Source: Geovibrio thiophilus
GTDB lineage: Bacteria; Chrysiogenota; Deferribacteres; Deferribacterales; Geovibrionaceae
Assembly: GCF_004087915.1 (NCBI RefSeq)
Contig: NZ_CP035108.1
Coordinates: 1,054,001-1,118,000 of the forward strand
Reading direction: 5' to 3'
DNA: 64,000 nucleotides
Part shown: piece by piece, positions 1-64,000 of the stretch
Layout of the letters: each line of letters opens with the position of its first letter
Position numbering within the stretch: the first letter of the stretch is position 1
Made by a program: the position numbers and the translations under genes
Notes under the pieces: model-generated
Databases searched by the model: none
What the model was told of the DNA's origin: nothing
Seen by the model: only the letters and a program-made list of their open reading frames with translations

Positions 1-893
1 TCCTTCCCATTGGTGTGTTCGATTATCAAGTCTTTGGAAACTCTCGATTCCCAGTTTTTATGGAGTTCCTCGGCTGTTACCTGATGATCTTTTGAATCTC
101 TGCTCGCTAGCCTTGCGATGTCCACCAGCTCTTCATGGGAGGCATTGGGGTATTGCTGCTTCAGCGTTTCAAGATTGTCTGTAAGATATTTAGTAACTTC
201 TTCTGAACGTTTGGAAAACTCCTTTATCCATTCATCTTTGTATCCGGCTATTTCAAATGAACCGTTTTTGCGTTCAATGGAGTAGCCTGCCTCCATAAGA
301 TAATGTGCCAGATAGTTCTGATAGACCTGATTAATGTTGTTTTGTTGCAGGAATAATGATTCGTTAGTGATTGCCCGCCAGCCGTCATTAGTATGTGTCA
401 TGTTTGCCACAACAACATGGGTATGCAGTTGAGGGTCGTTTGCCCTTGATGTGGAGTGATGAAAGGCGGCGGCAACTATATTGCCGGATTTCTCGTATGT
501 TGTCTGCCCGTCTTCTGTGGAGCGGTATGTGACAATAGATTCCATATATGTTACCGCTTCTTTTACAGCCTTGTTGTGGGCTTCGGTAACCCCTCTTTCC
601 TGAAGATAGATGCCATGTATAGAAATAGATTTCGGAGCGGAGAAAACAAAATCCATCCCCGCACGGTGCGGGCTGTTTACTCCACGCTGAATAAGCTCTT
701 CTTTGCTCATCGGGTGCAGTCCATGAAGTATATTTGCAAACTCCTGTTTTCTGATTTCGCCGCTTAATTTCAGGATCTTGCTGCCTCTGCCCAGCCATTC
801 TGAGTTGCTTCTTTCATCTTTTGAGAAGATAGGATCGTCCTCATAGTAATAGTTGATTGCATTAGCAACGGATACCGGACGCATGAGGCTCAT
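1..893 (-). CDS. TrwC/TraI-type (MOBF) conjugative relaxase, N-terminal part
   Basis: This is an open frame of 297 codons that runs off the left edge, so only the amino-terminal relaxase domain is visible. MOBF relaxases nick the transfer origin through an active-site tyrosine and lead the DNA strand during conjugation. A tyrosine cluster lies at residues 15-17. The three-histidine metal motif is clear: H146, H157 and H159 within HSTSRANDPQLHTHVVVAN, followed by a conserved NMT stretch. The upstream HTH gene ends in an ATGA overlap with this start, so the two are probably translationally coupled. A helicase domain would be expected off the edge, which cannot be checked here. The start at 893 is chosen because of the overlap; a second Met lies three codons downstream. 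Family assignment is very secure; whether the whole protein is intact is unknown. Confidence 0.9.
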   Translation of the reverse strand, partial: MSLMRPVSVANAINYYYEDDPIFSKDERSNSEWLGRGSKILKLSGEIRKQEFANILHGLHPMSKEELIQRGVNSPHRAGMDFVFSAPKSISIHGIYLQERGVTEAHNKAVKEAVTYMESIVTYRSTEDGQTTYEKSGNIVAAAFHHSTSRANDPQLHTHVVVANMTHTNDGWRAITNESLFLQQNNINQVYQNYLAHYLMEAGYSIERKNGSFEIAGYKDEWIKEFSKRSEEVTKYLTDNLETLKQQYPNASHEELVDIARLASRDSKDHQVTAEELHKNWESRVSKDLIIEHTNGK

Positions 894-1075
894 TGGTGTC
901 TCCTCACATTGACTTTTTTTCCTTCTAACCATTTCTCAAGATCATTAGGATCGAACAGAAGCTTTCCGCCTAGTTTGATATGCGGAATCTGTTGCATGTG
1001 CGTCATCTGATAGATTGTTGCCTTTTTGATTTTCAGGAATTCTGCCGTTTCATCGATGTCTAAATATTTTTGCAT
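890..1075 (-). CDS. Excisionase-family helix-turn-helix DNA-binding protein (61 aa)
   Basis: This short protein fits the HTH_17/excisionase pattern: DETAEFLKIKKATIYQMTH as the recognition helices, then IPHIKLGGKLLFDPNDLEKWL as the wing. Such proteins act as recombination directionality factors or small regulators in mobile elements. The frame could start further upstream, but the Met at 1075 is preceded by AAGGAG at the right distance and begins the conserved domain (MQKYLDIDE), so this start is preferred. It overlaps the relaxase start by four bases and is probably the first gene of a mobilisation operon. The specific role, Xis or transfer regulator, is not decided by sequence. Confidence 0.85.
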   Translation of the reverse strand: MQKYLDIDETAEFLKIKKATIYQMTHMQQIPHIKLGGKLLFDPNDLEKWLEGKKVNVRRHQ

Positions 1076-1165
1076 ATTTTTCTCCTTATTTTTCTTGTCT
1101 TTATCAGAAATAATTAATAAAAATAACATAGTTACTTTCTTATGCAAAAAGGAGGCAAGTACATC

Positions 1166-2191
1166 ATGACTAAAAGGAAAAAAAGTGAGTGTAGTTTTTC
1201 TGAATATGAAAAAACGACAATTATCAAATACCTTATTTCATTTAAATCTTTTGTTACTGAAAAACATCCTGAAGCTGTTGTCGCCTTGGCGAGGATAAGT
1301 AAACTTATTGATATATATGAAAAATCAGGTAATATTGTAAGGGTGTCTCAGAAGATGTTTTATGATACAGTAAAATCTTCAGCCATAAATAATAAAGAAT
1401 ATGATGAACCTAAATCTGGAAACCCTTCCAATGCTGTCACCAGAGGATTTGTAATCATTTCATCATATATCGATGAGTTCAATAAATTCTATGAAGCTTC
1501 CAATGAATATCAAATTGTTTTAGATGGTCTTATTGTCTCTATAAAACCAAATAGAAAATCGATCTCTTCATTAAATACTAGTTCTCAAAAAGAATTAGGA
1601 TGTGAGTCATTTTTGAATAAAAGAGATGTAAATAATTTTATTAATAATTTTTTGCTTGCGTTAAAATATGTAGTTATTAATCCATCTAAACTTCATAAGT
1701 TGCATGTTTCAAATAAACAATGGCATGCCAACTTGATATTACTGTTTTTGGTTTTATCTTCAATTTTTATAGTATCTCTTATAACCAATTTTGCTCATTT
1801 ATTTATGGCATCTGAGCAAGAAATAATTACAATGATATTATCAAGTGGATTTGCCCTATATATACATATGTTAGCCAGGTATTTGTTTCTAATGGTTCTC
1901 TTATGCATTCCCTTCAAATATTTCTTTAAATCAAAATTTAATCTTGGAATGCTTGGATTTGCAAACGTGCTATCTGCCTTTTTTGTTTCGATGGTTCTCA
2001 TGCAATTTTACACCAGAGGTTTAGGAACTTTATCTGGAAGATTAAATGTATACGATTATTTAGCATTTTTTTTCGTTATGATATGTCTTGCTCACCATTA
2101 TGTTACTTTAAAATCAGTTTTTAGGCTTAATAATTTTAAATTTTCAGTTGCGTATTCTATTTCGACAATTTGTTTAATATTAACAGTTTAA
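1166..2191 (+). CDS. Unknown multi-pass membrane protein, AT-rich
   Basis: I do not recognise this 341-residue protein. Roughly the first 180 residues are hydrophilic and probably cytoplasmic; the rest holds about five hydrophobic segments (starting near LILLFLVLSSIFIVSLI, then MILSSGFALYIH, FANVLSAFFVSMVL, YLAFFFVMICLAHH and SISTICLILTV). The start at 1166 is preferred over the in-frame ATG at 1142 because AAAGGAGG at 1148-1155 sits ten bases upstream of it. Base composition and codon use are far more AT-rich than the rest of the window, consistent with recent transfer. It lies divergent to the relaxase operon, inside the presumed integrated element, so a cargo role such as defence or entry exclusion is possible but unsupported by any motif. 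Confidence 0.75.
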   Translation: MTKRKKSECSFSEYEKTTIIKYLISFKSFVTEKHPEAVVALARISKLIDIYEKSGNIVRVSQKMFYDTVKSSAINNKEYDEPKSGNPSNAVTRGFVIISSYIDEFNKFYEASNEYQIVLDGLIVSIKPNRKSISSLNTSSQKELGCESFLNKRDVNNFINNFLLALKYVVINPSKLHKLHVSNKQWHANLILLFLVLSSIFIVSLITNFAHLFMASEQEIITMILSSGFALYIHMLARYLFLMVLLCIPFKYFFKSKFNLGMLGFANVLSAFFVSMVLMQFYTRGLGTLSGRLNVYDYLAFFFVMICLAHHYVTLKSVFRLNNFKFSVAYSISTICLILTV

Positions 2192-2294
2192 TTGGTTGGT
2201 TACGATATTGTATAACTATGTTGTACGTCATCTATCTGTCATCATCGCCATTTATCCGTCAATGAGATAATAGGCTGTTGACTTAATGTATCAT

Positions 2295-2343
2295 CCAATT
2301 AGCGGTCAATTACTGGCCAATTCGGCCAATTAGCGGCCGATTA
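2295..2343. repeat. Degenerate 9-11 bp tandem repeat after the AlbA_2 gene
   Basis: Five units are visible: CCAATTAGCGG, TCAATTACTGG, CCAATTCGG, CCAATTAGCGG and CCGATTA. The last unit overlaps the stop codon of the minus-strand AlbA_2/ATPase gene. Read on in that gene's frame, the first part would encode an Asn-Trp-Pro-rich tail. It may be a remnant of a longer C-terminus or a protein-binding array. Confidence 0.7.
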
Positions 2344-3654
2344 TTTTAAAGTATAATTGCTGCCTCGCCCAGTTCCTGAATGGAACAGTAAATCTTTGTC
2401 TGATAGATTGCCAAGTTCTTCTGTGGCTGTTGTCTTGCCCACGTCATTCAGCTTCTGATACTCCGAATTTGTGATTGAGCCGTTTTCCTTTACATAGAGG
2501 ACGGCTTTGATCTGCCGCTCGTTTAAACCTATTTTTTTCAGTGAGGCTTCGTTGTATCTGTCTTTGAATATAGTTATCTGAAAGCCGCCGAAGGCTTCGC
2601 AGATTTCAGGTTCAGGCAGACTTGCGGATTTGCAGGTATCAATGATTTTTGGTATTCCTGTTCCCCATGCTTCAATGTAGCCTCCCTTCAGGCAGGCATC
2701 GGCAATGAGCCTGTTTCTTGGTCTTGAAGGGTGGTTCTGTTTAAGCATTTCAACGGTCAAGCCCTCGACAAGCGAGCCGTCATTCCATATTTGCAGGCGG
2801 TCGTCATATATTTTAATCTGCGTCATGTTGCCCATGTAATCACGATGGATTAAGGCGTTCAAGATCGCTTCCCGAAGGGCAGGGAAGGGGTATTCAGGTG
2901 TTTCGATACGGTTTACACCCTCAAAGGATATGTTCTTTATTATGAATTTGGTTTCAATTATCTCAAAAACTCTTTTCTGTAAGCTGATTATGTTGCCTTC
3001 GATTATTTCATGGAACTTAGGGGAAATTTCTCCGCCGACAAACCGCCCTACTTTTACATATGTATGGCGGTAGAACTTTTCGGGATTCTTGCCGAAAAGG
3101 ATTATGGCGGCTCTTTTCAGCCTGCCGTTTTTGGTAAGGTTCAGCTTATCAAGCAGTTCGAGGACAGACAGATTCTTTGCGTCAGGGATGCGTCCTGAGC
3201 GTTCAGCGTCATTGAGATATACTGCAATGCTGTCATTGTCTATGTCATCAAACATGGCATCTTCTTCTATGACATCACCCCAAGACATGCCGGATTTGCG
3301 GAGCAGAAATTCAGTCAGGGCGTTGCCCACAAGCTCCTTTGTGGTACTTCCGGTGCGCTGGTAATATCTGCCGCTTAAAGAGATTGCCATTGATGAAGGT
3401 CTGATATGTATTTCAAGAAAATGCATACCGTCCTGTTCATTCAGATTGATTTCAGGAAATATGCCAAGCTTGCTTTGAATCTTATTCGGCAGATCATCAG
3501 TGAGCTTCTTATAGTTGTCAATGCCTACAATCTCTCCCTTATCATTAATACCGACATAAAGAACACCGCCCTGAGCATTGGCAAAACTGCAAAGCTGTTT
3601 CAGGTGGTCGTCATTCCAGCTTTCTTTATATTCGATATTCTGATTTTCAGACAT
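2341..3654 (-). CDS. AlbA_2 (Schlafen-type) domain putative ATP-binding transcriptional regulator
   Basis: The 437-residue protein has the usual order for this family: an AlbA_2 domain in the first ~120 residues (EYKESW, then FANAQGGVLYVGINDKGEIVG), a GHKL-type HATPase_c_4 region around residues 255-345 (REAILNALIHRDYMG, followed by IKIYDDRLQIWNDGSL and the G-rich IEAWGTGIPKI), and a C-terminal winged-helix (ERQIKAVLYVKENGSITNSEYQKL). Members are common near mobile and phage-related loci, but their biological role is mostly unknown. It stands alone between the repeat array and the tRNA-Leu flank. The start at 3654 precedes the conserved first strand. The function as a regulator is inferred from the winged helix only. 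Confidence 0.88.
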   Translation of the reverse strand: MSENQNIEYKESWNDDHLKQLCSFANAQGGVLYVGINDKGEIVGIDNYKKLTDDLPNKIQSKLGIFPEINLNEQDGMHFLEIHIRPSSMAISLSGRYYQRTGSTTKELVGNALTEFLLRKSGMSWGDVIEEDAMFDDIDNDSIAVYLNDAERSGRIPDAKNLSVLELLDKLNLTKNGRLKRAAIILFGKNPEKFYRHTYVKVGRFVGGEISPKFHEIIEGNIISLQKRVFEIIETKFIIKNISFEGVNRIETPEYPFPALREAILNALIHRDYMGNMTQIKIYDDRLQIWNDGSLVEGLTVEMLKQNHPSRPRNRLIADACLKGGYIEAWGTGIPKIIDTCKSASLPEPEICEAFGGFQITIFKDRYNEASLKKIGLNERQIKAVLYVKENGSITNSEYQKLNDVGKTTATEELGNLSDKDLLFHSGTGRGSNYTLK

Positions 3655-3732
3655 GTTTGCTCCGTCAATGATGTTTTATTGATTCTAATATCTATCGCTC
3701 TGTGAGTAAACAGGAATTAATAAATGGGTTAT

Positions 3733-3791
3733 TCTGAGGACAAAGTCCGAAGAATCTCACACTAATTTGAGACTCTTCGCTATCGCTCAGA
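3733..3791. repeat. REP-like imperfect palindrome
   Basis: The inner arms are GAAGAATCTCA (3749-3759) and TGAGACTCTTC (3768-3778), with one mismatch and an 8-base loop. Outer ends TCTGAG (3733) and CTCAGA (3786-3791) are also inverted. The layout is typical of short dispersed intergenic palindromes; no coding potential is seen. Confidence 0.6.
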
Positions 3792-3822
3792 GTGACGTAT
3801 TCGGAGATCTGCTGACTACAGG

Positions 3823-3844
3823 CGTTAGAAAAAACGTTAGAAAA
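3823..3844. repeat. Direct repeat CGTTAGAAAA x2 beside tRNA-Leu
   Basis: CGTTAGAAAA occurs at 3823-3832 and again at 3835-3844, between the presumed element and the 3' end of tRNA-Leu. It could be an arm-type recombinase or excisionase site of the integrated element, but no integrase gene is visible to support this. Confidence 0.4.
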
Positions 3845-3904
3845 GTGTAAAAATGGCTTTTTTAATTAGCGTGCTAAATCATATAAGTATTTGATAATAA
3901 AGAG

Positions 3905-3988
3905 TGCCGAAAGGGGGACTCGAACCCCCACGCCCTTGCGGACTGCGGATTTTGAGTCCGCTGCGTCTACCTATTCCACCATTTCGGC
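3905..3988 (-). tRNA. tRNA-Leu (CAA)
   Basis: On the minus strand the gene reads as a class II tRNA of 84 nt. The acceptor arms GCCGAAA and TTTCGGC pair over seven bases, the anticodon stem GCGGA/TCCGC holds loop CTCAAAA (anticodon CAA, reading UUG), a variable arm follows, and the T arm contains GGTTCGAGTCC. The discriminator is A and CCA is not encoded. Its 3' end faces the relaxase-containing region, the usual geometry for an integrated element using a tRNA gene as attachment site. Confidence 0.95.
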
Positions 3989-4006
3989 TTGATACGAAAG
4001 ATGCGT

Positions 4007-4035
4007 ATTCTATGTTTGTCTTAAAAAACTGTCAA
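4007..4035 (-). promoter_or_regulatory. Promoter of tRNA-Leu
   Basis: On the minus strand TTGACA (4035-4030) and TAGAAT (4012-4007) are separated by 17 bases, and lie about 20 bases upstream of the tRNA 5' end. This matches a strong sigma-70 promoter. Confidence 0.8.
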
Positions 4036-4177
4036 GGTTTTGATATTACATATTATTCATTTATTTATTATCCGGAAATAAACTTTACACACAAATATCT
4101 TACAAAAAATTATCCTTCGTAAAGCCTCTTGTATTCAGCCATTTAGCATAGTAAGTAACTTTAGTGTGAAAATTAAC

Positions 4178-4206
4178 TTGCATAAAAACTATTCTCTGGA
4201 TAATTT
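4178..4206 (+). promoter_or_regulatory. Candidate sigma-70 promoter of the pilin gene
   Basis: TTGCAT (4178-4183) and TAATTT (4201-4206) are spaced by 17 bases in an AT-rich stretch, giving an 80-base leader before the pilin ATG. I looked for a sigma-54 GG/GC pair, as found at some pilA genes, and did not find one with correct spacing. Confidence 0.45.
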
Positions 4207-4292
4207 TATGGTAGACTGTTTTTAGAAGTTGCTTTTTAAAAGCGAAATTTCACGCCGAAAAGATATTTTTTCTACTTCAGGAGGTATCCTTT

Positions 4293-4793
4293 ATGATGAG
4301 GATCGAAAAAACTAAAAAAGGCTTTACTCTTATCGAGCTTCTGGTGGTTGTTGCAATCATCGGTATCCTTGCCGCTATCGCAATCCCCCAGTTTGCCAAA
4401 TATCGTTCCAGAGCTTATAACTCAGCTGCTCAGTCAGACCTGAGAAACGTTCAGTCTTCACTTGAGGGCTGGTTTGCCGACTATCAGGAATATCCTCAGG
4501 TTGCCCAGAACGGTGCTCCTGCTGCAACAAGCGGCGTATTGGATTTAACAGCTTCTACTGCTGATAACGGCGAACCTGAAACTGTTACTCTCAGCGCATG
4601 GGTTGGAATCGTAAGTACAGGTGCTGATGATGGAACAGATTACAATGTTGTAACAAAGCACACAAACGGTGGTACTATTTGCTACGGTGCAACTAACACT
4701 GCTCCTACAATTCAGACAGGTGAAACAGGTCTTGAAGGAACTGACGGTGTTGACGCGTGCAACCCCGCTGAAGAAGAGGAAGAAGAGCCCTAA
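4293..4793 (+). CDS. pilA: Type IV major pilin (PilA-like), long form
   Basis: The prepilin is 166 residues, with a short leader MMRIEKTKKG cleaved before F+1 and the invariant E5. The mature N-terminal helix FTLIELLVVVAIIGILAAIA is followed by a region very like the short Geobacter pilin. Aromatic residues sit at mature positions 1, 24, 27, 32, 51 and 57, with an extra W50 and Y54. Unlike the 61-residue Geobacter protein it continues into a C-terminal globular domain of about 98 residues rich in Ala, Thr and Gly, with two cysteines (TICYG and DACNP) that may form a disulfide loop, and ends in six glutamates and a proline. AGGAGGT precedes the start, and a terminator follows, so the gene is monocistronic. 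Role as major pilus subunit is inferred; a pseudopilin or minor pilin is less likely. Confidence 0.92.
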   Translation: MMRIEKTKKGFTLIELLVVVAIIGILAAIAIPQFAKYRSRAYNSAAQSDLRNVQSSLEGWFADYQEYPQVAQNGAPAATSGVLDLTASTADNGEPETVTLSAWVGIVSTGADDGTDYNVVTKHTNGGTICYGATNTAPTIQTGETGLEGTDGVDACNPAEEEEEEP

Positions 4794-4819
4794 GCACAAT
4801 TCAGTAGCTTAAAAAATCC

Positions 4820-4851
4820 AAGCCGATCGGTTTATCCGGTCGGCTTTTTTT
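4820..4851 (+). terminator. Rho-independent terminator of the pilin gene
   Basis: AAGCCGATCGG and CCGGTCGGCTT pair with one mismatch around a TTTAT loop and are followed by seven T residues, about 26 bases after the pilin stop. Confidence 0.9.
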
Positions 4852-4860
4852 GTGTTTAAA

Positions 4861-5007
4861 CTTCCCCCTTTGCAAAGGGGGACCAGAGGGGGATTTCTTT
4901 GCGACTGTTTCCCAATTCGGTTTCTCAATGATGCACTGGAGATGAGCTGGAACAAAACAACCTTATTTGTCTTTTTAAATCCTCCCCAACACTCTTTTGC
5001 AAAGAAG
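4861..5007. mobile_element. MITE-like element with terminal inverted repeats
   Basis: The left end, 4861-4896, starts CTTCCCCCTTTGCAAAGGGG and ends GGGGGATTT. The right end, 4977-5007, reads AAATCCTCCCCAAC then CTTTTGCAAAGAAG, an imperfect inverted copy of the left end. The 147-bp unit has no credible gene and fills most of the gap between the pilin terminator and the ABC operon. The ends carry an internal TTTGCAAA palindrome. Similar C-rich/G-rich repeats are widespread in bacterial genomes; no transposase is present here. Confidence 0.65.
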
Positions 5008-5040
5008 CGAGCTGTTGAACTGTTCTTTCCCACTTGTTTA

Positions 5041-5070
5041 TTTCCATCCTGATATTTAACATGCTATAAT
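5041..5070 (+). promoter_or_regulatory. Promoter placed for a leaderless ABC transporter mRNA
   Basis: A perfect TATAAT (5065-5070) ends six bases before the ATG at 5077, with TTTCCA (5041-5046) 18 bases upstream as a weak -35. Transcription would start at or next to the ATG, and no Shine-Dalgarno sequence is present. Confidence 0.5.
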
Positions 5071-5076
5071 CCGCTT

Positions 5077-5925
5077 ATGATTAAGATAGATTCCCTTGTA
5101 AAACGCATAAAGAAGAAAGCCGCTGTGGACGGCATCAGCTTTGAGGTGAAAGAGGGTGAGATTTTCGCTCTCCTCGGGCTCAACGGAGCGGGCAAGTCCA
5201 CCACAATAAAAACCATTATGGGCTTCATCCGCCCCACATTGGGCAGTGTGACCGTGAGCAGCCGCAACACAGGTTATCTGCCGGAAAATCCGTATTATTA
5301 TGATTATCTTACCCTTAAAGAGCTTCTCGCCTTCTCTCTTTCGTCCTCCGACATTAAAGACAATGCAAAAGAACGCATCAGCCGCATGGCGGAGAAAGTG
5401 GGGATGGCTGAAAGCCTCGACAGGCAGCTCCGCACTTTTTCCAAGGGCATGGTTCAGCGTTCGGGCATCGCCGCCGCCCTTATCCATGAGCCGGAGCTTG
5501 TTATTCTGGATGAACCCATGAGCGGACTTGATCCGCTGGGGCGCAGGATGGTGTTTGATCTCATTACCGAGCTGAAAGGAAAGGGCGCTACGGTGCTTTT
5601 CTGCTCCCATATATTAAGCGATGTCGAACGCCTTTGCGACACGGCGGCGATTATGAATAAAGGGAAAATCGTCCGAATGCTTACGAAGGAGGAGCTTCTT
5701 CTCGCTTCCGAGCAGGCTGAGGTGGTTTTTGAAAAGAGCGAATCCCTGAGAGCGTCTCTTTCCGGTATGAAAACCGCCGAATATGACAAAACCATAGGTG
5801 TTTTTACGGATTCCCATGATATTGTAAGCTTCATAGAATCCATGAAAAATAAGGGATTCGGAGCAGTTACGGTGAAATCCGCAGATAACGCCCTTGAGCG
5901 TATTTTTGAGGAGGCGGTAAGATGA
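5077..5925 (+). CDS. ABC transporter ATP-binding protein (ABC-2 type, NatA-like)
   Basis: The 282-residue protein is a complete ATPase subunit. Walker A is GLNGAGKST at residues 34-42, the signature is the variant FSKGMVQR near residue 122, and Walker B is LVILDEPMSGLDP near 140, followed by the H-loop FCSHIL. The last ~70 residues form the C-terminal extension common to NatA/CcmA-like exporters. The permease start overlaps its stop in ATGA, and a TPR protein overlaps that in turn, so the three form one coupled operon. The exported or imported substrate cannot be read from the sequence. The start is the only one that gives a proper first strand (MIKIDSLVKRI), and it has no ribosome binding site. 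Confidence 0.92.
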   Translation: MIKIDSLVKRIKKKAAVDGISFEVKEGEIFALLGLNGAGKSTTIKTIMGFIRPTLGSVTVSSRNTGYLPENPYYYDYLTLKELLAFSLSSSDIKDNAKERISRMAEKVGMAESLDRQLRTFSKGMVQRSGIAAALIHEPELVILDEPMSGLDPLGRRMVFDLITELKGKGATVLFCSHILSDVERLCDTAAIMNKGKIVRMLTKEELLLASEQAEVVFEKSESLRASLSGMKTAEYDKTIGVFTDSHDIVSFIESMKNKGFGAVTVKSADNALERIFEEAVR

Positions 5926-6710
5926 CGCAGGTATGCTTTATCACCTTCCTTGAGGGTGTGCGGAACAGAGTGCTGTACGCGATAGTTATTTTCTCGCTTA
6001 TCATTATGTTTCTCAGCGCTGTATTCGCCCGCTTTTTCATGCAGGACTTGAGCAAGGTTATTGCGGATTTTAATCTGGGGGCAATGTCTCTCGCCGGGCT
6101 GCTCATCAGCTTTTCAGTATCTGTGGGCTTGGTGGCAAAGGATCTGGACAGGCGCACGATATATTTTGTTCTCGGAAGAAACATATCCCGCCGGAGATAC
6201 ATATTCGGCAAGTTCGCAGGTCTGGCTCTGCTGCTGATTTCCGCCTACAGTATAATTTTCCTCCTCACCCACGTTCCCATACTGCTTATGAAATCAGCTA
6301 TGCCGGGATATTTCAAAAGCTTTTCGTGGAACGCGTACGCGCTTGCCGCATTCGCGGATCTCGTGAAGTGTATTTTTCTTAATGCCGTAATCATTTTTTT
6401 CAGCTCATTCGTCACGACATCGTTCACTGTTTTGATATTCTCCATCCTTATATATATAGCGGGTCAAAGTCTGGCTGAGGTACTGATGTATGTCTCCGCA
6501 TCCGACGCTTACGCTGAGTTGGCTGGTTTTCTTAATATTGTGAAATATATAGTGCCTGATTTTTCGTCTCTGGATTATAAAACTGTTGCCGCCAACGGTA
6601 TAATGCCGCCGATGGAGATATACGCTGGTTCGATTCTTTACGCACTGGTATATTCCGCCGTTCTCCTTGTTCTTGCAGGTATAATATTCAGCCGCAGGGA
6701 GTTTCCGTGA
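5922..6710 (+). CDS. ABC-2 type permease subunit
   Basis: This 262-residue integral membrane protein has about six hydrophobic helices. The first begins after MTQVCFITFLEGVRNR, the typical N-terminal amphipathic entry of ABC-2 permeases. A cytoplasmic loop, DLDRRTIYFVLGRNISRRRY, resembles the coupling region of the family (R-T-I-x-x-x-L-x-x-P/N-x-x-R). It overlaps the ATPase gene by four bases and the TPR gene by four, so the stoichiometry is likely fixed by translational coupling. It probably forms a homodimer with two copies of the upstream ATPase. The substrate is unknown. Confidence 0.88.
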   Translation: MTQVCFITFLEGVRNRVLYAIVIFSLIIMFLSAVFARFFMQDLSKVIADFNLGAMSLAGLLISFSVSVGLVAKDLDRRTIYFVLGRNISRRRYIFGKFAGLALLLISAYSIIFLLTHVPILLMKSAMPGYFKSFSWNAYALAAFADLVKCIFLNAVIIFFSSFVTTSFTVLIFSILIYIAGQSLAEVLMYVSASDAYAELAGFLNIVKYIVPDFSSLDYKTVAANGIMPPMEIYAGSILYALVYSAVLLVLAGIIFSRREFP

Positions 6711-7549
6711 GACTGTCCGCTGGCATGCTGTGTATGCTGCTGCCTCTGCATATATGGCTCAGCGGCATGGTGATTACCCCCAAAGCCGTGTTTGACGCGA
6801 AATTTGAGCGGGATATAGCCGCATCCGGCAGGCTGCTCCGTTTTACATCCCTTGAGTTTAAGAGCCTCGCCGCAGACAGCCGTCTGCTTTCCGCTATATT
6901 TTATGTGGGCAAAATGCTGGAGGATCGTGCGATAATCAAAGGGCAGGACTGGGACTGGTTCACAGCTACAGTGAATGCTTCCGCGGAACTCGATCCTTAC
7001 TTTTATGACACATATTATTTTTCTGCGCTCACTCTGGCTTGGAGCGCAAACAGACCGGAAGAGGCTGTAAAGCTGCTTGAAAAAGGTGTTTCATACAAGC
7101 CCGACAGTCATAGACTGCTGTTTAATCTGGGATTTATTTATTACTATTTTCTGAAAGACAATGCGAAAGCATCGGAGTATATCGCCATGGCAGCTAAAAT
7201 TAAAGGCGCTCCGCCGTTTTATGCCAATCTCGCCGCCAGACTCGCTTACGATTCCGGCAGGCACGAGACAGCAGCGGCATTTCTTCTGGATATGCTGACC
7301 AACACAGAGAATGAAAGGATCCGTGCCATGTACGAAAAGCGGCTGATCGCTCTCAAGGGAGCCATAGAGCTTGAAAAGGCAGCGAAGGAGTACGAAGCAC
7401 GCTATTCAGACAGACCTGCGGATATAGCGGAGCTTAAGACAAAGGGATTTATTGATTCTTTACCCGATGACCCCTACGGCGGCGAATACTATATTAATGA
7501 AGAGGGGAGGGTGTATTCCTCCAGCGGGTTTATTGAGAAAAGGCAGTGA
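6707..7549 (+). CDS. TPR protein with a pseudopilin-like C-terminal tail
   Basis: The 280-residue protein starts with GTG in a GTGA overlap with the permease. A hydrophobic segment near the N-terminus (MLCMLLPLHIWLSGMVI) probably anchors it in the inner membrane. Residues ~85-210 hold TPR-like helix pairs (KPDSHRLLFNLGFIYYYF, FYANLAARLAYDSGRHETAA). The last ~55 residues, RPADIAELKTKGFIDSLPDD followed by PYGGEYYINEEGRVYSS, resemble the end of GspG-type pseudopilins. The arrangement suggests a periplasmic scaffold working with the ABC-2 transporter. Function otherwise unknown. Confidence 0.82.
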   Translation: MRLSAGMLCMLLPLHIWLSGMVITPKAVFDAKFERDIAASGRLLRFTSLEFKSLAADSRLLSAIFYVGKMLEDRAIIKGQDWDWFTATVNASAELDPYFYDTYYFSALTLAWSANRPEEAVKLLEKGVSYKPDSHRLLFNLGFIYYYFLKDNAKASEYIAMAAKIKGAPPFYANLAARLAYDSGRHETAAAFLLDMLTNTENERIRAMYEKRLIALKGAIELEKAAKEYEARYSDRPADIAELKTKGFIDSLPDDPYGGEYYINEEGRVYSSSGFIEKRQ

Positions 7550-7727
7550 CGTACACGCCGGAATTTTTTCTTAAAAAGCATAAAATAGTAGATTGACAAA
7601 GGCAAAAGGATATGCAATATTTTCCTTCCCGAAAGCTGAGAGCGGTCGGGGGATTTCTCAAGCGGCATCACTTGTTTCGGCTTGAAAGTTCCATGGAAAA
7701 AGGGGCGTGAAAATGTCAAAAAAATAC

Positions 7728-7756
7728 TTGACAACATGCACTCTCTTCTATATGCT
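7728..7756 (+). promoter_or_regulatory. Promoter of the tRNA-tuf operon
   Basis: TTGACA (7728-7733) and TATGCT (7751-7756) are spaced by 17 bases and lie 17 bases before the tRNA-Thr 5' end. The -35 is a perfect consensus, as expected for a stable-RNA promoter. Confidence 0.82.
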
Positions 7757-7773
7757 CTCACTTCGCTAAAGAC

Positions 7774-7846
7774 GCTGGTGTAGCTCAATCGGTAGAGCAA
7801 CTGACTTGTAATCAGTAGGTTGTGGGTTCAATTCCTATCACCAGCT
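7774..7846 (+). tRNA. tRNA-Thr (TGT)
   Basis: Acceptor GCTGGTG pairs with CACCAGC and the discriminator is T. The anticodon stem ACTGA/TCAGT encloses CTTGTAA, anticodon TGT (reads ACA/ACG). The D arm contains AGCTCAATCGGTAGAGC and the T arm GGTTCAATTCC. CCA is not encoded. It is the first gene of a Thr-Tyr-Gly-Thr-tuf cluster. Confidence 0.96.
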
Positions 7847-7853
7847 TCACTTG

Positions 7854-7877
7854 AAGAGCCGGGGCTGCCCGGCTCTT
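7854..7877 (+). other. Strong GC hairpin after tRNA-Thr
   Basis: AAGAGCCGGG (7854-7863) pairs perfectly with CCCGGCTCTT (7868-7877) around GCTG. No T run follows, so it is more likely an RNA-processing or attenuation structure between the first and second tRNAs than an efficient terminator. The rest of the gap to tRNA-Tyr also holds GCCTC-GCTT-GAGGC at 7902-7915. Confidence 0.6.
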
Positions 7878-7965
7878 GTAAGCAAAGCGTCAGTATTGGT
7901 TGCCTCGCTTGAGGCGGTCGGGTTTGCCGTTCTTTATTGAGCGGCAGAAAACAGGAATAATGATA

Positions 7966-8054
7966 CAGTTTCATTATGAAACTGCGCTGTGCGGAACGAA
8001 TGTAAATTTTGTTCGGCGTCGGTGTGTGAGTGAAAACTGCGGCATGCAGGTTTT
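7966..8054 (+). repeat. Copy of the structured repeat family, upstream of tRNA-Tyr
   Basis: The first hairpin is AGTTTC-ATTAT-GAAACT (7967-7983; it can extend by C-G), followed at once by GCGCTGTGCGGAACGAA. A second hairpin, AAAAC-TGC-GGCAT-GCA-(G)-GTTTT, lies at 8033-8054 after GTGTGAGTG. The unit matches the secE-upstream repeats, where the corresponding stem is AGCTTC/GAAGCT followed by GCGCCGTGCGGAGCGAA. Both stem arms have changed together. The loops here do not carry the CAGGAnG motif. Confidence 0.6.
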
Positions 8055-8076
8055 AACGAACTATCATCATATAGAA

Positions 8077-8159
8077 GGGGAGATACCCAAGCGGCCAAAG
8101 GGGGCAGGCTGTAAACCTGTTGTCGCAAGACTTCGGAGGTTCGAATCCTCCTCTCCCCA
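8077..8159 (+). tRNA. tRNA-Tyr (GTA)
   Basis: This is a class II tRNA with a long variable arm. GGGGAGA pairs with TCTCCCC, the discriminator is A, and the anticodon stem GCAGG/CCTGT encloses CTGTAAA, anticodon GTA. The T arm contains GAGGTTCGAATCCTC. CCA is not encoded. Confidence 0.96.
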
Positions 8160-8214
8160 CTTCTTTTAAAACTCTCGGGTATACGGTTTTATCCGGGAAA
8201 AATATGTGCCATAT

Positions 8215-8288
8215 GCGGGTGTAGCTCAGTTGGCTAGAGCATCAGCCTTCCAAGCTGAGGGTCACGGGTTCAAGTCCCGTTACCCGCT
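8215..8288 (+). tRNA. tRNA-Gly (TCC)
   Basis: GCGGGTG pairs with TACCCGC (one G-T pair), discriminator T. The anticodon stem TCAGC/GCTGA encloses CTTCCAA, anticodon TCC (reads GGA/GGG). The T arm is CGGGTTCAAGTCCCG. CCA is not encoded. Confidence 0.96.
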
Positions 8289-8353
8289 TTTTTTTCAAGT
8301 GCTTTCAAAGGCGGCGACACCGTACCAGTTCGCCCCTTTTTTGCGTTTTTTAC

Positions 8354-8427
<74 letters not shown>

Positions 8428-8450
8428 TTTAAATTCAGGAGGAGACCCAG

Positions 8451-9641
8451 ATGGCTAAAGCTAAGTTTGCTAGAACGAAGCCCCACGTCAACGTAGGAAC
8501 AATCGGTCACGTAGACCACGGTAAAACTACCCTTACTGCAGCGATAACCTGCGTACAGGCAAAGAAAGGACTTGCAGAGTTCGTAGATTACGGCAACATC
8601 GACAAGGCTCCGGAAGAAAGGGAGCGCGGTATAACAATCGCGACAGCTCACGTTGAGTACGAGTCACCTGCCCGCCACTATGCTCACGTTGACTGCCCCG
8701 GTCACGCTGATTATGTAAAAAACATGATCACCGGCGCCGCGCAGATGGACGGAGCGATCCTTGTAGTAAGCGCGGCAGACGGTCCTATGCCCCAGACAAG
8801 AGAGCACATCCTTCTTGCACGTCAGGTAGGAGTTCCTTACATAATCGTTTTCATGAACAAATGTGACATGGTAGACGATGAGGAACTTCTTGAGCTTGTA
8901 GAGCTTGAAGTGAGAGACCTTCTTTCGACTTACGAATTTCCCGGCGACGACACACCTATCATCAAGGGTTCAGCGCTTAAAGCACTTGAGAACCCTACAG
9001 ATGAGAAATGGGCAGGCGCGATAGCCGAGCTTGTGTCAGCGATGGACAGCTATATTCCCGAGCCTGAAAGAGCAATAGATAAAGAGTTCATAATGCCCGT
9101 AGAAGACGTGTTCAGCATCTCCGGCCGCGGAACGGTAGTAACCGGTCGTATAGAGCAGGGACAGGTCAAAGTGGGAGAAGAAGTAGAGATCGTGGGAATA
9201 CGCGATACAGTAAAGACAATAGTAACAGGCGTAGAGATGTTCAGGAAGATTCTTGACTCAGGCGTAGCCGGCGATAACGTCGGTATTCTTCTGAGAGGAA
9301 TCAAAAAGGACGACGTGGAACGCGGACAGGTACTTTGCAAACCGGGTTCAATCAAACCCCACCGCAGGTACAAAGCGGAAGCGTACATCCTGACCAAAGA
9401 GGAAGGCGGTCGCCACACTCCCTTCTTCAGCGGGTATCGTCCTCAGTTCTATTTCCGTACGACTGACGTTACGGGTATAATCACACTTCCCGAAGGGACA
9501 GAGATGGTAATGCCCGGAGATAACATCAGCTGCGTGGTAGAACTTATAACACCCATCGCAATGGACGCGGGACTTCGTTTCGCTATTCGTGAGGGTGGTA
9601 GAACAGTCGGTGCAGGTGTTGTTACCGAGATAATTGAGTAA
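8451..9641 (+). CDS. tuf: Elongation factor Tu, copy 1
   Basis: EF-Tu carries aminoacyl-tRNA to the ribosomal A site using GTP. The 396-residue protein has G1 GHVDHGKTT near residues 18-26, the switch I threonine in ERERGITI, G3 DCPGHADY, and G4 NKCDM, followed by the two beta-barrel domains. AGGAGGAG precedes the ATG. It encodes exactly the same protein as the second copy at 25085, and the genes differ at only about five synonymous sites. It is cotranscribed with the upstream tRNAs and followed closely by rpmG. Confidence 0.98.
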
Positions 9642-9652
9642 GGAAACTTGAA

Positions 9653-9802
9653 ATGAGAGAAAAAATAATCCTTGCATGCACAGAGTGCAAACGCAGAAAC
9701 TACAGCACTACTAAGAACAAAAAGACCATGACAGGTAAACTTGAGCTTAGCAAGTACTGCAAGTGGGACAGAAAACACACTGTTCACAAGGAAACAAAAT
9801 AA
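9653..9802 (+). CDS. rpmG: Ribosomal protein L33
   Basis: A 49-residue protein starting [17 protein letters not shown] with the family end [16 protein letters not shown] lies ahead of the ATG. The first CxxC (CTEC) is kept, but the second pair reads CKWD, so the fourth zinc ligand is missing, as in several three-Cys L33 variants. It sits 11 bases after tuf and before tRNA-Trp, a conserved tuf-rpmG-trnW-secE-nusG order. Confidence 0.95.
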
Positions 9803-9821
9803 TTTTTTGAAAAGATAGAGT

Positions 9822-9897
9822 AGGTCAGTAGCTCAATTGGCAGAGCATCGGTCTCCAAAACCGAAGGCTGCAGGTTCGATTCCTGTCTGACCTGCCA
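9822..9897 (+). tRNA. tRNA-Trp (CCA)
   Basis: AGGTCAG pairs with CTGACCT, discriminator G, and here the CCA end is encoded at 9895-9897, unlike the other tRNAs in the window. The anticodon stem TCGGT/ACCGA encloses CTCCAAA, anticodon CCA. The T arm is GCAGGTTCGATTCCTGT. Confidence 0.96.
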
Positions 9898-9919
9898 TTT
9901 TTTAAATCATCGCATGTGC

Positions 9920-9940
9920 AGGGCGAACTTGTTTCGCCCT
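9920..9940 (+). other. Hairpin after tRNA-Trp
   Basis: AGGGCGAA (9920-9927) pairs with TTCGCCCT (9933-9940) around CTTGT. There is no following T run. It separates the tRNA from the repeat array and may mark a processing site. Confidence 0.5.
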
Positions 9941-9963
9941 ATACGTGTCGATAGAGAACGCAT

Positions 9964-10024
9964 CTGTGCCGAAGCTGCGCAGCTGTGAGTGAGAAAAAAC
10001 TACAGGACGTATGTTTTCTCGAAC
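9964..10024 (+). repeat. Diverged copy of the structured repeat
   Basis: This copy keeps the layout GTGAGTGAGAAAA...TACAGGACGTA...TTTTCTCGAA. GAGAAAA (9991-9997) pairs with TTTTCTC (10014-10020), and TAC/GTA closes an AGGAC loop. The stem sequence differs completely from the three downstream copies while remaining complementary. A palindrome AGCTGCGCAGCT lies just upstream, at 9973-9984. Confidence 0.65.
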
Positions 10025-10070
10025 TATTATATGCTGAGTAAAACCTGCTTGAAAAGCTTGCTGCTGACAC

Positions 10071-10427
10071 AGCTTCAGGAAGAAGCTGCGCCGTGCGGAG
10101 CGAAGGGCTGCATTGCAGACCGCGAGCGGTTGCAGGAGAACCACAGGATGTAGGTTCTCCGAAATGTGTAAGAGTAATTAGCACTCTCTCGGGGTAAAAA
10201 CAGCTTCAGGAAGAAGCTGCGCCGTGCGGAGCGAAGGGCTGCATTGCAGACCGCGAGCGGTTGCAGGAGAACCACAGGATGTAGGTTCTCCGAAATGTGT
10301 AAGAGTAATTAGCACTCTCTCGGGGTAAAAACAGCTTCAGGAAGAAGCTGCGCCGTGCGGAGCGAAGGGCTGCATTGCAGACCGCGAGCGGTTGCAGGAG
10401 AACCACAGGATGTAGGTTCTCCGAAAT
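10071..10427 (+). repeat. 131-bp tandem repeat, 2.7 copies
   Basis: Copies start at 10071, 10202 and 10333. The first two appear identical over 131 bases; the third stops matching after 95 bases (CTCCGAAAT), 21 bases before the secE ATG. Each full unit folds into AGCTTC-AGGAA-GAAGCT, CTGC-ATT-GCAG, ACCG-CGAG-CGGT, GGAGAACC(AC)AGGAT(GT)A-GGTTCTCC and AGAGT-AATTAGC-ACTCT. Open frames on the minus strand through these units are by-products of the repeat and not genes. Confidence 0.95.
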
Positions 10428-10448
10428 AAAGAAAAGGATGTGCTGACT

Positions 10449-10628
10449 ATGGGAAAGCTGCAAACTTTCATCAACGAAGTCAGAGAAGAACTTAAAAAAG
10501 TCATCTGGCCCACCAAAGACGCTACCATCGGCACCACCGCGGTAGTTATTGCAATCTGCCTTATCTGTGCAATTTATCTTGGTGTAGTAGATTACGGGCT
10601 TTCAAAGCTTACCCAATTCATTTACTAG
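10449..10628 (+). CDS. secE: Preprotein translocase subunit SecE
   Basis: SecE is the small clamp of the SecYEG channel. The 59-residue single-span form has an amphipathic N-terminal part, INEVREELKKVIWPTKD, followed by one membrane helix (GTTAVVIAICLICAIYLGVV). The ATG at 10449 is preferred over the GTG at 10440 because AAAAGGA lies 10 bases ahead of it. It is followed 13 bases later by nusG. The 5' region is the repeat array, whose third copy ends right before the ribosome binding site. Confidence 0.95.
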   Translation: MGKLQTFINEVREELKKVIWPTKDATIGTTAVVIAICLICAIYLGVVDYGLSKLTQFIY

Positions 10629-10641
10629 GAAAGGGCATTTT

Positions 10642-11166
10642 ATGGCGAAAAAATGGTATGTAGTCCATACCTATTCGGGTTTTGAGAAACGTGTGAAGAC
10701 TCTTCTTGAAGAGAAGGTCAGAAACTCAAATCTCGAAGACCAGATAGAAGACGTGCTTATCCCCACGGAAGACGTAGTTGAGCTGAAAAAAGGGAAAAAG
10801 AAAATCAGCAAAAAGAAGACCTTCCCCGGCTATATCCTCGTTCACATGGAAATGAGCACGGAAAACTGGCATGTTGTCAAAAACATACCTAAAGTTACCG
10901 GCTTTGTGGGAGGGATAAATCCTGTTCCCATCCCAGAAGAAGACGTAAAAGCAATGATTGACCTCGCTAAATCGCAAGCCCCCAGAATGACCGCAAAATA
11001 TGTCAAAGACGACAAAGTTGAGGTTGTTGACGGACCGTTCAACGGTTTTATAGGAACTGTTGACGAGGTTAACCCAGACAAGGAAAAGGTTCGCGTTATC
11101 GTGAGCATTTTCGGAAGACAAACGCCCGTAGAACTGGATTATCTGCAAGTAAAAAGAGTCGGATAG
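10642..11166 (+). CDS. nusG: Transcription antitermination factor NusG
   Basis: The 174-residue protein has the NGN domain (WYVVHTYSGFEKRVKTLLEE, later FPGYILVHMEM and TGFVGG) followed by a C-terminal KOW domain (DDKVEVVDGPFNGFIGTVDEV). It couples RNA polymerase to the ribosome or to Rho. AAAGGGCA precedes the ATG. The secE-nusG-rplK order is typical. Confidence 0.97.
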   Translation: MAKKWYVVHTYSGFEKRVKTLLEEKVRNSNLEDQIEDVLIPTEDVVELKKGKKKISKKKTFPGYILVHMEMSTENWHVVKNIPKVTGFVGGINPVPIPEEDVKAMIDLAKSQAPRMTAKYVKDDKVEVVDGPFNGFIGTVDEVNPDKEKVRVIVSIFGRQTPVELDYLQVKRVG

Positions 11167-11181
11167 TCCGGGAGGTTATAA

Positions 11182-11607
11182 ATGGCCAAAAAAGTACTTG
11201 GACAGCTTAAACTTCAGGTTCCGGCCGGCAAGGCTAACCCTTCACCCCCAATCGGACCCGCACTGGGTCAGAGAGGGGTGAATATTATGGAATTCTGCAA
11301 GTCGTTTAACGCTGCAACCCAGAACATGGGAGATTACATCATCCCTGTTCAGCTCACAATCTTTGAAGACAGAAGCTTCACTTTTGTTCTCAAAACCCCT
11401 CCTGTTACTCAGCTTATCAAGAAAGAGCTGAAGATTAACAGCGGCAGCAGCAATCCCAAAAAGGATAAGGTCGGCAAACTCACAAGAGAACAGCTTGTAA
11501 GAATCGCCGAGCACAAACTTCCTGACTTCAACACCAAAAACATCGATGAAGCAGTTAAGATTGTTGCAGGTTCCGCACGCAGCATGGGTGTGGAAGTAGA
11601 GCTTTAA
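11182..11607 (+). CDS. rplK: Ribosomal protein L11
   Basis: L11 forms the GTPase-associated centre of the 50S subunit. The 141-residue protein has the N-terminal [20 protein letters not shown] motif and the C-terminal RNA-binding domain ending [17 protein letters not shown] precedes the ATG, 15 bases after nusG. Confidence 0.98.
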
Positions 11608-11640
11608 TAAGCTCTTGTACAAATTTGTATGTTGCGGCAG

Positions 11641-11654
11641 TGCGGTTTTCCGCA
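11641..11654 (+). promoter_or_regulatory. Hairpin in the rplK-rplA spacer
   Basis: TGCGG-TTTT-CCGCA lies 21 bases before the L1 start, and GTACAAATTTGTAT is just upstream. L1 represses its own operon in many bacteria by binding a leader structure, so this spacer is a candidate site; it is a plain hairpin and the L1-binding consensus was not checked. Confidence 0.3.
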
Positions 11655-11675
11655 TGAATGCACGGAGTCATTAAC

Positions 11676-12374
11676 ATGGCAAAAGGGAAACAGTACCAGG
11701 CTGCTTCCGAGAAGGTAGACTGCGAAAAGCTCTACGACCTGGAAGAGGCAATTGCCCTCGCAAAAGAAGTCGCATTCGCGAAGTTCGATGAAACCATCGA
11801 CATCGCAGTGAAGCTCGGAGTAAACCCCAAACACGCTGATCAGATGGTGAGGGGTTCAGTCAGTCTGCCTAACGGAACAGGTAAGACCGTGAGAGTGCTT
11901 GCATTCGCGAAAGGCGATAAAGCCAAAGAAGCGAAAGACGCAGGCGCGGATGTTGTCGGTGACGAGGAACTTGTTGAAAAAGTTCAGGGCGGCTTTATGG
12001 ATTTCGATAAAGTTGTCGCAACACCCGACATGATGGCTCTCGTCGGTAAGCTCGGACGTGTACTCGGACCGAGAGGACTTATGCCTAACCCCAAAGTGGG
12101 TACGGTAACGCCTAACATAGGTAACGTGGTGAAAGAACTCAAGGCGGGTATGATTGAGTTCCGTGTTGATAAAAACGGTATCATCCACGCTATCGTAGGC
12201 AAAAAAAGCTTTGATTCTCAGAAACTTTTTGAGAACATCAAGGCGCTTCTGGAAACTCTTGTGCGTCTTAAGCCTTCAACAGCTAAAGGACAGTACGTAA
12301 GAGGGATCACAGTTTCTACCACAATGGGACCCGGCGTTAAGGTAGACCACCAGAAAGTGATTAACACACTTTAA
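11676..12374 (+). CDS. rplA: Ribosomal protein L1
   Basis: L1 forms the mobile stalk near the E site and often represses its own synthesis. The 232-residue protein starts [15 protein letters not shown] and contains the conserved [18 protein letters not shown] segment and the closing [10 protein letters not shown]. An in-frame ATG at 11658 exists, but CGGAG lies ahead of the 11676 ATG and family members start there. Confidence 0.97.
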
Positions 12375-12701
12375 GCACACAATCTGGTTTAAGAAGCAGG
12401 TGTATTCCGGACAGGTACAATTCGGATTTTTTCCGAACTGTTATTTGTCGGGATCGTAAGTCCTGCGGAGATCGGTTGATATAGAATTTATCACCGAACT
12501 TTACCACGGTTGCCCCGCTTGCGCTAAGCAAGGCAGGGAAATCAAAGACACAGTGATGTGTTTGCAGCCGCTTATACACTCTGTAAGTCACGCTCATTTA
12601 ACGGGCTGTGCCGTACGGAGTGAAGCCGTGTCAGTCATGGCGCAGGCGGTTGCAGCCGGACTTTCGTGATGTCAGTCCGGTGACATCAATCGGAGGACAG
12701 C
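12375..12701 (+). promoter_or_regulatory. rplJ (L10) leader region
   Basis: This 327-bp non-coding gap between rplA and rplJ is where the L10(L12)4 autoregulatory leader is found in most bacteria. Hairpins visible include TTCGGA-TTTTT-TCCGAA (12421-12437) and CCGGACT/AGTCCGG (12656-12680), the latter ending just ahead of the GGAGG of rplJ. I could not assign the exact L10-binding kink-turn by eye. The last part is a copy of the dispersed repeat family. Confidence 0.6.
12605..12680 (+). repeat. Copy of the structured repeat family in the rplJ leader
   Basis: GCTGTGCCGTACGGAGTGAAG and GCAGGCGGTTGCA match the secE-upstream units (GCTGCGCCGTGCGGAGCGAAG and GCGAGCGGTTGCA). The final hairpin again has a different but complementary stem, CCGGACT/AGTCCGG, with loop TTCGTGATGTC sharing GATGT with the other copies. 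The CAGGAnG motif is absent. Confidence 0.6.
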
Positions 12702-13220
12702 GTGAACAGAGATGAAAAAAAGCAGTATGTAGCAGAACTTACTGAACAGATCAAAACAAGTGATGCGCTGTTCTTGGCAAATTATAAAGGACTGACTTTC
12801 CCTCAGCTTACTGCTATCAGAACTGCGGTGAAAGAAAAAGGCAGCGATTTTAAAGTCGTCAAGAACACACTTGTAAAAATCGCTCTGCACAACAACAGGA
12901 TTGAATCTCTTGACGAGACACTCAAACTCTGCACGGCATGCGCCATCGTAAACGGTGATGTTGCCGCTGTCGCCAAGGATATGAAAAAATTCGCCAAAGA
13001 TTACGACAAGTTTGAAATCAAAGGCGGCTACCTTGACGGCAAACTTCTCTCCGGAGAAGATGTGAACAGACTTGCTGACCTTCCTTCCAGAGAAGTGCTT
13101 CTCGGAAGAGTGCTTGCGACTATGAACGCTCCCGCGTCCAACTTCGTATCACTGCTCAGCAATGTTCCGCGCAGTTTCCTGAATGTGCTTAACGCGATTA
13201 AAGAACAAAAACAAGGTTAA
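12702..13220 (+). CDS. rplJ: Ribosomal protein L10
   Basis: L10 anchors the L7/L12 stalk. The protein is 172 residues and begins at GTG, with GGAGG eight bases ahead. It has the conserved ANYKGLTFPQLTAIR region and a C-terminal helix (SLLSNVPRSFLNVLNAIKEQ) that binds L7/L12 dimers. It is 12 bases from rplL, so the two are coordinately made. Confidence 0.97.
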   Translation: MNRDEKKQYVAELTEQIKTSDALFLANYKGLTFPQLTAIRTAVKEKGSDFKVVKNTLVKIALHNNRIESLDETLKLCTACAIVNGDVAAVAKDMKKFAKDYDKFEIKGGYLDGKLLSGEDVNRLADLPSREVLLGRVLATMNAPASNFVSLLSNVPRSFLNVLNAIKEQKQG

Positions 13221-13232
13221 TGGAGGACTTCA

Positions 13233-13613
13233 ATGTCTGTAACTAAAGAACAAGTAGTAGAATTTATATCAAACATGACTGTAATCGAGCTCGCAGATTT
13301 CGTTAAAGAACTTGAAGACAAGTTCGGCGTTTCCGCTGCTGCTCCCGTTGCCATGATGGCAGGACCCGCTGTTGCTGCTGAAGCTGCTGTGGTTGAAGAA
13401 CAGACAGAATTCGCCGTAATCCTTAAAGAAGGCGGCGAGAAAAAGGTTCAGGTTATTAAAGTTGTTCGTGAGCTTACTAACCTCGGACTTAAAGAAGCTA
13501 AAGCACTCGTTGACGGCGCTCCCGCTGCTGTTAAAGAGGGCGTTTCCAAAGAGGAAGCTGCTTCAATCAAAGCTAAACTTGAAGAAGCCGGCGGAACTGC
13601 TGAAATTAAGTAA
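13233..13613 (+). CDS. rplL: Ribosomal protein L7/L12
   Basis: The 126-residue stalk protein has an N-terminal dimerisation part, an Ala/Val-rich hinge ([19 protein letters not shown]) and the C-terminal domain with [20 protein letters not shown], which recruits translational GTPases. TGGAGG precedes the ATG. Confidence 0.98.
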
Positions 13614-13651
13614 TTAATTCTTAAATAAAGAAAACTTGATCAGCATAAATA

Positions 13652-13672
13652 GGGGGCGCAGCTTGCGCCCCC
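13652..13672 (+). promoter_or_regulatory. Attenuator or processing hairpin between rplL and rpoB
   Basis: GGGGGCGCA and TGCGCCCCC pair perfectly around GCT. No T run follows, so read-through into rpoB is expected. E. coli has an attenuator and an RNase III site at the same place, which lowers rpoBC relative to rplL. Confidence 0.75.
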
Positions 13673-13717
13673 ATGCCTTCTTTAACATTTAGCGGATAAT
13701 CCCACAGGTGATAAAAT

Positions 13718-16700
13718 ATGGATTCAACCAGAAAGCCTATTGAGAGAGTCAGTTTCTCAAAAATCCAGAAAGTAATTGATATGCCCGACCTTATAGAGGT
13801 TCAGAAGCGCTCCTACGTTGAGTTCCTTCAGGAAGGAGTTCCCGTGGACGAGAGAGAACATAAGGGTCTTGATGAAGTATTCAGGGAAATCTTTCCGATC
13901 ACCGACTTTAACGAAACATCAGTTCTTGAATATCTCAGTTATACTCTTGAGAAGCCGAAATACACGCCCAGAGAAGCAATCGACAGGAGCACCACCTTCG
14001 CGGCTCCGCTTAAGGTGAAGGTGCGTCTTGTCAATTATGACATAAATGAGGAATCAGAAGAAAGGCTCGTCAATTCCGCTAAAGAGTCCGAAGTTTATCT
14101 CTGTGACATCCCACTGATGACAGACAGAGGAACCTTCGTGATCAACGGAGTTGAAAGAGTTATCGTGAGCCAGCTCCACCGCTCGCCGGGAATATTCTTT
14201 GAAGATATTACGGCGTCCAAAAGCGTTGTGGAAAAACACCTTTACAGTGCGAGAATCATACCCTACAGAGGTTCATGGATAGATTTTGACTTCGATGCGA
14301 AAAACATAATGTATGTCCGCATCGACAAAAAAAGAAAAATACCCGTTACCGTTCTGCTCAAAGCTCTCGGTATGACCGAGCTTGACATTCTCAACACCTA
14401 CTATGACATGGTCAATATACGTGTTGAAGCGAACGGCAGCATGACAAAGAACTACAACGAAGCCCATGTTGTGGGACAGAGAAACAGCCTTGATATAATA
14501 GACGAAAACGGCGAAGTAATAGTCAAGGCCGGTCATAAGATTACCAAGGCTGCCAGAAAGAGAATTACCGCTGCCAAAATCACCCGTATCCCCATAACCA
14601 TTGAGGATATAATGGAAACCTTCTTCGGTGAGGACATTGTCAGCGAAGACGGCGAGGTGGTTCTTGAGGCGGGAGCTCCGATAAATGAGGAAGCTTTTGA
14701 GAAACTTGCTGAAAACGGTATAAATGAGTTCAAGGTTCTGTTTATTGACAGACAGACCTCAGACAGCATTATCCGTGACATTCTGTTTGTCGACAAGGTT
14801 AAAACTCAGGAAGACGCACTGATAGAGATATACAGAAAGCTTCGCCCCGGTGAACCCGCGACGGCGGAAACGGCGAGAAATCTCTTTGAGAACCTTTTCT
14901 TCAATTCAAAACGCTACGATCTCTCAAGAGTCGGACGCCTTAAAATAAACAAAAGGCTTGGTCTTACCACTCCCCTTGACCATACCACTCTGACCAAGGA
15001 CGATATAGTCGAAACTGTCCGTGTGCTTGAAAATATCCGTAAGGGTACCGCAAACGTGGACGACATAGATCACCTCGGTCACAGAAGGGTAAGGGCGGCA
15101 GGCGAGCAGCTTCAGAACCATATCAGAATCGGTCTTTCCAGAATGGAGAAAACCGTTAAGGAAAGGATGAGCATTCAGGATACAGAGGATCTTACTCCTC
15201 AGGATCTGCTTAACGCCAAGCCTCTCAGCGCGTCTATTAAGGAATTTTTCGGAAGTTACCAGCTTTCCCAGTTCATGGATCAGACTAACCCTCTCAGCGA
15301 GATCACTCACAAGAGAAGGCTGTCAGCCCTCGGACCCGGCGGTCTTAACCGTGACAGAGCAGGCTTTGAAGTCCGCGACGTTCATACATCGCACTACGGC
15401 AGGATATGCCCCATTGAGACTCCTGAAGGACCGAACATCGGTCTTATCACGTCTCTTACAACATATTCCAAAATAAACGAATTCGGCTTCATCGAAACAC
15501 CGTACAGGAAAGTTTCCGGCGGTGTTGTCACAGATGAGGTCGTTTACATGTCGGCAATCGAGGAAGAAGATTTCTACATAGCTCAGGCTAACGCTCTTCT
15601 TGATAAAGACAACAGGTTTCAAAGGGAATACATAGCCGCGAGGTACATGGGCGAATCTCTCCAGACTCCCCGTGAAAACATCCAGTACATGGATGTTTCA
15701 CCGAAACAGATAGTTTCCGTTTCAGCCGCTCTTATCCCCTTCCTTGAGCATGATGATGCAAACAGGGCTCTCATGGGTTCAAACATGCAGCGTCAGGGCG
15801 TACCTCTTATCCGTACCGAATCCCCCATAGTGGGAACAGGCATGGAGATGAAATGCGCCATCGACTCAGGAGCGGTTGTAACTGCCAATCACGCAGGTAT
15901 TGTCGATTTTGTTGACGCGGTTAAGATAGTCGTCCGCTACAATGAGAAAGATGACTTCGGTGTGGACATATATGATCTGGTCAAGTACAGAAGATCGAAT
16001 CAGGATACGTGCATAAACTTTAAACCCATAGTAGATAAAGGCGACATAGTGAAAAAAGGCGATATTCTCGCAGGCGGTCCCGCGACTCAGGGCGGAGAGC
16101 TCGCTCTCGGACGCAACATCGTCGTGGCGTTCATGCCTTGGATGGGCTACAACTATGAAGACTCCATCCTTATTTCACAGAAGGTCGTCAAGGAAGACGC
16201 CTACACCTCAATACACATCGAGGTTTTCGAGGTTGAAGCAAGGGATACCAAGCTTGGACCCGAGGAGATCACCTCTGACATCCCCAACGTCAGCGATGAG
16301 GCTCTGAGAGACCTTGACGAGAGCGGCATCATCCGTGTCGGCGCAAAAGTCAAGCCCGGTGATATACTGGTAGGCAAGGTGACTCCCAAGGGCGAAACTC
16401 AGGCGACCCCTGAAGAAAAGCTCCTCAGGGCAATCTTCGGTGAGAAAGCCGGAGATGTCAAAGACGCTTCCCTGAGAGTTCCCCCAAGCATAAAGGGTAC
16501 GGTTATCGGCGTTCAGGTAATGACCAGACGCGGAATAGATAAAGACAGCCGCACCGAAATAATAGAGATGAAAGAATACGCGGACATCAAAAAGGACTAT
16601 GAACGTTCTCTCCGCGCTCTTGAAGATGCCAGAAAGGCGAAGATAGTTTCCGTCCTCAACGGCAAAAAGCTCATAGATGCCTTCAAGGGTGAAAAAGTCA

Positions 16701-17701
16701 GCTTCGACTCAGGCTCAGTTCTTCAGGGAACCGAACTGAAAGGGCTTGACTACACCGATCTTGTAAACCTTCCCATCGAAGGCAGAAGAGACTTTGAAGA
16801 ACAGCTTGTGGGAGTAAACAACGTTTACTTCAAAAAAGTTAAGGATGCGGAAGACCTCTATAAAGACAGGAAAAAGAAAGTCGAAAAAGGGGACGAGCTT
16901 CCCGCCGGCGTTCTCAAGTCTGTTAAGGTTTATGTCGCAATCAAAAGAAAGCTCAGCGTGGGCGATAAAATGGCAGGACGCCACGGTAACAAAGGTGTTG
17001 TGTCCAGAATTCTTCCGGAAGAGGACATGCCCTACCTTCCTGACGGCACACCTGTTGAAGTGGTTCTTAACCCGCTTTCGGTTCCTTCAAGGATGAACAT
17101 CGGGCAGATTCTTGAAACTCACCTCGGTTGGGCGGGCAAAGCCCTCGGCGTGAAGTTCTCCACGGAAGTTTTCGACAGCGCCCGTGAGAGCGACATTAAG
17201 GAAATGCTCACCAAGGCGGGCTTTCAGGAAGACGGACAGACGATTCTCTTTGACGGCAGAAGCGGCGAACGCTTCGATCAGGAAGTCACAGTGGGCGTTA
17301 TGTACTACCTGAAGCTTCACCACCTTGTCGATACGAAGATACATGCCCGTTCAACCGGACCCTACTCGCTTGTTACGCAGCAGCCCCTCGGCGGTAAAGC
17401 CCAGTTCGGCGGTCAGCGTCTCGGAGAGATGGAGGTTTGGGCGCTTGAAGCATACGGAGCGGCGAACATACTTCAGGAAATGCTCACCGTTAAATCGGAT
17501 GACGTGGAAGGCAGGACAACAGTTTACGAATCAATCGTAAACGGAAACTTCAGCTTCTCGCCGAGCATGCCGGAATCTTTCAACGTACTTATAAAAGAAC
17601 TTCAGGGTCTTGCATTGGATCTTGAGCTTATAACGCTTGATAATTTACCCGAAGATGAATCGGACGGACAAGGCGCCGCCGATAGCAGGGAGGACTCATA
17701 A
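13718..17701 (+). CDS. rpoB: RNA polymerase beta subunit
   Basis: The 1327-residue catalytic subunit contains the rifampicin-pocket segment [20 protein letters not shown] near residue 517; the Asp, His and Ser equivalent to E. coli 516, 526 and 531 are all wild type. Other landmarks are the [17 protein letters not shown] block and the C-terminal [20 protein letters not shown] segment. The C-terminal tail is short and acidic. rpoC follows two bases after the stop, so the two subunits are translated together. Confidence 0.98.
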
Positions 17702-17703
17702 TT

Positions 17704-20700
17704 ATGAAGAAGAGTACTCTTTTTGACGAAAAAGCACATGTGTTTTTCGACTCTATAGCAATACGCATAGCAAGCCCCGACAAGATCAGAGCATGGTCTT
17801 CCGGTGAGGTTACAAAGCCCGAAACAATCAACTACCGTACCTTCAAACCCGAAAGGGACGGTCTGTTCTGCGCTAAAATCTTCGGACCCGTGAAAGACTG
17901 GGAATGCCTTTGCGGAAAGTATAAGAGGATGAAGCACAGAGGCATTGTGTGCGAAAAGTGCGGCGTTGAAGTGATCCAGTCCAAAGTGAGAAGAGAAAGA
18001 ATGGGTCATATAGACCTTGCTTCCCCTGTGTGCCATATATGGTTCTTCAAAGGCACTCCCAGCAGGATAGGCTCTCTTCTTGACTTAAGCATCAAAGACA
18101 TAGAACGCATTATCTACTTTGAGTCATACATAGTCACCAACCCGAAGGAGACTCCTCTCAAAGAGAAGGAACTCCTTACGGAAGACCACTACCGCAGGGC
18201 GGTGGATGAGTACGGTCCCAATGCCTTTGTAGCCAAAATCGGCGCTGAAGCACTGAAAGACCTGCTTAAACAGGTGGATCTCGACATTCTCCTCCTTGAA
18301 CTCAAGGAAGATCTGAGAGATACCACAAGTATGCAGAAAAAGCTGAAACTTGCCAAAAGGCTCAGAGTTGTTGAAGCTTTCAGAAAAAGCGGCAACAGAC
18401 CCGAGTGGATGGTTCTGGACGTAGTCCCCGTGATTCCGCCCGAGCTTCGTCCCCTTGTTCCCCTTGACGGCGGAAGGTTTGCCACGAGCGACCTTAACGA
18501 CCTCTACAGAAGGGTAATCAACAGGAACAACCGTCTTAAAAAGCTCATGGAGCTTAACGCCCCTGAAATCATCATCCGCAATGAAAAAAGAATGCTTCAG
18601 GAAGCTGTGGACGCCCTGTTTGACAACGGCAGGAGAGGCAGAGTAATCCGCAGCTCCAACAAGCGCCCCCTGAAATCACTTTCCGACATGATCAAAGGAA
18701 AACAGGGACGTTTCCGCCAGAACCTTCTGGGTAAAAGGGTGGATTATTCAGGACGAAGCGTTATCGTTGCCGGTCCTCACCTTAAAATGCACCAGTGCGG
18801 TATACCTAAGCTCATGGCTCTTGAGCTTTTCAAGCCCTTCCTCTACTACAAGCTTGAAAAGGAAAGGGGCATTGCCTCCACCATAAAGCAGGCGAAAAGA
18901 ATGGTGGAAGAGCAGAGACCGGAAGTATGGGATGTTCTGGAAGAGGTAATCAGGGAACACCCTGTTCTCCTCAACCGTGCGCCTACTCTTCACAGGCTCG
19001 GTATTCAGGCATTTGAACCTCAGCTTATAGAAGGGAAAGCCATTCAGCTTCACCCCCTCGTCTGCCCCGCCTTCAATGCGGATTTCGACGGTGACCAGAT
19101 GGCTGTTCACGTTCCTCTGTCATATGAGGCGCAGCTTGAGGCGAGAACCCTCATGCTTGCCTGCTACAACATACTTTCTCCGGCGCACGGAAAGCCCCTT
19201 GCTGTTCCCACGCAGGATATGGTTCTCGGTATCTACTACCTTACCAGAGGCGCTAAAAACGCCAAAGGCGCGGGCAAAATCTTCTCCTCTCCCAAAGAGG
19301 TAAGGATCGCATACGATCAGGGTCAGCTTGATGTTCACGCCGAGATCAAGGTAAGAATAAACGGCAAAAGGTACGACACCGTAACAGGAAGGATAATCCT
19401 TTTTGAAGTTGTGCCTGCCGGAATAGACTTTGAAGTGGTTAACCAGCTTTTCACCAAAAAAGACCTCGTTAAGCTTGTTGACTACATATATAAAAAGCTC
19501 GGCAACTACCACACGGTGGAGTTCCTTGACAACCTGAAGGATCTCGGTTTTGCGCAGGCGTGCAGAGCGGGCTTCTCCATATGTCTTGACGACCTTATAA
19601 TACCCGCTGAAAAACCTGAGCTTATCAATCAGGCTATGCAGAAGGTGCGCGAGATCGAAGAACATTACCGTGAAGGTGCGCTGACTTCGGGCGAGCGTTA
19701 CAACCAGATAATCGACGTTTGGTCAACCACTAACGACAAAGTCACTGACAAGATGATGAAAACCATCGAGAATCAGGGCGGCGACAAGTCGAAAGAATAT
19801 AAGAGAGACCGATTCTACAACGCCATTCACGTAATGGCGCACTCAGGAGCGAGAGGTTCAAAAGCGCAGATAAGCCAGCTTGCGGGCATGAGAGGACTCA
19901 TGGCGAAACCCTCAGGCGAGATTATCGAGACGCCCATCACCTCAAACTTCCGTGAAGGACTTACAGTTCTCCAGTACTTCATATCGACCCACGGCGCGAG
20001 AAAAGGTCTTGCGGATACGGCTCTTAAAACAGCGAACTCCGGTTACCTTACCAGAAGACTTGTGGACGTTGCTCAGGACGTTATCATCAGCGAAGAGGAC
20101 TGCGGAACAATACGCGGTATCGAAATATCCGCCCTTATGGAAGGAACCGAAGCTGTTGAACCTCTCGGCGAGCGTATCCTCGGACGCTACACTCTTGAAG
20201 ATGTGTACGACCCGATTACCGATGATCTGATTGTTGAGGCAAACAGTCTTATAACAGAAGACTTGGTTGAAAAAATTGAAGGCTCCGGTCTTGACAGGGT
20301 TAAAGTGCGTTCGGTTCTCACATGCGAATCCGAGCACGGCATATGCCGTCAGTGCTATGGTCTGGATCTTGCCACAAGACGTATTGTCGAAGTGGGAGAG
20401 GCAGTGGGCACAATAGCGGCGCAGTCAATCGGTGAACCCGGTACGCAGCTTACGATGAGGACTTTCCACATCGGTGGTGCGGCGTCTTCATCAGCCGAGC
20501 AGTCAAGCCTTAACGCCAAGTTCGGCGGTACAATCAGGTTTGATGAAATGAAAACCGTTCCGAACAGGGAAGGTTATCCTGTAGTTCTTAACCGTAACGG
20601 CTCTCTTCAGATTATTGATAAATCAGAAAGAGTGCTTGAAAAATACAACATCGCGTACGGAACCAAGCTGCTTGTGAAAGACGGCGTCACAGTTAAACAG

Positions 20701-21759
20701 GGCGACCTGATAGCCGAGTGGGATCCTTATGTAGCTGTAATCCTTACAGAGTACCCCGGACGTGTCGCTTTCGGCGATATAGTCGAAGGGGAAACACTGA
20801 AAGAGGAGATCGACCCCATTACCGGTCTTTCCCAGAAGGTTATCATCGCCAACACAAGAGGCAAGAAACAGCCCCGTGTGTCTGTTAAAGGCGAGGACAA
20901 CAAAACTATTCAGCGCTACATCCTCCCCATAGGAGCTCTGCTTCAGGTGGATGAGGGCGATATGATCGAACCCGGCGACATAGTCGCGAAAATACCCAGA
21001 GAAACCACTAAGACAAAAGATATTACAGTGGGTCTTCCGAGGGTTGCCGAGCTCTTCGAGGCGAGAAGACCGAAAGATCCCGCAGTTATTGCGGAGATCG
21101 ACGGTATAGTGAGTATAGAGAACACCGCGCGCGGTCTTCGTAAACTCACCATCGAAAACGAAGAGACGGGCGTTAAGAAAACCTACAGTATTTCTGTCCA
21201 GCGTTACATCAACGTTCACGACGGTGACAAGGTTAAAGCCGGCGAATCTCTCATAGACGGTCTCGTGAACCCCCACGACATTCTGGCGGTTCTCGGCGAG
21301 GACGCTCTCCAGAGATATATAGTAGACGAGATTCAGGAAGTTTACCGTAAGCAGGGTGTTGCGATTAACGATAAACATATCGAGACAATCGTGCGCCAGA
21401 TGCTGAAGAAAGTTGTGATAGAAGAGCCCGGGGATTCCGAGTTTATGCCCAATGAAGAGGTTTACAAATCAGAGTTCGTTGCAGAATACCAAAGACTGGT
21501 GGCAACAGGGCTCACTCCTCCGGCGGGCAAGGCGATACTTCAGGGTATCACCAAGGCGGCTCTCAATACGCAGAGCTTCTTCTCCGCAGCTTCATTTCAG
21601 GAGACAACGCGTGTCCTCACCGACGCTGCATGCTCCGGTAAGATGGACGAGCTCAGAGGGCTTAAAGAGAACGTTATCATCGGTAAGCTGATACCGGCGG
21701 GCACTGGCTCTAAGTTCATCCAGAGCAAAAAATTCAAATTCATCAACCCAGTAAAATAA
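17704..21759 (+). CDS. rpoC: RNA polymerase beta' subunit
   Basis: The 1351-residue subunit holds the catalytic triad in [12 protein letters not shown] near residues 458-469. The N-terminal zinc finger is [20 protein letters not shown] near 68-87, and the second zinc site is [13 protein letters not shown] near residue 875. The bridge/trigger region includes [20 protein letters not shown] terminator follows immediately, ending the rplKAJL-rpoBC unit. Confidence 0.98.
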
Positions 21760-21765
21760 TTTCGG

Positions 21766-21793
21766 AAGACCGCCCGCAGGGGCGGTCTTTTTG
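21766..21793 (+). terminator. Rho-independent terminator after rpoC
   Basis: AAGACCGCC (21766-21774) pairs with GGCGGTCTT (21781-21789), extended by one C-G pair around a GCAG loop, followed by a T run. It starts 7 bases after the rpoC stop. Confidence 0.95.
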
Positions 21794-21900
21794 TTTTAAG
21801 AAATATGTTTCCTTTTCACATCCTTTATGCTAATAAAACAAGCTCATTTCCGATACTTTCCAGACGCTTATCCCGCGCGGAATCTCTTTAGTAAAACTTC

Positions 21901-21929
21901 TTGACATTGGATAAAAGCATTGATACTAT
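21901..21929 (+). promoter_or_regulatory. Promoter of the rpsL-rplQ supercluster
   Basis: TTGACA (21901-21906) and TACTAT (21924-21929) are 17 bases apart. The predicted start near 21936 leaves a leader of about 180 bases before rpsL. It is the only strong promoter I see for the following 18.7 kb up to the terminator at 40861. Confidence 0.85.
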
Positions 21930-22020
21930 TCTTGCTCTTTCGCCCTAAATGTATAGTTGCGCTCAAAATGCGCTCTAAAGCTTCAAAAGCTTGTTAATTG
22001 AGGCTGGATAAAGATTTTAA

Positions 22021-22095
22021 AGTAAAATTACAAAGTAGGGACGGCAAGAAATTACAGTTGGCCGTTCGCGTAAGATTTGAGTTTTATAAAACTCA
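22021..22095 (+). promoter_or_regulatory. Structured rpsL leader
   Basis: The leader holds ACGGC...GCCGT arms (22041-22045 and 22061-22065) and the perfect 18-base palindrome TGAGTTTTATAAAACTCA (22078-22095), which ends 12 bases before the TTGGAGG region. S7 represses the str operon in E. coli, at a different location. A regulatory role here is inference. Confidence 0.35.
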
Positions 22096-22116
22096 CAAGA
22101 ATTTTGGAGGTGCTAG

Positions 22117-22488
22117 GTGCCTACTTTGAACCAATTGGTCAGAAAAGGAAGAAAACAGGTCCTTAAAAAGACCAAATCTCCTGCGTTGCAGGGCAACCCC
22201 CAGAGAAGGGGAGTTTGCACCAGAGTGTATACTACTACACCGAAAAAACCCAACTCGGCTCTTAGAAAAGTCGCAAGGGTCAGGCTTACATCAGGTATCG
22301 AGGTAACCGCTTATATTCCCGGTATCGGTCACAACCTTCAGGAGCACTCAGTTGTTCTCGTGAGGGGCGGAAGGGTAAAAGACCTTCCCGGTGTGCGCTA
22401 CAAGATCGTTCGCGGCGCGCTTGATACAGACGGCGTTAAGGACAGGAAAAAATCCCGCTCCAAATACGGCGTAAAGAAACCGAAATAA
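22117..22488 (+). CDS. rpsL: Ribosomal protein S12
   Basis: The 123-residue decoding-centre protein starts at GTG after TTGGAGG. It contains [19 protein letters not shown] and [20 protein letters not shown], with the two lysines whose mutation gives streptomycin resistance in other bacteria in their normal state. It opens the str-S10-spc-alpha cluster. Confidence 0.98.
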
Positions 22489-22496
22489 GGTGATAA

Positions 22497-22970
<474 letters not shown>

Positions 22971-22981
22971 GGGAGGGTTAG

Positions 22982-25057
22982 GTGGAAAAATCTATACCAT
23001 TAAACCTTCAGAGAAATATAGGCATCATGGCGCACATTGATGCCGGAAAAACCACGACCACTGAAAGAATTCTTTTCTATACAGGCATGTCCCATAAAAT
23101 CGGTGAGGTGCATGACGGCGGAGCCACTACCGACTGGATGGAGCAGGAGAAGGAGCGTGGTATCACGATCACTTCCGCTACAGTGCAGTGCTTCTGGAAC
23201 AACCACCGCATAAACGTTATTGACACCCCCGGTCACGTTGACTTCACAATCGAAGTTGAGCGTTCACTTAAGGTTCTTGACGGCGCTGTCACTGTTTTAT
23301 GCGCAGTGGGCGGCGTTCAGCCTCAGACTGAAACAGTCTGGAGACAGGCTGATAAGTACGGCGTTCCCCGCATCATTTTCGTTAATAAAATGGACAGATC
23401 CGGCGCTGACTACTTCAAAGTTCTGAGTGATATTAAATCAAAACTCGGCGCTAATCCCCTTCCCATACAGCTCCCCATGGGTGCTGAAGACGCTTTTGAA
23501 GGCATCATAGATCTCGTTAAGATGCAGTCCGTCACTTGGGACGGAGAGCAGCTCGGTGCTAAATACACTTACAGCGATATTCCCGCTGCTCTTGTTGAGC
23601 AGGCTAAAGAATACCGTGAAAAGCTCATGGACGCCGTTTGCGAACTTGACGATGATCTTATGAACAAGTACTTTGAAGGCGAAGAGATCAGTGAAGATGA
23701 AATCATTGCCGGTCTCAGAAAAGGCTGCATCGGACGCAAGTTTATACCTGTGACCTGCGGTACTGCCTTCAAAAACAAAGGTGTTCAGACTCTTCTGAAC
23801 GCGGTTGTTGATCTTCTCCCCAGCCCTATTGACATTCCTCCCATTAAAGGAAAGAGCATGAACGGCGAGGATGAAATCGAAAGAAAAGCTGACGACAGTG
23901 AGCCTTTTGCCGCTCTTGCATTCAAGATTATGACTGACCCCTACATGGGACAGCTTACATATTTCAGAGTGTATTCAGGCTGCCTTGAAGCAGGTAACTA
24001 CACGCTTAACTCCACTAAGGACAAAAAGGAGCGTATAGGACGCCTTGTAAAAATGCAGGCCAACAAGCGTGAGGAAATCAAAGAGATCCACGCGGGCGAT
24101 ATTTGCGCGACAGTGGGTCTTAAATACACTACCACCGGCGACACGCTCTGCGATGAGAACAAACCTGTAATTCTTGAATCCATGGAGTTTCCTGAGCCCG
24201 TTATTTCGGTTGCCATCGAACCCAAAAGCAAGAATGATCAGGATAAGCTTTCCATTGCTCTCGGCAAACTTGCTTCCGAAGACCCCTCTTTCAGAGTTAA
24301 GGTTGATGAAGAAACAGGTCAGACTGTTATTTCCGGTATGGGTGAGCTTCACCTTGAAATCATCGTTGACAGGCTTATGAGAGAGTTCAAAGTTGAAGCC
24401 AATGTGGGTAATCCGCAGGTTGCATACCGCGAAACTTTCAGAAAATCTGTCAGAACCGAAGGGAAATATATCAAGCAGACAGGCGGCAGAGGTCAGTACG
24501 GTCACGTTTGGCTTGAAATCGCACCCCTTGCGCCGGGTGAAGGCTTCCAGTTTGTCAACAACATTGTTGGCGGTACTGTTCCTAAAGAATATATCCCCGC
24601 AGTGCAGAAAGGCATTGAGGAAGCACTCGAATCAGGCGTTTCAGCAGGCTTCCCCGTTGTTGACTGCAAAGCGACGCTTACCGACGGTTCGTACCATGAT
24701 GTCGACTCTAACGAGATGGCATTCAAAATTGCCGGTTCAATGGCTTTCAAGGCCGGTATGAGAAGTGCTGATCCCGTTATACTTGAGCCTATCATGAAGG
24801 TTGAAGTTGTATCTCCCGATGAATATACGGGTGATGTAATGGGCGACCTCAGCTCAAGAAGAGGCAAAATCGACGGTATGGAAATGAGAGGTACTGCTCA
24901 GGTAATTAACTGCTTCGTGCCCCTTAAGGAAATGTTCGGATATTCTACAAATCTCCGTTCAATTACTCAGGGACGCGCAACCTACAGCATGCAGTTTGAC
25001 CACTATGAGCAGGTTCCCAACAGCGTAGCTGAAGAAATTAAGAAAGCTAATTCATAA
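22982..25057 (+). CDS. fusA: Elongation factor G
   Basis: EF-G drives translocation with GTP. The 691-residue protein starts at GTG behind GGAGGG. It has G1 AHIDAGKTT near residue 17, [17 protein letters not shown] and NKMDRSG, followed by domains II-V including the domain IV loop GGRGQYGHV and the RRGKIDGM segment. It is a canonical bacterial EF-G in the normal str operon position. Confidence 0.98.
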
Positions 25058-25084
25058 GAATAGAGAATACAGGAGGAATTCCAG

Positions 25085-26275
25085 ATGGCTAAAGCTAAGT
25101 TTGCTAGAACGAAGCCCCACGTCAACGTAGGAACAATCGGTCACGTAGACCACGGTAAAACTACCCTTACTGCAGCGATAACCTGCGTACAGGCAAAGAA
25201 AGGACTTGCAGAGTTCGTAGATTACGGCAACATCGACAAGGCTCCGGAAGAAAGGGAGCGCGGTATAACAATCGCGACAGCTCACGTTGAGTACGAGTCA
25301 CCTGCCCGCCATTATGCTCACGTTGACTGCCCCGGTCACGCTGATTATGTAAAAAACATGATCACCGGCGCCGCGCAGATGGACGGAGCGATCCTTGTAG
25401 TAAGCGCGGCAGACGGTCCTATGCCCCAGACAAGAGAGCACATCCTTCTTGCACGTCAGGTAGGAGTTCCTTACATAATCGTTTTCATGAACAAATGTGA
25501 CATGGTAGACGATGAGGAGCTTCTTGAGCTTGTAGAGCTTGAAGTGAGAGACCTTCTTTCGACTTACGAATTTCCCGGCGACGACACACCTATCATCAAG
25601 GGTTCAGCGCTTAAAGCACTTGAGAACCCTACAGATGAGAAATGGGCAGGCGCGATAGCCGAGCTTGTGTCAGCGATGGACAGCTATATTCCCGAGCCTG
25701 AAAGAGCAATAGATAAAGAGTTCATAATGCCCGTAGAAGACGTGTTCAGCATCTCCGGCCGCGGAACGGTAGTAACCGGTCGTATAGAGCAGGGACAGGT
25801 CAAAGTGGGAGAAGAAGTAGAGATCGTGGGAATACGCGATACAGTAAAGACAATAGTAACAGGCGTAGAGATGTTCAGGAAGATTCTTGACTCAGGCGTA
25901 GCCGGCGATAACGTCGGTATCCTTCTGAGAGGAATCAAAAAGGACGACGTGGAACGCGGACAGGTACTTTGCAAACCGGGTTCAATCAAACCCCACCGCA
26001 GGTACAAAGCGGAAGCGTACATCCTGACCAAAGAGGAAGGCGGTCGCCACACTCCCTTCTTCAGCGGGTATCGTCCTCAGTTCTATTTCCGTACGACTGA
26101 CGTTACGGGTATAATCACACTTCCCGAAGGGACAGAGATGGTAATGCCCGGAGATAACATCAGCTGCGTGGTAGAACTTATAACACCCATCGCAATGGAC
26201 GCGGGACTTCGTTTCGCTATTCGTGAGGGTGGTAGAACAGTCGGTGCAGGTGTTGTTACCGAGATTATCGAGTAA
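25085..26275 (+). CDS. tuf: Elongation factor Tu, copy 2
   Basis: The 396-residue product is identical to that of the gene at 8451. The only base differences I see are at 25312, 25519, 25921, 26266 and 26269 (copy 1: 8678, 8885, 9287, 9632, 9635), all synonymous, two of them at the extreme 3' end. Identity begins only two to three bases before the ATG (CCAGATGG). This near identity against different flanks is the mark of gene conversion between the two copies. AGGAGGAA precedes the ATG. Confidence 0.98.
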
Positions 26276-26289
26276 CCAAAGGTAGGCGA

Positions 26290-26598
26290 ATGGAAAGTCA
26301 AAAAATTCGTATCAAGCTTAAGGCATTCGATTTTAGAATTCTCGACAAGGCAGTGAGGGATATAGTTAACACTGCCATGAGAACGGGAGCAAGGGTTGTC
26401 GGTCCCGTACCGCTTCCTACGCGTATTGAAAAGTTTTCAGTGCTCCGTTCTCCTCACGTTGACAAGAAAGCAAGGGAACAGTTCGAGATCAGAACGCACA
26501 AACGTCTGATCGACATATTTGAACATAACCCCCAGACTATTGATGCTCTTATGAAGCTCGAGCTTTCTGCCGGCGTAGATGTCGAGATAAAACTTTAG
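26290..26598 (+). CDS. rpsJ: Ribosomal protein S10
   Basis: A 102-residue protein starting [19 protein letters not shown] and containing [20 protein letters not shown]. It is both a 30S protein and, as NusE, an antitermination partner of NusB and NusG. The gene follows tuf by 14 bases, joining the str and S10 operons. Confidence 0.98.
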
Positions 26599-26614
26599 TT
26601 GAAGGATAGTGCAG

Positions 26615-27247
26615 ATGGCTAGAGCAATAATCGGAAGAAAAGTGGGGATGACGCAGGTATTTACCGCAGACGGAACTCTCATCCCCGTTACAGTGGTTCA
26701 AGCTGGACCATGTGTAGTTGTTAACAAAAGAACCGTTGAGAAAAACGGTTACAGTGCTGTTCAGCTCGGCTTTGACAAAATTCTCAAAGAGAAAAAGGTC
26801 AACTGCCCCGCAAAAGGCTACTTCAAAAAGCAGGGCGTTGACGCTCACAAGGTTCTCAAAGAGTTCCGCGTGGCTGACGACACTTCTCTTGAAGTAGGTC
26901 AGGAAGTGAACGCCACACTCTTCGCCGAAGGCGATGTTGTGGATGTTCAGGGAACTTCCATCGGTAAAGGTTTTCAGGGCGTTGTGAAGCGTTTCGGCTT
27001 CGCGGGCGGTCCTAAAACCCACGGTTCGCACTTCCATCGTGAACCCGGTTCTATCGGGATGTGCGAGTTCCCCGGCGAGACTGAAAAAGGCAGACCTATG
27101 CCCGGAAGAATGGGCGGTGACAAAGTAACCGTTCAGAAACTTTCCGTAGTAAAAGTAATCCCTGAGACAAACCTTATCCTTGTGAAAGGTGCTATTCCGG
27201 GACACGACAACGGGATCGTTTTCATTAAAGAAACGGTCAAGAAGTAA
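26615..27247 (+). CDS. rplC: Ribosomal protein L3
   Basis: The 210-residue protein starts MARAIIGRKVGMTQVFTADG, and has GKGFQGVVKRFGFAGGPKTH and the long loop PGSIGMCEFPGETEKGRPMP that reaches the peptidyl-transferase centre. An in-frame GTG at 26609 is possible, but GAAGGA lies eight bases ahead of the ATG at 26615. Confidence 0.97.
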   Translation: MARAIIGRKVGMTQVFTADGTLIPVTVVQAGPCVVVNKRTVEKNGYSAVQLGFDKILKEKKVNCPAKGYFKKQGVDAHKVLKEFRVADDTSLEVGQEVNATLFAEGDVVDVQGTSIGKGFQGVVKRFGFAGGPKTHGSHFHREPGSIGMCEFPGETEKGRPMPGRMGGDKVTVQKLSVVKVIPETNLILVKGAIPGHDNGIVFIKETVKK

Positions 27248-27260
27248 AGGGAACAGTGAA

Positions 27261-27884
27261 ATGGCTTCGTTTGAATTAGTAAACGTGAAAAATGAGAAGG
27301 TCGGCACGGTGGAGATAAATGATTCCATCATTACCTACCCCGTAAAACCCTCACTGATGCATGAAGTAGTTGTAATGCAGCTTGCGGGCAAAAGGGCAGG
27401 TACTCATGCCACTCTCAACAGAGCAAAGATAGAGGGCGGCGGTAAAAAGCCCTACAAACAGAAAGGAACCGGACGCGCCAGAGCCGGCTCCATGAAATCC
27501 CCCTTGTGGCGAGGCGGTGCGACTATTTTCGGTCCGCAACCTAGGGATTACTCCTTCTCTATGCCTAAGAAGAAGATTAAGAACGCGATGAGATCGGCTC
27601 TCAGAGCTAAACAGGAAGACGGCAGCCTTGTGTTTGTAGATGCCCTCACACTTGAGGATGGAAAAACAAAAGAGGCCGTGGCTATCCTTAAAAATTTCAA
27701 CGCGGACAGAAAAGTACTGGTTGTCTTTAAAGAACTTGACGAAAAGGTCGCAAGAGCATTCCGTAATATACCTTACGTAGACTTGCTTAATGTAAACGGA
27801 CTCAACGTTTACGATATCATCAATTCACGCAAAATACTTGTCCTTCAGGACAGCATAGCGAGAATTGAGGAGGTTTTAGGATAA
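27261..27884 (+). CDS. rplD: Ribosomal protein L4
   Basis: The 207-residue protein starts [15 protein letters not shown] and has the extended loop region [20 protein letters not shown] lining the exit tunnel. The frame is open further upstream inside rplC, but the ATG at 27261 begins the family's first strand. In E. coli L4 represses the S10 operon through its leader; no such leader is present ahead of rpsJ here. Confidence 0.97.
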
Positions 27885-28165
27885 TGTTGACAGTTTATGA
27901 CGTAATCAAAAAACCTCTGATCACCGAGAAAGCCGTTAACCTCAAAGAAGAGGAGAACATGGTGACTTTCGCAGTCGATCCCAGAGCCAACAAGTTCCTC
28001 ATTAAAGAGGCTGTTGAGACTCTTTTCAGCGTCAAAGTTGCTTCCGTGCGCACATTAAACTGCAAAGGGAAGAAGAAAAGGTTCGGACGCATGATGGGTA
28101 AACGTAAAGACTGGAAGAAAGCCATCGTTGTTCTGGCCGAAGGTGAGAAACTCGAGTTCGTGTAA
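27884..28165 (+). CDS. rplW: Ribosomal protein L23
   Basis: L23 lies at the tunnel exit and docks trigger factor and SRP. The 93-residue protein starts [20 protein letters not shown]. It overlaps the rplD stop by one base (TAATG), and GGAGG lies within the end of rplD. Confidence 0.97.
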
Positions 28166-28176
28166 GAGAGGCTTAA

Positions 28177-29004
28177 ATGGGAATCAAGAAGTATAAACCT
28201 ACCTCGGACGGCGTAAGGTTCAGATCGAATTCTGACTTTGCAGAGGTAACCGCGGACAAGCCTGAAAAGAGTCTGGTTGTAAGCCTTAAAAAGACCGGCG
28301 GTCGTAACAACCACGGAAGAATTACTGTCAGACATAAAGGCGGCGGTGAGAAAAGAAAATACCGTCTGATCGACTTCAAGAGGAACAAGGATGAGATAGC
28401 CGCTAGGGTCAAGACAATTGAATATGACCCTAACAGAAGCGCAAGAATCGCTCTCGTAGCATACGAGGACGGCGAGAAAAGATATATCCTTGCTCCGATC
28501 GGAATGAATGTCGGTGATGTTATCCACAGCGGACAGGCTGCGGACATCAAACCCGGAAACGCGAAAGCGCTGAAAGATATACCCGTGGGTACCGTAGTTC
28601 ATAACGTTGAACTCAGACCCGGAAAAGGCGGACAGCTTGCCCGTTCCGCCGGGACATATGCACAGCTTCTTTCAAAAGAGGGCGCATACTGCCACCTCAG
28701 ACTTCCTTCAGGCGAAATAAGGCTTGTAAAAGCCGAATGCAAAGCCTCTATAGGACAGGTCAGCAACCAGGATCACGAAAACGTGAGCCTTGGTAAAGCC
28801 GGACGTTCACGCTGGCTGGGTATAAGACCTACAGTAAGAGGGGTTGCTATGAACCCTGTGGATCACCCGCATGGTGGTGGTGAAGGCCGTACAAGCGGTG
28901 GACGTCACCCTGTTACACCTTGGGGCAAACCCACGAAAGGATACAAAACTCGTGCGAAGAAAAAACCTTCAAACAAGTATATTGTTTCCGCTCGGAAGAA
29001 GTGA
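28177..29004 (+). CDS. rplB: Ribosomal protein L2
   Basis: The 275-residue protein starts [20 protein letters not shown] and has the conserved [20 protein letters not shown] segment whose histidine lies near the peptidyl-transferase centre. Length and motifs are normal. Confidence 0.98.
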
Positions 29005-29016
29005 TAGGAGGAAGAT

Positions 29017-29298
29017 GTGCCTAGATCATTGAAAAAAGGACCGTTTATAGATGACCATCTTATGAAGAAGGTCACTGCTGCTAAAGAAACAGGTGATAAG
29101 AAAGTTATCAAAACCTGGTCAAGAAGAAGCACAGTGTCGCCTGACATGATAGGTGTCACTCTCGCGGTTCATAACGGAAATAAATTCATCCCCGTCTATG
29201 TGACAGAAAACATGGTCGGACACAAGCTCGGCGAGTTCGCACTTACGAGAACTTTCAAAGGGCACAAAAAGGATGATAAAAAGGTCAAGGGTAGATAA
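29017..29298 (+). CDS. rpsS: Ribosomal protein S19
   Basis: A 93-residue protein with GTG start behind AGGAGGAAG. It begins [19 protein letters not shown] and contains [20 protein letters not shown] and [17 protein letters not shown]. The rplV start follows directly. Confidence 0.98.
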
Positions 29299-29631
29299 AT
29301 GGAAGCAGTAGCACGTGCAAGATTCGTAAGATTAGTTCCCAGAAAAGCACGCCCCGTTGCCGACCTCGTAAGAGGCAAAAAAGTCGACGAGGCTCTTGCT
29401 ATGCTGAAGTTCACGCCCAAAAAGGCTGCTGAGTATATCTACAAAACGATAAAATCCGCTGCCGCCAATGCCGAGGAAAATCAGGACTACAGAGACGTGA
29501 GCAAGCTCTACGTCAAAGAGATCAGGATTGATGAAGGCCCGGCGTGGAAAAGGTACACTCCCAGAGCACATGGCAGGGCCTCTCTTATTCGTAAGAAGAC
29601 AAGCCACATTACTGTCGTGCTTTCGGATTAA
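29299..29631 (+). CDS. rplV: Ribosomal protein L22
   Basis: A 110-residue protein starting [20 protein letters not shown], ending with the hairpin region [20 protein letters not shown] that lines the exit tunnel near the macrolide site. It begins immediately after the rpsS stop. Confidence 0.97.
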
Positions 29632-29642
29632 CGGAGGTTTTA

Positions 29643-30302
29643 GTGGGACACAAAGTTCACCCTTACGGGTATAGATTAGGTGTTAACAAGCCTTGGATTT
29701 CAGTATGGTATGCCGGAAAGAAGGAGTACAGAACTAACCTTCTTGAAGACATCAAAATACGCGAATTCCTTAAAAAAAGGCTTTTCCAAGCCGGCATAGC
29801 GGGAATCGGCATTGAGCGCATGGGCGCCAGAGTGCGCGTTACCCTCAATACCAGCAGACCGGGCATCGTTATCGGCAAAAAGGGTGCCGAGATCGAAAAG
29901 CTTAAAGTTGAGCTTAAAAAAATAACAAAAGCTGAGGTTCTTCTTGTGATCCGTGAGATCAAGAAACCTGAGATAAACGCCCAGCTCGTCGCTGAGAACA
30001 TTGCTATGCAGCTTCAGAGACGTATAGCCTTCAGAAGAGCGATGAAAAAAGCGGTTCTTCAGGCTATGAAATCCGGCGCACTCGGCATCAAGGTTGCGTG
30101 CAGCGGACGTCTTGCAGGCGCCGACATGGCAAGAACTGAGTGGTACATCAAAGGCAGAGTGCCCCTTCAGACTCTCAGAGCCGACATTGACTACGGCACG
30201 ACTGAAGCTCTTACAACTTACGGTATAACCGGCATTAAAGTGTGGGTTTTCACCGGTGAAATAGTTGAAGAGAGAAACAGGGCAGCAGCAGGAGTTGAGT
30301 AA
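29643..30302 (+). CDS. rpsC: Ribosomal protein S3
   Basis: The 219-residue protein starts at GTG behind CGGAGG, with [20 protein letters not shown], a KH domain around [17 protein letters not shown], and C-terminal [14 protein letters not shown]. With S4 and S5 it forms the mRNA entry ring. Confidence 0.98.
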
Positions 30303-30725
30303 ATGTTGATGCCGAAGAGAATGAAATACAGAAAACAGTTCAAGGGACGCAATGAAGGCAAGGCGAACAAAGGTCACAAAGTGGCTTTCGGCGATTTCGG
30401 CATTCAGTCTCTTGATAATGGACGCATAACAAGCCGTCAGATCGAAGCCGCAAGGATCGCGATCAACAGGTATGTTAAAAGAGGCGGTACGGTGACTATC
30501 CGTATCTTCCCTCATAAACCCGTTACCAAAAAGCCCCTCGAAGTCAGACAGGGTAAAGGTAAAGGTGCGGTGGAATACTATGTTGCCGAAGTTAAAAACG
30601 GCACCGTACTCTACGAGATAGCCGGCGTTACGGAAGAGCAGGCGAGAGAAGCCTTCAGGCTCGCAGCCCATAAACTTCCCGTAAAATGCAAGTTCGTATT
30701 CAGGGAAACGGAGGCGGCAGAATGA
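30303..30725 (+). CDS. rplP: Ribosomal protein L16
   Basis: The 140-residue protein starts [20 protein letters not shown]. The conserved [20 protein letters not shown] and [20 protein letters not shown] segments are present, including the arginine region that is hydroxylated by YcfD in some bacteria. It starts one base after rpsC and ends in an ATGA overlap with rpmC. Confidence 0.97.
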
Positions 30726-30919
30726 GCGAATTCAAAGATATGAACGTGAAAGATCTCGTTGAAAAAGAGCGCCAGCTTCGTGAAGATCTTTTCAGAACCC
30801 GCTTCAAACTTGCGACAGGCGACCTTGAAGATACTTCTGGCATCAATAAGATGAAGAAGGACATCGCAAGGATCAAAACCGTTCTCAGCCAGCGTATGGC
30901 TGAAAGCGCAGAGCAGTAA
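30722..30919 (+). CDS. rpmC: Ribosomal protein L29
   Basis: A 65-residue helical-hairpin protein starting [20 protein letters not shown] and containing [20 protein letters not shown]. The ATG overlaps the rplP stop by four bases; an in-frame ATG at 30686 lies inside rplP and would add a non-family N-terminus. Confidence 0.96.
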
Positions 30920-30929
30920 GAGGTCTGTA

Positions 30930-31202
30930 ATGAGCGAAAAAGCAGCTAGAAAAGTCAGAAGAGGAGTTGTGGTAAGCGACAAAATGGATAAAACCGTTGT
31001 CGTGAAGGTTGAAAACCTTAAGCTTCACAGCAGATACCACAAGTTCGTTAAACAGAGTAAAAAGTTCAAGGCTCATGATGAGGCGAACGAATGCAGGATA
31101 GGCGACACTGTCGAAATCTCTGAAACACGTCCCCTCAGCAAGGATAAGTGCTGGATGGTTAAGCGCATTATCGAGCGTTCCCTTGAAGTTATATCAGAGT
31201 AA
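30930..31202 (+). CDS. rpsQ: Ribosomal protein S17
   Basis: A 90-residue OB-fold protein starting [20 protein letters not shown] and containing [26 protein letters not shown] precedes the ATG. Confidence 0.97.
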
Positions 31203-31214
31203 GAGGTTACAGTA

Positions 31215-31586
31215 ATGATACAGGTTGAATCACGTCTCAGAGTAGCCGACAACTCCGGAGCCAAAGAGCTTCTTTGCATCAAGGTTCTCGGCGGCTCAAA
31301 GATAAGATACGGCTATGTGGGCGACATCATTGTTGCCAGCGTGAAGGAAGCTTCTCCGGACGGAAACGTTAAAAAGGGCACAGTTGTAAAGGCAGTTATA
31401 GTCCGCACAGCTAAAGAGAGCCGCCGTAAAGACGGAACTTACATCAAGTTTGATGATAATGCAGCCGTACTTCTTAACAAAAACAATCTGGAGCCCATAG
31501 CTACAAGGGTATTCGGACCGGTTTCTAGGGATCTCAGAGGTAAAGGGTTCCTTAAAATCTGCTCCATGGCTCCCGAAGTGCTTTAA
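31215..31586 (+). CDS. rplN: Ribosomal protein L14
   Basis: A 123-residue protein starting [20 protein letters not shown], with [20 protein letters not shown] and the [20 protein letters not shown] end. The first gene of the spc section; there is no break from the S10 section. Confidence 0.97.
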
Positions 31587-31598
31587 GGAGACGAAAAT

Positions 31599-31928
31599 AT
31601 GCAGGCAAAGTATAAAATTAAAAAAGACGACACCGTAATCGTCACTACCGGAAAGGATAAGGGCAAAATCGCCAAGATTCTTAAGGTTGACAGGAAGAAC
31701 GGCAAGGTTATCCTTGAGAACACAAACGTTGTCAAGAGGCACACCAAGCCCGGTCCCCTGAATCCTGAAGGCGGAATCGTTGAGAAAGAGATGCCGGTAG
31801 ACATATCTAACGTTATGTACTACAGCCAGAAAAGCAAAAAAGGCACAAGACTCGGCGTTAAAACTCTTGAAAACGGTAAAAAAGCCCGCTTCGCCAAGTG
31901 CGACGGTGAAGTCATCGATAAGGATTAA
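31599..31928 (+). CDS. rplX: Ribosomal protein L24
   Basis: A 109-residue protein with an N-terminal KOW motif ([20 protein letters not shown]) and [28 protein letters not shown] precedes the ATG. It initiates 50S assembly. Confidence 0.97.
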
Positions 31929-31930
31929 CA

Positions 31931-32485
31931 ATGGCAGAGCTTAAAGAAAAATACCTTAAGGACGTTGTTCCTGCCCTCATGAAAAAGTTCTCTTATACGA
32001 ACGTCATGCAGGTGCCCAAGATTGAGAAAATAGTTCTCAATATGGGTCTCGGCGAAGCTGTTACGAACTCCAAGGTTGTTGACAATGCTCTTAGCGACAT
32101 GACTATCATCGCTGGGCAGAAACCTGTCGTAACAAGAGCCAAAAAATCCATAGCCGCCTTCAAACTCAGAGAGGGGATGCCCATCGGGTGCAAAGTGACT
32201 CTCAGAGGAGACACGGCTTATGATTTTTTTCAGAGACTCACCAGAATTGCCCTCGCAAGGGTGAGAGACTTTAAAGGCGTAAGCGCGAAATCCTTTGACG
32301 GACGCGGCAACTACGCCATGGGTCTTAAAGAGCAGATCGTTTTTCCCGAGATAGAGTTCGATAAAATCGACAAAACCAGAGGGATGGACATCATCATCAC
32401 TACGACGGCTAACACCGACGAAGAAGCAAGAGAACTGCTGCGTGCGCTCGGTATGCCCTTCGAGGAGGCTGACAGTGGCAACTAA
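31931..32485 (+). CDS. rplE: Ribosomal protein L5
   Basis: A 184-residue 5S rRNA-binding protein starting [20 protein letters not shown], with the family segments NMGLGEAV and [20 protein letters not shown]. Its 3' end overlaps the rpsN start by 11 bases. Confidence 0.97.
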
Positions 32486-32661
32486 GGCTAAATATAACCA
32501 TGCCTTTACGAAGAAAAAGTTTAAAGTCAGGGAATACAACCGCTGCCCTATTTGCGGCCGTCCTAAGGCTTTCCTGAGAAGATTTAACATGTGCAGGATC
32601 TGCTTCAGAAAATTTGCTCTGAAAGGCGAGATTCCCGGCGTAAGAAAATCCAGCTGGTAGG
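32475..32661 (+). CDS. rpsN: Ribosomal protein S14, zinc-binding type Z
   Basis: A 61-residue short S14 with two zinc pairs, CPIC and CRIC, in [20 protein letters not shown]. The GTG at 32475 lies behind AGGAGG within the end of rplE; an upstream in-frame Met at 32442 would add an atypical N-terminus. The stop codon ends at 32660. Confidence 0.95.
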
Positions 32662-32670
32662 AGATTAAGA

Positions 32671-33069
32671 ATGAGCATGACTGATCCGATTGCTGATATG
32701 CTTGCCAGACTGCGCAACGCTTATATGGTTAAGAAATCTGAAGTGGTAATCCCTCACTCCAAAATTAAAGAGGCGATTGTTGAAAACTTCAGAGGTGAAG
32801 GATACGTGAAAAGCTACCGCGTAGTATCCGAAGAAAACCTTAAAAAAATCGTTGTGTATCTGAAATACACCGATGGCGGCGAGTCCGTTATCAGGGGACT
32901 CAAAAGAGTGAGCAAGCCCGGCAGAAGAGTGTATGTTAACAACAAAAACCTTAAACCTGTTCTCGGCGGTCTCGGTAATGGAATAATTTCCACTTCCGAA
33001 GGCGTTAAAACAGTTAAGCAGTGCATTTTGGATAAAGTTGGCGGAGAATATATCTGCCAAATTTGGTAA
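32671..33069 (+). CDS. rpsH: Ribosomal protein S8
   Basis: A 132-residue protein starting MSMTDPIADMLARLRNAYMV, with RRVYVNNKNLKPVLGGLGNG and the GISTSEGVKT-type region (IISTSEGVKT). The C-terminus GGEYICQIW is usual. S8 represses the spc operon at an rplE site in E. coli; no such site was checked here. Confidence 0.97.
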   Translation: MSMTDPIADMLARLRNAYMVKKSEVVIPHSKIKEAIVENFRGEGYVKSYRVVSEENLKKIVVYLKYTDGGESVIRGLKRVSKPGRRVYVNNKNLKPVLGGLGNGIISTSEGVKTVKQCILDKVGGEYICQIW

Positions 33070-33081
33070 GGGAGCGCGTAA

Positions 33082-33621
33082 ATGTCAAGGATAGGCAAGA
33101 AACCTATTGAAATACCTGCAGGAGTGAAGGTCACTCTCGACGGCAATGTGTGCTGCGTTGAAGGTCCCAAAGGGAAGCTTGAACACGCGGTGCACGCCAA
33201 CACCGAGGTTGCGGTCGAAGCAAACACAATCACAGTTAGCAGGAAAGACGAATCTAAGCTGTCCCGTTCTGTACACGGCCTTACTCGTACGCTGGTTGCC
33301 AACATGGTAGACGGCGTTACAAAAGGCTTCGAAAAGAAGCTTGAGATACACGGCGTAGGTTACAGAGCGGCCATTAAAGGAAAGGACCTCGACCTCTCTT
33401 TAGGGTTTTCTCACCCCGTTGTTGTTACCCCCCCCGAAGGCATAGAGTTTGCCATGGAAGGTAACACAGGCATAGTTGTCAGGGGCGTAGACAAACAGCT
33501 TGTAGGTCAAACTGCCGCTAACATCAGAAAAATCAGGCAGCCCGAGCCTTACAAAGGTAAGGGTATCAGATACTCCGGCGAGAAGATAATCAGAAAAGCC
33601 GGCAAAACTGGTAAGAGATAA
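33082..33621 (+). CDS. rplF: Ribosomal protein L6
   Basis: A 179-residue protein starting [20 protein letters not shown], with [20 protein letters not shown] and the closing [28 protein letters not shown] precedes the ATG. Confidence 0.98.
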
Positions 33622-33633
33622 AGGAGCGTTATA

Positions 33634-33999
33634 GTGAGCATAATTAATAAAAAGGCTACTATAAGAAGGAAGCACGCAAGAGTGCGCAAAAAAGTGTCAG
33701 GCACACCCTGCGCTCCCAGACTTGCGGTTAACAAATCAAACAGATTCATATACGCTCAGATAATAGACGATACTACCGGCAACACTCTTGTTGCCGCCAG
33801 TTCGCTTGAAAAAGTTCTCAAAGAGAAATTCAAAGGCGTACTTAATATTGAAGCTGCAAAGGAAGTCGGTAAGGCTATCGGCGAGCGTGCTAAGGAAAAA
33901 GGCATAGAAAAGGTGGTTTTCGACAGGGGCGGATTTCTCTATCACGGTAGAATAAAAGCTCTTGCAGATGCGGCTCGCGAAGCCGGCCTTGAGTTCTAG
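33634..33999 (+). CDS. rplR: Ribosomal protein L18
   Basis: A 121-residue 5S rRNA-binding protein with GTG start behind AAGGAG. It has [20 protein letters not shown] and ends [14 protein letters not shown]. The usual rplF-rplR-rpsE order is kept. Confidence 0.97.
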
Positions 34000-34009
34000 G
34001 AGGTTTGCT

Positions 34010-34513
34010 TTGAATAACAACGAGAGTCAACTTGTAGATAAAGTTGTTCATATAGGCAGAGTTACAAAAGTTGTCAAGGGCGGACGCATCTTCAAATTCA
34101 CCGCGACTGTTGTCGTGGGCGACTATGCAGGTCATGTCGGTATTGGTTACGGCAAGGCAAGAGAAGTGCCGGACGCGATCAAGAAAGCCCTTGAGTATGC
34201 AAAGAAGAACCTCATTGAGGTTCCCGTGGTCAACGGAACTATACCCCATGCAACTGTGGGTAAATATGTTTCCACCGAAATCATAATGAAACCCGCGGCG
34301 CCCGGTACAGGTATCATCGCAGGAAGCGTTACACGCGCCCTCCTTGAGCTTGCCGGAGTGCAGAACATTCTTTGCAAAAGCACGCGCAGCAGAAACCCTT
34401 ACAACTCGCTTTTCGCGATACTTGACGGTTTCAGCAAAATGCGCACCCTTAACGAAGTTGCACAGGTTAGGGGCAAAAAGATTGAAGAAATCATAGCCAA
34501 ACCGGGAGAATAG
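34010..34513 (+). CDS. rpsE: Ribosomal protein S5, TTG start
   Basis: A 167-residue protein starting [20 protein letters not shown] from a TTG codon at 34010, six bases after AGGAGG. The in-frame ATG at 33962 lies inside rplR and would add residues not found in S5. The S5 N-terminal domain ([20 protein letters not shown]) and C-terminal fold ([20 protein letters not shown]) are intact. The next gene is rplO, so rpmD, which normally lies between them, is absent. Confidence 0.95.
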
Positions 34514-34517
34514 ACTG

Positions 34518-34967
34518 ATGGAACTTCATGATCTCAGGCCTGCCGAAGGCGCCAGAAAGAAGAGAAAAAGACTCGGCCGCGGTTCAGCAAGCGGTCAGGG
34601 TACCACTGCCGGCAAGGGTACAAAGGGACAGAAAGCGCGTTCAGGCGGGGGCACAAGACCCGGATTTGAAGGCGGTCAGATGCCCCTTACCAGAAGACTC
34701 CCTAAAAGAGGCTTCAACAACGCCCGTTTTGCCACAGTTTATGAGATCGTTAACCTTGAAGATATAAACAACCGCTTTAACGACGGCGAAGAGGTCAATG
34801 TTCTTACTCTTAAAGAGAAAGGGCTTGTCCGCGGCAATAAAGACGGCATCAAGGTTCTCGGTGACGGAGAACTCAGCAAAAAACTTAAGTTTGATGTTGA
34901 AAAAGTATCCGCTGCTGCTGCTGAGAAAATCAAAGCGGCAGGCGGAGAAGTAGTTACTCCGGAGTAA
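34518..34967 (+). CDS. rplO: Ribosomal protein L15
   Basis: A 149-residue protein starting [20 protein letters not shown], with the Gly/Lys-rich extended region [20 protein letters not shown]. It starts only four bases after rpsE and seven bases before secY. Confidence 0.97.
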
Positions 34968-34973
34968 TAAGGT

Positions 34974-36290
34974 ATGTTGAAGAAATTCGAGGATATTTTC
35001 TCGATACCGGAGCTGAGGAAAAGGATTCTTTATACGCTTCTTTTCCTCTTCATATACAGGATCGGCGCTCATGTGCCGACTCCCGGTATTGACGGCGGCG
35101 CACTCAGTGAGTTTTTTGCTCAACAGTCCGGAAACCTTCTCGGTTTCTTCGACATGTTCACCGGGGGCGCCCTGTCAAAGCTTACGGTATTCGGTCTCGG
35201 TATTATGCCTTATATATCCGCTGCTATTATACTTGAGCTCCTTACGGTTGCGGTTCCGCACCTTTCGGAGCTCAAAAAGCAGGGTAATGAGGGCAGGGAA
35301 AAAATCACAAAATATACCCGCTACGGCACGGTTTTGATCAGTGCCGTTCAGGGTATGGGTATCTCTATCGGTCTTGAAAGCATGACCTCCCCCGGCGGAG
35401 TTCATGTGGTAATGTTCCCCGGCTGGGGCTTCAGACTGGTTACCATGATTACTCTCACAACAGGTACTATCTTCCTGATGTGGCTCGGTGAAAAAATTAC
35501 CGAACGCGGACTCGGAAACGGTATTTCCGTTCTGATCTTCGCAGGTATCGTGGCATCTTTTCCGTCAGCTATCAGCAGAACATTTACCCTTGTTCAGTCA
35601 GGTGAGCTCCAGATAATTACGCTTATCGTTGTTATTGCCATCATACTTGCTGTCACGGCAGCGATTGTTTTTATGGAAACCTCCCAGCGGCGTCTGCCTA
35701 TTCAGCACGTCAAAAGGGTTGCGGCAGGACCTCAGCACGGAAATGTGAACAGTTCATATCTTCCTCTCAAGCTGAACCCCGCGGGCGTTATCCCCATAAT
35801 CTTCGCCATGTCGATTCTGGCTGTTCCCAGTACGCTTGCCACTTTTTCCACAAACGAAATAGTGCAGAAAATAAGCTTCTGGTTCACTCCCAGCTCGGCT
35901 ATGTATTATGTCTTCTCGCTTGTGATGATCATCTTCTTTACTTACTTCTACACTTCGATCATCTTCAACCCGACCGACATAGCGGAAAATATCAACAAAG
36001 GCGGCGGAGTGATCCCCGGTAAAAGACCCGGTGAACACACTGCGGCATTTATAGATTATGTACTTTCGAGGCTGACCTTCGTAGGCGCTGTTTATCTTTC
36101 GGCTGTTGCTCTTCTGCCGCAGCTTTTCATATCAGGATTCAATGTTCCTTTCTATTTCGGCGGAACAAGCCTTCTGATCGTGATTGGCGTGGGTATGGAC
36201 GTAATCAGCAAGATAGAAACGCATCTTGTGTCACACAACTATGACGGTTTTCTTAAAAAGGGCAGAATAAAAGGGAGAAGTCTCATATGA
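34974..36290 (+). CDS. secY: Preprotein translocase subunit SecY
   Basis: The 438-residue channel subunit has about ten membrane helices. It starts MLKKFEDIFSIPELRKRILY, the plug region is around FFDMFTGGALSKLTVFGLGI, and the C-terminal cytoplasmic loop includes NKGGGVIPGKRPGEHTAAFI. The gene overlaps adk by four bases. Confidence 0.98.
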   Translation: MLKKFEDIFSIPELRKRILYTLLFLFIYRIGAHVPTPGIDGGALSEFFAQQSGNLLGFFDMFTGGALSKLTVFGLGIMPYISAAIILELLTVAVPHLSELKKQGNEGREKITKYTRYGTVLISAVQGMGISIGLESMTSPGGVHVVMFPGWGFRLVTMITLTTGTIFLMWLGEKITERGLGNGISVLIFAGIVASFPSAISRTFTLVQSGELQIITLIVVIAIILAVTAAIVFMETSQRRLPIQHVKRVAAGPQHGNVNSSYLPLKLNPAGVIPIIFAMSILAVPSTLATFSTNEIVQKISFWFTPSSAMYYVFSLVMIIFFTYFYTSIIFNPTDIAENINKGGGVIPGKRPGEHTAAFIDYVLSRLTFVGAVYLSAVALLPQLFISGFNVPFYFGGTSLLIVIGVGMDVISKIETHLVSHNYDGFLKKGRIKGRSLI

Positions 36291-36934
36291 TAAATATGAT
36301 ATTTCTCGGACCTCCCGGAGCAGGAAAAGGAACTCAGTCTGCATATATTATCCGTGACTACGGTCTGGTGCAGATTTCCACCGGTGACCTTCTCCGTCAG
36401 GCAGTGAAGGATCAGACACCACTCGGCAAAGAGGCAAAGATGTATATGGACGCAGGACAGCTTGTGCCTGACGCCCTTATAATCGGTCTTATGAAGGACA
36501 GGCTTGCCTCTCCCGACTGCGCAGAGGGCGTGATCTTTGACGGCTTCCCCAGAACCATAGCGCAGGCGGAAGCGCTTGATTCTATGCTTAAAAACGATCT
36601 CAAAACTGAGATCACCCAGATAATCAGCCTCAATGTGGCGGATGAACTTCTTGTGGAGAGAGCTGTAGGCAGAAGAAGCTGCCCCAAAGACGGCAAAGTC
36701 TACCACATTAAGTACAATCCTCCTAAAGTGGGCGGAGTATGCGACCTTTGCGGCGGCACGCTCACTCACAGAGATGACGACAGGGAAGAGACGATTAAAA
36801 ACCGCCTTAAGGTTTACCACGAAACCACTTCACTTCTTAAAGGCTATTACGCTGACAGCGGAAGGTTTTATGAAGTTGACGGTGAAGGAAATCCCGACGG
36901 CGTTTATGAAAAGATAAAAGGAATACTTGGTTAA
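36287..36934 (+). CDS. adk: Adenylate kinase
   Basis: The 215-residue enzyme interconverts AMP, ADP and ATP. P-loop GPPGAGKGT lies near residues 8-16, the AMP site is STGDLLRQAV, and DGFPRTIAQAEAL follows. The long LID carries CPKD and CDLC instead of the usual two CxxC pairs, so zinc binding would need an Asp as fourth ligand or be lost. It starts in an ATGA overlap with secY and ends in TAATG with map. Confidence 0.97.
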   Translation: MINMIFLGPPGAGKGTQSAYIIRDYGLVQISTGDLLRQAVKDQTPLGKEAKMYMDAGQLVPDALIIGLMKDRLASPDCAEGVIFDGFPRTIAQAEALDSMLKNDLKTEITQIISLNVADELLVERAVGRRSCPKDGKVYHIKYNPPKVGGVCDLCGGTLTHRDDDREETIKNRLKVYHETTSLLKGYYADSGRFYEVDGEGNPDGVYEKIKGILG

Positions 36935-37686
36935 TGGTTTTCCTCAAGTCACAGAAAGAGATAGAGCTTATGAGAATACCCTGCGGAATCGTATGGGAGG
37001 TTCTCGATAAGCTCTCCTCATTCATCAAGCCCGGTATCTCAACAAAAGATATTGACAAGTTTGCTGAAAATATAATAAACTCTCGGTCTGCCTTTCCGTC
37101 CTTTAAGGGTTATCACGGGTATCCGGCAAGTGTCTGCGCTTCGGTTAACGAGGTGGTAGTACACGGGATACCGTCTGAGAGAACTCTGAAAGAGGGCGAT
37201 ATTATTACGGTAGATGTAGGCGCATTCAAAGAAGGTTTCCATGGTGACGCAGCGAGAACTTACCCTGTGGGTCAGATCTCCGAAGAAGCCGCAAGGCTGA
37301 TCCGTGTTACTGAGGAATCTTTTTTTAATGGGATAGAAAATGCACGGGTCGGAAACAGGCTTTCCGATATATCCAGCGCAGTTCAGCAGACCGTTGAAAA
37401 AAACGGTTTTGCTGTCGTGAGAGACTTTTTCGGTCACGGTATAGGGCGAAGCATGCATGAAGAGCCCACCATACCGAACTTTGGTCGCCCCGGAAGGGGA
37501 CTCAGGCTGAAGGAAGGTATGGTTATAGCCGTTGAGCCGATGGTCACAGCCGGTTCTTATGAAACCAAAACCCTCTCTGATGGCTGGACTGCTGTCACCG
37601 CGGACAGCAGTTTGGCGGCACATTACGAAAATACCGTTGCGATAACGGGAAAGGGACCGGAGATACTTACAATAGGGAGCGTATGA
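36934..37686 (+). CDS. map: Methionine aminopeptidase type I
   Basis: The 250-residue enzyme removes initiator Met. All five metal ligands are visible: the two Asp in [17 protein letters not shown], the His in [14 protein letters not shown], the Glu in [10 protein letters not shown] (normally the HxxP region) and the Glu in TVAIT-type end (YENTVAIT). It overlaps adk by one base and infA by four. Confidence 0.97.
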
Positions 37687-37907
37687 GCAAAAAGGACGAT
37701 GTAATCGAGATTGTCGGTACAGTCGTTGAGGCGTTGCCCAATGCTATGTTCAAAGTTGAGCTGGAAAACAAGCATGTTATCCTTGCTCACCTTTCCGGGA
37801 AAATGAGGATGCATTTCATCCGAATACTGCCCGGAGACAAAGTAACCGTAGAGTTATCCCCGTATGACCTTTCAAGAGGCAGGATAACCTACCGTCACAA
37901 GAAGTAA
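37683..37907 (+). CDS. infA: Translation initiation factor IF-1
   Basis: A 74-residue OB-fold protein, [20 protein letters not shown], with [20 protein letters not shown] and the final [10 protein letters not shown]. It starts in an ATGA overlap with map. The secY-adk-map-infA-rpmJ order is the classical one. Confidence 0.98.
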
Positions 37908-37919
37908 CGGGGTGCAGAA

Positions 37920-38033
37920 ATGAAGGTCAGGGCAAGTGTGAAGCCTATTTGCAGTAAATGCAAAATTGTAAAAAGAAAAGGTGTCGTAAGGGTGATATGT
38001 GAAAACCCCAGACACAAACAGAGACAGGGCTAA
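37920..38033 (+). CDS. rpmJ: Ribosomal protein L36
   Basis: A 37-residue protein, [20 protein letters not shown] and then [17 protein letters not shown]. All zinc ligands, C11, C14, C27 and H32, are present. CGGGGTG precedes the ATG. It is too short for most ORF cut-offs. Confidence 0.97.
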
Positions 38034-38045
38034 GGAGGATTTCAA

Positions 38046-38414
38046 GTGGCACGTATAGCTGGTGTTGATATTCCCAACAACAAAAAAGTTGAAATCGGAC
38101 TTACTCATATATATGGCGTAGGCCGTCATTTAGCCATGTCCATACTTAAGGAGACTAATATATCGCTTGAGAAAAGAATCGGTGACCTCACGGAAACCGA
38201 AATATCTGAAATCAGGCTTTATATTGAAGCCAACCTCAAGGTTGAGGGCGATCTCAGAAAAGACATCGCGCTTAACGTTAAAAGGCTCATGGAAATCAAC
38301 TGTTACAGAGGACAGAGGCACAAGATGCACCTCCCCTGCCGCGGTCAGAAAACCAGAAGCAACGCAAGAACCAGAAGGGGTCTTGCGGGCAAACGCGGTA
38401 TCAAGAGGAAGTAG
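38046..38414 (+). CDS. rpsM: Ribosomal protein S13
   Basis: A 122-residue protein with GTG start behind AAGGAGG. It starts [20 protein letters not shown] and ends with the basic [20 protein letters not shown]. It opens the alpha section. Confidence 0.98.
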
Positions 38415-38427
38415 AGGGTAGTTCGAA

Positions 38428-38817
38428 ATGGCAAAAGCTAAAAAAACAGCTAAAAAACGCGACAGGAAAAATGTACCTAAAGGCGTCGCGCATATAAACT
38501 CAACCTTCAACAATACAATCGTTTCCTTTACCGACATGGGCGGTAATGTCATCTGCTGGTCTGCCGGCGGATGCAACGGTTTTAAAAACTCAAGGAAATC
38601 CACTCCTTTCGCCGCTCAGCTTTCCGCTGAGGCCGCTGCTAAAAAAGCAATGGAAAACGGCATGAGAGAAGTGGAGGTCAACGTTAAGGGACCCGGCTCC
38701 GGACGCGAAAGCGCCATCAGAGCGATTCAGGCTGCGGGAATCAAGATTACTCTCATCAGAGACGTAACCCCTGTTCCGCACAACGGATGCAGACCCCGTA
38801 AAAAGAGAAGAGTATAA
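38428..38817 (+). CDS. rpsK: Ribosomal protein S11
   Basis: A 129-residue protein with [20 protein letters not shown] and the [20 protein letters not shown] segment, ending [15 protein letters not shown]. The isoaspartate-prone N-G in PHNGCRP is conserved. Confidence 0.98.
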
Positions 38818-38832
38818 GGTTGGAGGTTCAAA

Positions 38833-39459
38833 TTGGCTAGGTATACAGGCGCAGTTTGCAAGCTCTGCAGGCGTGAAGGTACAAAACTTTACCTCAAAGG
38901 CGAGCGTTGCTATAAAGATAAATGCGGTATTGAGAAAAAAGCGTACCCTCCCGGCCAGCACGGTCAGCTCAGGAAAAAACTCAGCGACTACGGTCAGCAG
39001 CTTAGGGAAAAACAGAAAGTTAAAAGATTTTACGGTATCCTTGAAGCACAGTTCCGCCTTTACTTTGAAAAGGCAGCCAGAATGCAGGGCATTACCGGTG
39101 AAAATCTTCTTTCACTTCTTGAAAGAAGGCTGGATAACGTAGTCTACAGAGCAGGTTTTGCAGGAAGCCGCAAGGAAGCCAGACAGATGGTTCGCCATGC
39201 TCATTTCCTTGTAAACGGACGCAAGGTCAACATCCCCTCTTTCATAGTTAAAGCGGGTGAGGTTATCGAAGTTAGAGAAAAATCAGGCGATCACGTACGT
39301 GTGAAAGAGTGTCTTGACACTGCTGAAGGAAGAGGAATACCCGAGTGGCTGACTCTTGACAAAGACGGCAAGAAAACTCAGGTCGTTAGACTCCCTGAAA
39401 GGACTGATATAAACTACGAGATTCACGAACACCTTATAGTGGAACTGTACTCTAAGTAG
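38833..39459 (+). CDS. rpsD: Ribosomal protein S4, TTG start
   Basis: A 208-residue protein starting [20 protein letters not shown] from TTG, behind TTGGAGG. Four Cys (CKLC and CYKDKC) form the zinc site of C+ type S4. The S4 RNA-binding domain ([20 protein letters not shown]) is intact. S4 often represses the alpha operon. Confidence 0.97.
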
Positions 39460-39491
39460 TAAGTAGCTTAATGTAACCGGAGGACATCCGT

Positions 39492-40496
39492 ATGATCATC
39501 ATGAACTTTCATGAAATAATAAAGCCCAGGAAAATCGAGCCTGTAGGCGAAGTTACATCCAAATACGGAAAGTACGTAGCTGAACCCTATGAGAAAGGTT
39601 TCGGTATCACCGTGGGAAATGCTCTTCGCAGGGTGATGCTTTCCTCCATCGAAGGCACTGCTGTGGTGGGCGTTAAGATCGAGGGCGTTACCAACGAGTT
39701 CAGTACACTTCCGGGTGTTTACGAAGATATAGTTGACATAATTCTCAACCTTAAAGCGCTTGATCTTAAACTCGGCGTGCATGAGCAGAGAAGATTCTAC
39801 ATCAGGAAAAAAGGCGAAGGCCCTGTTACCTCCGGTGACATAAGAGGCGAAGGCCAGCTTGAAGTGCTTAATCCTGAGCAGATCATCTGCACCCTGACCG
39901 ATTCTGATACTGAGCTCTACATGGAGCTTCTCATTCAGAGAGGTCTTGGTTATGTTCCCGCTGAAGAATTTGAAAAGGATATAGACGAAGTTGACATGAT
40001 TCCCGTTGACGCGATTTTCTCGCCCATCAAAAGGGTAAACTACTTTGTCGAAAACGCGCGTGTCGGTCAGAGTACCGACTATGACAAGCTCATCATAGAA
40101 GTAGAGACAGACGGCTCCATCACTCCCGAGGACGCGATAGCTTTCGCCGCCAAGATAGTGAAGGATCATATGAACCTCTTCATCAACTTTGAAGAGCCCG
40201 AGGTTGAAGATTCCGATGTCGATGAATCCAGCAAGAACGATCAGCTTTTTGATCTTCTTGATAAGAGCATTGAGGAGCTTGAACTCTCCGTCAGGGCTTA
40301 TAACTGCCTGAAGAATGCCAACATCAAAACACTGGCTGAACTTTGCAGGAAGACGGACAGCGAAATGCTCAAAACTAAAAACTTCGGCCGCAAATCCCTT
40401 GAGGAGATCAAAAAAGTTCTCCACGAACTCGGTCTCGGACTGGGAATGGATCTTGAGGCTATAGGTTATGTGAATTCAGATTCGGAGGATGAATAG
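39492..40496 (+). CDS. rpoA: RNA polymerase alpha subunit
   Basis: The 334-residue protein has the dimerising N-terminal domain ([20 protein letters not shown]) and a complete C-terminal domain ([34 protein letters not shown]) for UP-element and activator contact. GGAGG lies eight bases before the ATG at 39492; a second Met four codons on is possible. Confidence 0.98.
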
Positions 40497-40853
40497 ATGC
40501 GTCATAGAAAAAGCGGCAAAAAACTCGGCAGGCCGACGGCGCACAGATTCTCCATGCTCAGAAGTATGGCAGGTTTCCTGATTGAGCACGGCAGAATTGA
40601 GACAACCGTAACAAGAGCAAAAGCTCTCCGTTCGTTTGTCGAGCCCCTGATAACTTTCGGCAAGGTCGGCGACCTTTCAGCGAGAAGACTCGTGCTGAGA
40701 AGGCTCCCCAACAAAAAGGTAGTCAATCTCCTTTTTGATGAAGTGGCTCCGAAATTTAAAGAACGCCCCGGCGGTTACACCAGAATAGTCAAAACCGGCT
40801 ATCGCAAAGGCGATCAGGCGGATATGGCGATTATCGAGCTTGTTAAAGAGTAA
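40497..40853 (+). CDS. rplQ: Ribosomal protein L17
   Basis: A 118-residue protein, MRHRKSGKKLGRPTAHRFSM, ending RKGDQADMAIIELVKE. It starts at the base after the rpoA stop and ends the supercluster at a terminator. Confidence 0.98.
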   Translation: MRHRKSGKKLGRPTAHRFSMLRSMAGFLIEHGRIETTVTRAKALRSFVEPLITFGKVGDLSARRLVLRRLPNKKVVNLLFDEVAPKFKERPGGYTRIVKTGYRKGDQADMAIIELVKE

Positions 40854-40860
40854 GATATAT

Positions 40861-40890
40861 AAGGCGGTTCATTTGAGCCGCCTTTTTTTT
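40861..40890 (+). terminator. Rho-independent terminator after rplQ
   Basis: AAGGCGG pairs with CCGCCTT, with a T-G pair and further pairs toward an ATTT loop, followed by eight T residues. It ends a transcription unit that appears to run from 21.9 kb. The remaining 40891-41227 is AT-rich and holds only the promoter below. Confidence 0.95.
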
Positions 40891-41113
40891 CGCCTGACGG
40901 CGGTCTGACAGCTTCGGTGTTCCTTTGATTATAAGTTTCTGATTTTTTTTCATCTTTTAAGTCTGGCAGTATTTGTTGTCAAACTTACATTCTTTCTTCT
41001 TCGTAGCCTCAAGCCTCATTAACTTACGACTTTATGATTTCTGGCTTTCAATGTTATACAGAGCATAGCTTTTTACTTATATGAGCATGTAAAATTTGTG
41101 TCAAAAAATATAT

Positions 41114-41141
41114 TTGCTCTTTTGTCTAAATGGTTTATACT
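41114..41141 (+). promoter_or_regulatory. Candidate promoter of the class II aldolase gene
   Basis: TTGCTC (41114-41119) and TATACT (41136-41141) are 16 bases apart. The ~80-base leader that follows has no obvious hairpin. No other gene-like signal is seen in 40891-41227. Confidence 0.5.
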
Positions 41142-41227
41142 TCCGATAACATATATAAAGCTGTTCTGTAAAACACTTAGACTCAAAACAGAACACAGCG
41201 GTCACTAATTAAACGGCGGGTATTTGG

Positions 41228-41800
41228 ATGGGAACAGCAGTGAAGGCTGAAATTTCAAAGTTCGGCAGAAAGCTTGTTGAAAACGGACTTACAACTTCAT
41301 TTTTCGGTAATATATCGGCTTATGAAAACGGTGTGCTCTATGCCACGAAAACAGGCTCAATGCTTGATGAGCTTGAAGATGATAATATTGTTGAGGTATA
41401 TCTTGATAATGCCTGTCCCAATGACAAGCTGGCGACAACAGAACTCTGTGTTCACCGAAAAATAATTAAGGAAACAGGAGCAAAAAGGGTGATGCACGCC
41501 CATACTGTTTTCTCAATCTTAGCCGGGGACTTTTTTAAGGAAGCCGCGTGCTTCAGCGCTGCGGAGATTCTCCCGTTTCTTAAATACGTTCCTGTTGTTA
41601 CAGGAAAAAGCGGTACGGATGAACTGGCTGAAAGCGTTGCGGAAGGGCTTACTATGAACAAAATTGTCATTGTGAAGGATCACGGGGTATTTGCCGTGGG
41701 TGACACGCTTAAAGAATGTTATGTATATATCTCCGGTCTGGAGTTTTATGCCAAAGCGCTTCTGATGAAAAAGCTTTTCATGAAGAACGGAATTATCTGA
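41228..41800 (+). CDS. Class II aldolase/adducin family protein
   Basis: The 190-residue protein has the fold signatures FFGNIS near residue 25, TTELCVHRKI (acid), the zinc pair in MHAHTVF and the third His in KDHGVFAVGDTLKE. Relatives cleave L-fuculose- or L-rhamnulose-1-phosphate or, as MtnB, dehydrate methylthioribulose-1-phosphate. It is shorter than FucA and has no sugar or methionine-salvage neighbours, so the substrate is not assigned. It converges on the next gene, with stop codons overlapping by eight bases and no terminator between. Confidence 0.85.
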   Translation: MGTAVKAEISKFGRKLVENGLTTSFFGNISAYENGVLYATKTGSMLDELEDDNIVEVYLDNACPNDKLATTELCVHRKIIKETGAKRVMHAHTVFSILAGDFFKEAACFSAAEILPFLKYVPVVTGKSGTDELAESVAEGLTMNKIVIVKDHGVFAVGDTLKECYVYISGLEFYAKALLMKKLFMKNGII

Positions 41801-42539
41801 GATAGAACAGCAGGAAAAGGATGCCTAAAACAGTCAGTATGTTGATGAGCACACTGGCAAACCTGTCCTTTTCAGCCTTGTTTCTGAAAACCTCGTGCTC
41901 CTGTATGAGTCTGCCCTGATTTTTGATGGTTTCCTCAATCATGTAGCGTTCCCGCAGGAGTTCTCTTATGAACTTGCTGATGTCGATTTCGTCGACCTTT
42001 GAGCGGTTCATATGTTCATGGAGATTCATGCAGAGAACGGCTTCCATTGTCCCTTCATATGGCAGTCCGTTATTTTCCTTGAAATCAAATCCGAAATTTA
42101 AGAAGAAGTGTACGGCTTTTTTTCTCTCCTCTTCATCAGGAAGGAAGGATGAGGAAATATTGACTATGTCTACCATGTAGTTAGGGTATTTTACTATCAT
42201 CCATCGGATGATCTCGTTAAGTGCGAAGGTTCCCACTCCCTTGTCTCTTATACTTGAACCAATCATCATTCTGGGACCTGCGGCGATGGTTACAGTTTCC
42301 CTGTTGGCGTCCGCTGTGGCTGTGAATCTGTTGGTTTTATCATCAAGAGGGGATGTTTTGGAAGGGTCTTCATCGGGCACACCGCTGAGGAGCTCGTCTT
42401 TTATAATCGGTGTAACATCCACACTGATGGTTTCCGAGTGACCATGCTTCTTTGTTCGTACATTTACCATGACGTAAGCAAATACACGGTCGCCTGCGCC
42501 GAGCTTTTGTTTAACTCTTATAAGTTTGATATTGTTCAT
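41793..42539 (-). CDS. GNAT-like protein with C-terminal membrane anchor (function unknown)
   Basis: The 248-residue protein contains a segment resembling an acetyltransferase acetyl-CoA motif, SSIRDKGVGTFALNEIIRWM, followed by a strand and HFFLNFGFDF as in motif B. A ~40-residue charged helix follows (RELLRERYMIEETIKNQGRL) and the protein ends in one hydrophobic stretch, ASVLINILTVLGILFLLFYL, with a single Arg after it. That is the layout of a tail-anchored protein facing the cytoplasm. The N-terminal ~100 residues are not recognised. It is five bases downstream of the unknown gene at 42545, so the two form an operon. The GNAT call is from motif shape only. Confidence 0.7.
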   Translation of the reverse strand: MNNIKLIRVKQKLGAGDRVFAYVMVNVRTKKHGHSETISVDVTPIIKDELLSGVPDEDPSKTSPLDDKTNRFTATADANRETVTIAAGPRMMIGSSIRDKGVGTFALNEIIRWMIVKYPNYMVDIVNISSSFLPDEEERKKAVHFFLNFGFDFKENNGLPYEGTMEAVLCMNLHEHMNRSKVDEIDISKFIRELLRERYMIEETIKNQGRLIQEHEVFRNKAEKDRFASVLINILTVLGILFLLFYLR

Positions 42540-42544
42540 TTTAC

Positions 42545-43120
42545 CTACTTGCTGAAAAGTCTTTTCAATCTCCCCATGAGAGAAGCGTCTTCAATCACCA
42601 GCGGTATAATATGGCTTCTCAGGGCTGTGTTTTTCCTGATGTTGGGAACAACAACAGACACAGCGTTAAGATAGTGCATATCAAGACTGCTGTCCAGTCT
42701 TTGAGTGCTTATTCCGTTTTCCATCAGTTTTGATATGAAGTTACGGATGATAGCGTTAAGCACTGTGATGTTTTTAAGATTTTTAGCAAGTATATCCTGA
42801 ATGCTCTGTTTTTTTGTGAGGAAATCCCTCATATTTTTGTCAGAAAGGTGTCTTCTGGCAAACGATCTGTATTTGCCGAGACTGTGACCCAGAACATGAA
42901 CCATAAGCAGGTTGAAGTAGTGGATAAAGAAAATATACTTATACTCCGCAACAGGATCAGTCTGCAAAGAGCCTGAACCTATGGAAGGTCTTTCGGGCAA
43001 AACCGACAGGACATCCTCATTGATCCACACCCATAGAAGCTTGGAAAAATCATCCAGTTCCATGAGAACGTCTCCGTCAAGAATGTCAAAATTTTCGATT
43101 TCAAGGCTGGCTTTGTCCAT
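42545..43120 (-). CDS. Unknown 191-aa protein, operon with the GNAT-like gene
   Basis: I do not recognise this protein. It is mainly helical by appearance, with an acidic N-terminus (MDKASLEIENFDILDGDVLM), one hydrophobic stretch (YIFFIHYFNLLMVHVLGHSL) that is too polar-flanked to be a certain membrane span, and a basic C-terminus GRLKRLFSK. There are no Cys pairs or nucleotide motifs. GAGG lies ahead of the ATG. Its only visible partner is the membrane-anchored GNAT-like protein directly downstream. Confidence 0.65.
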   Translation of the reverse strand: MDKASLEIENFDILDGDVLMELDDFSKLLWVWINEDVLSVLPERPSIGSGSLQTDPVAEYKYIFFIHYFNLLMVHVLGHSLGKYRSFARRHLSDKNMRDFLTKKQSIQDILAKNLKNITVLNAIIRNFISKLMENGISTQRLDSSLDMHYLNAVSVVVPNIRKNTALRSHIIPLVIEDASLMGRLKRLFSK

Positions 43121-43139
43121 TAACTACCTCATATAAAAT

Positions 43140-43167
43140 CATATCCCCTCAAATGCGAGGGGATATG
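43140..43167 (-). promoter_or_regulatory. Perfect hairpin in the leader of the 42.5-43.1 kb operon
   Basis: CATATCCCCTC (43140-43150) pairs perfectly over 11 bases with GAGGGGATATG (43157-43167) around AAATGC, ending 19 bases before the start codon. TATAATTATAC-like sequence lies further upstream (43178-43191 on the minus strand reads TTATTATACGTATAAT). It may be an operator or an attenuator; the short T-rich run after it on the minus strand (ATTTTAT) is weak. Confidence 0.5.
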
Positions 43168-43271
43168 CGAAAGATAATTATACGTATAATAACGGAGAAT
43201 GGAAGAAAATTAAAAAGGAGCATGCTGAGTTTCAGATAAAATTTATTGGCTTAACAGCACTTAGGAAAATG

Positions 43272-43300
43272 TTGAAGAGCTGCGTAAAGTCCTGTATAAA
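43272..43300 (+). promoter_or_regulatory. Promoter placed for a leaderless PilZ-gene mRNA
   Basis: TTGAAG (43272-43277) and TATAAA (43295-43300) are 17 bases apart, and the -10 ends six bases before the ATG at 43307. There is no Shine-Dalgarno sequence. The spacing is the same as at the ABC operon (5070 to 5077). Confidence 0.55.
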
Positions 43301-43306
43301 AAACTT

Positions 43307-43987
43307 ATGGCAGAACTGATAAATGATTTCGATAAACTTTTTACTGTAAATACGAAAATTACTCTCATCGTTACAAACGGAGACTATGCGGGGAGTTATG
43401 ATTCGAGAGTCGAGGATTTTGACCGTGACGGAAGCATACTTGCCGCAATGCCCTCCAGCGGAGGCATACCTGTTCCCCTCATCCCCGGGACAAAGGCGGA
43501 AGTGAGCTTCATGGGACCGGACAGCAGATACAGATTTGAGACCGCTGTTCTCGGGAGAGTTAAAACCGGATCAATATATTTACTCAAGCTGCGCAGACCC
43601 GAACAGCTTGAACGCAACCAGCTCAGGGATTTTTTCAGGGTTTCCACAAGGATAAAGGGGAGCATAGCTCTGTTTCATCCTTCTTCACCGGGTGAAAAAA
43701 CAAGCGTGCCGTATGATTCCGCAGAGTGCACAATCGTCGATCTCTCCGGCGGAGGGTGCAGGCTTATCACTGAGGCGGAAACAGCTAAGGGGCAGCACGT
43801 GAGCGTGGATTTATCGGAGATGCTGGGAAAGGGGCAGGTTCTGCACGGCAAGGTGATACGCACAGTCCGCCTTGAGGGGAAGAATCAGATAAGCGTGGAG
43901 TTCTATTTTAAGAAAGAATCCGAGCGCAACCAGCTGATCAAATACGTTTTCAAACGTCAGATAGAGCTTAAGCAGATTAGGGGATAG
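43307..43987 (+). CDS. PilZ-domain cyclic-di-GMP receptor with YcgR-like N-terminal domain
   Basis: The 226-residue protein has a beta-rich N-terminal half of the PilZN/YcgR type (TKITLIVTNGDYAGSYDSRV) and a C-terminal PilZ domain. The nucleotide-binding residues are visible: RxxxR in RNQLRDFFRVSTRI near residue 103 and DxSxxG in IVDLSGGGCRL near residue 145. YcgR-type proteins adjust flagellar motor output; others act on pili or exopolysaccharide. The target here cannot be assigned. It converges with larE, with an 11-base overlap of the 3' ends. Confidence 0.9.
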   Translation: MAELINDFDKLFTVNTKITLIVTNGDYAGSYDSRVEDFDRDGSILAAMPSSGGIPVPLIPGTKAEVSFMGPDSRYRFETAVLGRVKTGSIYLLKLRRPEQLERNQLRDFFRVSTRIKGSIALFHPSSPGEKTSVPYDSAECTIVDLSGGGCRLITEAETAKGQHVSVDLSEMLGKGQVLHGKVIRTVRLEGKNQISVEFYFKKESERNQLIKYVFKRQIELKQIRG

Positions 43988-44675
43988 CTTTTTTCAGTGC
44001 CGTACTGAGTTTGCGGAGCTGTTCCGCATTCAGCGCCTTAGGGCGTTTAAACAGTACTCTGGGTGGGTTATCAAACAGGCGCATGCGTATCCCGTCAAAC
44101 TCGTCTCTCAGACCGTTCTCGGCGGTTTCCACAGCTCTCAGCCTGTCTTTTGTTATTATGCCGTTTATCCTTGTCGCCACGCAGGAATCGTTGGGGAATA
44201 CGAAACCGTCAGCGATGAGCGGTGCTATTGTTTTGTGCACAAATTCCTTTCCCAGCTCGTTATCCAGCAGGGGAGAGACAATGCCGTATTCTATTAAGGC
44301 TGCCATTCCCGGACGGTACTCCTTGGTGTCTTCTATGTTCGTGCCGTCAAAGATATGCTCAATGCCTTTTTCTATGGCTGTTTCGGTGATGGACTTGAGA
44401 ATCTCTCTCTTACAGACATAGCACCTGTTGGGCTTGTTTTCCAGAAACTCGTCAGTGATATTCAGCTTTTTTGAGACCCACTGCACACCCAGACGGGAGG
44501 CTGTTTTACGGGCGTTTTCCACCTGATACCAGAAGATGTGCGGAGATTCCATGGTAACGGCGACAACATTGTCCGCTCCGAGATACTCAGCCGCCAGCAT
44601 TAGAACTGCCGTGCTGTCCGCGCCGCCGCTGAAGGCGACTATTGCTTTGCCGAACTTTTCAAAATACCGATTCAA
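43977..44675 (-). CDS. larE: LarE-like ATP-dependent sulfur transferase
   Basis: LarE adenylates and thiolates the pyridinium dicarboxylate precursor of the nickel-pincer cofactor. The PP-loop is AFSGGADSTAVL near the N-terminus. Cysteines are present at NRCYVCKREIL and SCVATRI; the last is at the place of the sacrificial Cys, and the CxxC pair makes a three-Cys set as in Fe-S LarE forms. I place the start at TTG 44675, overlapping the mnmA stop by 17 bases, because it gives a normal-length N-terminus (LNRYFEKFGKAIVAF). An ATG at 44705 is the alternative. No larB, larC or lactate racemase is visible, so a different thiolation substrate is possible. Confidence 0.85.
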   Translation of the reverse strand: MNRYFEKFGKAIVAFSGGADSTAVLMLAAEYLGADNVVAVTMESPHIFWYQVENARKTASRLGVQWVSKKLNITDEFLENKPNRCYVCKREILKSITETAIEKGIEHIFDGTNIEDTKEYRPGMAALIEYGIVSPLLDNELGKEFVHKTIAPLIADGFVFPNDSCVATRINGIITKDRLRAVETAENGLRDEFDGIRMRLFDNPPRVLFKRPKALNAEQLRKLSTALKKAIP

Positions 44676-45693
44676 TAAAACCGCCGCCAAGCAGCACCTC
44701 GTCATCATATACCGCCGCGACCTGCCCCGGCGCGGGGGAAAACTGCGGTTCGTCAAAAAGCAGCACTGCCTTGTCTTCGGGGAGGATCTCAAGGGTGCAT
44801 GGAGCTTCCGTCATTCTGTACCTTAGGCGGGCTTTCGCCCTGCGGATATAGCTGTCTGCGCCTGCAAAGACACAGTCTTTCAGCTTTACGCCCCGTTTTG
44901 CTGATTCTTCTTTGACACCCAGATGCACATCGCCCGTTTTCGGGTCTATGGAACTTACGTAAAGCGGCTCGTGATAGCCGATGCCCAATCCCTTTCTCTG
45001 TCCGACGGTGTAGAAGACTATGCCGTCATGCTGCTTCAGGGGTTTGCCGTCGAGTATGAAGTTTCCTTTCTTTATATCCTTATCCTTAAGCTTTGCACGA
45101 AGGTAATCCCTGTAGTCGCCGCCCATGAGGAAACAGACTTCCTGACTGTCTTTTTTATCCGCAACCGCAAGACCGTAGTTTTTTGCCAGTTCCCGCGTCC
45201 GGCTCTTTGTCATCTCTCCAAGAGGAAAGCGGACCACATCAAGCTGATAAGGCTCCATCAGACATAAATAATAGGACTGATCCTTATTTTTATCCAGCCC
45301 TTTTGCCACAAGCTTTCTGCCGCCGCGCTCAGCTATGCGGGCGTAGTGTCCGGAGATAAGCGCCGTGCAGCCCTCCGCCTTCATCTCTCTGTACAGGTAG
45401 TTGAATTTCGCCCCGTGGTTGCAGTGGCAGCAGGGGTTAGGGGTTTTGCCCAGCTTATATGTGCGGATGAAGTAGGATATGACATCCTCTCCGAAGAATT
45501 TGCGGCAGTCAGCGGCATACCACTTTATACCGAGCTGTTTTGCGCAGGCTTCGGCGTCCTCAAGGGCTTTTTCCTGCCCGTCAAAAAGATGCAGGGTGAC
45601 TCCTGTCACATCGTAACCCTGTTCAAGCATAAGCATGGCGCAGGTCGTGCTGTCCACACCGCCGCTCATCGCCACCATTACTTTTTCTTTCAT
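44659..45693 (-). CDS. mnmA: tRNA-specific 2-thiouridylase MnmA
   Basis: The enzyme thiolates U34 of tRNA-Lys, -Glu and -Gln. The 344-residue protein starts MKEKVMVAMSGGVDSTTCAM (PP-loop SGGVDS) behind AAGGAAA. The first catalytic Cys lies in TPNPCCHCN and the second in DSQEVCFL. The C-terminal domain includes GQRKGLGIGYHEPLYV and ends in FSPAPGQVAAVYDDEVLLGG. An upstream in-frame Met at 45735 has no family support. It overlaps larE, making a small sulfur-transfer operon. Confidence 0.95.
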   Translation of the reverse strand: MKEKVMVAMSGGVDSTTCAMLMLEQGYDVTGVTLHLFDGQEKALEDAEACAKQLGIKWYAADCRKFFGEDVISYFIRTYKLGKTPNPCCHCNHGAKFNYLYREMKAEGCTALISGHYARIAERGGRKLVAKGLDKNKDQSYYLCLMEPYQLDVVRFPLGEMTKSRTRELAKNYGLAVADKKDSQEVCFLMGGDYRDYLRAKLKDKDIKKGNFILDGKPLKQHDGIVFYTVGQRKGLGIGYHEPLYVSSIDPKTGDVHLGVKEESAKRGVKLKDCVFAGADSYIRRAKARLRYRMTEAPCTLEILPEDKAVLLFDEPQFSPAPGQVAAVYDDEVLLGGGFIESVF

Positions 45694-45768
45694 GTATTTT
45701 CCTTTCTTTACTTTTTTAATACGGGATGCTAGCACTTATTATGAACAGTATGTATTAAAAGGGATTTG

Positions 45769-46368
45769 ATGAAAGTTTCAACTGTTATTTTCGATTTCGG
45801 CGGAGTGATAGCCGAGGAAGGCTGGGCAAAAGGGGTGAGGATAATCGCCGCAAAATGCGGTCATGAGCCTGAGAGCTTCTTTGAACTCTGTGTTCAGGCT
45901 ATCCACGATACAGGCTTCTGCTTGGGTAAGGTTGACGAATACGGCTACTGGACTCATGTGAAGACACTGATCAACCTTCCTATGAGCGCCACGGAACTGA
46001 AAAATGAGATACTCCCCAGATTTGTTGTACGCCCGTATGTAATTGAAATGGCTGAAAATCTTGGCAGAAAATACAGGACAGCAATCTTAAGTGACCAGAC
46101 TCACTGGCTGGACGAGCTGAACGAAAGAGACGGTTTTTTCAAGAGTTTTCAGCACGTTTTTAACTCCTATCATGACGGAAACAGCAAGCAGAGCCCCTCA
46201 TATTTTACAGAAACATGTAATAAGCTGAACATTTTTCCGCAGGAAGCGGTGTTTATTGATGATAATAAGGGAAATATCGCCCGTGCGCTCGGCGTGGGGA
46301 TGAATGCCGTACTGTATGAAACCTTTGAGCAGACGGCTGATGAACTGAAAAAATATGTGGAAATTTAG
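45769..46368 (+). CDS. HAD-family hydrolase (subfamily IA)
   Basis: The 199-residue protein has motif I as VIFDFGGVIAEEGW, motif II as AILSDQTHWL, a lysine in KQSPSYF and motif IV as FIDDNKGNIARA. Only the first Asp of the usual DxD is present (DFGG), as in the YihX-type glucose-1-phosphate phosphatase branch. Start at ATG 45769, behind AAGGG, is chosen over the adjacent TTG. Substrate unknown. It precedes the isochorismatase gene by 14 bases and probably shares its transcript. Confidence 0.88.
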   Translation: MKVSTVIFDFGGVIAEEGWAKGVRIIAAKCGHEPESFFELCVQAIHDTGFCLGKVDEYGYWTHVKTLINLPMSATELKNEILPRFVVRPYVIEMAENLGRKYRTAILSDQTHWLDELNERDGFFKSFQHVFNSYHDGNSKQSPSYFTETCNKLNIFPQEAVFIDDNKGNIARALGVGMNAVLYETFEQTADELKKYVEI

Positions 46369-46382
46369 TACGGAGGTTGCTT

Positions 46383-46931
46383 ATGTTCAGAATTTCTAAG
46401 GAAGACACGGCGCTTATAGTGATTGATGTTCAGGAAAAACTTATCCCCGCTATGGATCCCAAGGTTTACGAGCGTATCAGAAACAACATAATCAAGCTCA
46501 TAAAAAGCTTTAAAATCATCGGATCCCCTGTTCTCGTCACTCAGCAGTACACCAAAGGGCTGGGCGGCACGGTTAAAGAAATCACAGAAGAGGCAGGGGA
46601 AGAATTTTTTGAGAAAGTAACCTTCTCGTGCTGCGGTGAAAAGGCTTTTATTGAGAGACTGAAAAATGAAGGCGTGAAAAACCTTATTCTCGTGGGTATG
46701 GAAACACACGTATGCGTTCTTCAGACCGCTGTTGACCTCATCGAAAACGGGTTCAACGTTCACGTTGTCGCGGATTCCGTATGCTCACGCGCCAAGTTCA
46801 ACTGGGAAATAGGCTTAAGGTTTATGGAAAAGGCGGGAGCAGTTGTAACTGTTTCCGAAACTGTGCTTTTCCAGCTTTTGGGCGCTGCCGGAACACCGGA
46901 ATTCAAGGAAGTTTCAAAGCTTATAAAATAA
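46383..46931 (+). CDS. Isochorismatase-family cysteine hydrolase
   Basis: The 182-residue protein has the catalytic triad: Asp in LIVIDVQEKLIP, Lys in FEKVTFSC and the nucleophile Cys in VGMETHVCVLQTAVDL. These are the marks of the isochorismatase/nicotinamidase superfamily, resembling the YcaC-type unassigned hydrolases. GGAGG lies six bases before the ATG at 46383. No enterobactin or NAD genes are nearby, so the substrate is open. Confidence 0.9.
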   Translation: MFRISKEDTALIVIDVQEKLIPAMDPKVYERIRNNIIKLIKSFKIIGSPVLVTQQYTKGLGGTVKEITEEAGEEFFEKVTFSCCGEKAFIERLKNEGVKNLILVGMETHVCVLQTAVDLIENGFNVHVVADSVCSRAKFNWEIGLRFMEKAGAVVTVSETVLFQLLGAAGTPEFKEVSKLIK

Positions 46932-46947
46932 TTACCGCATCATACTT

Positions 46948-46983
46948 CTTTTCCGCCGGAAAAAACTGTTTTCGGCGGGAAAG
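46948..46983 (+). terminator. Probable terminator after the isochorismatase gene
   Basis: CTTTTCCGCCGG-AAAA and TTTT-CGGCGGGAAAG pair with one wobble and one bulge. The T run after it is short (CTCTTTA), so efficiency is uncertain. Confidence 0.55.
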
Positions 46984-47071
46984 CTCTTTAATATCAATGA
47001 TAAGATTTAATCTTTACATCCATTTCATGTTTTCTCTTTTCAAACTCTCTGATTTGGTAATAAAATAGGAA

Positions 47072-47947
47072 ATGTCGAATATGGTTCTGATGTTTTTAAT
47101 GTTTCTTGTGATGGTCTCATGGGGCGGTTCATGGATAAACGCCAAGGTTCTTGTGCGTTACGCCGCGCCGGAACAGTTGATCTTCTGGCGCTTCGCCCTG
47201 ACCACTCTCACTCTTATTCCGGTGATGATTGTTCTCAGGGAGAGTTTCCGGTTTCGCAGAACAGGTTTTTTCGCTGCGCTTCTGGGTGCTGTTATTCTTT
47301 TGGTATATAACTTATTTTTCTTTATGGGACTCAATAAGGGGCTGGCGAGTATAGGCGGAGTACTGACGACAACGCTCATTCCTGCGGTTACTTATCTGAT
47401 AAATAAGCTTATTTCCCGCGGCGAGTTTCTGGTGAAGGACATAATCGGGCTCTGCATAGGCGCAGTAGGGGCAGGGTTTATATTAAGAATATGGGAAATG
47501 GACTGGTACGCCCTGTTTCACAGCGGCAACGTTTTTTTCCTTCTCGCGGCAGTAACATGGGCTGTGCTCACTAACCTCAGCGCCAGAGTTAAGACCATTC
47601 TGTCTCCTATCGGGTTTAATTTTTATCTGTCATTGTTTACAACTATTTTCATCTTTGTTTATATGAAAGGCGATGTGGGCAGCATGGCTTCTTTTGACGG
47701 GTTGTTCTGGCTGAATCTCTTTCTGCTTGCGGCATTTGCCACCACATTCGGTTCTTCCGTGTATTTCATATGCGCTTCCAAGCTCGGCTCGGACAAGGCG
47801 AGCTCGTTTGTGTTTCTTGTACCTGTGAGCGCATTGATTTTCAGCATGGTTTTTTTGGGTGAGAAGGTTGCGTGGAGCACATTCACAGGCGGAGCAATCG
47901 CTCTCTGCGCAGTCTATCTGATCAATAAGAAAGCTAAAGCAACATAA
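47072..47947 (+). CDS. EamA/DMT-family transporter
   Basis: The 291-residue protein has about ten hydrophobic helices in two EamA halves. The first begins FLMFLVMVSWGGSWINAKVL, with the APEQLIFWRF motif of the family, and the second includes GSSVYFICASKLGSDKASSF and VPVSALIFSMVFLGE. Family members export amino acids or other metabolites. No specificity can be read. The start is either 47072 or the Met at 47081; the ribosome site TAGGAA is weak. Confidence 0.9.
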   Translation: MSNMVLMFLMFLVMVSWGGSWINAKVLVRYAAPEQLIFWRFALTTLTLIPVMIVLRESFRFRRTGFFAALLGAVILLVYNLFFFMGLNKGLASIGGVLTTTLIPAVTYLINKLISRGEFLVKDIIGLCIGAVGAGFILRIWEMDWYALFHSGNVFFLLAAVTWAVLTNLSARVKTILSPIGFNFYLSLFTTIFIFVYMKGDVGSMASFDGLFWLNLFLLAAFATTFGSSVYFICASKLGSDKASSFVFLVPVSALIFSMVFLGEKVAWSTFTGGAIALCAVYLINKKAKAT

Positions 47948-48004
47948 GCTCCGGAAAACGGTTCGGACTGAGAATTAACTTAAAATTCTGCTGTAATATA
48001 TGAG

Positions 48005-48027
48005 ATTGCTTCACTAACGTTCGCAAT
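48005..48027. repeat. Short REP-like inverted repeat
   Basis: ATTGC (48005-48009) and GCAAT (48023-48027) enclose TTCACTAACGTTC. The phrase resembles common dispersed repeats of many bacterial genomes and lies directly before a copy of the structured repeat family. Confidence 0.4.
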
Positions 48028-48036
48028 GACAGTGGG

Positions 48037-48075
48037 CTGTGTCAGCAGAGCCGCAGGACGCGGGCTCAGCGATAT
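48037..48075. repeat. Copy of the AGGAC-loop hairpin family
   Basis: GAGCC-GC-AGGAC-GC-(G)-GGCTC (48048-48067) has the same plan as the hairpins upstream of secE: a lower stem, a two- or three-base upper stem, an AGGAN loop and one unpaired base on the 3' side. The motif CAGGACG is at 48054-48060. It lies downstream of the EamA gene and close to the stop of the opposite-strand Cys-rich gene. Confidence 0.55.
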
Positions 48076-48078
48076 AAA

Positions 48079-48303
48079 TCAGTCACACCCGCACGTAGGG
48101 CTCAGTGTTCCGTCACAGCACAAGGCTCTGCCGTTTGAGCATCCGCATACTCCGCCGTGTTTGGAGCAGCAGCCTCTGCGTTCGTATTCTGCTGAATATG
48201 AATAGGATAAAAGTGTGGAATCAGACTGTGAAACCGATGTTATTGACATGCAATCTGTCGCCTGAGAAGAGAAAAACAGAAAAACGGCTAATAGAATATT
48301 CAT
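48079..48303 (-). CDS. Small secreted Cys-rich peptide (CCSxHGGV type)
   Basis: The 74-residue precursor has a signal peptide (MNILLAVFLFFSSQATDC), a polar linker and a compact C-terminal module, RRGCCSKHGGVCGCSNGRAL followed by CCDGTLSPTCGCD, with eight Cys in that module. The CCSxHGGVCGCxxGRALCCDGTxSPxC pattern recurs at the end of many exported bacterial proteins of unknown function. AGGCAGGTG precedes the ATG. The high Cys content suggests a metal-binding or disulfide-knotted extracytoplasmic unit. The first Cys after the signal (TDC) is not a clear lipobox. Confidence 0.8.
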   Translation of the reverse strand: MNILLAVFLFFSSQATDCMSITSVSQSDSTLLSYSYSAEYERRGCCSKHGGVCGCSNGRALCCDGTLSPTCGCD

Positions 48304-48357
48304 AAAACACCTGCCTTGCTTTTAACTATACCATATTTTTGTTTTCATATGGTGTTT

Positions 48358-48834
48358 TCAGCAGACCTTGATTACTTTCGCTCCCGTAATACGCAGAAGC
48401 TCCTGCGGTGTAATTTTATAGATGGAATAAGGTGAACCTGCTGCCGACCAGATTTCAGCAAACTGTATAAGTGTTTCATCCAGAAAAACTATCGGTTCTT
48501 CCTTATGGGCGATTGCCGGAACGCCGCCTATGACGTAGCCTGTTTTATCTCTTACAAAGTCTGCGTCAGCTTTGTCGGGCTTTTCGCCGAGGTGATCACG
48601 TATCAGCTTGGTGTCCACTCTGTTTATTCCGCTGGTGATTACGAGAACTGCCTTGTCAGCCTTTTTTGCCCTGAAAACTATTGATTTTGCTATCTGAGCC
48701 AGCTCGCACCCTGCGGCGTCCGCCGCTTCCTGCGATGTTTTGGTCGACTGTGAAAATGTGAGAACTTCAGTATTTACACCTAGTTCCTTAAGTGCGTTGG
48801 TCACTTTTGCCACGCTGTCCTGCGGTTTTTTCAT
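48358..48834 (-). CDS. YbaK/EbsC-family aminoacyl-tRNA deacylase
   Basis: The 158-residue protein has the YbaK/ProX editing fold: the catalytic Lys region AQIAKSIVFRAKKADKAVLV, the GVPAIAH-type segment YVIGGVPAIAHKEEPIVFLD and the final AAGSPYSIYKITPQELLRIT. The family hydrolyses mischarged Cys- or Ala-tRNA-Pro. The exact specificity (YbaK, ProX or an unassigned subgroup) is not clear. It is transcribed divergently from the sulfate operon. Confidence 0.9.
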   Translation of the reverse strand: MKKPQDSVAKVTNALKELGVNTEVLTFSQSTKTSQEAADAAGCELAQIAKSIVFRAKKADKAVLVITSGINRVDTKLIRDHLGEKPDKADADFVRDKTGYVIGGVPAIAHKEEPIVFLDETLIQFAEIWSAAGSPYSIYKITPQELLRITGAKVIKVC

Positions 48835-48943
48835 GTTATGCCTTCGTTGTTTTTGATTTTATTTATCATATAACCTCAAATTGAGAAATAGTTAAGTACT
48901 TATTCAGTTATCACTGAAAATTTAATATCCACAAAATCCATAT

Positions 48944-48973
48944 TTGTTATTGACTTTATAATTTATCTATAAT
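48944..48973 (+). promoter_or_regulatory. Promoter of the sulfate-assimilation operon
   Basis: TTGTTA (48944-48949) and TATAAT (48968-48973) are 18 bases apart. An overlapping alternative uses TTGACT at 48950 with TATCTA 17 bases on. I saw no SAM or cobalamin riboswitch in the ~35-base leader. Confidence 0.5.
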
Positions 48974-49007
48974 ATCTATCGATCCACAGGATAATAGGAG
49001 GGCGAAC

Positions 49008-50012
49008 ATGAAAAATGTCACAGGGAAACTTTTAACAGTCTTTATCTTAACAATTATTCCTTTGAGCCTGTTTGCGAAAGAGGTAACGCTTCTGAATGTT
49101 TCGTACGACCCGACAAGGGAATTTTATGAAGAGTACAACTCAGCGTTCGCAAAATACTGGCTGGATAAGACGGGGGACAAAGTAACTGTCAGGCAGTCGC
49201 ACGGCGGTTCCGGCAAGCAGGCACGCTCTGTCATCGACGGGCTTGAGGCGGATGTGGTAACTCTCGCACTGGCTTATGATGTGGATGCTCTGCATGAGAA
49301 AGCAAACCTTATTCCTGCGGACTGGCAGAAACGCTTTAAGCAGAACAGCTCTCCGTACACCTCCACAATTGTTTTCCTCGTGAGAGCAGGCAACCCCAAA
49401 AATATTAAAGACTGGAATGACCTCACTAAACCCGGAGTTTCCGTTATTACTCCGAACCCGAAAACTTCCGGCGGCGCCAGATGGAACTACCTTGCCGCAT
49501 GGGCTTACGCACTGAAGCATAACAACGGCAGCGAAGCGAAAGCGGCGGAATTTCTTTCAGCTCTTTTCAAAAATGTTCCCGTGCTGGATTCCGGTGCGAG
49601 AGGAGCAACAATAACCTTTGTCGAGAGAGGTATAGGCGATGTTTTCATATCATGGGAGAACGAGGCTTTCCTTGCGGTGAATAAGCTCGGCAAGGGCAAG
49701 TTCGAGATAGTTGTTCCTTCGCTGAGCATACTTGCGGAGCCTCCTGTAGCTGTGGTGGATAAGGTTGTGGATAAGCGGGGAACACTGGAAACAGCAAACG
49801 CCTATCTGGAATACCTCTACACACCGCAGGCGCAGGAGCTTGCCGGTAAACACTACTACCGCCCGAGGGATCCGAAAGTCCTTGAAAAATACGGTAATGT
49901 ATTTGTGAAAACCGAGCTTGTCACCATTGATGATGTCTTCGGCGGATGGCAGAAGGCGCAGACCGCCCATTTCAGTGACGGCGGCACGTTCGACAAAATC
50001 TACAAAAGATAA
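49008..50012 (+). CDS. sbp: Sulfate ABC transporter substrate-binding protein
   Basis: The 334-residue periplasmic protein has a signal peptide ending near LSLFAKEV, followed by [20 protein letters not shown], the standard N-terminus of Sbp/CysP. The oxyanion-binding region [12 protein letters not shown] and [18 protein letters not shown] are intact. AGGAGG lies ahead of the ATG. First gene of the sulfate operon; binding of thiosulfate or molybdate is possible but less likely. Confidence 0.95.
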
Positions 50013-50105
50013 GACTCCGCAATACGGAATAAAATCTGCCTCAGGGGGGAGGGGGATTTTTCTCAGAACTGAGATAATCCCTCTTAATTTTTTTACGGAG
50101 CGGCT

Positions 50106-50924
50106 ATGAACAAAAACAATGTAATACCCGGATTCGGGCTGTCACTGGGCTATACTCTGCTTTTTCTCAGCCTTATTGTGATCATTCCGCTTTCCACAAT
50201 CATAATATCTGTTACATCAATGTCTTTCGGTGAATTTGCCGCAGTAGTGACAGACGCACGATCTCTTGCGTCCTACAAGGTGACGCTGCTTACGTCTTTT
50301 TTTGCCGCTTCTGCAAACCTTATCATAGGCTTTATCACCGCTTGGGTGCTGACAAGATACGAGTTTCCGGGCAAATCGCTGCTCAATGCTTTTGTGGATC
50401 TTCCGTTTGCGCTGCCTACTGCCGTTGCAGGGGTGACTCTTACCGCTCTTTATGCGGAAAACGGGTGGCTGGGCGCAATTCCGGCGAAGTTTGGGACAAA
50501 GGTCGTTTTCAACTCGTGGGGAATAACCCTTGCCCTGATCTTTGTCACCTTCCCTTTTGTGGTGCGCAGTGTGCAGCCGGCTCTGGAAGAGCTTGAGAAA
50601 GAGCTTGAAGAAGCTGCCGCCAGTCTGGGAGCCGCAAGGTTTCAGACTGTAAGGCGGATTATACTGCCTATCATTTCTCCTTCACTGATCACAGGTTTTT
50701 CCCTTGCGTTTGCAAGAGGGCTGGGGGAATACGGCTCAGTTATTTTTATCTCCGGCAATATGCCGTTTCAGACTGAGATAACTCCGCTGCTGATAGTCAC
50801 CAAACTTGAGCAGTACAATTACGCTGAGGCGAATGCCCTTGCTCTTGTCACTCTGCTTACCGCTTTTGCCGTGCTGTTTGCTCTTGGCATTCTCAAGAAG
50901 CTTATAAGGAGGATTCCCGCATGA
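50106..50924 (+). CDS. cysT: Sulfate ABC transporter permease CysT
   Basis: The 272-residue inner-membrane protein has six helices and the EAA loop EEAAASLGAARFQTVRRIIL. It starts MNKNNVIPGFGLSLGYTLLF behind ACGGAG, and contains VDLPFALPTAVAGVTLTALY as in CysT. It overlaps cysW by four bases. It pairs with CysW and CysA. Confidence 0.95.
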   Translation: MNKNNVIPGFGLSLGYTLLFLSLIVIIPLSTIIISVTSMSFGEFAAVVTDARSLASYKVTLLTSFFAASANLIIGFITAWVLTRYEFPGKSLLNAFVDLPFALPTAVAGVTLTALYAENGWLGAIPAKFGTKVVFNSWGITLALIFVTFPFVVRSVQPALEELEKELEEAAASLGAARFQTVRRIILPIISPSLITGFSLAFARGLGEYGSVIFISGNMPFQTEITPLLIVTKLEQYNYAEANALALVTLLTAFAVLFALGILKKLIRRIPA

Positions 50925-51787
50925 GTCAGGCAGTCAAAAGAAACGGCAGTGCCCTCACAGAGCCGGCATTCGTACGCTATACCCTTATCGGCTTTGTGTT
51001 TCTGATGTTCGTGCTTCTGCTGTTCACACCTCTGGTTTTCATATTTGCCACGGCTTTCAGAGACGGGTGGGATGTCTATGTCAGGTCAGTTACAGAGCCC
51101 AATGCTCTTGCTGCTGTTAAGCTTACGCTTGTTGCCGCTGTTTCGGCCGTGGTCTTTAACCTTATTTTCGGTATCGCCGCCGCATGGGCGGTTACAAAGT
51201 TCCGTTTCAAAGGGAAGAATTTCCTCACGGCTCTTATCGATCTGCCTTTTTCGGTCTCGCCTGTTATAGCGGGTCTTGTGTTCATTCTCCTGCTCGGCAA
51301 CCACGGTCCTTTGGGCAGATGGCTGATAGCCAATGACTTTAAGGTTATTTTTGCTGTGCCGGGGATAATACTGGCAACAGTTTTTGTAACCTTTCCGTTC
51401 ATAGCCCGTGAGCTTATTTCGCTTATGCAGGAGCAGGGAACGGAAGAAGAGGAAGCAGCCATACTTCTCGGTGCTTCCGGCTGGAAAACCTTTCTGCGGA
51501 TAACCCTGCCTAACATCAAAATAGGTCTTTTTTACGGAATTGTGCTTTGCAGCGCCAGAGCCATAGGCGAGTTCGGCGCTGTTTCTGTTGTTTCCGGACA
51601 CATAAGGGGAATGACAAACACAGTGCCTCTTCATATCGAGATTCTTTACAACGAGTATCAGTTTACGGCTGCTTTTGCAGTTTCCACAATTCTGGCGTCC
51701 ACGGCGGTTATCACGCTGACCGCGAAACGGGTGCTGGAAAATATCAGCGAGAGGAAAAGAGCGGTGAAACATGAAAATAACCATTGA
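50921..51787 (+). CDS. cysW: Sulfate ABC transporter permease CysW
   Basis: The 288-residue permease has six helices, the CysW-type [20 protein letters not shown] segment and the EAA loop [20 protein letters not shown]. It overlaps cysT by four bases and cysA by 17, so the transporter genes are translationally coupled. Confidence 0.95.
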
Positions 51788-52853
51788 TAAACTGAACAAA
51801 TTTTACGGCGGTTATCATGCCCTTACAGATCTTGACCTTGAGATAGCAAGCGGCGAGCTGATCGCTCTTCTGGGACCTTCCGGTTCGGGGAAAACCACGC
51901 TTCTGCGCACAATAGCAGGGCTGGAAAGCTTTGAAAGCGGCAAAATCTATTTCGGCGAAGAGGATACTTCCGCTCAGCCGCTGGGAAGAAGGGGCATAGG
52001 TTTTGTATTCCAGCACTATGCGCTGTTTAAGCACATGAAGGTGTTTGACAATGTGGCGTTCGGTCTCACATGTAAACCGAAAAAAAGCCGCCCCGCCAAG
52101 GAGGAGATCAGGAGAAAGGTACGGAATCTCCTTAAGCTTGTTCAGCTTGAGCACTATGCGGACAGATTTCCGTCAGAACTTTCCGGCGGGCAGAGGCAGA
52201 GGGTCGCACTCGCCAGAGCGCTTGCTGTGGAGCCCGGAGTTCTGCTGCTGGATGAACCGTTCGGCGCTCTGGATGCCAAGGTTCGCAAGGAACTTCGCAA
52301 GTGGCTGAGAAGGCTCCATGACGAACTGCATATAACCAGTATATTCGTGACCCATGATCAGGAGGAGGCGCTTGAGGTGGCGGACAGAATCGTGATCATG
52401 CACAAAGGGCGCATAGAACAGACCGGCATGCCGGAAGAGGTTTATGATAAGCCCGCAAACAGCTTTGTTTACAGCTTTCTGGGCAATGTGAACCTGTTCC
52501 ACGGAAGACTTGTAAACGGACGCATGCAGTTTGAGAACACCTCCGTGGATGAATCAGATAAGGAACTTGACGTTAAGGACGCGGCGCTGTTTGTCCGCCC
52601 TCATGATGTGCAGGTTCTCCCCGCGGATTCGCCGGAGGGCATCAGCGCAAAGGTTTCGTTCATGCGCCAGAGGGGTTCGGTCGTAAACATAGAACTTTAT
52701 GCTGATGAAGGCGGAGGCAGGTACATAGACGCCGAAATCTCAAAGGACGCATCCGATCTTCTTGGATTGAAGGTCGGTGAAAATGTGAAGCTCAGGTTTA
52801 AAAATACAAAAATCTACACCAAGGATGAGGAGGCGTACAGCTATGTCATATAA
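51771..52853 (+). CDS. cysA: Sulfate ABC transporter ATPase CysA
   Basis: The 360-residue ATPase has Walker [10 protein letters not shown], signature [15 protein letters not shown], Walker [13 protein letters not shown] and the H-loop [10 protein letters not shown]. The last ~120 residues form a TOBE regulatory domain ([15 protein letters not shown]). GAAAGAGCGG lies upstream within cysW. Its 3' end overlaps the reductase start by 11 bases. Confidence 0.96.
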
Positions 52854-53541
52854 AACGCTTCTGAGCCGCTGGCGTGAGGAGGAAACACTCGGTGCGCTTA
52901 AATTTTTCTCCGGCGTGTTTGAAGGACGCCATACTCTGGCGTTCAGTCATCAGGTCGAAGATGTGGTTCTGCTTGACCTGATGAAAAGAGCAGGGTGCAC
53001 GCCGAGGGTCTTCACCATCTCCACCGGAAAGCTTTTTCCCGAATCAGAAGCTATGAACAGTGATGTTGAGGAGTTTTTCGGAATCCGGCTTGATGTTATC
53101 AGACCGCAGGCGGCTGAAGTGCGGAGAATGACGGAGGAGCACGGCGAAGATCTTTTTTACAGAAGTGCCGAACTGCGGAGGCTTTGCTGCCGTGTGCGTA
53201 AGGTTGTTCCGCTGAATGCTTATCTGAAAGATTTTTCCCTTTGGTTTACAGGTCTTCGCAGGGAGCAGTCGCCAACCAGAACTGATATTGATGTTCTGGA
53301 ATATGACGAATTATCAGGAATATATAAAGCCAGCCCTCTCTTGGCTTGGAAAACGGAGCAGGTCATGGAATATGCGGCGAAACACAGGCTGCCTCATAAC
53401 CCGCTCTATGCAAAGGGCTTCCTCAGCATAGGCTGTGAGCCTTGCACAAGACCCGCATCAGATCCCGCGGACATAAGAAGCGGCAGATGGTGGTGGGAAT
53501 CGCCGGAACATAAGGAATGCGGTCTGCATCTGAAAAAATAG
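52843..53541 (+). CDS. cysH: Adenylylsulfate (APS) reductase, CysH family
   Basis: The 232-residue enzyme reduces activated sulfate to sulfite. The PAPS/APS reductase fold is shown by [14 protein letters not shown] and [15 protein letters not shown]. Cysteines CC in [10 protein letters not shown] and CxxC in IGCEPCTRP are the [4Fe-4S] ligands of the APS-using form, and the C-terminal KECGLH carries the catalytic Cys. With no APS kinase nearby, APS is the likely substrate. The ATG at 52843, with GAGGAGG ahead, is preferred over 52825. Confidence 0.94.
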
Positions 53542-53581
53542 TCTTATTCATAAATTATTTTAAGAAATATACGAGGTAGAA

Positions 53582-54460
53582 ATGGATCATCTGCAAAAAC
53601 TGGAAGCGCACAGTGTGTACATACTCAGGGAGGCTTACAGAGAGTTCAAGAGCCTTTCCATGCTGTGGTCTATAGGAAAGGACAGCACTGTTCTTCTCTG
53701 GCTTACAAGGAAAGCATTTTTCGGGCATGTACCCTTTCCGCTTATTCATATAGACACTGCGTATAAAGTGCCGGAAATGATAACTTACCGCAACGAGCTC
53801 TGCCTGAAATACCACATAAATCTCATTGTGGGGCAGAACACGGAGGCCCTTGCAAATAATGAAACCTTTCTCGGCGGACTGGATAGGCTTGCCTGCTGCA
53901 AAAGGCTCAAGACAGAAGCCCTTGTGAATACCCTTTCCGGTGCGTGGGAGCGGCAAAGGCTTGATTTTGAAACAGGCGCGCTTGTGCCGGATAAATCAAG
54001 AGAGGTTTTCACCGGAGTGATAGCCGGAGTGAGGGCGGATGAGGAAGGAAGCCGCTCCAAGGAGCGCGTGTTTTCCGCAAGGGATGAAAAGAGCGAGTGG
54101 GACACCGCAAGCCAGCCGCCTGAGCTCTGGAACCAGTATAAAACCGAATTTGCGCCCGGAACCCATGTCCGCATACATCCGCTTTTGGATTGGACTGAGC
54201 TGAACATCTGGGAATACATAGAACGGGAAAAGATACCGGTAATCCCCCTGTACTTTAACCACGGGGACGGCAGAAGATACCGCTCTCTCGGCTGCTGGCC
54301 CTGCACAAAGCCTGTTGAGTCGGACGCGCGAACAGTCAGTGAGATCATTGATGAGCTGAAAAGCGGCAAATTCAGGAATATAGCCGAGCGTTCCGGCAGG
54401 GAGCAGGACAAGGAGGGGGGCGGAACCCTCGAAGCACTGAGAAAGGACGGGTATATGTAA
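53582..54460 (+). CDS. cysD: Sulfate adenylyltransferase subunit 2 CysD
   Basis: The 292-residue PP-loop protein makes APS from ATP and sulfate. It starts [20 protein letters not shown] and has the [12 protein letters not shown] loop, [11 protein letters not shown] and [20 protein letters not shown] precedes the ATG. Its stop overlaps the cysN start by one base (TAATG). Confidence 0.96.
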
Positions 54461-55812
54461 TGAAAAGGATGAATATTGTCATAACAGGTCATGTTGACCA
54501 CGGAAAAAGCACGCTGACGGGCAGACTCCTTGCCGATACCGGCAGCCTGCCCGAAGGTAAGCTGGAGGCGGTGAAGGCAATGTGCGCCGGCAATTCCCGC
54601 CCGTTTGAATATGCCTTCCTGCTTGATGCCTTGGCTGATGAGCAGAAGCAGGGGATCACCATAGATTCAGCCAGAGTGTTTTTCAAAAGCCTCATGCGGG
54701 AATATATCATAATCGATGCTCCGGGGCACATAGAGTTTCTTAAAAATATGCTCAGCGGAGCTTCCAGAGCGTCCGCAGCAGTGCTGATAATAGACGCGAA
54801 GGAAGGGATAGCCGAGAACTCCAAGCGCCACGGTCTTCTGCTTTCGCTTCTGGGAATAAGGCAGGTTGCTGTTGTGGTGAACAAGATGGATCTGGTGAAC
54901 TACAGCAGGGATGTCTTTGAAGGCATCTGTCGTGACTACGGTCTGTTTCTGGCAGAACTCGGCGTACAGCCCCAGCATTTTATACCTGTTGCGGCGAGGG
55001 AGGGAGTGAACCTCATTTCAAATTCCGTCAGCACACCATGGTACACCGGCAAAAGCGTTTTGGAGGCTCTGGACGGTTTTGACGATGAGCAGTCACTTGA
55101 GGACAAACCCTTTTCCATGTCATTGCAGGACGTTTATAAATTTACGGAAAACAATGATGAACGAAGGATTTTCGCAGGTACACCCTCCTCCGGCAGAATC
55201 AGCGCAGGGGACAGGGTGGATTTTCTCCCCTCCGGTAAAACCAGCGTGATCAGCACCGTTGAAGGCTTCAATACCGAACAGAGATTCAGCGCAGGGGCAG
55301 GTGAGGCAGCGGGCTTCACCCTTGAAACTCAGGTTTACGTAAAGCCCGGGGAAGTTATGGTGAAGGAGGGGGACGAAAGCATCAAGGTATCCGACAGATT
55401 CAGGGCAAATATTTTCTGGCTAGGTTCAAGACCCTTTGAAACGGGCAAAGAATATAAACTGAAAATAGGTTGCGCCAAAGTATCTGGCACTATAGAGAAA
55501 ATAGAAAAGCTTATTGACGCCCAGAGTCTTGAGAAGGAGACGGACAGGAAAGGGATCAGACGGCACGAGGCTGCGACCCTGCTCCTTAAAACATCAGCGC
55601 CCATAGCATTTGATACATTTGATGCCAATGAGCCTTTGGGAAGATTTGTGATTATAGATGACTACAACATAGCAGGTGGGGGAATAATCCTTGACGCCCT
55701 TGAAAAGTCATCGGTGAAGAGAATCGGGGTATACTCCAATCAGGAAATAGAACTCAACAGGTTCATAAGAAAGCATTATCCGCACTGGGAATGCAGAAGC
55801 ATAGAAGAGTAA
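54460..55812 (+). CDS. cysN: Sulfate adenylyltransferase subunit 1 CysN (GTPase)
   Basis: The 450-residue EF-Tu-like GTPase couples GTP hydrolysis to APS formation. G1 is GHVDHGKST, switch I region [16 protein letters not shown]3 DAPGHIEF and G4 VNKMDLV, followed by two beta-barrels. There is no fused APS kinase domain. The C-terminus ([19 protein letters not shown]) extends slightly beyond the last barrel. It is a distant paralogue of the two tuf genes in the same window. Confidence 0.95.
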
Positions 55813-55825
55813 GGGGAGGAACACT

Positions 55826-57406
55826 GTGGATTTGTACAGACTTCCCGAAGGTTACTATGAAGTTATAGACAGCTTTGAGGTCGTTTTGCGCAGTTGGCTG
55901 AGCGGCGGAACGGATATGGATGAGTTCCGGAAAACCTGCGCAGGTTTCGGAATTTACGAGCAGAAACAGCAGGGAACGTTCATGCAGAGGATACGTCTTG
56001 CAGGGGGAATAATCGATGCGTCTCTGCTGGGTTCACTGATCAGCCTTGCGGAAGAGTATGCGGGCGGTTTTCTGCATATAACCACGAGGCAGAATGTCCA
56101 GCTTCATGATGTCGCACCTGAGAATCTGGGAAAATTACAGCGCAGGCTGGCGGATCTCTCGCTGCTGACAAAAACCGCGGGGGGGAACTGCGTCCGTAAT
56201 GTACTGATTGATCCTCTTTCCGGCGTTTCGGCGGATGACGTTTTCGATGTTTCACCCTACGGGCTGGAGCTTTCCAACCGACTGCCGGAGTATCCTGTCT
56301 TTACCGCCCTGCCGCGGAAGTTCAAGATTGCCCTTTCATCCTCAAGAGAGGACAGGGCTCTGTGCGCGATAGCGGATCTGGGACTGATCGCTGTTAAAAG
56401 GAAAGGGCGCCGCGGCTTTTCTGTCTGCACAGGCGGGGGACTCGGTGCAAAATCCATGACCGGAGACAGGCTGCTGGATTTCATTCCCGCTTCGGATATT
56501 CTTATTGCGGCGCTTGCTTTCGGCGAGCTTTTTGCGGAATACGGGCAGGGGGTTCCCCGATCTCAGGCGAGGCTGCGCTTCCTCATAGAAAGGACGGGCA
56601 GGGATGAGTTTTTTAAGATACTCAAGACAAAACTGAAAAAATTCTCAGATGATAAATCACTGAAAATAAAGCGCAGAAGCTTCAGCTATGCTCGTGAAAC
56701 GAATAACTGGGTGTTTGAAGACTCAAAATGGACTGATCTCTTTGTCACTCCGCAAAGGCAGACAGGGCGTTACACAGTAAAAATTCCACTGTTTTTCGGG
56801 CAGGTTTCAGCAGATACGGCGGCACTGGTGATCGCCTTCTGCAAAAAATATCCGAAAACCGAAATCCGTTTCACACAGACGCAGAACATTCTGCTGCGTG
56901 GTGTGAGTGCGGCAATTCTTCGAGAAGCAAAAGGGCTTGCTTTCGGGATCAGCAGTCTTGCCGGAGCGAACGGTTTTTTGAGTGATATAAAAACCTGCGT
57001 GGGCACAGATTTTTGCAGGCTTTCCGCCGCTTCTTCATCCGGTCTGCTTAAGGGGATAACTGATGCGGTAACGGCGGATAAGGAACTCAGCGGTTTTGAA
57101 GACGCGCGTATAGGGATCTCAGGCTGTGTCAACGGCTGCGGACATACTGCTCTGGCTGATTTGGGGTTCGGCGGCAAGGCAGGAAAGGATAAATCGGGCG
57201 AAAGGGCGGACTGGTTCCGCATCTTCATCGGCGGTTCACTGAAAGGCATAGGTATAGATATCGGCGAGCTTCCGGCAGTGAATATTCCTGCTTTTACGGT
57301 AGATGTGCTGAAAAAATATAAGGCTTCCGGGGCTGTTTCTTTCGGTGATTTTCTCGCTGACGGCGGAAGGAGTGAGGCAGAGACATTGTTGAAAGAATAT
57401 TTGTGA
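55826..57406 (+). CDS. Siroheme sulfite (or nitrite) reductase
   Basis: The 526-residue enzyme, GTG start behind GGGGAGG, has two ferredoxin-like NIR_SIR halves (FLHITTRQNVQLHDVAPENL in the first). The siroheme/[4Fe-4S] ligands are CVGTDFC near residue 391 and SGCVNGCGH near 433, the CxxxxxC...CxxxC pattern. By position after cysHDN it should make sulfide for cysteine synthesis, using ferredoxin, as no CysJ is present. Ferredoxin-nitrite reductase is the sequence-level alternative. Confidence 0.9.
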   Translation: MDLYRLPEGYYEVIDSFEVVLRSWLSGGTDMDEFRKTCAGFGIYEQKQQGTFMQRIRLAGGIIDASLLGSLISLAEEYAGGFLHITTRQNVQLHDVAPENLGKLQRRLADLSLLTKTAGGNCVRNVLIDPLSGVSADDVFDVSPYGLELSNRLPEYPVFTALPRKFKIALSSSREDRALCAIADLGLIAVKRKGRRGFSVCTGGGLGAKSMTGDRLLDFIPASDILIAALAFGELFAEYGQGVPRSQARLRFLIERTGRDEFFKILKTKLKKFSDDKSLKIKRRSFSYARETNNWVFEDSKWTDLFVTPQRQTGRYTVKIPLFFGQVSADTAALVIAFCKKYPKTEIRFTQTQNILLRGVSAAILREAKGLAFGISSLAGANGFLSDIKTCVGTDFCRLSAASSSGLLKGITDAVTADKELSGFEDARIGISGCVNGCGHTALADLGFGGKAGKDKSGERADWFRIFIGGSLKGIGIDIGELPAVNIPAFTVDVLKKYKASGAVSFGDFLADGGRSEAETLLKEYL

Positions 57407-57444
57407 TGACTTCAAGCAGGCTCATATCAGGAGATAATATAAAA

Positions 57445-57474
57445 AAAGCCCGTCTCTCTAGAGAGACGGGCTTT
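57445..57474 (-). terminator. Terminator of the sdh operon (perfect 30-bp palindrome)
   Basis: AAAGCCCGTCTCTCT and AGAGAGACGGGCTTT form a perfect self-complementary 30-mer. On the minus strand it is followed by four more T residues, so it ends the sdhCDAB transcript 23 bases after sdhB; on the plus strand the T run is shorter but it may also stop the sulfate operon. Confidence 0.92.
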
Positions 57475-57497
57475 GCTATTTGTACAGGGATAGAAAA

Positions 57498-58205
57498 TCA
57501 GAACTCAGTGTCCAGAAGCATTTTTCTGATGTTCATTATTGCTTCTGTGGGGTTGAGTTCTTTGGGGCATGCCTCTACACAGTTGTAGATAGTGTGGCAT
57601 CTCCATACGCCGTGCTTATCGTTGAGGATAGGCAGACGCTCCTCAGCTCCTTCGTCCCTTGAGTCAGCGAGGTATCTCCATGCTCTGAGGAAGGCGTTGG
57701 GTCCGAGGTATTTTTTGTCAGCCCAGTATGAGGGGCATGAGGATGAGCAGCATCCGCAGGCAATACACTCATACAGACCGTCAAGCTTCTTCCTGTCTTC
57801 CGGAGACTGGTAGATTTCCTTGTCGGGATTGGGCGATTTTCTTATGAGGTAAGGCTTAACAGTGATGAATTTCGTGAAGAAATCATCAACGTCAACCACG
57901 AGGTCTCTCATAACGTTCATGCCGGGAAGCGGCTGAATCACTATGTGATCGCTGCCGAGGTCTTCAACCTTTGTCATGCACGAGAGCATGTTCACGCCGT
58001 TAACGTTGATACCGTCAGAACCGCAAACACCTTCACGGCATGATCTGCGGTATGTCAGCGTGGGATCAAGCTCCCATTTGATCTGGTTAAGAGCGTCAAG
58101 CATGAGGTAGCCGGGGCGTCTCAGTTCGACATCGTATGTTTTGTAGTACGCTTCCTTGTCCTTGTCGGGATCGTACCTGAATATTTCGAATGTAACCTTC
58201 TTCAT
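57498..58205 (-). CDS. sdhB: Succinate dehydrogenase iron-sulfur subunit
   Basis: The 235-residue protein carries electrons from FAD to quinone. The [2Fe-2S] ligands are in SCREGVCGSDG and the following LSC; the second domain has CIACGCCSSSCP and CVEACPKELNP for the [4Fe-4S] and [3Fe-4S] clusters. It is the last gene of sdhCDAB, 17 bases after sdhA, and is followed by the palindromic terminator. Confidence 0.97.
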   Translation of the reverse strand: MKKVTFEIFRYDPDKDKEAYYKTYDVELRRPGYLMLDALNQIKWELDPTLTYRRSCREGVCGSDGINVNGVNMLSCMTKVEDLGSDHIVIQPLPGMNVMRDLVVDVDDFFTKFITVKPYLIRKSPNPDKEIYQSPEDRKKLDGLYECIACGCCSSSCPSYWADKKYLGPNAFLRAWRYLADSRDEGAEERLPILNDKHGVWRCHTIYNCVEACPKELNPTEAIMNIRKMLLDTEF

Positions 58206-58222
58206 TATCTCAGACCTCCCGA

Positions 58223-59992
58223 TTAATATACTCTGGCTTTAGGCGGGAACGGTTCAACAGTAAGCGGCTGCATGCGCACTTTTCTGTAGTCCACTCTCGG
58301 GGTTTTGCCGTCTTCTTCAAGGTACACTTCTGTGTGTTTGAGGAAGTTCGCGTCGTCTCTGTCGGGGTAGTCGTCCCTATAGTGACCGCCTCTGGATTCT
58401 TTTCTTGCAAGAGCAGCCTTGGTAGCCGCTTTGGCAACGAGAATCATGTTGTTAAGCTCAAGAGCCTCTATGAGGTCGAGGTTGTAAACGGATGATTTGT
58501 CCACAACTCTGAAGTCGTCCATTTTTGCTTCAAGCTTGTCAAGAACCTCAAGCGCTTCAACCATGAGTTCTTCTGTTCTGAAAACACCCACGTTGGTCTG
58601 CATGATTCTTGTGAGTTCTTCCCATACGGGTCCGAAGGTGTTGGTTCCGTTGGCGTTGGCGAACTTGTTAAGAGTAGCGAGACCTTCTTTTCCTGCGTCT
58701 TCAACGAGTTCGACAAAGGGGTTTTCCTGAGCGAATTTTGCCGCCTGCTCGCCTGCCGTACGTCCGAAAACTACGAGGTCAAGCAGAGAGTTGGTTCCAA
58801 GCCTGTTTGCGCCGTGCACGGAAGCGGAAGCGCATTCGCCCGCGGCGAAGAAGCCGGGTACGTATTCTTCGCCGTCCATGTTGCCTTTAATAACCTGAGT
58901 GAGGTAGCCAGTGGGGATACCGCCGTTCTGGTAGTGGGCAGTGGGTACAACGGGGATGGGTTCTTTCGTACAGTCAGCGCCGGCGAAAACGAGTGAAAGC
59001 TCATGGATGCCGGGAAGCTTCTCAAGGATAGCTTCGATACCGATGTGGTCGATCTTGAGGAGGATATGATCGGCTTTGGGACCGACGCCGCGTCCGTCAA
59101 GGATCTCTTTCATCATGGAGCGTGAAACTATGTCTCTGGGAGCAAGGTCTTTAATGGTGGGCGCATAACGCTCCATGAAACGCTCGCCGTCTTTATTGAG
59201 GAGGATTCCGCCCTCACCGCGCACGCCTTCTGTGATGAGGTTGCCCGCACCGTAGATGCCTGTGGGGTGGAACTGGAAGAACTCAGCGTCAGACCAGCTG
59301 AAGCCTTTTCTCATGGCGAGAGCGAGACCGTCGCCCGTGTTTATGTGTGCGTTTGAGTTTGTCTGGTAGATACGGCAGTTACCGCCTGTGGCGAAGACAA
59401 TCGCTTTGGCGTGGAAAATGTGGAACTCGCCGTTCTGAATGTCGTAGCAGAGAACGCCGTTTACAGTACCGTTGTTTACGAGAAGCTCAAGTGCATAGAA
59501 CTCACTGTAGAAGTGTGTTCCCTGTTCAACAGATTTCTCATAGAGGTTCTGCAACATGGCGTGACCTGTTCTGTCTGCTGCGTAACATGCTCTTTTAACG
59601 GGTCTTTTACCGAACTCGGCAGTGTGTCCGCCGAAGGGTCTCTGTGCTATTTTTCCGTCCGGGGTACGGCTGAAAGGCAGACCGATGTGCTCAAGAGCGA
59701 TGATCATTTCGGGTGCTCTTCTTGTCATATATTCGGCTGCGTCCTGATCGGCAAGATAGTCGCTGCCTTTAACAGTATCGAACATGTGCCAGTGCCAGTG
59801 GTCTTCCTCAAGGTTGCCGAGGGAAGCGGATATGCCGCCCTGAGCGGAGATCGTGTGGCTTCTTGTGGGGTAAACTTCCGAAACAACGGCAGTTTTTACA
59901 TGCTGTGACGCAACCTGAGCTGCATTGAGCCCTGCGCCGCCGGCACCCACGACAACCACGTCGAACTTATGATATTCAACTTTAACAGACAT
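58223..59992 (-). CDS. sdhA: Succinate dehydrogenase flavoprotein subunit
   Basis: The 589-residue subunit has the FAD-binding GAGGAGLNAAQ, the covalent flavin His in RSHTISAQGGI near residue 46, HTAEFGKRPVKRACY and the active-site Arg/His regions (TEGVRGEGGILLN, HGANRLGTNSLLDL). The C-terminus PFPPKARVY matches typical SdhA. In a respiring cell it may work as succinate dehydrogenase or, under anaerobic conditions, as fumarate reductase; the sequence does not settle direction. Confidence 0.97.
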   Translation of the reverse strand: MSVKVEYHKFDVVVVGAGGAGLNAAQVASQHVKTAVVSEVYPTRSHTISAQGGISASLGNLEEDHWHWHMFDTVKGSDYLADQDAAEYMTRRAPEMIIALEHIGLPFSRTPDGKIAQRPFGGHTAEFGKRPVKRACYAADRTGHAMLQNLYEKSVEQGTHFYSEFYALELLVNNGTVNGVLCYDIQNGEFHIFHAKAIVFATGGNCRIYQTNSNAHINTGDGLALAMRKGFSWSDAEFFQFHPTGIYGAGNLITEGVRGEGGILLNKDGERFMERYAPTIKDLAPRDIVSRSMMKEILDGRGVGPKADHILLKIDHIGIEAILEKLPGIHELSLVFAGADCTKEPIPVVPTAHYQNGGIPTGYLTQVIKGNMDGEEYVPGFFAAGECASASVHGANRLGTNSLLDLVVFGRTAGEQAAKFAQENPFVELVEDAGKEGLATLNKFANANGTNTFGPVWEELTRIMQTNVGVFRTEELMVEALEVLDKLEAKMDDFRVVDKSSVYNLDLIEALELNNMILVAKAATKAALARKESRGGHYRDDYPDRDDANFLKHTEVYLEEDGKTPRVDYRKVRMQPLTVEPFPPKARVY

Positions 59993-60018
59993 AGGTAATA
60001 CCTCTTGAAATTTTTAAA

Positions 60019-60327
60019 TCAGATGACTTTGATCGCCAGAACCGCAAGAGTGATTCCGAATATCCAGTATGCGCCGAGGATTATCCCTCTCCAGCCCGCG
60101 CTTGAGACGTAATCATCGGTAATCATCTTAAATCCGTTGAAAGTGTGGAAAAGACCGAAGGCGATAACAGGTGCGAGAACGACCTGCATCATGCCGTATT
60201 CTCCGCCCTTCATCATGGAGAAGAAGTGCATAAGAACAACAAGGATGAGTATTACGCCGGAGATTCTCTGCATAAGCCACGCAAAGGTTCCGGTGTTGCT
60301 TGATCCCATAAATTTGTAATTGTTCAT
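60019..60327 (-). CDS. sdhD: Succinate dehydrogenase membrane anchor SdhD
   Basis: The 102-residue protein has three hydrophobic helices. It contains WLMQRISGVILILVVLMHFF, with R and H at the usual quinone/heme positions, and FGLFHTFNGFKMITDDY. It lies 12 bases after sdhC and 26 before sdhA. AGGAGG-like AAGGAGGAAAACTG precedes the ATG. Confidence 0.92.
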   Translation of the reverse strand: MNNYKFMGSSNTGTFAWLMQRISGVILILVVLMHFFSMMKGGEYGMMQVVLAPVIAFGLFHTFNGFKMITDDYVSSAGWRGIILGAYWIFGITLAVLAIKVI

Positions 60328-60339
60328 CAGTTTTCCTCC

Positions 60340-60693
60340 TTAGCTGAAGATCGGAATCGCGCCGATCACGGTTATGACGATGGTTATAAAAACCACTGCC
60401 ATGAAGTATTTGGAGAAGTTTTCCCTGTGGGCGCCTGCTCCGAACTCCATAAGGACTATCCTCACTCCGTTAAAAGCGTGAAACGAGAAGCTCACGAGGA
60501 ACAGAGCTTTCACAACTGCGGCGCCGGTAACTGATGAAAGAGCTGAAACAGTTCCGGAAACGCCGAGAATGTGCATAATAAGGTAAGCACCGATTATAAC
60601 CCCAGTTATACGGTGCAGCAGCCATGCGACCATTCCGGTGTGCTTGCGGTACCCGGTTTTCTTCGGGTAGGTAACAAGGTCTTTCCTTGGCAT
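60340..60693 (-). CDS. sdhC: Succinate dehydrogenase cytochrome b subunit SdhC
   Basis: The 117-residue protein has three helices and the family motif HRITGVIIGAYLIMHILG with candidate heme-ligand His, then SFSFHAFNGVRIVLMEF. CAGGAG precedes the ATG. It is the first gene of the operon. Confidence 0.92.
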   Translation of the reverse strand: MPRKDLVTYPKKTGYRKHTGMVAWLLHRITGVIIGAYLIMHILGVSGTVSALSSVTGAAVVKALFLVSFSFHAFNGVRIVLMEFGAGAHRENFSKYFMAVVFITIVITVIGAIPIFS

Positions 60694-60747
60694 TGTACAC
60701 TCCTGTCGTAGTTATTAAAACAAACGATGTTAAATTATTCCAAAAAA

Positions 60748-60776
60748 TAACTATCATAAATAGGGCACCATGTCAA
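60748..60776 (-). promoter_or_regulatory. Promoter of sdhCDAB
   Basis: On the minus strand a perfect TTGACA (60776-60771) is followed after 17 bases by TAGTTA (60753-60748), giving a leader of about 45 bases. The rest of the 60777-61060 gap is AT-rich and shows no gene. Confidence 0.6.
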
Positions 60777-61059
60777 ACCATATTGTATATTGTATACATT
60801 CCGCGCCCGCAACGGACTGTGTGTTTGGAAAATTTAAAGGCGCTTTGTTTTAAAAAGATAAAAATAAACCGTGTTATAAAACTAGTTGTAAAGTATGATA
60901 ACAGCGGGCTCCGGTTATGAACGTGGGACGCAAAAACCCTGTTTCAGAGGCTCGGCGCTTTTTGTCCGGTTTCTGATGTTAGCAGAATGAACAGGAAAAT
61001 AAATATTAAGGAAATAACGGAAATAAAAATCATTAAGAAATTTTTCCATATCTGAGCCT

Positions 61060-61096
61060 AAAAAAATATACGGGGAAAGCATAACTTTCCCCGTAT
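61060..61096 (-). terminator. Terminator of the chemoreceptor gene
   Basis: On the minus strand ATACGGGGAAAG and CTTTCCCCGTAT pair perfectly over 12 bases around TTATG and run into seven T residues, four bases after the chemoreceptor stop. Confidence 0.93.
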
Positions 61097-61099
61097 TGT

Positions 61100-62953
61100 T
61101 TATACGTTGAAAGCTTCCACCTGTGAATCCAGATCAGCTGCCTGCCTTTGCAGGTCGCTTACGGTGTTTGCGACTTCTGCAATCGCCAAGGCGCTTTCTT
61201 CAAGTCCCTTGGCGGCAACCTGTATATTATGGTTAATAGACTGAATGGTCATTGCCTGTTCATTTACCGCCGCTCCGATCAGGCTGTTGGCATGTCCGGC
61301 GTCGTTTACGCTGTCGATCACTTCCTCAAAAACGCTGCCCATTTCTTCAGCGGCATGAGTGCCTTTCTCAACGCTTTTTGCTGCAATTTGCATATTATTC
61401 GATGCTTCGTCCGTTTCCTTTGCCAGTCTTGATATGATCGAATCCACCTGATTTATCGCAAGCTGAGTTTTTTCGGCAAGTTTACGTACCTCGTCCGCAA
61501 CCACCGCAAAGCCCCGACCGGCTTCTCCCGCTCTGGCTGCCTCAATTGCCGCATTGAGCGCAAGGAGGTTTGTCTGGTCTGCTATGTCATTAATTACATT
61601 CAGTATATTACTTATTTCACGTGAAGATTCAGTGAGACCTGTTATTGTGTCTGAAAGTTTAATTGTTTCCTTTTGAATGGATTCGTTGGATACAAGCAGC
61701 TCTTTCAGCCTTCCCTGTCCTTTTTCCACGCTTTCTATCGCGTGGTTGTTTTTCTCCAGTGCTGTGCGGAGATTTTCAAGAACCTCCTGTGAAGAAGAGG
61801 ACATCTCCTCCATGGCTCCCGCCGCGCTGTTCATCTGCTCATTCTGTGATTCAAAGGTGGATGAAAGCTCTTCGGCGGCTGCGGAAAGCTCACTGCTTGC
61901 GGCAGCCACGCTTGCGGCGCTTAACTTAACCATTTTCATCGTTTCGGATGTTTTCTTCGTCAGCATGTTCTGAACATTGATGATTGATGTTATTTCGCAG
62001 CCTGTTCCCGTACCCCCCGCGTTCTGCGAAATCGCCGCAAAATGGAGAAGTTTATCCGTTGTTTTCCTGAGAGAATCTATAAGCTTTCTGACATTTATGA
62101 TCAAAGTCAAAGTAAAAGCCGCCACTATAAGCGATATGAGAATAATGAGTGATATGTTCATGAGAGAGTTGCGTTTTGACTCACCTGCTATATGTTCCTC
62201 GATATTTTTCCGGCTTTCATCCATCGCGTCTTCCAGCGTGTGGGCACTGCTTCTCATTACTCCCATCAGCCCTGTTTCAGGCGTCAGACCAAGCTTTGTT
62301 TCCGCCTGCACCAGCTCCAGAAAATTATTTCTGTATGACTCTGCCAGCCGCACAAATTTTTCATCATTAATACCGTTTTTTTCAGCGGCACCTAGCAGCC
62401 TGTTATAAGTTAAGTCAAATTCTTCGCTGTAGATCAGTTCCTTTCTTTGCAGAAAGTTCTTTTCATTCTGCCGCAGCGTTAAGAGTATATTCTGAGTTTC
62501 GGAGGATGCTTTGACGGCAGGCAGGTTTTCTATCTCTTGCGATGAGCTCAGCAGGCTCCCCTGCAAGCCTTCATCTTCTTTCAGTCCGATTTTTTGTTTA
62601 AGAGCAACAATTTCATCAAAAGATTTTTCATAGGCATTCAGAGACTGCCCGAATGATCGAACAGAATCATCGCCTGACGTATCTTTAAGCCTATCCTGCA
62701 GCGTGCGGGTTTTTCCTATTTCTGTTTTAAACTTGTCCACATTCCCCATGCTTTCTCTGGCGAGAAAATCTTTTTCGTGCCTGCGTAATTCCAGTGCGCT
62801 GATGTTGGTCTCCAGCAGGGTCCGTTCTTCAGAAAAAAGAAATTCTGATTTGCTTATATACACTCGGGTGCTGATGAAAATAAGTATAAAGCCTGTTATT
62901 GCTATGATTCCCAAACCGGTAATTTTCTGTTTAAGTGATAGACCTTTAATCAT
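61100..62953 (-). CDS. Methyl-accepting chemotaxis protein with HBM-like sensor
   Basis: The 617-residue receptor has a first membrane helix at about residues 13-33, a helical periplasmic sensor of ~230 residues, a second membrane helix near 270-290 and a long signalling domain. The sensor holds two related motifs, [13 protein letters not shown] near residue 51 and [13 protein letters not shown] near 161, as in the helical bimodular domain whose known members bind C4-dicarboxylates or acetate. The hairpin tip [19 protein letters not shown] is complete. No clear HAMP is seen after the second helix; the linker is unusually short in HAMP features. AAGGAG lies ahead of the ATG. Confidence 0.93.
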
Positions 62954-63120
62954 GCTTTTCTCCTTGCTCCGCTATTTGTGTTGCAGACACAGGCACAGAT
63001 TGAGTCTTTGTGTGTATAAAGTAATTGTATACTTAACTCTTGGGATTTCAAATGATCTTGAGTCTGATTTTGTTTTCAGTGCAGAAATTATAGGGTTATA
63101 ATTAATTATAAGGAGGATTT

Positions 63121-63675
63121 ATGAGCTTTGATATAAACAGTCAGGAGATGTCTTTTCTTTTGGAGATCGCGAGAAACGCCATCAAGTCTTCTCTGGATAA
63201 AAGCCCGTTCATAATTCCTCCGGTTCCCGAAGGGTTGAATTTTAAAAGCGGATGCTTCGTTACGCTTTATCTGAACGGCAGGCTCAGGGGCTGCATAGGC
63301 AATTTCAGAAATGATATGAATATAGTAAAGAACATCGCCGACATGGCTGTTCAGGCGGCGCTTAAGGATCCCCGCTTTCCGCCCGTCTCTCAGGGGGAGT
63401 TTGATGCGCTGGAGTTTGAAATATCCGTCCTTTCCCCTATGATTCCCATAAAATCCGTTGAAGAAGCCGAAGTCGGGCGGGACGGGCTTTATGTAGTGAA
63501 AGGCTTTAACTGCGGCGTTCTGCTTCCGCAGGTCGCGACCGAATACGGTTGGGACAAGTACGAGTTCATTTCCCACACCTGCGCCAAGGCAGGGCTTTCC
63601 TTTGACGCGTGGAAAACCGATGATATAGAGCTTTACCGCTTTGAGGCGGTTGTTTTCGGCGAAAAATCCGTTTAA
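63121..63675 (+). CDS. AMMECR1-domain protein (AmmeMemoRadiSam protein A type)
   Basis: The 184-residue protein has the AMMECR1 core: FVTLYLNGRLRGCIGNF with the invariant LRGCIG, DPRFPPVSQGEFDALEFEIS and LLPQVATEYGWDKYEFISHT. The family often occurs with a Memo-like dioxygenase and a radical-SAM enzyme, but neither is visible within the window. AAGGAGG precedes the ATG. The molecular function is not established. Confidence 0.93.
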   Translation: MSFDINSQEMSFLLEIARNAIKSSLDKSPFIIPPVPEGLNFKSGCFVTLYLNGRLRGCIGNFRNDMNIVKNIADMAVQAALKDPRFPPVSQGEFDALEFEISVLSPMIPIKSVEEAEVGRDGLYVVKGFNCGVLLPQVATEYGWDKYEFISHTCAKAGLSFDAWKTDDIELYRFEAVVFGEKSV

Positions 63676-63821
63676 CACATCATTATCTTGAAGAAATCCA
63701 TGAAATATGATTATATACGTATTTCCTTTTTCCGTTGTGGTATCTGTTTTTTTCACATCGGCGGAAGGCTGTAGGCGGCAAACCGACAGGAGCATGTTCT
63801 TCACCGGCTATGGAGGTAAAA

Positions 63822-64000
63822 ATGTCAAGTTTGGTAGGAAATTACGGACGGTATGATGTTGCGTTCGTGAAGGGGAACGGCTGCTTCCTTTATGATGAAG
63901 CGGGCAGAGAGTACCTTGATTTCGGCTGCGGAATCAGTGTAGTGAGTCTCGGGCACTGCAACCCGACAGTTACTGAAGCGATAAAGCGACAGGCGGAAAC
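63822..64000 (+). CDS. argD: Acetylornithine aminotransferase, N-terminal fragment
   Basis: This frame is cut by the right edge after 59 codons. It starts MSSLVGNYGRYDVAFVKGNG behind GGAGG and continues REYLDFGCGISVVSLGHCNP, the N-terminal pattern of class III aminotransferases of the ArgD branch. The PLP lysine lies beyond the window, and other class III enzymes (GabT, BioA, HemL) are less likely on the N-terminus but not excluded. Confidence 0.8.
   Translation, partial: MSSLVGNYGRYDVAFVKGNGCFLYDEAGREYLDFGCGISVVSLGHCNPTVTEAIKRQAE

Follow-up and report, generated by a model that had tools for sequence, protein, structure and literature searches.

The closest described counterparts of the array analysed here are the RNAs CsrB, CsrC, RsmX, RsmY and RsmZ (Rfam clan CL00106), whose hairpin loops carry GGA motifs repeatedly and fit the binding rule of CsrA and RsmE. 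Csr sponge RNAs have been described for the Gammaproteobacteria; these bacteria lack FliW, a protein that antagonises CsrA and is found elsewhere (PMC7652899). RsmE binds best to an ANGGAX hexaloop placed directly on its stem, with N and X looped out, and the form that lacks N is bound more weakly (PMC4005645). Selection of CsrA ligands by SELEX gave the consensus RUACARGGAUGU, with loops mostly of six nucleotides and AC paired with GU; ligands with four or fewer contiguous stem pairs prevailed (PMC7652899).

Other systems are similar in part. In CsrA-controlled leaders of the glgC type (E. coli), a GGA hairpin shortly precedes a ribosome-binding region with a GGA of its own. The TwoAYGGAY motif, which by its name has AYGGAY loops, has been reported from the human gut, Gammaproteobacteria, and Clostridiales (PMC2864571). 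REP and BIME sequences, like other dispersed palindromic repeats of intergenic DNA, are lineage-specific intergenic hairpins that occur in hundreds of copies and in tandem arrays.

The element described below shares repeated GGA loops with the CsrB group, but it is a repeat family with about 100 or more loci in intergenic gaps, has a conserved core between two sites, matches no Rfam family, and resides in a host with FliW. It resembles REP/BIME in its number, tandem arrays, and restriction to a lineage, but its stems vary while its loops are conserved, and it follows the transcript strand in a genome that lacks a Y1 transposase. At secE it recalls the glgC leader; unlike that leader, it is not gene-specific and lies beside many unrelated genes. 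AYGGAY is the form of many of its first loops.

The array between tRNA-Trp and secE

The window is a stretch of 64,000 nucleotides from Geovibrio thiophilus. An earlier note on this DNA had reported a CAGGA(T/A/C)G heptamer in the loops of seven hairpins between tRNA-Trp and secE, and all seven motifs are present where it located them, on the + strand, starting at 10003, 10076, 10144, 10207, 10275, 10338, and 10406. The gap therefore has several GGA hairpin loops in one short stretch, as CsrB and CsrC do. In the whole window, both strands included, the motif occurs 44 times, against 22.3 +/- 5.2 in shuffles. The sequence also bears out the three hairpin forms described: AGCTTC-AGGAA-GAAGCT and GGAGAACC-AC-AGGAT-GT-A-GGTTCTCC, three times each, and TAC-AGGAC-GTA, once. 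Six of the seven motifs lie within three 131-nt units that start at 10069, 10200, and 10331, and the seventh (10003) belongs to a degraded leading unit. Units 1 and 2 are identical, and unit 3 is identical to them until 10427 and diverges beyond. The array stretch folds more stably than dinucleotide shuffles (z = -4.66). The features are as follows, with the three hairpins of the element called hp1, hp2, and hp3, and with bit scores from covariance model R1 where so marked.

7965..8064, + strand: degraded element copy between tRNA-Thr and tRNA-Tyr (R1 45.0 bits)
9822..9897, + strand: tRNA-Trp (CCA), upstream neighbour (ARAGORN; Rfam tRNA)
9943..10027, + strand: degraded leading element, of which only the 3' hairpin at 9992-10019 (loop AGGAC) is intact (weak covariance match, 18.2 bits; hairpin position)
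10069..10168, + strand: element copy 1, with hp1 at 10071-10087 (AGGAA), core and hp2 at 10089-10129, hp3 at 10135-10160 (AGGAT) (R1 96.8 bits); spacer to 10199
10200..10299, + strand: element copy 2, identical to copy 1, with hp1 at 10202-10218 and hp3 at 10266-10291 (R1 96.8 bits); the same spacer, to 10330
10331..10430, + strand: element copy 3, with hp1 at 10333-10349 and hp3 at 10397-10422, adjoining the secE ribosome-binding region (R1 99.1 bits; identical to copy 1 until 10427)
10433..10440, + strand: secE Shine-Dalgarno region (AAAGGATG), which includes GGA (sequence)
10449..10628, + strand: secE, downstream gene (ORF preceding nusG; named from sequence and position)
10642..11166, + strand: nusG (ORF; close homologues in seven relatives, at one place each)
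12588..12689, + strand: degraded element copy 12 nt upstream of the next gene, both loops without GGA (R1 35.7 bits; context)

At this locus, both hp1 and hp3 have five-base loops (AGGAA and AGGAT), the AGGAA of hp1 being the form that lacks N, so other members of the family are stronger examples than this site. In the degraded copy at 7965..8064, the end stems are well paired and both loops are without GGA. A GGGCGAA...TTCGCCC hairpin (9918-9942) lies directly 3' of tRNA-Trp and is kept in all three congeners.

Copy number and distribution of the element

The array belongs to a dispersed, lineage-specific element that is about 105 nt long and occurs about 300 times in this genome, often in tandem. 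The earlier note had not seen this recurrence, nor the third hairpin and conserved core between the two GGA hairpins. Compared with its own genome (3.0 Mb, one contig), the 131-nt unit gave 92 matches at about 40 places. Model R1 found at least 150 candidates in this genome, and 134 and 149 matches in two congeners, while the core CGCCGTGCGNAGCGAAG, with up to one mismatch, occurs 307 times here and 112 and 141 times in the two congeners; copy numbers from drafts are underestimates because assemblies break at arrays, as in draft G002, where contigs C2, C4, C6, and C26 start inside an element (first 160 bases). A single genome from another genus gave three copies in the same core search, the 17 remaining relatives gave none, and a reversed control pattern gave one match in total across the genomes searched. 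With 307 core copies and arrays between predicted genes, the element has the form of dispersed multi-copy intergenic palindromes by which REP/RAYT systems are recognised.

Among 84,980 species genomes, in a listing that may omit records very close to the window's own genome, the exact core plus GCGAGCG was found only in Deferri_01, Denitrovibrio BM701, and two stray records, single matches in Mycolicibacter and a Dehalococcoidia MAG that are taken as probable chance. The NCBI taxonomy places both Denitrovibrio and Geovibrio in the Geovibrionaceae, Deferribacterota. A viral origin was rejected, as the exact core pattern had no match in viral contigs. The element is also not a known Rfam family: only tRNAs were matched in the whole window, and nine element loci gave no relevant match at E up to 1. 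TwoAYGGAY in particular had no Rfam match on 9900-10450 (E up to 10) or in the nine loci (E up to 1), and we know of no core in that motif like the element's. Literature searches under several word combinations returned no description of the element.

Arrays range from one to eight copies, the largest noted being the eight at locus L041. Their spacers are locus-specific and often duplicate the preceding gene's 3' end together with its stop codon. Target-site duplication by transposition was set aside as the explanation of these flank repeats, since tandem duplication of flank plus element explains them equally well. The spacers of several arrays hold a second repeat family side by side with the first: a dispersed repeat, GAGATTGCTTC...CGCAATGACG, is found at L041 (2738-3404), L037 (2350-2460), and the array end of L052. 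At L063 (reverse strand, about 2860-3080), just upstream of the array, there is a longer sub-family with GGTACATGGATGTACC, a larger, different core, and then ACTACAGGAAGTATGTTT; here too there are GGA hairpins at both ends.

In gaps between tandem genes, 67 arrays are in sense and 9 in antisense orientation (p 4e-12 if independent), and this genome alone has 32 and 8, respectively (p 2e-4). A further 31 arrays lie in convergent gaps and five in divergent gaps. The sense preference persists in genes that face replication, with nine arrays accompanying lagging-strand genes (this genome; origin assumed at position 1). These figures come from stretches taken around matches and are therefore biased to strong, repeated copies. 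The array starts within 15 nt of the preceding stop codon in 40 of 98 cases; this and all other distances to genes are approximate, as genes were called by a codon-usage script. Such closeness leaves little room for a promoter and makes it likely that the elements are co-transcribed with neighbouring genes. Judged by sequence only, the flanking genes look like scattered housekeeping genes rather than a regulon. The special wiring to secE-nusG and tuf suggested in the earlier note is not supported, as scores of unrelated genes flank the same element.

Conserved loops on variable stems

Each element has the order ACA-hp1-core-hp3-tail. The hp1 stem has about seven pairs; the invariant core, CGCCGTGCGNAGCGAAG-hp2-CGCGAGCG, includes hp2; and hp3, commonly reading ACAGGAUGU, comes after TGT or GTT. 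The GGA sites of hp1 and hp3 are about 66 nt apart in each copy. An intrinsic terminator at hp3 was considered and rejected, as a TATTAAG-like sequence and no T run follows the hairpin.

The stems of all three hairpins differ greatly between loci and retain their pairing. Paired cells amount to 94.1%, compared with 72.7% in shuffles, and double-change cells number 237, compared with 70; double changes were found in 19 of 27 pairs. Slid versions of the structure were all far worse than the actual one, although this control favours the structure, which was predicted from that same alignment. In several arrays shared between species, the hp3 stems are locus-specific and the hp1 and hp2 stems have been replaced, a pattern suggestive of exchange between copies. 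Such exchange, or palindrome correction, may account for part of the stem covariation.

The loops behave differently from the stems. In a tally of 196 distinct elements from three genomes, hp1 forms a hexaloop in 161, with C-G closure in 156, and 138 of the 161 read ANGGAX. The A, G, G, and A are nearly fixed (entropies of 0.23, 0.60, 0.22, and 0.13 bits), while N (1.58 bits) and X (1.57 bits) vary freely. Most hp1 hexaloops thus have the form of a CsrA-binding site, an ANGGAX hexaloop directly on the closing pair with N and X free. In hp3, the motif is CAGGANG in 156 elements and CANGGANG in 24, so that CA(N)GGANG accounts for 180 of 196, most of these hairpins having AGGAX pentaloops without N. 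The pattern is unchanged when one element per array is counted. At least one GGA motif is kept in 221 of 222 elements, both being missing in one. The hp2 hairpins of the same copies, which are of equal age and history, have no GGA loop, and outside the elements (380 kb, same loci), ANGGAX occurs in one of 87 C-G-closed hexaloop hairpins. Loss of GGA from an intact stem was looked for and is confined to a minority of copies, about 10% for hp1 and a few percent for hp3, including the two degraded window copies. Antisense arrays have intact loops in 16 of 23 hp1 and 21 of 23 hp3, and sense arrays in 144 and 170 of 184; as the antisense loops are not clearly weaker, loop conservation alone does not separate the two orientations.

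The same contrast between stem and loop is seen across species. The element at the secE site is common to three species, with stems changed and AGGA kept in every loop: the two full copies of G002 have GGCAC/GTGCC as their hp1 stem, and the single copy of G001 has AGTTTC/GAAACT in place of the AGCTTC/GAAGCT of this genome. About 20 further arrays share their position between the species. No element lies between tRNA-Trp and secE in five genomes from other genera (G003-G007). Elsewhere in other genera, matches are weaker and the core is often different, and the end hairpins, read by eye, again carry GGA: both hairpins at nine loci of G003, and hp1 at six and hp3 at five of seven loci of G007. 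In G001 (C13, about 506.4-510.3 kb, L132/L117), two copies are separated by some 3.8 kb of additional DNA where this genome (L047) has a single array; DNA may be gained or lost by recombination with the elements as its boundaries.

Candidate functions

The genome search bears on the CsrA link proposed in the earlier note. A single canonical csrA is present (77 codons from the first ATG, starting MMLVLSRK), directly 3' of fliW and beside a flagellar gene. Its product aligns to solved CsrA structures and keeps L4 and R44, which we take to matter for RNA binding. The hp1 loops follow the CsrA/RsmE high-affinity rule closely, and the loops agree with the SELEX consensus, on stems longer than in most SELEX ligands. 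The part of the proposal that ties these loops to CsrA is supported by their fit to the rule, by the presence of csrA, and by the persistence of the loops as stems change; the part that made them a lone sponge gene is not.

The element is probably a lineage-specific transcribed repeat with two CsrA sites per copy, acting as a distributed CsrA sink with local effects in cis. Each copy presents two candidate docking loops, hp1 (usually ANGGAX) and hp3 (CAGGANG or CANGGANG). Because the CsrA dimer binds RNA at two sites, a single copy could accommodate one dimer. Copies would be transcribed with neighbouring genes and bound by CsrA, and jointly they would form a sink whose capacity tracks local copy number and overall transcription. 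At copies that adjoin a Shine-Dalgarno region, such as the one at secE, CsrA might act locally on translation or mRNA decay, perhaps as a repressor in cis; the Shine-Dalgarno GGA of secE may itself be a CsrA site. The main doubts about a sink are that roughly one in ten hp1 loops has been lost, that the stems are long, that most hp3 hairpins form pentaloops, and that the element is possibly selfish.

This last alternative, unlikely but the most serious, is a selfish or structural dispersed repeat of the REP or MITE kind, in which the hairpins would function in DNA mobility, slippage, or the protection of mRNA 3' ends, and GGA would serve another protein or descend from young master copies. Amplification and dispersal, copy numbers that change between species, flank duplications, exchange of hp1 and hp2 between copies, degraded copies, and scattered neighbour genes are all as expected of such a repeat. 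Against it stand the strong sense-strand bias and the lack of a REP-type transposase: a search for PF01797 (Y1 transposase) had no match in this genome and matched five of 14 control genomes, and identity with REP/RAYT was rejected on this ground. Youth also fails to explain why GGA is fixed when N, X, and the stem positions are saturated, or why hp2 is free of GGA; exchange between copies would not fix GGA while N and X stay free; and other genera have GGA end hairpins with different cores.

It is improbable that the copies are solely CsrA-responsive leaders or intercistronic elements, each controlling its neighbour with no collective sink. The placement of many would suit this: of 72 arrays followed by a gene in the same direction, 24 stop no more than 30 nt short of its start codon, and at secE, the AGGA of the ribosome-binding region sits 28 nt from the last hp3 AGGA, an arrangement that resembles the bridging of hairpin and Shine-Dalgarno sequence in glgC (PMC7652899). 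However, many arrays either adjoin a stop codon and are remote from any downstream gene, or sit in convergent gaps, and there control of translation initiation is impossible; the neighbours also look like unrelated housekeeping genes.

A separate sponge gene of the CsrB kind, confined to the gap between tRNA-Trp and secE as the earlier note envisaged, would account for the six or seven GGA hairpins within some 410 nt and for a weak similarity to the Rfam CsrB model (12.5 bits, E 0.3, the sole listing on 9900-10450 at E up to 10). A single gene of this kind is very improbable and was rejected on that score, far below the cut-off of 71, and on the some 300 other copies, with larger arrays elsewhere. 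A congener has one full copy only at the site, and the + strand from 9640 to 10700 has no terminator-like site and no promoter-like site of the types sought.

More tentatively, the distributed sink might be extended to a family-wide CsrA buffer, in which several hundred transcribed copies, each able to hold a dimer, tie free CsrA to total transcription alongside FliW, and in which genera keep the end GGA hairpins while the core is replaced. If so, this would be a third arrangement, with CsrA buffered by a repeat family across the transcriptome in a fliW-bearing phylum, and repeat amplification would be linked to post-transcriptional control. With GGA held constant and stems, N, and X varying, these hundreds of CsrA-type sites also make up a natural library. 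In G006 (L072, L082, L166), one hairpin has CACGACG in place of the expected CAGGACG, with GGA kept in nearby hairpins, a natural loop variant of interest for CsrA.
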